The notes under the pieces: model-generated
Databases searched by the model: none
The model's input: only the letters and a program-made list of their open reading frames with translations
What the model was told of the DNA's origin: nothing
Shown: positions 1-25,048 of the stretch, in pieces
How positions within the stretch are numbered: the first letter of the stretch is position 1
Layout: every line of letters begins with the position of its first letter
Program-made: the position numbers and the translations under genes
Origin: a virus
Direction: 5' to 3' (one strand)
Length of the DNA: 25,048 bases
IMG/VR virus record: IMGVR_UViG_3300031227_000393
Location: 1 to 25,048 of that record

Positions 1-194
1 CTATCAGCATTGGTGGCATAAGAAGCAGCCCATGCTTCTAAAGCCTCGGCAGCAGCCTGATTTATGTTATTTGAATTATTAGACAGGAAGACCTCTATTT
101 CCTCATCGATGAATTTATAATCAGCTAAGATAGTATCGCCAATTAATAGGCGAACCTTGCCGACATTAGTAGTAATATCGTATGTAACGGTCAT
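1..194 (-). CDS. Head-tail connector-like protein, 5' part only
   Basis: Partial gene: 64 codons are visible from an ATG at 194, and the 3' end lies outside the window. An AGGAGGGG ribosome binding site sits just upstream of the ATG. The N-terminus has the pattern of small phage head-tail adaptor proteins: a KVRLLIGDT stretch, an acidic FIDEEIEVFL helix, then an alanine-rich helix with ALEAWAASYA. Such proteins form a ring below the portal. The position downstream of the capsid and decoration genes fits. The family assignment rests on recalled motif resemblance, so the product is less certain than the gene. It is 8 bp downstream of the repeat protein gene and probably co-transcribed with it. 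Confidence 0.7.
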   Translation of the reverse strand, partial: MTVTYDITTNVGKVRLLIGDTILADYKFIDEEIEVFLSNNSNNINQAAAEALEAWAASYATNAD

Positions 195-202
195 ATCCCC
201 TC

Positions 203-2494
203 CTATACTTCAATGTCATGGATATGGGTATGTGGTATTCTGTTTAGTTTAAGGCGGGCAATAGCTATACCGGCTCTAACTCGATAAGACAGTTTAGCCA
301 CATCAGCGATAATCATAGAGTCCGCCTTTGAAAGCCCGTAACTCTTAGATATGGTATCCGCTATAGCGATAGTATCTGATAGAGACTTGAATATCGTTCT
401 GAGAGTAATTATAGAATCCGATATGCTCACGGTATCCGCCAGGTAAAGATAATATCCCAGTGCCTTAGCCATTGAATCCGATATAGCCAAAGAGTCAGCT
501 TCCGGTAGCCCTATCGCCTTAATTATACTGTCAACCAAAGCCACTGTGTCAGCTTCCGTCAGCCCTATTGTTTTCACAATAGAGTCAGCTATTGCTTGGC
601 TATCAGATTCGGATAGCCCAAACTCTTTTACAATAGTATCTGCTATGGTGACTGAATCAGCCTTAGCTATTCCTATACCCTTAACAGGGGCATCGGTTAT
701 AGCAACTGAATCACCGATAGAAAGCAGGAAATCAACTACATCTGCTATAGAATCCGATATGGTTACTGTATCTGAGAGTGAACGGAGAAACGCAGAAACC
801 TTGCTTAGACTATCGGATATTGCTATTGAATCAGATTCTACTAATCCTAATCCTTTGGCTACATCATCTGTTATAGCGATGGTATCTGATAAGAGTTTAG
901 AATAAATATTCCCTATTAGTATCGCATCAGCAATAGCGAGGGTATCAGCCTCATTGAGACAAATGTCTTTCAGGAGGGTATCTGTTATAGCAACATTGTC
1001 AGAGAAAGCCTTTTCAAATGCTGCTGTTTTAGATAAGGAATCAGCAATTGTAATGCTATCCGATTCTGCACGATAAAACTCCACTACCTTAGCCAGCGCA
1101 TCACCAATAGCCACTGTGTCTGCATGAGCTTGCCCGATAGCCTTTGTGGTGAGAGTATCCGCTAATGCGAGAGTATCTGCATGAGGTTGACCGACACCCT
1201 TAGTAAGAGCATCGGACAAAGCTACTGAATCACTGTGAGGTTGTCCAACAGCCTTGACGATAGTATCTCCAATAGTTACAGTATCAGATAGAGCTTTTTC
1301 ATGTGCTACAGCACTTACTATATAGCAGACCAGCCCCCAGTAGGCATCTTTGACGGCTGGTGTGTCTGTAGGCACACACATCAAATTAACTACTTCACCA
1401 TCTGACACACTTATAGTATGAGCGGTGTCATTTCCCGTTGTGGAGCCACCAGCGATTTCAACCGCTAAGCCATCTGCTGGACTTGCCCCTTCCAGTCTGA
1501 CTGTGAAGGTGTATTTATCAGTGCCCCCAGGGTCTCCGCTTAGTAATACATAGAGTTTTTTGAATACACATTCTTGGGCTAGTTGATAGCGTTGGGCTTC
1601 CGTGCCTCCCCACTGTCCCCATCCGCATAAATAGTTATATTCGGTATCCCCAGAGTCAAGGTCATTATCTGTTCCCCCCGTGATAATGCTCTCACCATCC
1701 GTATTAGCCACAAACGTCATGCCTATTGCTGCGATAGTAGAAACTGTAGGGCTATCTACGGGGTCAACCTTCACCGTTAAAATATCTCCCGCAGCAACGC
1801 TTATCTCATGCGTGGTATCATTGCCTGTCTTATTATTAGCGACAATGGTACATTCCAATGCGTTGCCCCCTCCATCATCACTATCAGCACCATTTACTCT
1901 TAATACAATCCTGTAGGCATCGGGGGCAGTGCCAGGGTCATCTTTTAATTGAACAAATAAATCTTTAATCTTCCCAGGAGTGGGGCAAACACACCTGGCA
2001 TCATTCTCTATGGATTCAGAGCTAGCTTTACCCTGAACCCCGTAGTACCTATCCTGGGTCGCACTGGTCACACCCGTTAATAACAGTAGACTTTCATTGG
2101 CAGTATCACCCTCAAACTCCCATGCCCAGCGAGCATATCTAGTATTGTCTGGACTGCTAGGAGCACATTTCAGACAGACTACATCACCCGCAGCTACCGT
2201 GACATCATGAGCAGTATCAGTAGCCACAGTGCCATCGGCAGCTACGGTACAGGTTAGAGTAGTATCCCCCCAAGCACCAACACCGACCCTCCTGTATAAT
2301 GTGAAGGTGTATGTCCCTGTTCCTGGCACATCATTTAGTTCAACACGAAGGTTTCTTAATTTCCCAGGAGCAGGGATAGCTTGGGCTAAATCGTCAGGGT
2401 CGTCATCCCAAGTATAACCACCCATTAGGCAGTTGTATTCAGTAGCACTTGTATTTAAGAGGTTATAATAACCACCGATGATTGGTTGTTTCAC
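203..2494 (-). CDS. Large repeat-containing virion surface/fibre-like protein
   Basis: 763 residues from a GTG start at 2494, directly after the TAA of the upstream gene, with GGAGAAG as ribosome binding site. Residues 1 to about 395 contain three copies of a roughly 130-residue beta-rich module. Each has a PGK(I/L)-type strand, a DDPGT or NDVPGTG turn, a (T)GNDTAH or ATDTAH turn and an AAGD or SDGE turn near its end. Residues 404 to about 735 are eighteen repeats of 18-20 residues with the core DSVTIADTIVK-like pattern. The C-terminus is a short basic tail ending HTHIHDIEV. There is no enzyme motif, signal peptide or membrane span. The context (after capsid and other structural genes) suggests a virion decoration or fibre, perhaps for host or surface adhesion. 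That role is inferred. Confidence 0.85.
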   Translation of the reverse strand: MKQPIIGGYYNLLNTSATEYNCLMGGYTWDDDPDDLAQAIPAPGKLRNLRVELNDVPGTGTYTFTLYRRVGVGAWGDTTLTCTVAADGTVATDTAHDVTVAAGDVVCLKCAPSSPDNTRYARWAWEFEGDTANESLLLLTGVTSATQDRYYGVQGKASSESIENDARCVCPTPGKIKDLFVQLKDDPGTAPDAYRIVLRVNGADSDDGGGNALECTIVANNKTGNDTTHEISVAAGDILTVKVDPVDSPTVSTIAAIGMTFVANTDGESIITGGTDNDLDSGDTEYNYLCGWGQWGGTEAQRYQLAQECVFKKLYVLLSGDPGGTDKYTFTVRLEGASPADGLAVEIAGGSTTGNDTAHTISVSDGEVVNLMCVPTDTPAVKDAYWGLVCYIVSAVAHEKALSDTVTIGDTIVKAVGQPHSDSVALSDALTKGVGQPHADTLALADTLTTKAIGQAHADTVAIGDALAKVVEFYRAESDSITIADSLSKTAAFEKAFSDNVAITDTLLKDICLNEADTLAIADAILIGNIYSKLLSDTIAITDDVAKGLGLVESDSIAISDSLSKVSAFLRSLSDTVTISDSIADVVDFLLSIGDSVAITDAPVKGIGIAKADSVTIADTIVKEFGLSESDSQAIADSIVKTIGLTEADTVALVDSIIKAIGLPEADSLAISDSMAKALGYYLYLADTVSISDSIITLRTIFKSLSDTIAIADTISKSYGLSKADSMIIADVAKLSYRVRAGIAIARLKLNRIPHTHIHDIEV
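290..1285 (-). repeat. Eighteen tandem 18-20-residue protein repeats
   Basis: Within the 763-residue protein, residues about 404-735 repeat the pattern D-[ST]-x-[AT]-[IL]-x-D-[ST]-[IL]-x-K followed by 7-9 variable residues. I count eighteen units; most are 18 or 20 residues and one is 19. At DNA level the units have diverged and share only short words such as those encoding GATAS/ADT, so the array is old or under diversifying change. The alternating hydrophobic residues suggest one beta strand per unit and a solenoid-like or stacked fold; this is inference. Confidence 0.9.
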
Positions 2495-2734
2495 TTACTT
2501 CTCCAACTTTAACAGGCGTTCCCCTAGCTCAATCTTTAAGTCATCAACTATCTTCTTTGAGGCTATAAACTGTCCTGTAGTGGAGATTAAATCCACACTC
2601 TCACCATGTATATGAAGATGCCAGTAGGTCTTACAATTAGAACAAAAATGGGTATAGTAGTCTCCACCCTGTAAGTCCTGAGATAGAATCTTATCAACAG
2701 CCTCTAATGTATTTGCACAATTAGGACAGAACAT
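2495..2734 (-). CDS. Small zinc-ribbon protein
   Basis: 79 residues. I choose the ATG at 2734 over an upstream TTG at 2752, because a G-rich ribosome binding site (AGGGGGGGG) lies between them. Two CxxC knuckles at residues 3-6 (CPNC) and 31-34 (CSNC) form a classic zinc ribbon, and the rest is a short helix ending LGERLLKLEK. Its stop abuts the GTG of the large repeat protein. The first 24 bases around the start closely resemble those of the zinc-finger gene at 12404. Function is unknown; such proteins in phage structural operons have no fixed role. Confidence 0.8.
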   Translation of the reverse strand: MFCPNCANTLEAVDKILSQDLQGGDYYTHFCSNCKTYWHLHIHGESVDLISTTGQFIASKKIVDDLKIELGERLLKLEK

Positions 2735-2780
2735 AGTACCCCCCCCTATCAAGGGGTAGAGTCTCCCCTACCCCTATTTG

Positions 2781-3257
2781 TTAACTAGCTCCAAATGTGG
2801 CAGTCCAGGTTATTACTAATGAATCCGCAGCACCTTTATTGATTACTGCAAAGTCGGCATACAGCATCAGAGTGGCATCATCATCAAGCCTCAAAACACC
2901 AGCTTCAGTTATTGCTCCTGTGCCATCAGCAGCTGCCCATGTGCAGACATAGACAACATCGTTATCAGCACCAGCAGCCCCTTGAGTAGTTGAGTCTAAG
3001 GCATTCCGGTCAAGGTTAGTTGCCATCGATGTGGAAGCTGAAGTCTGACCTGACCCTGTGCCTACTGCCATAAAGCCTATAGCAGCATCAGTTGAATCAG
3101 CCATCTGGTCGGCTACTTGAGCATCCATCAACTCCGTAACGGTATTGTGGATTATGCGCTCTTCTTTGAGTTCTCCATCGGGCCCGAATAACTTGGCGTG
3201 GAATAATCCTTTGATTCCCAGTTTGCTATATAGTTCTTGATTCTTTTCCTGTAACAT
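2781..3257 (-). CDS. Phage structural protein (tail/virion, unknown)
   Basis: 158 residues; ATG at 3257 with GGAGG 6 nt upstream, inside the end of the overlapping small gene at 3226-3381. The N-terminus has an LGIK...H..L.GPDGELKEER segment followed by IIHNTVTEL. The remainder is Ala/Thr/Gly/Asp-rich with ITEAGVLRL and VITWTATFG strands. This layout (HNTVT start, then 'EAG' strand near the end) is common in small tailed-phage structural proteins of uncharacterised role. There are no transmembrane or catalytic motifs. It is probably a virion component. Confidence 0.8.
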   Translation of the reverse strand: MLQEKNQELYSKLGIKGLFHAKLFGPDGELKEERIIHNTVTELMDAQVADQMADSTDAAIGFMAVGTGSGQTSASTSMATNLDRNALDSTTQGAAGADNDVVYVCTWAAADGTGAITEAGVLRLDDDATLMLYADFAVINKGAADSLVITWTATFGAS

Positions 3258-3381
3258 TCCTAACCTCCGTTCTTTTATTTGGTTTTCTTGATTTTCTTTC
3301 GTCCTTTATCTTGCCATCCGGCCCACGCAGGACTATGTGGACTTCCTCTTTGATTCCCATTTCGTCTTTATGTTCCGGCAT
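3226..3381 (-). CDS. 51-residue protein, paralogue of next gene's N-terminus
   Basis: A 51-codon gene with a near-ideal ribosome binding site (GGAGG, 7 nt before ATG at 3381), ending in TAG. Residues 8-29 match residues 13-34 of the protein encoded immediately downstream: both read GIK...H..L.GPDG..K.ER, 12 of 22 positions identical by eye. The rest is Lys/Arg-rich (KSRKPNKRTEVRN). It overlaps the downstream gene by 32 nt in another frame. It looks like a duplicated and shortened copy that has kept its translation signal. Function is unknown. Confidence 0.7.
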   Translation of the reverse strand: MPEHKDEMGIKEEVHIVLRGPDGKIKDERKSRKPNKRTEVRNVTGKESRTI

Positions 3382-3393
3382 ATTTATACCTCC

Positions 3394-3591
3394 TTAAAAC
3401 TTTAGCTTTATCTCGAACGGGACAAGTACCTTCTTAATAAGTACCTCAAGTTCTTGCCTAACCCCTAACCCATCTGCGAGTTGAATCATCTGCATATAGA
3501 AATTAACATCCACTTTCCCCTGGCACTTAAAATCCTTCCACAGAAGTAGGGCGAGGGCTAGTTCTTCTTTCCCATCCGTACTGAGTTCCAT
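3394..3591 (-). CDS. Hypothetical small protein
   Basis: 65 residues, ATG at 3591 preceded by AAGGAG with 6-nt spacing. Predicted mostly alpha-helical (LALALLLWKDFKC; YMQMIQLADGLGV; ELEVLIKKVLVPF). There is no recognised family motif. It lies between two structural genes and is likely a small accessory virion or assembly protein; that is inference from position only. Confidence 0.75.
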   Translation of the reverse strand: MELSTDGKEELALALLLWKDFKCQGKVDVNFYMQMIQLADGLGVRQELEVLIKKVLVPFEIKLKF

Positions 3592-3600
3592 ATTATCTCC

Positions 3601-4380
3601 TTAACTGGCCCACGGCCAGGTAGCAGTAGGTGTAATCGGATTGGTTATTTCCCTTGACCTTGTGACTACTATAGATACATCGCAAGTATCGGCATTGACC
3701 GTCTCGCTCATTAGCCTTACCCATAGTTTAGCGTTTGCTGGAATATGCTCACCCAATAATTCAAGGTCTGCATAAAAATTCTTAACGGGAGTGCCTATAA
3801 CCTTAAACCGCTGCTCACCTGCAATCTGAGCGGTAACGGGGTCTGTGCCATCAACTAAGCTATATCCGAACTGGATTATATAAGTTGCCGCTGCCCCAGA
3901 CTGTTCAATCATGACTTTTAAGAGTTGATAAGAAAAATCAATAGTGTTAATCGGCACCATCTGAGTCCATAATCCGAATGTGTCGGCGGCTGCTGCTGCT
4001 GCAACTTGAATAACAGAGCTAGGTACTTGTGGATATACTCTTGTCCTGGCATGAGTCTGGTGATAATCAAGAGCCAGATTAGATAATAGGTCGTCAATAT
4101 CACTTGGTAGGTTAGCGGCTGCAAGTTCATCAAGGTAGACCGCCCGTGCTGCTGTATAGTTCGCCAATGCTGTGGCTAAAGCCGCCGTCCATACCGCCGC
4201 TAACGCAGCATCGTCTGTGCCGCGCTCTACCGCATAACTAGCCGCTAGTAAGGCTAAATCAGTGCCTCTCATCGCATCGCCATCTAAGCCAGCCACATCA
4301 GCCGCTATAGTGGTTGTGTCAGTAGCTATACCGAGAACACTTGCTGCCAACCGCCTTAATGTTCCAATTAAATCTATCAT
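3601..4380 (-). CDS. Alanine-rich structural protein
   Basis: 259 residues. Its ATG overlaps the stop of the LamG-like gene by one base (TAATG), implying translational coupling. The first ~110 residues are strongly alanine-rich and helical (coiled-coil-like, LAASVLGIATDTTTIAADVAG then repeated AALA). The C-terminal ~140 residues are beta-rich with an AAATYIIQFGYS strand and a conserved-looking SETVNADTCDVSIVVTR segment. A helical stalk plus beta head fits a virion fibre or decoration protein; I recognise no named family. Confidence 0.8.
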   Translation of the reverse strand: MIDLIGTLRRLAASVLGIATDTTTIAADVAGLDGDAMRGTDLALLAASYAVERGTDDAALAAVWTAALATALANYTAARAVYLDELAAANLPSDIDDLLSNLALDYHQTHARTRVYPQVPSSVIQVAAAAAADTFGLWTQMVPINTIDFSYQLLKVMIEQSGAAATYIIQFGYSLVDGTDPVTAQIAGEQRFKVIGTPVKNFYADLELLGEHIPANAKLWVRLMSETVNADTCDVSIVVTRSREITNPITPTATWPWAS

Positions 4381-5102
4381 TATGGATAACCTAACCTATA
4401 AAGTAGTCTGTGTTCATCGACTGTCAAAGCCCTTGACCATACCCTGGGCCTATGAAATCTAGCTTTCCACCAGTTGGAATCTTCAGTAAAACGGCATCCT
4501 ATTCTAAAATCATCGCCGACAGTGGATTCTGGGTCTATCAAGACATCTGAGACTGTAGTTATCGGTTCACCATCCCTGTAGTGATACCCTGTCGTGCCTA
4601 TCTTTGAATAGCTAAATAGGTGCCATACGTTGAAAGCCCAGCCCAGAGAATAAGATGCTGTCCTGAGAGAAGCCCCGGCTGCGTGGTGATGTCTCACGGA
4701 CATATATCTCAAAGCACCGATTTCAGTCAGATAGACTTCCCATCCTCGGTCGCTGACAACGTACTTACCCATTACAACTTGAGAAGTCTCGTCTGTAGTA
4801 TTCCAATAGAACCATACTGCCAAGCTGTAATCGGTGGTAGTAAAGTTTAACTCCGTGCAATCAGCGGCAGGAATGTCATAATATTGGTCCATATCAAGAA
4901 TAGGGTTTATCCTGTTCAAGTAAATCCCAAAATGCCCTTCCGATGTTTGCAACCATAATGGCGTAGCGAGAGCTGTGTGCATCGTGGCCATAGAGTGATT
5001 CCTCGACTCATCATGCAGCAGTTCACCAGTGGCCTCCAGCATAGAGAGGTCAAGCTCTATATCCTCATTTAAGCCTAAGCTATCATAGAATGTTCTAGCC
5101 AT
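4380..5102 (-). CDS. LamG/concanavalin A-like domain protein
   Basis: 240 residues, coupled to both neighbours by one-base TAATG overlaps. From about residue 65 onward the sequence has the features of a LamG/ConA-like jelly roll: SLAVWFYWNT, VVMGKYV, GWEVYLTEIGALRYM, WHLFSYSKI...YRDGEPI, and a final FHRPRVWSRALTVDEHRLLY, which matches the 'RVYNRALSxxEI..LY' ending typical of LamG_3 domains. The N-terminal 60 residues resemble the short leader of such proteins. These domains bind carbohydrate or host surface, so adhesion of the virion is the likely role, by inference. Confidence 0.85.
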   Translation of the reverse strand: MARTFYDSLGLNEDIELDLSMLEATGELLHDESRNHSMATMHTALATPLWLQTSEGHFGIYLNRINPILDMDQYYDIPAADCTELNFTTTDYSLAVWFYWNTTDETSQVVMGKYVVSDRGWEVYLTEIGALRYMSVRHHHAAGASLRTASYSLGWAFNVWHLFSYSKIGTTGYHYRDGEPITTVSDVLIDPESTVGDDFRIGCRFTEDSNWWKARFHRPRVWSRALTVDEHRLLYRLGYP

Positions 5103-5569
5103 TATATTTCGTAGTGCGCGTTCCAGGGATAAGCCCTAGCAACGCCTCCAGTTCTTTCAATCGTAACGGCTACACCGTACCTATTGGGGTTAAGGTCTAT
5201 AATAAGCATCTCAGGCGATATCAAGCCAACATAAGTTACTTCATCAACCAATATCAGCCCTGCGCCACCAGGGGCATTATCTAAATATTCCCTGATAACT
5301 ATAGTCTCACCGGCTGTGTGATTAGTGCAGTTTATCGTTACACAGATAGGGTTAAACTCACCCAGAGGATTAGCATTGATATATACATTCTGCTCCGTGC
5401 CGTCTGTCGTTACCGTGCCTCCTGTCTCGGCTAATGTTGGCAAAGCACTTGTGACAGCTTCGATAATAGTGACCAGTGCTAATATATTGGTGACACCAGC
5501 TTGTAACGCAACCAAAAGCACTATTAACGCTGCATCATCATAGGCATTGCGAACACCATCGCCAGCCAT
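5102..5569 (-). CDS. Hypothetical beta-rich structural protein
   Basis: 155 residues. ATG at 5569 follows immediately the TAA of the upstream gene, and its own stop overlaps the next start (TAATG). It has a short hydrophobic helix at residues 13-35 (ALIVLLVALQAGV), then beta-rich sequence with GTVTTDGTEQNVY, TIVIREYLDNAPGG and a C-terminal GVAVTIERTGG strand. No recognised family. The gene-to-gene coupling indicates that the 3601-6184 genes form one translational unit making virion components. Confidence 0.8.
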   Translation of the reverse strand: MAGDGVRNAYDDAALIVLLVALQAGVTNILALVTIIEAVTSALPTLAETGGTVTTDGTEQNVYINANPLGEFNPICVTINCTNHTAGETIVIREYLDNAPGGAGLILVDEVTYVGLISPEMLIIDLNPNRYGVAVTIERTGGVARAYPWNAHYEI

Positions 5570-5872
5570 TTAACTCTCCTCACTGATAGACAGCGCACCG
5601 ATGCCACTTTCACTGATACCATAGATGTCACCACTGAAAAGATTATCAGTCCCCATGTGATAAACGCTACCCCTTGCCGTTAAAGTTTTGCCAGCCCCTA
5701 ATATCGCAACCTGTCCCAATCCCAAAGATATAGATTCGCTTGGGTCACTGACATTTACAATATCAGCCCCTAACCTTCGGGTATTTGCAGCCAAGACTAT
5801 ATTAGATATAGCTCCGGCAGCAACGGCAGTAATAATTTCATCGGTAATAGGGTGTATCCGTGGGTCAGGCAT
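5570..5872 (-). CDS. Hypothetical small structural protein
   Basis: 100 residues with AAGGAG 6 nt before the ATG at 5872. The sequence is beta-rich and glycine-containing (ISLGLGQVAILGAGKTLTARGSV; YGISESGIGALSISEES). 'LGQVAILGAGKTL...GSVY' and the 'D.IYGISE.G' ending resemble small phage head or tail accessory proteins that bind the capsid surface, but I cannot name the family. It is nine bases from the gene upstream and abuts the gene downstream. Confidence 0.75.
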   Translation of the reverse strand: MPDPRIHPITDEIITAVAAGAISNIVLAANTRRLGADIVNVSDPSESISLGLGQVAILGAGKTLTARGSVYHMGTDNLFSGDIYGISESGIGALSISEES

Positions 5873-5881
5873 ATTGTCTCC

Positions 5882-6184
5882 TTAGTTAAAGGTTACTGTG
5901 AAATTACCTGTGAAGGTGGCATCATAATCAAAGAAGATGCCAGTCGCCATCTCACAGTCAAGGATTAGGGTGAATGGTTGGCACGATACCTGAACGGCAC
6001 TTCTTAAAATAAGGGTGCCGATAAGAGTGCCTGTATTATCAATGCCATCATAGATTGCAACATCACCCACAACAGTCATCCCGTTGAAAGTTATAGAATG
6101 TAACACGCATGCGCCTGTATGAACTATCGCATCCGCTGTGACATTCACTTTATCCCAGGGAAAGTCTAATACTGGATTAGGCAT
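5882..6184 (-). CDS. Hypothetical small structural protein
   Basis: 100 residues from ATG at 6184. An in-frame TTG at 6196 is rejected because it overlaps the GGAGG ribosome binding site. The sequence is beta-rich: ACVLHSITFNGM, VAIYDGIDNTGTLIGTL, and GIFFDYDATFTGNFTVTFN at the end. The VAIYDG...GTLIGTL segment is common in small phage proteins that sit next to the capsid gene and are often annotated only as hypothetical. It is probably a minor virion protein. Confidence 0.75.
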   Translation of the reverse strand: MPNPVLDFPWDKVNVTADAIVHTGACVLHSITFNGMTVVGDVAIYDGIDNTGTLIGTLILRSAVQVSCQPFTLILDCEMATGIFFDYDATFTGNFTVTFN

Positions 6185-6273
6185 ATTTACCTCCAAAATC
6201 TAGCCGAAGGGACAGGAAAGGAGTAAACCCGCCCCTCCGACTAGCCCTTAATGGGTTAATTAAAACTCCTTAT

Positions 6274-7422
6274 TTATCCGTTGACTTGTCCACCTGCATA
6301 GGTAGCTCTCCAGTCAAGCTCGGTTATACCAAAGAAGTGCCGAACTCGATAGAAGATATTATCAGTAGCAAAGTCTCCGGACATCGGGCCGATTGCTCCA
6401 CCACCGATAGTTACCTTGTCAGAAGCCTTCATGCAAATCTCAGGGCGCTCATGGCCTCTTAGGAATCCGGCCTCCAGAGCCGCAATATCATTCGGGTCAG
6501 CGAACAGATACCACGAAGTATCACCATCGGTATTGTCATCGCATATTGGCAGCCATGGTTCCACGATTAGCTCTAGCCCCATCTGTGCCACAACGTTAGT
6601 CGTAGGATAGGGGAGCGGGCCACCAGCACCGCCAAGCTCCATCCACTGCTTAGTCGCTGAGGTCAGGATTTGACGGGCAGTCATCTCAAGCGCAGGGGGT
6701 ACAACAAGGTATTTTGCCCTGTTCATTATCGGGCTGCCACCAGCATCCGTCCAACTTGCCATAGCTTCAAGACCTTCTTCAAGGTGAGCGATAGTCAGCA
6801 AGTTTACCGAGCCGTTGATTTCTCCTGCGGTAGCATCATCGTATAGATTGCCAGCCGCATGAGTCCCGGTGTCGCTTGCATACTGATTGATAGCCAAATA
6901 CTGCTCTGTCCTTAGCGCAGCCTTGGCAAACAGCATCGGCGTGTTCTTCAGCGCTCCCAGGTCATCATTTATCATGGTTTCCAGGGAGATGTCGAACTGT
7001 CTACCATACTTTTTAACATACAGGGTATACTTGGCCTCACTCCGATCACTGGCAAGGTACTCGCCCTTCTCAGCAACCTCAGCCAGGCGCTGGTCGCCAC
7101 CGCTTATAGCGAACCTATACCCACCAATCTGGGGGAAGACACGGGGAACGGTAGATGTCTTGATATATTTCTTCCAGGTAGATTCGGTGGCTTTATACTG
7201 AGCCAAAACCTGCCTGTCCAGGACATCACCGAACAGATAAGGGAAGTCGCTGGTAGTCAGCGCTTCCTTCAAAAGATATTCGTGTTTATGTGAGGGTAAA
7301 CCCTGGGCATTACTGAGCAGGTCAATAGTTTCCTTCAGCTTCTGCTCATAGCCCTCACCGCGCTGGACTTCTGAAAGGGCTGTAAAGCCATTCCAGTCCT
7401 CCATTAGTTTCATCATCTCCAT
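6274..7422 (-). CDS. Major capsid protein (HK97-fold)
   Basis: 382 residues, GGAGG eight bases before ATG at 7422. The sequence reads as a phage major capsid protein: an N-terminal helical region (FPYLFGDVLDRQVLAQYKA), KKYGRQFDISLETMINDDLGAL, then the 'alanine-rich helix - YASDTGTH - LEEGLEAMASWTDAGG' core, 'KYLVVPPALEMTARQIL' strand and the terminal 'RHFFGITELDWRATYAG'. This matches the Mu gpT-like/HK97-fold group. There is no propeptide of its own; the scaffold is supplied by the protease-scaffold gene at 9072. It is the main building block of the head. Confidence 0.9.
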   Translation of the reverse strand: MEMMKLMEDWNGFTALSEVQRGEGYEQKLKETIDLLSNAQGLPSHKHEYLLKEALTTSDFPYLFGDVLDRQVLAQYKATESTWKKYIKTSTVPRVFPQIGGYRFAISGGDQRLAEVAEKGEYLASDRSEAKYTLYVKKYGRQFDISLETMINDDLGALKNTPMLFAKAALRTEQYLAINQYASDTGTHAAGNLYDDATAGEINGSVNLLTIAHLEEGLEAMASWTDAGGSPIMNRAKYLVVPPALEMTARQILTSATKQWMELGGAGGPLPYPTTNVVAQMGLELIVEPWLPICDDNTDGDTSWYLFADPNDIAALEAGFLRGHERPEICMKASDKVTIGGGAIGPMSGDFATDNIFYRVRHFFGITELDWRATYAGGQVNG

Positions 7423-7446
7423 GATGTATCCTCCGTAGTTTATTTT

Positions 7447-7809
7447 TTACACCTTGACAAACTTATCTAAAGCCATCAAGGTAGCGGCATCAACCTCCAA
7501 CGTATCGGGTAGAGTTACCACATCAAAAACTATCTCAACTTCCTGTGCCAACAACTCACCCATTTCGGATGCAAACTTTGGAAAGTTCTCACCTTGAGGG
7601 TCAATACTGAGTCGCATCATGTTTTTAGGGTCTTTTTTGCCATAGGTTTGGAATAATCCCTGGCGGACTTTATCAATGACCCCTAATTGGTCACTGAGTT
7701 TAGCTGCCAGTTTAGCCAATCCATAACTAGTCTTGACTGGAAGTTTTTCCTGAAGTAGTTTCACCAGTGGTTCCCTTGCGTTAAAGATTTCACCATTTGT
7801 TAGTTTCAC
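7447..7809 (-). CDS. DUF1617-like phage protein
   Basis: 120 residues; ATG at 7809 preceded by AAAAAGGAG. The sequence resembles small phage proteins of the DUF1617 type: MKLTNGEIFNAREPL, QEKLPVKTSYGLAKLAAKL, FQTYGKKDPKN, then EMGELLAQEVEIVFDVVTL and the 'LDKFVKV' tail. The family is widespread beside head genes and has no assigned function. The match is by memory of pattern, so moderate. Here it sits between the decoration-like protein and the capsid protein. Confidence 0.8.
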   Translation of the reverse strand: MKLTNGEIFNAREPLVKLLQEKLPVKTSYGLAKLAAKLSDQLGVIDKVRQGLFQTYGKKDPKNMMRLSIDPQGENFPKFASEMGELLAQEVEIVFDVVTLPDTLEVDAATLMALDKFVKV

Positions 7810-7834
7810 TTTCTTACTCCTTTTTTAGTTTAGT

Positions 7835-8995
7835 TTAAGCGGCAGCGTCGTAGACTCTCACCCACTTAACCGAGCCACCATCAATATCGCACATAAGCGG
7901 AATACTACCGATGTTAGTATCATCGTCATGGTCGCCTGCCACGTAGCCGAAGTTGGGCGAACTATTGACGTGGAATATGGCTGTCTGAACCACAGAAAGG
8001 TTTGCGCTGAACATTGCCAGCCAGTTGAAGTCAGTATCAGTCAGAATAGCTTGGAATCTCCCACCGTAAGCAATGGGCGCACCCGTAATTGTGGTAGTTG
8101 CTGGTGCATAGACTCCGTCATTCCTCGGTGAACAGACATTTACATTACTAGCGTCAAGTGTAGCTGTGCCAACAACGTTTACCCAAGTGGAACTAGCGAC
8201 AGAACATTCAGTAGCTTCGCCTGTCACCGTCATGTCAATCTCAACCATACCAACACCATCAGCCAAGCTCGGGGTAGCAAATGTTCCATGATAACTTGCT
8301 ATCCTGGTGTCATCGCCTAGTGCAGTATTAATCAGGGATAACCGAGCTATCGATGTATCGTACAGTAGGTAATCATTGGCGGTCATCCCGAATACTTGAA
8401 CACTATTAACATTTAATGTTCCGTTGCCGATAAGTATTGACCCAGTATCATCTGCAACTGGCAGGATTTCCAAGTCAGTTTCGTTCCATTCAATACTCAC
8501 ATCTCTGGCATCGCCAAAGTAAAGCATCTCTTGGTCAAGTAACCAATGGGAAATGGGATCCCAATGAACCTTGACGGCAATAACCACATCTTCGCCTGCG
8601 GCGATTTGACCCAAGGCATAACCAAATGGAATCTGTGTGGCATTGTTCCTTATTTTGCTGATAATACCAGTAGTTCTGTGGATATAAAGTGGGTCGCCAC
8701 CAGACACCAGCATCGCTCCCCCATCATCATCAGCCGATACGAGGAGATTCCAAATTCCTTCGGTATCAACGGCAATTAGGTCTGTCGTAGTGCCTGAATT
8801 AAAGCAGACACCAACTCCCTGATTTCCAGCAATGAGACCAAAGACACAAGGTAATCCCTTCGTTGCAATCCCAGAGCCATCCGAGGTTAAGAGTTCGGCG
8901 GCGGTTACAGTTACGTGTCTACCCTCATAAGTAGACGAGACTTCAGTTCCGGCAGTTAAAGCGTCGGGATATACTCCAAAATCCTGTGTAGGCAT
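7835..8995 (-). CDS. Capsid decoration/head protein, DUF2190-like plus extra domain
   Basis: 386 residues; GGAGG ten bases before the ATG. The first ~150 residues have the look of capsid-associated decoration proteins (DUF2190-like): GVCFNSGTTTDLIAVDTEG, LLVSGGDPLYIHRTTGIIS, and PFGYALGQIAAGEDVVIAVKVHW. Residues ~160-386 add a second beta-rich region with VEIDMTVTGEATECSVASS and MCDIDGGSVKWVRVYDAAA, resembling phage 'structural protein' domains and possibly trimeric. A two-domain decoration protein is the most economical reading. The family call is uncertain; the gene itself is not. Confidence 0.8.
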   Translation of the reverse strand: MPTQDFGVYPDALTAGTEVSSTYEGRHVTVTAAELLTSDGSGIATKGLPCVFGLIAGNQGVGVCFNSGTTTDLIAVDTEGIWNLLVSADDDGGAMLVSGGDPLYIHRTTGIISKIRNNATQIPFGYALGQIAAGEDVVIAVKVHWDPISHWLLDQEMLYFGDARDVSIEWNETDLEILPVADDTGSILIGNGTLNVNSVQVFGMTANDYLLYDTSIARLSLINTALGDDTRIASYHGTFATPSLADGVGMVEIDMTVTGEATECSVASSTWVNVVGTATLDASNVNVCSPRNDGVYAPATTTITGAPIAYGGRFQAILTDTDFNWLAMFSANLSVVQTAIFHVNSSPNFGYVAGDHDDDTNIGSIPLMCDIDGGSVKWVRVYDAAA

Positions 8996-9013
8996 TTTAT
9001 TATTCCTCCGTGT

Positions 9014-9082
9014 TTACTTATACCTGATAGTGTCAGTTATTATTTGCTCACCATTATATTTCCAGGTATAGTTATCGCCCAT
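9014..9082 (-). CDS. Possible 22-residue peptide
   Basis: A short ORF that starts (ATG at 9082) inside the end of the protease-scaffold gene and ends with TAA 18 nt before the next start. It reads MGDNYTWKYNGEQIITDTIRYK split as MGDNYTWKYNG-EQIITDTIRYK, with a composition like real protein. No convincing ribosome binding site is near; the closest GGGGAAG is 15 nt away, so coupling to the upstream gene would be needed. It otherwise fills a 76-bp gap. It may be spurious. Confidence 0.3.
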   Translation of the reverse strand: MGDNYTWKYNGEQIITDTIRYK

Positions 9083-11048
9083 TGGCGGCAATTTCAGCTT
9101 CCCCGTCAGTCATCCCCATTCCCTTAAAGGACTCAACGAGGGCTTTGTGGTCTTTTTCGGGGTCAGCCTGGGTACTGCCCAGTCCCTTCACCTTACCTGC
9201 CTCGGATAGTTTGGCAATATAATCAACTTCGGATTTTATTGCTTCCTCAATCCCGTCAGCAGACTCGGTGTCCTTAAACCTTTCAATAAGTCGCTCTTTA
9301 GCAGCATCGGGTAGCTCAGCCTTCTCAACAGCCTCTTTTACGATAGCTTGTGCATCGGCTTTTGCTTTCTCCTTGATTGCTAAATCAGCAGCTTCCTTGA
9401 GTCCGTCACGCTCTGTAGTCAGAGTCGTAATCTGGTCTTCAAGTCCCTTGATTTTATCCTCATTCTCCATGAGTTTTTTAACCTCCGTAGTTATTTCATC
9501 CCTGATAGCAGCCTCGATAATCTTAACCAAATCAGGGCGGCGCTCCCTTAGCGCAGATATTTCTATCAGGTCTACATCTGTTTCCCTATCGGATTCGTAG
9601 AGTGTAACTATCCCGTTTGCACCGGGCTCGGTAACAAAGTCAACCGACTTTGCCCCTGTTAGTTGTTCTATTACTAGAGTCTCAACACCCTCAATGGTAG
9701 TTTTGGAACCCCGGCCTAATGCATTGATTGAAATGCCCATTTCTGAAAGCATATTCTTATCTCGCATATTAGCCAGTTTCTTCATCAACCAATCTTCTAT
9801 GATGTCTGCCACACCAGTAACAGTCCCGTTTTCGTCACACGTTACATCCATCAATTTAGCTACAAACCCTGTAGGTTTTATCGACCTTTCGGGTAACTCA
9901 TTTTCCTCTGTGTCTGTCGGGTGGTCTGCATACATCTTCAGCCCTTCAAACACCTTATAATCACGTTTCAGCATTTCAGCAGGATAGTATCTGGATTTAT
10001 CTGCATTAAAACCTGCCTTGATGACAATAACAGTTGCCCTGCCTCTATCATCGAATGCCTGAGCCTCTGTGAGTGGCGTGTAAATGGGATATTTATCTCG
10101 CACCATAGTTTCCCTAACCCACCGGGGCATCTCGTCTTCCTCAATACCCAACTTACGGTATCCAGCTCGTATCTTCCTTTTAACAGCAGCTAATTCAGCA
10201 GTAGGAACAGTAGCTTTTAGCCCCTTGTATCCACCAGGGCTGAGAGAGGCTGAAACCTTATTTAACTGTGCCTTGGTCATCTTCTTATCCATGTCTTCCC
10301 ATGTCCTTAACTGCCACCCGGCAGGCTTCTCTGCGTCCGGGACATAGGCAAACGCCTCAGCCGGAAACTTAACCCCTTCTTCGGTCTTCACGACTGCCTG
10401 TTCTCTTAGCCATACAAGGGTTTTATCGGCTTCCTCGACGGCTTCTTTGGTTTTCTTTTCGTCCGGGAACTCAGATGATAAAAGCTCCTGGCACAATGTC
10501 ATAATCTTCTTTATCCTGCCTGAATCTAAGGTAGCATTGCGCTTACCGGCTTCCTGTATAATGTCGTTGAATTTAGCCTGTAAGGATTCCATGGGATTGT
10601 AGATTATTTGTTTAACAACCTTCTCGGGGTCTTCAAGTGTTACCTGCCCATCTTCTTCAAGTTGATAACCCATTTTATAAGCCTGGCCATCCACACTATA
10701 GATAACTTCATTATCAAATACTTCCTCAATAACTATCCCGCTTGGCTCAGGCTTTGCCTCCTGGTTTATCTGATAAGAAGCAATCAGGGCTGATTGCAGT
10801 ATCTGTTTCCTATCCTCATCACTTATAGATTCTTTCACCTTGCCCTCCTTGGCTACCCACTTGTCTCCGACTTTCTTATAGACCTTTTCAACAGCAGCCC
10901 ACGCAGTAGCATGAGATAGGGCTTCCCTGTTGTCTCGGTCTTTGTATTGCTCAAAGGCTGCATTAAATGCCTTCATGTAGATTTCCTTGGCCTTCGCTGG
11001 CAAACCTTTCAAGGTATCGGGCAGTTCACCTATTGTAGAATATGGCAT
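9072..11048 (-). CDS. Fused ChaB domain - capsid protease - scaffold
   Basis: 658 residues from ATG at 11048, chosen over an ATG at 11081 because AGGAGG lies 5 nt upstream and the longer start lies in a terminator. Residues ~1-68 match the ChaB fold (GELPDTLKG, AKEIYMKAFNAAFEQY, HATAWAAVEKVY). Residues ~226-318 hold the phage FPAEAFAYVPD...W...LSPGGYKG segment. Residues ~330-490 look like a capsid-maturation protease with candidate catalytic His376 (ADHP), Ser440 (GISINA) and Asp470 (SVDFVT). The last ~150 residues are charged coiled-coil, typical of a scaffold. The protein should organise and mature the procapsid. Catalytic assignments are inferred from motif positions. Confidence 0.85.
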   Translation of the reverse strand: MPYSTIGELPDTLKGLPAKAKEIYMKAFNAAFEQYKDRDNREALSHATAWAAVEKVYKKVGDKWVAKEGKVKESISDEDRKQILQSALIASYQINQEAKPEPSGIVIEEVFDNEVIYSVDGQAYKMGYQLEEDGQVTLEDPEKVVKQIIYNPMESLQAKFNDIIQEAGKRNATLDSGRIKKIMTLCQELLSSEFPDEKKTKEAVEEADKTLVWLREQAVVKTEEGVKFPAEAFAYVPDAEKPAGWQLRTWEDMDKKMTKAQLNKVSASLSPGGYKGLKATVPTAELAAVKRKIRAGYRKLGIEEDEMPRWVRETMVRDKYPIYTPLTEAQAFDDRGRATVIVIKAGFNADKSRYYPAEMLKRDYKVFEGLKMYADHPTDTEENELPERSIKPTGFVAKLMDVTCDENGTVTGVADIIEDWLMKKLANMRDKNMLSEMGISINALGRGSKTTIEGVETLVIEQLTGAKSVDFVTEPGANGIVTLYESDRETDVDLIEISALRERRPDLVKIIEAAIRDEITTEVKKLMENEDKIKGLEDQITTLTTERDGLKEAADLAIKEKAKADAQAIVKEAVEKAELPDAAKERLIERFKDTESADGIEEAIKSEVDYIAKLSEAGKVKGLGSTQADPEKDHKALVESFKGMGMTDGEAEIAANGR

Positions 11049-11065
11049 ATCATCCTCCTGTAAAT

Positions 11066-11100
11066 AAAAAAAGAGCCGCAAGCCTTTTTACAGCCTGCGG
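11066..11100 (-). terminator. Intrinsic terminator in leader of the protease gene
   Basis: On the minus strand, a nine-base-pair stem (11092-11100 with 11076-11084; two G-T wobbles) closes a seven-base loop and is followed by CTC and TTTTTTTATTT. The next 20 nt contain the AGGAGG and ATG of the protease gene. It would end transcripts coming from the terminase-MuF operon unless antiterminated. See findings. Confidence 0.8.
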
Positions 11101-11219
11101 TTCCTCCGTCAGTCTATTATTTAATTGTTTAAACTACTGGGCGTGTCGGGGATTCACGCATTTACTCTTCCGAGTTGTAATAAACCCACTTATACTACCA
11201 GCAGTATAGAATATTCCTT
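11101..11219 (-). other. Leader between DUF2292-like gene and terminator
   Basis: About 120 bp with no convincing gene. It holds an imperfect inverted repeat (TATACT/AGTATA, 6-nt loop) at 11192-11209 and a possible 10-codon ORF (ATGCGTGAA...) with a weak GGAAGAG site. I see no strong promoter here. Confidence 0.4.
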
Positions 11220-11369
11220 TTATTCTGGATATGTTCGTTCAATAACTAATAGTGTCTTTTTGCCCTGCCTTATCTGCATCTTGACACTACCATAATCAAG
11301 ATACTTGCCCCAGTCTATCTTATCAAGTTCCTTCTTGAGTTCAAGGTCTTTGGGGTTTTCCTCTATCAT
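11220..11369 (-). CDS. DUF2292-like small protein
   Basis: 49 residues. Its ATG overlaps the upstream stop by ATGA. Sequence: charged helix (ELKKELDKIDW), then YLDYGSVKMQI-RQGKKTLLVIERTYPE. The GSV.(I/M).(I/V)..GK....IERT pattern is that of DUF2292 proteins, small RNA- or DNA-linked proteins of unknown function that are common in phages. Too short for routine gene calling. I consider it a real gene because of coding character and ATGA coupling. Confidence 0.7.
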   Translation of the reverse strand: MIEENPKDLELKKELDKIDWGKYLDYGSVKMQIRQGKKTLLVIERTYPE

Positions 11370-11455
11370 TCAGCGATCCCGCATAATATCGTTATTATCC
11401 CTATTATCCAAACAACCACAAAAAGATAATTAACAAAAGTATCTTCTTTATCCAT
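11366..11455 (-). CDS. 29-residue single-span membrane protein
   Basis: Starts at ATG 11455 with AGGAG 11 nt upstream. MDKEDTFVNY is followed by one membrane-spanning helix (LFVVVWIIGIITILCGIAE). The stop overlaps the DUF2292-like start by four bases (ATGA). It lies 15 nt after the MuF gene. There are too few residues to name a family; it resembles the small phage membrane proteins of head operons. Charged N-terminus, so N-in topology is plausible. Confidence 0.65.
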   Translation of the reverse strand: MDKEDTFVNYLFVVVWIIGIITILCGIAE

Positions 11456-11470
11456 AGTAATTTTACTCCT

Positions 11471-12307
11471 TTACTTACTCAATATACTTGGAGCTAAACT
11501 ACACCTGCAACTGGGATGCTGAGGAGGTGCCATAGCCCCGCTGGTAAAAGCCTGATTGACGGGTATCACCTTGTCAGCTTCATTTGCCAGGCACTCATCA
11601 CTTACCCTGTCATCACCGGATGTTACCCATTCCTTCCCGTCTATTCCCATATCTTTCATTGTATCAAGGCTTGCCTGGCTAAGAGCCTCTGATGTCTCTG
11701 TTCGAGCTATCATCTCAGCCCTTGATTTCAATGTAAGCCCTGGTCTAATCTCTGATGGTGTGCCCCTAGCCATCCAATTGAATTTATGCCGTATATCACT
11801 TTGAATCCCAGGTATCCCCCGCTTGTTCCTTATACCATCAGCAATAATATTTGAAATCTGGTTCTTGGTCTCTGCATTGATACCGTCAACCAATTTTACC
11901 TTTGATATATGCTTAGTTGCCCAGTCTATCGCCCCCTGAACCGGCGGCCCCTCATAAGCTATCGGGATACCAGCTTTAGTCTTCCCCCACGTTATCATCT
12001 CGGCTTGCCCTTGAGAATAAATCTTTACCAGTTGCCCATCTATTCGAGTTGTCAAAGTATCATCAAAGGTTGCCAGGAGAGGATTAAGGAGGTCGCCTGT
12101 TTCACTACCCAAGCTCTCTTTTACATACTGGTTGTAAATTTCGTCTATCCTGTCATAAGGGAAGGCATCAGATAACGCTTTAAAGTATTTAGCCAGCTCT
12201 CTTTGAAGGCTTATTCTTAGCCTTAGATTTGCGGAGCTGTTTGGATTTGCAGGTATCTCCGCTTCCAATAGGGCTATCAGTTGATTCAGTTCTGTCGCTA
12301 CTGTCAT
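11471..12307 (-). CDS. MuF-type head morphogenesis protein
   Basis: 278 residues, GGGGAGAT 4 nt before the ATG. Diagnostic features of the phage Mu gpF (MuF) family: helical N-terminus with QRELAKYFKAL, the mid-domain EMIARTETSEALSQAS near residues 200-215, and the C-terminal HPSCRC zinc-binding motif at 264-269 preceded by a GMAPPQ stretch (SGAMAPPQ). MuF proteins are minor head proteins loaded at the portal before DNA packaging and may be injected. Gene order portal-MuF-protease-capsid is standard. The start lies inside the end of the upstream zinc-finger gene. Confidence 0.92.
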   Translation of the reverse strand: MTVATELNQLIALLEAEIPANPNSSANLRLRISLQRELAKYFKALSDAFPYDRIDEIYNQYVKESLGSETGDLLNPLLATFDDTLTTRIDGQLVKIYSQGQAEMITWGKTKAGIPIAYEGPPVQGAIDWATKHISKVKLVDGINAETKNQISNIIADGIRNKRGIPGIQSDIRHKFNWMARGTPSEIRPGLTLKSRAEMIARTETSEALSQASLDTMKDMGIDGKEWVTSGDDRVSDECLANEADKVIPVNQAFTSGAMAPPQHPSCRCSLAPSILSK

Positions 12308-12404
12308 CTATCTCCCCTGTGCCCTTACAGTCAGCACACGCTACCTGTAGTAAGCCGTGGTTGTATTCCTTAAACCCCTTGCCTTCACACTTAGGACACA
12401 ACAT
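12189..12404 (-). CDS. DnaJ-type zinc-finger small protein
   Basis: 71 residues from ATG at 12404; an ATG at 12413 is possible but has no room for a ribosome binding site. Two CxxCxGxG-type motifs at residues 3-10 (CPKCEGKG) and 23-30 (CADCKGTG) match half of a DnaJ cysteine-rich zinc domain. The C-terminal ~40 residues (SDRTESTDSP...KSKQLRKSKAKNKPSK) are low complexity and basic. They are encoded over the first 119 bases of the MuF gene. The zinc motif is clear; the biological role is not. Confidence 0.75.
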   Translation of the reverse strand: MLCPKCEGKGFKEYNHGLLQVACADCKGTGEIDDSSDRTESTDSPIGSGDTCKSKQLRKSKAKNKPSKRAG

Positions 12405-12627
12405 AGTGCCCATCCTTTACCGGAGCTATCTCCTGAACAGATGCCTTGATGAGACACTCGTCAGGCACATATTCACTCGGCAAAACTTCTTTCCATTCTC
12501 CATAATGAGTTAGGAAATACTTAGCAAGTAATCGCCCATCCTCATCTAAAATAGCCTTACGAACTCGAGCTTGATTACTTCCATCAGGGGAAGACTGTAC
12601 GCACGCCTCAATTAAAATCTGGTTCAT
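12391..12627 (-). CDS. Hypothetical small protein
   Basis: 78 residues; AAAAGGAG 6 nt before the ATG. It starts MNQILIEACVQSSPDGSNQA and has a helix-strand core (RVRKAILDEDGRLLAKYFL; EYVPDECLIKASVQEIAP). There is no recognised family. It overlaps the zinc-finger gene start by about 14 nt and sits between the tiny membrane proteins and MuF. Confidence 0.75.
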   Translation of the reverse strand: MNQILIEACVQSSPDGSNQARVRKAILDEDGRLLAKYFLTHYGEWKEVLPSEYVPDECLIKASVQEIAPVKDGHYVVS

Positions 12628-12640
12628 TCCATTACTCCTT

Positions 12641-12727
12641 TTATATTAGTACACAGGTTACTAGAAGAACCAATCCTACCAGCATCACCCCTACCACAAT
12701 ACACACGATTCCGATTGCTACTCTCAT
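12641..12727 (-). CDS. 28-residue single-span membrane protein
   Basis: ATG at 12727 preceded by AAAAAGGAG with 7-nt spacing. After MR the sequence is one long hydrophobic helix (VAIGIVCIVVGVMLVGLVL and on) ending CVLI. Not in usual gene-length range, but ribosome site, stop placement (13 nt before next gene) and pure membrane composition support it. Likely membrane-inserted; role unknown. Confidence 0.65.
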   Translation of the reverse strand: MRVAIGIVCIVVGVMLVGLVLLVTCVLI

Positions 12728-12755
12728 GTCATTACTCCTTTTTCTTTAATACCTA

Positions 12756-12848
12756 TTATAACAAACTAGCGAGGATTGGGAAAACAAGGCAACCGACCCC
12801 TGCCCCAAGCACCAAACCAACAATGAAATGCCGTACACTCCTAGTCAT
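12756..12848 (-). CDS. 30-residue single-span membrane protein
   Basis: ATG at 12848 with AAGGAG seven bases upstream, three bases after the portal stop. MTRSVRH leads into one glycine-containing membrane helix (FIVGLVLGAGVGCLVFPILA). Together with the next gene it forms a pair of tiny membrane proteins with separate ribosome sites. A positively charged N-terminus predicts N-in insertion. Role unknown; small holin-like or membrane-anchoring function is conceivable, but nothing shows it. Confidence 0.65.
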   Translation of the reverse strand: MTRSVRHFIVGLVLGAGVGCLVFPILASLL

Positions 12849-12851
12849 ACT

Positions 12852-14243
12852 TTACTCCTTTTTCTTTAGACTCTCTTGAAACTGCTTCAACGCCTTGACC
12901 AACTTCACTTCAGGATTTCTTTGTGCTTCCTGTGTCAATTGGTCCAATACTTCAGCAGGGTCGTTTATCCCCAGTGCCATCAATGCTGTCTGTCTGACAT
13001 CATCCGAGTAGGCAAACTCAGGGAAGGCCTGTATCATCAATGAAAGCGTCTGCCCTATTAGAGCTACATCCGCAGGAGCAATCGCAGGGAAGTCCATATC
13101 AATATGTATATCTGTTTTAAGGTCGTTTTGGGCTAGGATAAGCTCGTTAATATCCTGGTAGGTATCAGCCCATACCTTCTGATAAGACTGGAACATCTTT
13201 TGCATCGGGAGTTCAACAGTCTTGGCTGTAGCTAAGTTCCCAATTGATATATCCCCGAAATATTGCTCAGGGATACCTACCGCAGCCGCAATCATCAACT
13301 TAATCTGCCTGCCATCTTGATAGGCATTCATAGCACCTGTATCTGTTTTAATTGGTGTGGTGCTTACTCCCATATTTTCCACTATAGTCGATGCTGCCGC
13401 TGGTTTCAATGCATTTGTCTTTGCCTTAACTGCGTCTACCTGTGCTTGCCCACCCTCGACTTTCTGTAACCAAGCAAAAGTTGATAGTGCCAGCATAATC
13501 CCTATTCTAGAACCCAGGAATTTGGTGTAATACTTCAGCCAATGCAACGCCGGTAGTAACAAGGGATTGCCCCTCTGTGTGATAGTGTTATATGTCAGAT
13601 GATAGACTAAGGCATCATCATTCTGCCTTACAGTGGCTCCTATGGCACTCTTAGCCAGTTCCCCCTTTATGTTTGTCGTGCTTCTGTAAATAGTTTGGTG
13701 CGGACTCCCCTGGCTGTCAGTCCAGTCCCTTACATAGAATTTAACATCTTCAATATCCTCGGGATTGGTTATAATCTCGGTTATCTCTAGCGGGTCAATG
13801 CGCCGGATGGTGGTAACACCTCCGCGGTATCCTAAGAATATGGCAAAGAATATCTCGCCATCAACCAAGAGTTTATCAGACGACTTCCTCTGTCCCCGGG
13901 CTGATAATGTAGTCTGGTTAGTGGGAGCGTTCCAAAACCCCTCAAGAGCTTTCTTGGCTGGCTTGTCCTCGGTGTCCCATGCCATCCCCGGGCCGAATGT
14001 ATAGTCAGTCCACAACCGAATAGCCTGTCGTGCCATCGGGTCTTTTGTGTAATATAAACGGGAGGTCTGGAGGTTGGTTATCCTTTCTGATGCTGAGATA
14101 ACGTCCGCGCTAGTCCCGCTGTGAATTATCCAGCCGGAATCCTCAAGGGCAAGGTCATCCTCAACAGCCTGTGTGGCTTCTTGTAATATAGTTGCCAATT
14201 CATCCGATGGCGATGTGACTTCTCTGAGTTTTCTGGTCATCAT
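12852..14243 (-). CDS. Portal protein
   Basis: 463 residues from tandem ATGs at 14243/14240, AAGGAATAA upstream. Portal signature features: DPMARQAIRLWTDYTFG near residue 70, KSSDKLLVDGEIFFAIF, RRIDPLEITEI, 'HLTYNTITQRGNPLLLPALHWLKYYTKFL' broken here as HLTYNTITQ and GNPLLLPALHWL, and the C-terminal helix-rich stem with GIPEQYFGDISIGNLATA. This is the SPP1/HK97-type dodecameric ring at the DNA-entry vertex that docks the terminase. Order after TerL and before MuF is canonical. Confidence 0.92.
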   Translation of the reverse strand: MMTRKLREVTSPSDELATILQEATQAVEDDLALEDSGWIIHSGTSADVISASERITNLQTSRLYYTKDPMARQAIRLWTDYTFGPGMAWDTEDKPAKKALEGFWNAPTNQTTLSARGQRKSSDKLLVDGEIFFAIFLGYRGGVTTIRRIDPLEITEIITNPEDIEDVKFYVRDWTDSQGSPHQTIYRSTTNIKGELAKSAIGATVRQNDDALVYHLTYNTITQRGNPLLLPALHWLKYYTKFLGSRIGIMLALSTFAWLQKVEGGQAQVDAVKAKTNALKPAAASTIVENMGVSTTPIKTDTGAMNAYQDGRQIKLMIAAAVGIPEQYFGDISIGNLATAKTVELPMQKMFQSYQKVWADTYQDINELILAQNDLKTDIHIDMDFPAIAPADVALIGQTLSLMIQAFPEFAYSDDVRQTALMALGINDPAEVLDQLTQEAQRNPEVKLVKALKQFQESLKKKE

Positions 14244-14250
14244 TTATTCC

Positions 14251-14409
14251 TTAACGAAAAATTCGGCGTCTGTGTTCCCAACCATGTCTGAAGCACATGT
14301 TAGTCCCTAATAACCAATGGCTTAACGGGAAGAGTATTCGCTTCCCACATATAGCACAGTACATAAACCATAATATGCGGGGCTTCCCTGTAGGATAGTA
14401 TCTAATCAT
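14251..14409 (-). CDS. 52-residue zinc-finger-like protein
   Basis: ATG at 14409 one base after the TAA of the small gene upstream; AAGGAATAAG as ribosome site. It reads MIRYYPTGKPRILW, then CAICGK, a hydrophobic stretch (RILFPLSHWLLG) and TNMCFRHGWEHRRRIF. The CxxC plus C..H pattern suggests a small zinc-binding knuckle. I recognise no family. Tight packing between TerL-side gene and portal supports it. Confidence 0.6.
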   Translation of the reverse strand: MIRYYPTGKPRILWFMYCAICGKRILFPLSHWLLGTNMCFRHGWEHRRRIFR

Positions 14410-14410
14410 C

Positions 14411-14536
14411 TTATTCCTTTTTATGGCTTAGAAAAGCTCCACCGATGCCTTCCTCTGCTCCCTCAAAATCACCCTTCTCAATATCAAAAATTACAGCCTC
14501 ATCCACAGTAATCTTACGGCCAATCTTATCTTCCAA
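14411..14536 (-). CDS. Small ORF with uncertain start
   Basis: 41 residues if the TTG at 14536 is the start; GGGGAG lies 9 nt upstream. Sequence: EDKIGRKITVDEAVIFDIEKG... ending GGAFLSHKKE, acidic and likely folded. The open frame continues further upstream with protein-like sequence (PIHVYPGDSIRLTYGEKT) but without any ATG, GTG or TTG back to an in-frame stop inside the terminase gene. Either an unusual start (ATA) is used or the protein begins at the TTG. See findings. Confidence 0.5.
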   Translation of the reverse strand: MEDKIGRKITVDEAVIFDIEKGDFEGAEEGIGGAFLSHKKE

Positions 14537-14634
14537 GATTGTTTTCTCCCCGTAAGTTAAACGAATCGAATCGCCAGGATATACGTGTATGGGGTGTATC
14601 TTTTCCCTCTTCCTTGTTTTCCTTTCGCCTCCTT

Positions 14635-15834
14635 TTATAATTCCAGTCCTCTTACTGCTTGCATAGTATCGTAAATTATGGTCCGCTCTACAGGTTCTGG
14701 TTCTTTGTCAATAAACCCAACGACACCATATCTTCGGGCATCCATTCCGTGTGAGAACATATGTGTTGTCTTATCGGTGTACTTGCCATTCTTATCCTGT
14801 ATGTACCTGAAGTTCCTCTGCTCCTTGATACAGTTTAATGAGTCCTTTGTCCAGAACTGTTTATACTGTCTGATTTTCTGATGACCATACTCAACCGAGC
14901 CCATTCCCTTCGGGCAAGGCTTGATATTAAAACCGAACTTGTGTATTTCCTCAATTGACTTAGGTTCCGCAGAGTCAGCAAATATCTCATCATAGTTTCT
15001 TTTAACACCCAGCTCATCCATCCGGTAAGCGATGGCATCATTAGTCAGCCCCGCCTCATATATCAACTCTTGACAGCAAAGCCCCTCATTACCGATTTTA
15101 CAGCGTATCAAGGCAGTCGGGTCGTTACTGTATCCGAAGTCTAATCCGTAAAATACTTCACCACTGGGCAAAGCATCAACCTGGCCGAAGTGAGGATAGA
15201 CCAGACCTTCGACCTTCCCTATCTTCCCCAGGCCGTATATATTCCACCAGTTCGGGTCGGTGTCCCGGTTGGACTCTATATTGTTAATTACTTCTTGAGG
15301 AAGCACATCCAAGGCATCCATATAGGTTGAATGTATGTAGGCGTTTTCTGGTTGTTGGAGAAGGTTCTCATGTGCCCAGAACTCACTCACAGGGTTCCAG
15401 TCAAGAAAGGTAAAGAGTTTGGTTCGTATGTCCAGTTCTTTATAGGCATTATAGGGTAGGTTGTTTGCTTCGTTCAGGAATAGTATATCCCGCCGACCAC
15501 CTCTCATCTTTGAAGGTTCATCAGCCGGGAAGAACTCTATCGTTCCTTTCCCGAAGGTGTAAATGTGCTCGGTGCGGTTATATCGCTCCCCGTCAAACTC
15601 ATCCCCCATTATGTTCATAAAGTCCCTGATACATCCTCTCTTAAGGTGCGGTAAGGACTCGCTTACTATGGATATGAGGAAGTTTGACTTGGCGTGCTGT
15701 GCTATCAGGATTAAAAGTTGAAGGATAGAATAGGTCTTGCTAGAGGAGGTCCCGCCTTCATTGAGAGCACGGCGTTTGCCCCTCTGATATGCGGTTAAAT
15801 TGTCATCGAAGATTCGGGTTGTCTTTATCTTCAA
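14635..15834 (-). CDS. terL: Terminase large subunit
   Basis: 399 residues. Packaging ATPase with Walker A GGTSSSKT at residues 27-34 (preceded by NE), Walker B LFLNEA at 118-123, and nuclease domain acidic residues D232 (GLDFGYSNDPTAL), D287 (FADSAEP) and D365 (SHGMDARRYG), the RNase H-like triad of PBSX/SPP1-type terminases. It cuts concatemeric DNA and powers packaging through the portal. The ATG lies 32 nt inside the terminase small subunit gene, typical of coupled translation. Length is near the short end for the family but all motifs are present. Confidence 0.96.
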   Translation of the reverse strand: MKIKTTRIFDDNLTAYQRGKRRALNEGGTSSSKTYSILQLLILIAQHAKSNFLISIVSESLPHLKRGCIRDFMNIMGDEFDGERYNRTEHIYTFGKGTIEFFPADEPSKMRGGRRDILFLNEANNLPYNAYKELDIRTKLFTFLDWNPVSEFWAHENLLQQPENAYIHSTYMDALDVLPQEVINNIESNRDTDPNWWNIYGLGKIGKVEGLVYPHFGQVDALPSGEVFYGLDFGYSNDPTALIRCKIGNEGLCCQELIYEAGLTNDAIAYRMDELGVKRNYDEIFADSAEPKSIEEIHKFGFNIKPCPKGMGSVEYGHQKIRQYKQFWTKDSLNCIKEQRNFRYIQDKNGKYTDKTTHMFSHGMDARRYGVVGFIDKEPEPVERTIIYDTMQAVRGLEL

Positions 15835-16393
15835 TAGACTCCTTGTGTGGTTCCACTCCGTCTGCTATTTCAGTCAGTAGCTTTCTGGCGTTCTCGGAGG
15901 TAACTATAATTTCTGCCTTCCTGTTGTCTATGTTGACTGTAGTGCCCTCTTCGTAAATCCTCTCCATCTTGTTTAGTTCAGCAATAGCCTGCATAGGATT
16001 GTGTAGTCTAACCTTAGTTATCACCGCAGCGCCAGCGCCGTCTTTGTCAAACTCTGTGCGAGCAGTTATCTCTGATAGAGCTGCTGTGTTAGGTGAGTCA
16101 GGGCCAACATCCACTAAGTCTCTATCGGGCCCACAAGTAACATAATCAGTCAGCCTTGCCCTGGCAATCTCGGATAGCCGTTCCTTGCGCTCCACTACAT
16201 CCATTATCTTGGCAGTTTTAGTCTCTTCATTCAGCTCGGCCAACCGCTGCTTTATGTTAGTATTATTTAGTAACTTAGTAGTATTGGTTGCCGCATAACG
16301 GGGGCGATAACTTGCCGCTATTGCCGCCTCCGAAGCATTCCCATATTCAAAATAATATAAGCAGAATTTCTCTTGTTTTTGTGTCAGCTTCAT
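15803..16393 (-). CDS. terS: Terminase small subunit
   Basis: 196 residues, overlapping terL by 32 nt. Opening MKLTQKQEKFCLYYFEYGNASEAAIAA (shown split as MKLTQKQEKFCLYYF and EYGNASEAAIAASYRP) followed by ATNTTKLLNNTNIKQRL is the terminase_2 helix-turn-helix pattern that recognises the packaging site. The rest is a helical oligomerisation region (LHNPMQAIAELNKMERIYEEG) and an acidic C-tail. No Shine-Dalgarno is visible before ATG at 16393 (CGTATTTATT precedes it), so initiation may depend on the structured leader upstream. Confidence 0.93.
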   Translation of the reverse strand: MKLTQKQEKFCLYYFEYGNASEAAIAASYRPRYAATNTTKLLNNTNIKQRLAELNEETKTAKIMDVVERKERLSEIARARLTDYVTCGPDRDLVDVGPDSPNTAALSEITARTEFDKDGAGAAVITKVRLHNPMQAIAELNKMERIYEEGTTVNIDNRKAEIIVTSENARKLLTEIADGVEPHKESIEDKDNPNLR

Positions 16394-16419
16394 AATAAAT
16401 ACGATTGTTTAATAAATAG

Positions 16420-16517
16420 CGTGGTGGCTCAGGTCGCTGTTGCTCAGACTTTCAGCCTTCGGGTTTACCAGGTCGCCTGGGCACTAGGGCTATCGCAACC
16501 CCTCAATGACCACCACG
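16420..16517 (-). ncRNA. Possible structured RNA leader upstream of terS
   Basis: Perfect 8-bp terminal inverted repeat: 16420-16427 (CGTGGTGG) with 16510-16517. Inside are GTTGC/GCAAC (16439-16443 with 16495-16499), AGG/CCT, a five-base-pair CCAGG-CGA-CCTGG hairpin at 16468-16480, and a five-pair hairpin at 16446-16458 whose one G-T wobble exists only in minus-strand RNA. It lies between the promoter/terminator and terS, where terS lacks a ribosome binding site. Its role could be leader RNA, packaging-site DNA or both. Not matched to a known RNA family. Confidence 0.5.
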
Positions 16518-16548
16518 ACTATTATCCCTCCATATATGGTTTCATAAT

Positions 16549-16577
16549 AAAAAAAGCCCGGCATCTTTCAACCGGGC
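16549..16577 (-). terminator. Intrinsic terminator
   Basis: Minus strand: 6-bp GCCCGG/CCGGGC stem (16572-16577 with 16556-16561), 10-nt loop, then seven T (16555-16549). It lies 20 nt downstream of the promoter at 16604-16632. It stops early transcripts and, if unregulated, also those from that promoter. Confidence 0.85.
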
Positions 16578-16603
16578 CTATTCACAATTTTTACCTGATT
16601 ATA

Positions 16604-16632
16604 ATCCTAACGTAATTAAGTAATCTTGTCAA
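16604..16632 (-). promoter_or_regulatory. Strong promoter before the late genes
   Basis: Minus-strand TTGACA at 16627-16632, 17-bp spacer, TAGGAT at 16604-16609; a TATAAT lies immediately downstream. Predicted start near 16597. Followed by the terminator at 16549-16577 and then terS. Best candidate for the late-operon promoter. Confidence 0.75.
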
Positions 16633-16704
16633 GTCCGTATCTACTTCATGGCTTATCACCCCCTTTCTTAGCTTCAAAACAATCCTTCAAGCTAGACGGT
16701 GGAC

Positions 16705-17397
16705 TTAGCTATGAATATAAAGCAATTCATAGTAACCTCGCACTTTTATATTCGAGTTCAGCCTGCGATAGATTAAATCACCCATAGATAGCGTGTGCTC
16801 TTTATTGGCATTGATAAAAAACATTGCTAACATCTCTGACGATTTACAGATACCTAAAAACTCGGTGTGGTTGCCAAGCTCTATGTAATCATTTGGCGCT
16901 GGCGTGGCTGTGCAGCACAACCGGAAAGGAATACTCTCGCATAACTCGGTCAACTTCTGCCGGGTCCGCCCGCCTATCGATTTTAGTATACTAGACTCAT
17001 CTAATACCACCGCACCAAATTGAGCGTAATTAAATTTATCTATCATCTCATAATTAGTAATCCACAACTTACCATTAGTTACTTCTTCTTGACTCCTAAC
17101 ATAATTCACCATAAGCCCTATTTTTTTAGCTTCTCTTACTGTCTGGCGAGCTACCGACAGCGGCGCAATTATCAAAGTATTTTCTCCCATTAACTTCGCC
17201 CATTCTAACTGGATAAAGGTTTTCCCTAACCCTGTATCTAGGAATATAGCAGCTCTGCCTTTCCTGCAAGCCCATTTGACGATGTCCTTCTGCCACTCAA
17301 AAAGCATAGAGTGAATGTCAGATAATTGAATCTCACGACCATAGTCTGCCAATCTCGGTCGTTTATTCTCTATAAACTTTTGGTAAAATGGTTTCAT
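16705..17397 (-). CDS. Helicase N-terminal lobe, apparently truncated
   Basis: 230 residues, SNF2/DEAD-type ATPase lobe with Walker A DTGLGKT (residues 54-60), Walker B DESS (133-136) and motif III-like TATPAPND (163-170), plus LGNHTEFLG and EMLAMFF typical of phage SNF2-like helicases of 450 or more residues. It stops after RRLNSNIKVRGYYELLYIHS, with no RecA C-lobe motifs in any downstream frame. Start overlaps the upstream HTH gene by ATGA. Either a truncated relic or a reduced enzyme; ATP binding looks intact but helicase activity would be doubtful. Confidence 0.85.
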   Translation of the reverse strand: MKPFYQKFIENKRPRLADYGREIQLSDIHSMLFEWQKDIVKWACRKGRAAIFLDTGLGKTFIQLEWAKLMGENTLIIAPLSVARQTVREAKKIGLMVNYVRSQEEVTNGKLWITNYEMIDKFNYAQFGAVVLDESSILKSIGGRTRQKLTELCESIPFRLCCTATPAPNDYIELGNHTEFLGICKSSEMLAMFFINANKEHTLSMGDLIYRRLNSNIKVRGYYELLYIHS

Positions 17398-17822
17398 TTA
17401 TTCTTTCGCCTTTCGTCCCTGAACTCCTGATAAGTCTCACCCTTCCGCTTCTTAGTTGTATGCCATCTCCGATTCGGCCCACTGGACACATAAATTAAAG
17501 CCTTCTTCCGCCTTTTCCTTATTGACCACACCGGCATCTTAAAGTATCTGGCCAGGGATTCGTCGGTCTTACCCCAAGACTCAATCGCCTCCAGTATAAG
17601 CCCGTCTATCCCACACTTCTCCAACCGTTCCTCAATTTCAGCCGCATATTCTATCGGGGTTTGATAGTAAGCTTTATTACCTACCTTCTTCCCTGGTATA
17701 TCAATGTAGTTTGAAGCATCAGCCGGCCACGAACCAGAGCTGAGACATCCAAGATTCTGGAGTAGCCATAAGACCGTTTGCTTAGTAAAGTGAACTTCCC
17801 CTGGAGAATAAAACTCCTTCAT
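17394..17822 (-). CDS. HTH protein, candidate regulator
   Basis: 142 residues. Start overlaps upstream stop (TAATG) and its stop overlaps the helicase start (ATGA). Pattern: FTKQTVLWLLQNLGCL, SGSWPADASNYIDIPGK, TPIEYAAEIEERLEKCGIDG, and then a helix-turn-helix ESLARYFKMPVWSIRKRRKKA at residues ~88-110, ending in a very basic tail (KKRKGETYQEFRDERRK). Similar phage proteins are usually hypothetical. The HTH and position directly before the late promoter make it a candidate late-gene regulator, by inference only. Confidence 0.85.
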   Translation of the reverse strand: MKEFYSPGEVHFTKQTVLWLLQNLGCLSSGSWPADASNYIDIPGKKVGNKAYYQTPIEYAAEIEERLEKCGIDGLILEAIESWGKTDESLARYFKMPVWSIRKRRKKALIYVSSGPNRRWHTTKKRKGETYQEFRDERRKNK

Positions 17823-18127
17823 TAAGTCACTCTCTTGGGATGATGGGGCGGCTTTGACATTTCTCGGAACAGGTCCTCGGCAGTAGCAAACTCTTTTTCT
17901 TTGCTTTGACTGGGCCAGTAGCTCTGGGGCGGTTCACCAGTAGCCCAATCAACCAAGTCAGGCGCCGGGGGTAGCTCAGTCATATTAGAAGCAAGTTTCC
18001 CCCTAGCTTTATCAGAAAAACACCAGAATATCGGCAGCGCCCTTCGCTTATTCAAGGTGCTTCCACTCTTTAAGTTGTTGAAATTCACTCTCTGTGAAAG
18101 TAATCCAGTATTCTGTATCATACTCAT
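17822..18127 (-). CDS. Hypothetical protein, start uncertain
   Basis: Up to 101 residues if the ATG at 18127 is used (GGGGA five bases upstream), which overlaps the preceding gene by 80 nt. An ATG at 17983 would give a 53-residue protein beginning MTELPPAPDLVDWATGEPP, with a weak ribosome site. The proline-rich middle and acidic helix (ATAEDLFREMSKPPHHPKR) resemble phage accessory proteins without known function. Its stop is coupled to the HTH gene by TAATG. Confidence 0.65.
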   Translation of the reverse strand: MSMIQNTGLLSQRVNFNNLKSGSTLNKRRALPIFWCFSDKARGKLASNMTELPPAPDLVDWATGEPPQSYWPSQSKEKEFATAEDLFREMSKPPHHPKRVT

Positions 18128-18350
18128 CTATATCCCCACGCCCTCGCATTCTGGGCTTCATCCACTCCACCACTTCCTTTATGCCTGCCTTGAATGAGAT
18201 TTCAAATATCTTCTCAGTTACCTTACATATATCTGGAAGGGGACGCTTTTTATCATCTACACACAGAGAGAACTCAGTCCCAAAGTCATTTACTATTATC
18301 CCTATCTGGAGTAATTCTTGTTTGTGTTTTTCTATATCTTTAGCTTCCAT
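18048..18350 (-). CDS. Hypothetical protein
   Basis: 100 residues; GGAGGTG six bases before the ATG. Charged: MEAKDIEKHKQELLQIGI, then CVDDKKRPLPDICKV, a helix KEVVEWMKPRM and a C-terminal ESEFQQLKEWKHL. The KEVVEWM helix resembles one seen in small phage proteins of early regions, with no known function. Overlaps the following gene in another frame, which is normal in this compressed region. Confidence 0.75.
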   Translation of the reverse strand: MEAKDIEKHKQELLQIGIIVNDFGTEFSLCVDDKKRPLPDICKVTEKIFEISFKAGIKEVVEWMKPRMRGRGDIDEYDTEYWITFTESEFQQLKEWKHLE

Positions 18351-18351
18351 T

Positions 18352-18753
18352 TCACACCTCCAACTGCCTTATCTTCTCTTTATAGTATAGTGTCAAAGCG
18401 TTCTTATCAGTGCAACCTGTCTGTCTAGCTCTAGCCTGGAGTAAATCAAACCTCACCGGCCCCAGGCGTTGCTTAAAGAACTCCTCGTGTTCATGTGGGT
18501 TATGCCCGAAGTATATATGGCACGCTCCGCAAAGTCCACAAGCGTCATCCTCATCCCATCGGGTTTGATGGTTGGAACGCCCAATGTAATGGCTACATTG
18601 GAGCGTCTTATAAGCAGGGAACGGGACGCCATTATCTTTGACTGTACTAAACTTTGGGGTCAAACACCTTTCACATCCACCGGCGCTTTGAATCGCCCGC
18701 CGCCGGACGAACTCACTGAATAGGGTATCTAGCTTGTCAAGTTTAACTTTCAC
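18352..18753 (-). CDS. NinG/HNH-like recombination or endonuclease protein
   Basis: 133 residues, GTG start at 18753 overlapping the upstream TGA. It has CERCLTPK, LQCSHYIGRSNHQTRWD, and CGLCGACHIYFGHNPHEHEEFF, giving two CxxC-type pairs plus a histidine-rich centre: the lambda NinG (Rap) pattern, a structure-specific or HNH-type nuclease involved in recombination. The fit is good by motif order (CxxC, CSHYI-R, CxxCH). NinG acts on Holliday-type DNA junctions in lambda. Confidence 0.85.
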   Translation of the reverse strand: MKVKLDKLDTLFSEFVRRRAIQSAGGCERCLTPKFSTVKDNGVPFPAYKTLQCSHYIGRSNHQTRWDEDDACGLCGACHIYFGHNPHEHEEFFKQRLGPVRFDLLQARARQTGCTDKNALTLYYKEKIRQLEV

Positions 18754-19001
18754 TCTTTAACCTCTTTAACATAGCCTGATCGTATCATCATATCTATTAC
18801 CTGCATGGCATTATTATCCCCTCCAAGCAGTGTAAATGTTCTCTCAGGCATTGGGGCATCACGGTCTACTATGGCTATGTGTTCGTTAGAGAGGATTTGA
18901 CACTCAATATCATGTTGCCAATTATCAGGATTAACATTCTTGGGTATATATGGATGTAGGATACTATCCATTTCTGCTATTACCTTATCCCTTATGCTCA
19001 T
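18750..19001 (-). CDS. Hypothetical protein
   Basis: 83 residues; AGAGG ribosome site before ATG 19001. Its first codons overlap the zinc-ribbon gene's end and it couples (GTGA) to the NinG-like gene. Sequence has HDIECQILSNEHIAIVDRD and FTLLGGDNNAMQVIDMMIRSGY. I do not recognise the family; the hydrophobic IEC and TFTLLGG strands suggest a compact alpha/beta fold. Confidence 0.75.
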   Translation of the reverse strand: MSIRDKVIAEMDSILHPYIPKNVNPDNWQHDIECQILSNEHIAIVDRDAPMPERTFTLLGGDNNAMQVIDMMIRSGYVKEVKE

Positions 19002-19152
19002 CTTTAACCTCTTTTTTATTGACGTCTACCTCAAGGGGGGAAGATAGAGCTACATTCTCTCCATCATCAGGGCAAAGAGCGAAAACAGTTCCGTTCCCAT
19101 CTGTATAAATAAGCACCTCTTTACCACATATAGGACAAACTAAAAGTTTCAT
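18985..19152 (-). CDS. 55-residue zinc-ribbon-like protein
   Basis: ATG at 19152 with GGAGG 5 nt upstream (CTTGGAGGTAAA). It starts MKLLVCPICGKEVLIYTDGN, followed by GTVFALCPDDG and an acidic tail. CPIC followed by a single later cysteine is an incomplete zinc ribbon. Its end overlaps the next start by 17 nt. Too short for usual gene callers, but ribosome site and coding composition are strong. Confidence 0.7.
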   Translation of the reverse strand: MKLLVCPICGKEVLIYTDGNGTVFALCPDDGENVALSSPLEVDVNKKEVKDEHKG

Positions 19153-19185
19153 TTTACCTCCAAGAGTTCCTTATTCTCGTATATA

Positions 19186-19689
19186 TTAAAACAATCTTGT
19201 CTTATGTTTCCACTTTTGGCTATTGCAATTGCGACATAATGGCTGAATGTTTGTAATATAATCTGTGCCATTTTCTGATAGCGGAATAATGTGGTCTCTA
19301 GTAAGTTTTTTACGCTTATGGCAAATAGCACAACAATGTTTGTATTGCTTTTGTAGTTCTTCCCATTCCTCAAAAGTATGGCTTCCTTCTGCCCCCTTTT
19401 CTCTAGCATATCTCCGTGATTTAAGGAAAGCCATTCGTTCGGGATTTTTCCCTTTCCACCTTCTATGTGCTTCGGTATTACTAACTCCACCTCTCCAACT
19501 TGGCTGTTCCTCTGGTGGCATAATTTCACGCCGATAGACCGAATAGCATCCCATAGAACAGAAGTGCCTCTTCTTACGGATGTAGCTAGACCTTGTCTCC
19601 CAGAATATACAACCGCAATAATCGCAGACGGCTTCAATGGCTGTCTGATAACCCTTATGTTGTGGCTTCTCTTGATATTTAACTGGCAT
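19186..19689 (-). CDS. HNH homing-type endonuclease with zinc fingers
   Basis: 167 residues. N-terminal zinc finger C22-C25 and C44-C48, then a basic linker, then HNH domain: C120-C123 (CCAIC), DH at 132-133 (TRDHIIPLSENG), and C152-C155 (LCRNC). This is the classic phage homing HNH endonuclease layout. The ATG at 19689 has no ribosome site but starts about where a consensus TTGACA-17-TATAAT promoter should initiate, so the mRNA would be leaderless. Independent promoter plus HNH suggests a mobile gene inserted between phage genes. A 191-residue frame overlapping it is a shadow. Confidence 0.9.
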   Translation of the reverse strand: MPVKYQEKPQHKGYQTAIEAVCDYCGCIFWETRSSYIRKKRHFCSMGCYSVYRREIMPPEEQPSWRGGVSNTEAHRRWKGKNPERMAFLKSRRYAREKGAEGSHTFEEWEELQKQYKHCCAICHKRKKLTRDHIIPLSENGTDYITNIQPLCRNCNSQKWKHKTRLF

Positions 19690-19695
19690 ATCATT

Positions 19696-19724
19696 ATTAT
19701 ATCACTTCTCTGTTTTCGTGTCAA
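19696..19724 (-). promoter_or_regulatory. Consensus promoter of the HNH gene
   Basis: Minus strand: TTGACA at 19719-19724, exactly 17 bp, TATAAT at 19696-19701. Predicted start seven bases downstream is the A of the ATG at 19689. The -35 box lies in the 3' end of the YopX-like gene. Confidence 0.85.
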
Positions 19725-20112
19725 TCAAATAATTATGCTCAAATATATTGCCTATGACTTCTGGCTCTTCTACTGCATTAAGGCTAGTAATATTGGCATT
19801 TACTCCATCATCATAGCCTGTGTACCACCCAGTTCCCCACCAAATAACAGGTTTATCTCCTCTCTCTTCATAATGTAAACCTCTAACTATATCCCCCTCA
19901 TATATCTCCACCCCATTCTTGCCTTTCTTATCTGTGTATTCCCCAACTGTTTCCCTATCAAGAACACCCTTTTCAATCTCAAGCCAGAAAAGACTTAGGG
20001 GCAAAACAAATAGGTCTTCGTTAGGTTGCGTCCTAAGACTTGTTTCTAGGCTACTGCCATAATACCACTCACCTGTTGTTGCGAGCCTAGCCCTGAATTT
20101 AATCTCTCTCAT
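19702..20112 (-). CDS. YopX-like protein
   Basis: 136 residues with AAGGAGG before the ATG. Pattern of the YopX family: MREIKFRARLATTGEWYYG, then TVGEYTDKKGKNGVEIYEGDIV and the final PEVIGNIFEHNYLI. These proteins are common in phages and plasmids and have no settled function. Its 3' end carries the promoter of the HNH gene. Confidence 0.9.
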   Translation of the reverse strand: MREIKFRARLATTGEWYYGSSLETSLRTQPNEDLFVLPLSLFWLEIEKGVLDRETVGEYTDKKGKNGVEIYEGDIVRGLHYEERGDKPVIWWGTGWYTGYDDGVNANITSLNAVEEPEVIGNIFEHNYLIDTKTEK

Positions 20113-20354
20113 TTTACCTCCTTTTTACGCTTCTTCCCACCCTTAGCACACACCTCTCGGCTCCTGACTGTTGGTATCTTACTGTCACCATCACCCATTT
20201 GACCATAATCCTTGACAAGATGGCATTTACTACACCGCCCTATCTGGTGCCATACAGGTTTACCGTTCTTGCTGACATTTTTAAGGTTTATCTTAATCAG
20301 GTGTGGCGGGCATTTATCAGTCTCTAGGGCTGTTAAAGGGAATGTTTTTGGCAT
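20109..20354 (-). CDS. Hypothetical small zinc-ribbon-like protein
   Basis: 81 residues; AGGAGAAAC ten bases before the ATG. Middle region has GRCSKCHLVKDYG, a CxxCH pattern, and DKCPPHLIKIN. The C-terminus is very basic (KGGKKRKKEVK). Overlaps the preceding gene by 38 nt and the YopX start by four. A nucleic-acid-binding zinc protein is plausible from composition, but not shown. Confidence 0.7.
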   Translation of the reverse strand: MPKTFPLTALETDKCPPHLIKINLKNVSKNGKPVWHQIGRCSKCHLVKDYGQMGDGDSKIPTVRSREVCAKGGKKRKKEVK

Positions 20355-20508
20355 CTTCTGTTTCTCCTATCAATCTAAGAAGCTCTGGGTAATCCTCCTT
20401 TTTTATAAACACCGCTATAGAATTAGGAGGCATATCGTCTTTACCAAGAAAAACCAGAACTACACCATCTTTTGTTTCAGTGGTTATCGCTAAATCCTGT
20501 ATCTTCAT
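20317..20508 (-). CDS. Hypothetical small protein
   Basis: 63 residues; GAGGGTG ribosome site. MKIQDLAITTETKDGVVLVFLG and IAVFIKKEDYPELLRLIGE suggest a small beta-alpha-beta fold. No family recognised. First gene after the palindrome cluster, so its expression may be controlled there. Confidence 0.75.
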   Translation of the reverse strand: MKIQDLAITTETKDGVVLVFLGKDDMPPNSIAVFIKKEDYPELLRLIGETEDAKNIPFNSPRD

Positions 20509-20552
20509 TTCACCCTCGCTCTGTAATCCAATTCTAGCCCCCTTTTATATCT

Positions 20553-20635
20553 GAGCATAACAAGTGTAACACCTGTTATATAACTGTTATGAAAGTATAA
20601 CATAACACCTCAGGGTATTAGTATAATACCCTGTG
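20553..20635. repeat. Palindrome cluster, possible operator or origin
   Basis: Eight copies of TGTTA/TAACA fall in about 80 bp. They build several inverted repeats: TAACA-CC-TGTTA (20567-20578), GTTATATAAC (20576-20585), TGTTAT-6 nt-ATAACA (20585-20602), and a ten-base-pair CAGGGTATTA/TAATACCCTG hairpin with 3-nt loop (20611-20633) flanked by ATAACA and TGTTAT. A weak promoter-like TGTTAC-16-TATAAA reads toward the 20508 gene. No T-run follows the hairpin, so it is not an ordinary terminator. Confidence 0.7.
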
Positions 20636-21883
20636 TTATATACTGTTACGCAAAAGTAATCCATAACCCTTTTCTGTCTTAACAATCTTACCCTTCTTGC
20701 TGAGCCTTGATAAAGCCATTCTTGTGTTCACCTCTGAAATCTCCAATGCTTCAGCAATATCTTTGACAGCCATAGGCTCGCTCTTTAACAGCTCGTATAT
20801 ACGGGTTTGAGTGCCATACTCTTTAAGGAATTCACCTACATCCCTAGTGTCTTCAGTTGCGATAGAAGTCTTATGCTCATTGAAACTCAACTTATACCCT
20901 AACGGGTGATGTAGTTTTGATAGGTTAGCCTTCCTATGGAATAGGGCGATACTCAATTCGCTCTCACCTACTTCCTGCGATTTGCGGGCTTCCCATATAG
21001 ACCTGGCCGCGAAAGAGAAATAGGCACTCCCGAATACACTCCGGACTTTAGCCTCTTTATCCTTTGATGTATGGGCTAATATCAGGCTGGTTGTCTTGAG
21101 TTGTCGTAAGGCACTAAAGAAGCTGATTGCCGGGCTTGACTCTTTCAACTCCCCACCTGAAGCATACCCGAGACTGTCGATTATAACTGCCTCTGCTTTT
21201 GTATCATTTATAATATTCTGGATAGATTCTATATCATTAGCTAATGGGGCATTACACCGGCGATAATTAATACTGAAAGGTGGCAATCCCATCCCTATTT
21301 GCAAACTCTTTGCTCTCCAGATTATTTCATTGGCATCTGTTTCATAATCCAAGTATAAAGTCTTAACGCAATGGTCAGGGGCTATCAACCCTAATGGATT
21401 ATCATACCAGGGGAGCGATAAGCACATAAGTATTACAAGCGCCATCTCAGATTTCCCTATGCCACCTTCACCGAATATTATGGTAGGTTGGTTGAGGGGC
21501 ATTATCGGCTCTAATAAATATCCTGGGGCCTGTATGTCTTCCGATGTCCACAGTTCCTGACGAGGTTCGCCTTCTCGGTAACGATTGATAACCTCAGCGC
21601 AGATTTGGTCTATAATTTGTGGCCAGTCTAAATCAGGGATTAACTTAGCCTCTACCATCCTTTTAGAAATGGTATTGCGGCCTTGCTGGGATACTAGATT
21701 GAATCGGATATTACTAATTGTGGGCTTGTCTTTGAACTCGTGCTTAATGCTAAATTCGCCAGATAATGTCCCGTGGCTTTCAATTAGCTTCACTATGCTA
21801 ATAGATAATACCCACTCCTTCCCCTCACACCAGAGAAAGTTATAGCCGTTTGGTAATGATTTTATAATAGGCGCAGAAATCAT
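20636..21883 (-). CDS. RepA/AAA_25-type replicative ATPase with C-terminal winged helix
   Basis: 415 residues; AAAAGGAG in the end of the upstream gene serves as ribosome site. RecA-like hexameric ATPase: Walker A GEGGIGKS at 138-145, YLDYETD near 178, Walker B AVIIDSLG at 232-239 (D236), and LILAHTSKD sensor region. The last ~60 residues (IYELLKSEPMAVKDIAEALE...SRLSKKGKIVKTEKGYGLL) form a winged helix. Family: plasmid RepA/phage replicative helicases. Likely loads at the phage origin. The cluster of palindromes directly after it may be that origin. Confidence 0.88.
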   Translation of the reverse strand: MISAPIIKSLPNGYNFLWCEGKEWVLSISIVKLIESHGTLSGEFSIKHEFKDKPTISNIRFNLVSQQGRNTISKRMVEAKLIPDLDWPQIIDQICAEVINRYREGEPRQELWTSEDIQAPGYLLEPIMPLNQPTIIFGEGGIGKSEMALVILMCLSLPWYDNPLGLIAPDHCVKTLYLDYETDANEIIWRAKSLQIGMGLPPFSINYRRCNAPLANDIESIQNIINDTKAEAVIIDSLGYASGGELKESSPAISFFSALRQLKTTSLILAHTSKDKEAKVRSVFGSAYFSFAARSIWEARKSQEVGESELSIALFHRKANLSKLHHPLGYKLSFNEHKTSIATEDTRDVGEFLKEYGTQTRIYELLKSEPMAVKDIAEALEISEVNTRMALSRLSKKGKIVKTEKGYGLLLRNSI

Positions 21884-22054
21884 TTAACTCCTTTTAAGTA
21901 ACCGGGCTAGTTGCCGTTCAGCCAGGGGAGATGGTTTCTGTTCCCCCCGCTCCCACCTGGAAACAGTGATAGCATCTACTTTCAGGCGTCCGGCAAATTC
22001 CTTTTGGGTCAACCGGAGTTTCTTCCTGAGACTTAATATATCATTTGTTTTCAT
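21884..22054 (-). CDS. Small XRE/Cro-like HTH regulator
   Basis: 56 residues: LSLRKKLRLTQKEFAGRL-KVDAITVSRWERGEQKPS is a textbook XRE helix-turn-helix, close to full length for a stand-alone Cro-type domain. It starts at ATG 22054 with no ribosome site; a TTGACA-18-TAAGAT promoter predicts transcription from this very A, so the mRNA is leaderless like lambda cI from PRM. The stop is directly followed by the ATPase ATG, so both form an operon. It likely regulates its own promoter or the replication operon. Confidence 0.88.
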   Translation of the reverse strand: MKTNDILSLRKKLRLTQKEFAGRLKVDAITVSRWERGEQKPSPLAERQLARLLKRS

Positions 22055-22058
22055 GTTT

Positions 22059-22238
22059 TTATCTTACCACGAGACTAGGCGTCCTGTCAACCTTATTCTT
22101 CTCTATCGCCTTGACTACTATTTCCATCCACTCTTCCCACTCTCTAATCTGGGCCAGGCTAGGCACACTGTGATAGCCTTTTATCCTCTTTTCGTACTCC
22201 ACGAAGCCGTCATATAGTATCTCTATGGTATCTTTCAT
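22059..22238 (-). CDS. Hypothetical 59-residue protein
   Basis: ATG at 22238 overlaps the upstream stop by four bases (ATGA). Helical and charged: MKDTIEILYDGFVEYEKRI, SVPSLAQIREWEEWMEIVV, then KAIEKNKVDRTPSLVVR. No family recognised. Its last 30 codons contain the promoter of the XRE gene, a compressed arrangement. Confidence 0.7.
   Translation of the reverse strand: MKDTIEILYDGFVEYEKRIKGYHSVPSLAQIREWEEWMEIVVKAIEKNKVDRTPSLVVR
22061..22090 (-). promoter_or_regulatory. Promoter of XRE-ATPase operon
   Basis: Minus-strand TTGACA at 22085-22090, 18-bp spacer, TAAGAT at 22061-22066, inside the end of the preceding gene. Predicted transcription start at 22054 is the A of the XRE ATG, giving a leaderless message. 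Confidence 0.8.
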
Positions 22239-22468
22239 AACTCACTTTCTACTTCATTACTAACAAGTGGCATCCATATACAGTCAAATACAAAAGCAAT
22301 GAACTTACGCATATCTTCAGTTTCAGGGTTGTAACCAGTTGTTTTATCAATCATCTTTTCTATTGGAGCACGGGTATCAATTCCTAGCTTGCTTCCAGTT
22401 AAGCGATTGAACTCTTTAACTAGCTTAGGTGTTTTTATGCACTCTATAGCTACTTCCTTAAAGTTCAT
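22235..22468 (-). CDS. Hypothetical protein
   Basis: 77 residues, ATGA overlap with the zinc-ribbon gene upstream. Starts MNFKEVAIECIKTPKLVKEF; helical throughout with PIEKMIDKTTGYNPETED and an aromatic RKFIAFVFDCIWMPLV segment. The KxPKLVxEFNRLTG and I(D/E)K pattern resembles a common small phage protein without function. Not assigned. Confidence 0.75.
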   Translation of the reverse strand: MNFKEVAIECIKTPKLVKEFNRLTGSKLGIDTRAPIEKMIDKTTGYNPETEDMRKFIAFVFDCIWMPLVSNEVESEL

Positions 22469-22635
22469 TGATGCTCACCCTTGTGGGATGCTTCGTGTTT
22501 CTTATTTTCTTCACGGATTAGTATAAGCTCCTTTAAGATACATCTAAAACATAAATTTTTAAGGAGTAGTTCTTTCTTCTCCAATAGACTCATTCTAAAA
22601 AAACAAACACTATTACACTTTTTACATCTAAACAT
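22465..22635 (-). CDS. Small zinc-ribbon protein
   Basis: 56 residues from ATG 22635, with AAGGAG about five bases before; a GTG at 22653 is less likely because the ribosome site would be inside the gene. MFRCKKCNSVCFF and LCFRCIL supply CxxC pairs at residues 4-7 and ~29-32, a zinc ribbon. The C-terminus is a charged helix. Role unknown. Confidence 0.75.
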   Translation of the reverse strand: MFRCKKCNSVCFFRMSLLEKKELLLKNLCFRCILKELILIREENKKHEASHKGEHQ

Positions 22636-22689
22636 CCCTTCTCCTTCCAGCACCTATTCTCCCTTCAGAATCAGTAAGGTCTTGTGTCT

Positions 22690-23508
22690 TTATCTTTTTG
22701 TTGCCCATTGATATAATTCCTTCCCTGTTCTAAAATGATGCTTCATCGGCTTTCCTCGTTTAGAAATGTAATTTTGTGATTTGAGCCTTTCCACTATACG
22801 TTCAGCAGCTAACTTCCAGAGGTTAACTATCTTCGGGAACATCATTTCCTCTAACCCAATTATGTTTGAAAATGGACATAGCACACACCCAAGTCGCTTA
22901 AATAGACCCTTGCCATACCCTATATCTTTCGGGCTTGCTCCCAAATCATAAAGTTCACAATAAGGCAATTCGTTTTCTCTAATGTATTGCCAAATATCAT
23001 AATTATCAAAGTTGAGTATTGGGCGGAGATACGTTAAGATTGGCTCACGCACATTTTTAGTAATTAAACTTGGCTTAGTCTTCCTGTGATGTTCCAAGTA
23101 GCATTGATTGCGTCTTATATTCCCCTCGGCTCGGCGATTGCCTACCACAACAACACGGCCTTTACCACCACTTTCTTTAATTACCTGACAACACCATCTG
23201 TTTGTCCTTGTTGGGAATCCATTCTTATCAACCATCTTCCAGAATCCTCTAGCATGATAATCCCAAGTGACATCGGGATAATACTCTTTGATGAACTTGT
23301 ATATCTGTGGCGGGTCTATCGGGCTAACGCAGTAATGAGCATCAAATTTTACCCCAGCCTTAACAACAAGGTCATAAATTGCTACACTATCCTTCCCACC
23401 GCTAAAGGCAAGATAATATCCTTCAAGCGGCTCCCACGTCTTAAGTAGAGCGATAGCAAAATCTACCTTGTTTAGCCCACTATTCATTTCTAATTGCTCT
23501 AATCCCAT
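22690..23508 (-). CDS. PP-loop enzyme of PAPS/APS-reductase type
   Basis: 272 residues. N-type ATP pyrophosphatase/adenylyl loop SGGKDS at residues 36-41, then NRWCCQVIKE with Cys106-Cys107 and C208VLC211 (RLGCVLCPF), the CC...CxxC spacing that binds a [4Fe-4S] cluster in APS reductases and in the DndC family. GNRRAEGNIR replaces the usual GxRxxES. It is among phage proteins often annotated 'PAPS reductase'. Roles may include sulfur chemistry, DNA phosphorothioation-type modification or counter-defence; the sequence does not decide. Start ATG at 23508 has a weak ribosome site; ATG 23487 is an alternative. Confidence 0.85.
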   Translation of the reverse strand: MGLEQLEMNSGLNKVDFAIALLKTWEPLEGYYLAFSGGKDSVAIYDLVVKAGVKFDAHYCVSPIDPPQIYKFIKEYYPDVTWDYHARGFWKMVDKNGFPTRTNRWCCQVIKESGGKGRVVVVGNRRAEGNIRRNQCYLEHHRKTKPSLITKNVREPILTYLRPILNFDNYDIWQYIRENELPYCELYDLGASPKDIGYGKGLFKRLGCVLCPFSNIIGLEEMMFPKIVNLWKLAAERIVERLKSQNYISKRGKPMKHHFRTGKELYQWATKR

Positions 23509-23509
23509 T

Positions 23510-23662
23510 CTAAACCACTCTCATATTGGCTAGAATAGATTGTAGTTGGGCTTGGGCTACTCCTTTAAGTGCAACCATAAATAATTCTCCCTCACCCATA
23601 TCGAGAGAATACTTGAGACCTTTAATATTGTCTATTTCATCATCTGTCAGCGACAAATTCAT
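23510..23662 (-). CDS. Hypothetical 50-residue protein
   Basis: ATG 23662 with GAGGTG six bases before. MNLSLTDDEIDNIKGLKYSL, then GELFMVALKGVAQAQLQSIL: acidic helices, no known family. It ends two bases from the PP-loop gene's ATG. Shorter than typical gene-calling limits, but the coding character and ribosome site are good. Confidence 0.65.
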   Translation of the reverse strand: MNLSLTDDEIDNIKGLKYSLDMGEGELFMVALKGVAQAQLQSILANMRVV

Positions 23663-23719
23663 TTCACACCTCACTTATTCTTACTTGACATCTCCTGTCT
23701 ATAAAATTCGCCATTCAAA

Positions 23720-23806
23720 CTAGCTTATCCAAATAGCGAACCAAACTCTATAATCGGTTTGCGGTATCATACTAAGCCATTCTGCGTCTACTTGTGCTAT
23801 ACTCAT
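23720..23806 (-). CDS. Hypothetical 28-residue peptide
   Basis: ATG 23806 with AAGGAG seven bases upstream, coupled to the preceding membrane-protein gene by ATGA overlap. It reads MSIAQVDAEWLSMIPQT and YRVWFAIWIS, aromatic-rich at the C-terminus. A longer frame from 23911 has no ribosome site and is not preferred. Confidence 0.55.
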   Translation of the reverse strand: MSIAQVDAEWLSMIPQTDYRVWFAIWIS

Positions 23807-23937
23807 CGTCTCTCCTTTTTCCCCCACAGTTTCCTTTCCACCAACCAGGGTATCCCTACTATCACGATAAGAGCAGGGGACACTCCTATCAGATGAACGA
23901 AAACTCCCCACAGTCGCTCAAGTATTATCTGGGGCAT
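23803..23937 (-). CDS. 44-residue membrane protein
   Basis: ATG 23937 lies inside the end of the MazG-like gene. MPQIILERLWGVFVHLIGV, then ALIVIVGIPWLVERKLWGKKERR: one or two hydrophobic segments followed by a basic tail, so likely a membrane protein with cytoplasmic C-terminus. No obvious ribosome site, so translation probably depends on the upstream gene. Its stop is coupled to the 28-residue peptide. Confidence 0.6.
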   Translation of the reverse strand: MPQIILERLWGVFVHLIGVSPALIVIVGIPWLVERKLWGKKERR

Positions 23938-24163
23938 TACAAACATCAAAAATAAGTCTCATCGCCATAGCACCTACTTGGATTGCTTCGTGCCTCATTT
24001 TAGTTTTATCGTGGTGCTTCTTGCGGATTTCGTCTTCTAGCTCTAGGTATTCCTCCCTAAGAACTCCCCAACCCTCATGGGCATTATGAAACGCCCCGAA
24101 TTCTCTTGAAGCATCCTCATATTCTCTAACCATCATCTGGGCTATTTCAGGTATATTCATCAT
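23918..24163 (-). CDS. MazG-like protein
   Basis: 81 residues (or 80 from the second ATG at 24160, better spaced from AAAGGAGG). Sequence pattern: REFGAFHNAHEGWGVLREEYLELEDEIRKK then MRHEAIQVGAMAMRLIFDV (shown in parts: EGWGVLREEYLELEDEI; MRHEAIQVGAMAMRLIFD). The EExxE-like and ExxQ..A motifs are those of small MazG/NTP-pyrophosphohydrolase-like proteins, which in phages often alter nucleotide or (p)ppGpp pools. It is directly downstream of element A. Confidence 0.8.
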   Translation of the reverse strand: MMNIPEIAQMMVREYEDASREFGAFHNAHEGWGVLREEYLELEDEIRKKHHDKTKMRHEAIQVGAMAMRLIFDVCNAPDNT

Positions 24164-24176
24164 TCCTCCTTTACTC

Positions 24177-24349
24177 TAGGATGGGGGCTACTAGGCAAAA
24201 CAGACTTCCCGCATACCGTGATATACAGGGTGGCTTTTCACCCCCACCTATTGCCGAGCCTAGTAGATAGCATTATGCCCAATTTGGATTACTCCGCAGA
24301 GCATCTACTCCTAAGAGACCATCGTCTAGGCTCTCCCCTACCAGCTAGT
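24177..24349 (-). repeat. Structured repeat element A
   Basis: Non-coding, between the MazG-like and HNH genes, and in the MazG leader. It shares with element B an identical 14-mer (TAGGATGGGGGCTA, 24177-24190), an identical 15-mer (CCCCTACCAGCTAGT, 24335-24349) and an 11-mer (CCCCACCTATT, 24242-24252). It also has a nine-pair helix CTACTAGGC/GCCTAGTAG (24188-24196 with 24258-24266) and an inner hairpin GGGTG/CACCC at 24229-24244. Compared with B it has an 82-nt insertion. See findings. Confidence 0.7.
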
Positions 24350-24383
24350 GCAGGGTTTATTTCCACTACACATTCTCCCCACC

Positions 24384-24749
24384 CTAAGTCACCTTTTGGG
24401 TAGCTGATTTTGTAAATTGTCCTTTCTCGTTGCGCACTTTATTTGTCATTCTTCCATATTTAGCAGCATCATAGCGACCTTTAGATATTGCGTCTTGTAT
24501 ATTGTCTTTTTGTGTCCCTAGAAATAGATGGTCTAAACGGATACAGGCTCTATTGTCGCACTCATGGAGAACTTGCATCCCAACAGATATATCTCCGTAA
24601 GATAGCGACCAAGCAAGCCTATGAGCACGGACTAGCTTTCCCTCATACCAAATTAAGCCATAACCATCTTGCTTAGCCCCATTCCAAACTAAACACCCTA
24701 GATTGTCAAATGTGGCTTTTGCTAATAATCGTTCTGTTGCTGTTCTCAT
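24384..24749 (-). CDS. HNH endonuclease
   Basis: 121 residues; ATG at 24749 with AAAGG a few bases upstream and own promoter. HNH_3-type motif order: LGCLVWNGAKQDGYG, VRAHRLAWSLSYG (H43), then LHECDNRACIRLDHLFLGT (H62, C64, C69, H74) and KDNIQDAISKGR. Such small phage HNH proteins are homing endonucleases or nicking enzymes that spread themselves. It lies between repeat elements A and B. The last codons overlap the GGGTAGCTG part of the repeat pattern. Confidence 0.9.
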   Translation of the reverse strand: MRTATERLLAKATFDNLGCLVWNGAKQDGYGLIWYEGKLVRAHRLAWSLSYGDISVGMQVLHECDNRACIRLDHLFLGTQKDNIQDAISKGRYDAAKYGRMTNKVRNEKGQFTKSATQKVT

Positions 24750-24773
24750 TTACCTTTCACCCCTTTCATCTAT

Positions 24774-24802
24774 ATCTTACCATAGACAAAAGGTTTTGTC
24801 AA
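24774..24802 (-). promoter_or_regulatory. Promoter of second HNH gene
   Basis: Minus-strand TTGACA at 24797-24802, 17-bp spacer, TAAGAT at 24774-24779; start near 24767, 18 nt before the ATG. The -35 box abuts the outer end of element B. Confidence 0.8.
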
Positions 24803-24803
24803 G

Positions 24804-25007
24804 TAGCTGGTAGGATGGGGGCTATTCCATTAGGCTGACCCTTACGGGTTATCCTGATTCAGCTAGGTTATTTGCGTGTTAGCTATTCGCCACACAATAT
24901 ACCTATGAGGTCGTAACCCTCATGCCCCACCTATTTCCCCTACCAGCTAGTTGATAACCAAACGCCTCCAACTGAGGCGATTTTGCCCACTTATGGGGTA
25001 GCTGGTA
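24804..25007 (-). repeat. Structured repeat element B
   Basis: Non-coding, upstream of the HNH promoter. Shares the same 14-mer (24811-24824), 15-mer (24937-24951) and 11-mer (24925-24935) as element A. Segment 24939-24949 can pair either with 24804-24814 (11 bp) or with 24999-25007 (9 bp), which are mutually exclusive. It also holds hairpins ATGAGG/CCTCAT (24905-24923), ACCC-GNRA-like loop-GGGT at 24838-24849 and CGCCTC/GAGGCG at 24963-24979. See findings. Confidence 0.7.
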
Positions 25008-25048
25008 AGGGCTTGCTGGCTCGGTGGCTTCCCCTTGTATAACATCGA
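25008..25048. other. Window end, no gene seen
   Basis: The last 40 bases carry no supported feature; the sequence continues past the window and may contain the start of another transcript serving element B. Confidence 0.3.

Follow-up and report, generated by a model that had tools for sequence, protein, structure and literature searches.

A small HNH endonuclease gene near the right end of the window—that is, the whole stretch of DNA analyzed here, a linear IMG/VR record of 25,048 bases (IMGVR_UViG_3300031227_000393) representing a fragment of a tailed phage—is flanked by two copies of a duplicated, word-conserved element, hereafter A and B. On the − strand, both copies carry four collinear identical words, i.e., CAGCTACCC (word 4), ACTAGCTGGTAGGGGA (word 3), AATAGGTGGGG (word 2) and TAGCCCCCATCCTA (word 1; Table 1). 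This chain amounts to 50 identical bases out of 50, whereas none of 400 pairs of dinucleotide shuffles yielded more than 29, and the longest common word measures 16 nt, as against 12 nt in dinucleotide shuffles. The presence of two elements sharing words in the same order and on the same strand at either side of the HNH gene, as described in an earlier note on this DNA, is thus far above chance. The repeat is genuine, and its extent exceeds that given in the note: the three words given there as 14, 15 and 11 nt long measure 14, 16 and 11 nt, and they are joined by a fourth word of 9 nt, which extends A to about position 24406 and into the HNH reading frame, the final 23 nt of which it overlaps. 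Most probably, A and B represent a regulatory or junction sequence that is repeated locally. Our preferred reading, put forward tentatively, is that they are paralogous copies of a hairpin-rich gene-junction element that flanks a free-standing HNH gene and would exert its effect on the mRNA in cis.

Table 1. Positions of the repeat elements, their shared words and the neighboring features in the window.
Feature	Position	Strand	Remarks
81-aa protein	23918..24163	−	function not assigned; directly after element A
Element A	24177..24406	−	230 nt; four words and unrelated spacers; between the HNH and 81-aa genes
Word 1, copy A	24177..24190	−	14 nt; stops a few nt short of the 81-aa gene's ribosome-binding site
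Word 2, copy A	24242..24252	−	11 nt
Hairpin insert, A only	24253..24333	−	81 nt, between words 3 and 2; closed by GAGCCTAG/CTAGGCTC; z −3.1
Word 3, copy A	24334..24349	−	16 nt
HNH endonuclease	24384..24749	−	121 aa; HNH_3 / phrog_1872; PF13392, 49 bits against a cut-off of 24.8
Word 4, copy A	24398..24406	−	9 nt; within the 3′ end of the HNH frame
Sigma-70-like promoter for HNH	24774..24802	−	TTGACA-17-TAAGAT with TG extension (extended −10); pattern match 10/12
Inverted repeat enclosing the B core	24796..24957		19 nt, 89%; one arm over the −35 box of the HNH promoter
Element B	24811..25004	−	194 nt; same four words, other spacers; upstream of HNH
Word 1, copy B	24811..24824	−	14 nt
Three-hairpin block of B	24825..24924	−	100 nt, between words 2 and 1; z −2.7; + strand −3.2
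Probable 3′ end of upstream gene (X)	24903..25048	−	47 codons, open at the contig end; overlaps words 4, 3 and 2 of B
Word 2, copy B	24925..24935	−	11 nt
Word 3, copy B	24936..24951	−	16 nt
Word 4, copy B	24996..25004	−	9 nt

Between the words, the two copies, which lie about 600 nt apart, have diverged completely. Words 4 and 3 are separated by 48 nt in A and 44 nt in B, words 3 and 2 by 81 nt in A as against none in B, and words 2 and 1 by 51 nt in A and 100 nt in B; the inserts previously put at 82 nt for A and about 50 nt for B are to be corrected on this basis. The spacers retain no residual similarity between A and B, as 464 and 405 of 500 shuffles align equally well in the comparisons made. 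In B, inverted copies of CTACCAGCTA flank word 3 on both sides. No third full copy of the element was found in the window. The contig stops 37–44 bases past the last repeat word (window 25012–25048), for which a further repeat copy that broke the assembly could conceivably be the cause.

The recognizable genes of the window are all located on the − strand—a terminase, a portal, head genes, a PAPS-reductase-like gene and the small HNH gene—and are ordered leftward, with the closest terminases among phage records belonging to Bacteroides phages (approximately 40% identity). HNH_3 is the only Pfam domain of the HNH protein, next to a sub-threshold zf-His_Me_endon match. Judging from its sequence, the gene has the appearance of an ordinary free-standing phage HNH gene: it encodes a phage homing-type HNH domain and probably lies between genes instead of within an intron or intein, with its own promoter-like site and start codon and with no intron match, the upstream gene being cut by the contig end, which leaves slight room for an unusual intron. 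The promoter-like site follows directly after B and reads into the HNH gene, and matches to this pattern are about equally frequent in shuffles. The C-terminal helix-turn-helix-like segment carried by most aligned homologues is missing from the protein; the segment may have been truncated at the junction with A, but some homologues likewise have differing ends. Elsewhere in the window, 39 bp (18165–18203) show 95% identity to positions 928–966 of locus L171 (contig G007), which is otherwise hardly related.

Folding analysis distinguished the two copies. When B was folded alone (161 nt), its z-scores relative to shuffles were −4.3 (− strand) and −6.4 (+ strand), and, in a window scan, a 160-nt stretch over B (+ strand) attained −5.2 vs. 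−3.0 for the lowest among 150 other stretches. The core of A alone (183 nt) folded no better than shuffles (z of −1.0 and −0.4 for the − and + strands), and the stretches over A were not conspicuous in the same scan. Three of the five spacer blocks folded better than shuffles on the − strand, the other two being unremarkable; the B spacer between words 4 and 3 had a z-score of −3.0 on that strand. Of the structure previously ascribed to both copies, strong folding is borne out for B but not for the A core, although the 81-nt insert of A folds well by itself. The strongest fold in the whole window (z −5.7) was located at 481–640 on the − strand, within a long repetitive gene (203–2494) with direct repeats of 38–54 nt. 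In addition, an intergenic stretch at 11060–11200 (− strand), ahead of a 669-aa gene, combines CTGCTGG...CCAGTAG arms with a terminator-like hairpin followed by a T run—a possible small RNA or leader.

Word 4 is complementary to word 3, and word 2 to word 1, so that one near-optimal layout is open to both copies. In this predicted common layout, a 4:3 helix closes around small hairpins and is followed by a 2:1 helix around further hairpins; imposing the latter places A 4.4 kcal/mol and B 1.2 kcal/mol above the optimum. The degree to which the words complement each other exceeds expectation only modestly, being matched by 134 of 5,000 shuffled word pairs for 2:1 and by 791 of 5,000 for 4:3, and, because the pairing words are the same in these two copies, the common layout provides no covariation evidence. 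In B, word 3 has an alternative partner in the sequence that follows word 1, as part of the 19-nt inverted repeat, which allows for alternative folds. In the predicted fold, the ribosome-binding site after A is unpaired.

The label of non-coding given to both copies holds for most of A, where the HNH frame ends, but probably not for the right part of B. The open frame there (gene X) has the codon score of a typical gene of this phage—a score reached by 68% of true-gene stretches and by 4% of open wrong frames—which indicates that this part of B probably codes for a gene end and that B is not purely non-coding. No relatives of this probable tail were found in phages, Pfam or PHROGs.

The proposal of a cis-acting junction element draws on the collinear identity of the words, the unrelated and mostly stable spacers, the common two-helix layout, the leftward gene order and the promoter after B, together with the unpaired ribosome-binding site in A, an HNH family typical of free-standing phage genes and the analogy with T4-like phages, in which free-standing homing endonuclease genes are known to be preceded by structures (PMC2988022). 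The ancestral junction would have had the order gene X–element–81-aa gene; an HNH cassette with its own promoter would have arrived with a junction copy, or duplicated the existing one, leaving an element on each side, and later hairpin insertion or replacement would have altered the spacers, whereas selection or conversion would have preserved the words. At the gene boundary, a cis-acting effect on leftward transcripts is envisaged, whereby a stable structure would uncouple or process the mRNA; in B, this structure would shield the HNH promoter from read-through, and, in A, it would keep the next ribosome-binding site accessible. Against this proposal stand the only modestly unusual complementarity of the words, the unremarkable A core and the overlap of B with a probable coding end, as well as a functional constraint that is deduced from identity alone. 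Moreover, the searches returned no syntenic relative, and no relative shows an empty junction, so that the order of events is a suggestion. The closest parallel comprises the free-standing HNH homing endonucleases of T4- and T7-like phages (mob, gp2.8/gp7.7-type), which have RNA structures near their start—single, short hairpins located mostly over or beside the ribosome-binding site (PMC2988022). The locus studied here resembles them in having a small gene between genes, with its own promoter and adjoining stable structures, and differs in that the same word-conserved element occurs on both sides. On balance, a cis-acting junction role is the most economical functional reading.

Neutral patchwork following duplication is not much less likely than the cis-acting junction role, although we regard it as the less probable of the two: A and B could be remnants of a local duplication, reshuffled by patchwork recombination around a homing endonuclease, with the words being functionless parts not yet replaced. 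Such an origin would account for the abrupt edges of the words, the intervening sequence being free of scattered similarity, and for the absence of element copies elsewhere in the searches made. Beside word 2, a GGC/GGA difference before AATAGGTGGGG is silent in the gene X frame, suggesting that the end of gene X may survive in A as a dead copy. However, the preservation of all word bases beside wholly different spacers is unusual for neutral decay, and most spacers are hairpins separated by words that are pairwise complementary.

It is rather unlikely that A and B represent a structured RNA not yet described, acting in trans or in the manner of a riboswitch and present in two copies that combine a conserved core with variable arms. 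The conserved strands closing two helices, the variation of the arms and the folding of B far beyond its shuffles would fit such an RNA, but the overlap of B with probable coding sequence, the at least equally good folding of its + strand and the identity of the pairing words in both copies, which leaves no room for covariation, argue against it, and no second genome emerged from any search. No other copy was found in IMG/VR, in 84,980 prokaryote genomes, in phage and plasmid records or among the relatives of the neighboring genes, collections that may omit the nearest records of the window. Exact matches to word 1 (52 stretches) and word 3 (84 stretches) in IMG/VR were never accompanied by the other words, and the patterns word 3..word 2 (nine stretches) and word 2..word 1 (13 stretches) occurred in all cases without the rest of the element. 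The six matches of word 3 in the 84,980 genomes were judged to be chance; a relaxed three-word pattern had no match in 1.69 Mb of loci, and the records of PAPS-reductase, AAA-protein and 81-aa-protein relatives contained no such element, whether near these genes or farther away. In Shigella phages, 24 nt of A are matched (E 0.8) by the end of a small coding gene. The locus L186, which shares GGTTATTTGCGTGT and GCCCCCATCCTACCA with B, looked promising but was treated as a chance or unproven likeness; its phage has its own dispersed palindromes with a TTACTC..GAGTAA center, which the window lacks. As an observation in its own right, contig G009 (43,920 bases), from a different phage, contains about ten dispersed palindromes around TTATTTGCGTGTATTACTC..GAGTAA (15 pattern matches vs. 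none in a reversed control), including positions 3077–3120, 3614–3657 and 5720–5757 of L186; the first palindrome of L186, with arms GGATGGGGG/CCCCCATCC, has 14 nt in common with a hairpin of B. No Rfam family matched at its gathering score, the only matches being chance ones (E > 1). The suggestion of a structured element family thus keeps its conserved words, its changing and mostly paired inserts and its pairwise complementarity, while having no other member in the collections searched, no repeated linkage to HNH genes among the homologues and no Rfam counterpart.

Known RNA-associated systems were also compared. HEARO and IscB omega RNAs likewise place a structured sequence next to an HNH gene, and were rejected given the lack of an Rfam match and an HNH protein of 121 aa with no other Pfam domain and no split RuvC-HNH. 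Group I introns with HNH genes share an HNH ORF that overlaps structured sequence; no match that would show their conserved catalytic core was obtained up to E 10, and the copies are direct repeats, not complementary parts of a single fold. An HNH protein beside repeated structured sequence in phages is also a feature of TIGR-Tas systems with HNH (TasH; PMC12045711), but the two copies found here differ from an array and hold no 8–12-nt spacer units; the HNH protein has no Nop domain, and no long tandem array with short dual spacers is present.

A mobile cassette, in which the folded direct repeats would be recombination or insertion ends (attC- or single-strand-transposon-like) and the HNH gene cargo or driver, seems improbable. 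Direct repeats in the same orientation surround a single gene, one strand of B folds more strongly than the other, and a 10–13-nt word in B occurs in both direct and inverted copies. Integron attC sites carry the R′ core consensus GTTRRRY at their end, yet this motif is absent from both strands of 24164–25048. Like attC sites, A and B are direct repeats between small genes, with short conserved boxes, variable folded middles and strand-biased folding (PMC2727003), but they enclose one gene only, no integrase, recombinase or transposase was recognized among the scanned window genes, and, at 230 and 194 nt, both exceed the 57–142 nt of attC sites (PMC2727003). The repeated HNH linkage named as support in the earlier note was likewise not seen: the flanks of eight HNH homologues contain no such repeats, with shared words not above shuffles, and no empty site is known. 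More speculative still, and quite improbable, A and B could be the ends of an undescribed phage gene-cassette system, their folded repeats of invariant words and free arms allowing a small gene, in this case HNH, to be captured and moved between gene junctions. The new RNA class and the HNH-linked mobile unit considered in the earlier note are, on these data, neither supported nor excluded. Finally, the words are very improbable as a duplicated HNH recognition site, for, despite the position of the HNH gene between the copies, two intact sites in the enzyme's own genome would be self-cut and are not expected, homing being known to split the target or to cut a neighboring allele (PMC2988022).

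Each known family tested fails a defining feature, the HNH gene itself excepted. The evidence backs a word-conserved, hairpin-rich duplicated junction element beside an ordinary HNH gene, rather than a family, covariation or a rule of HNH linkage; the mode of action of the element would be that of a structured gene boundary, and none of the known families tested accommodates it. At present, it is a two-copy oddity on one incomplete contig from which no generalization is possible. If such elements travel with HNH genes or act on the mRNA of their neighbors, they would illustrate the way in which selfish endonuclease genes can establish themselves in tightly packed phage operons with no harm to adjacent genes.
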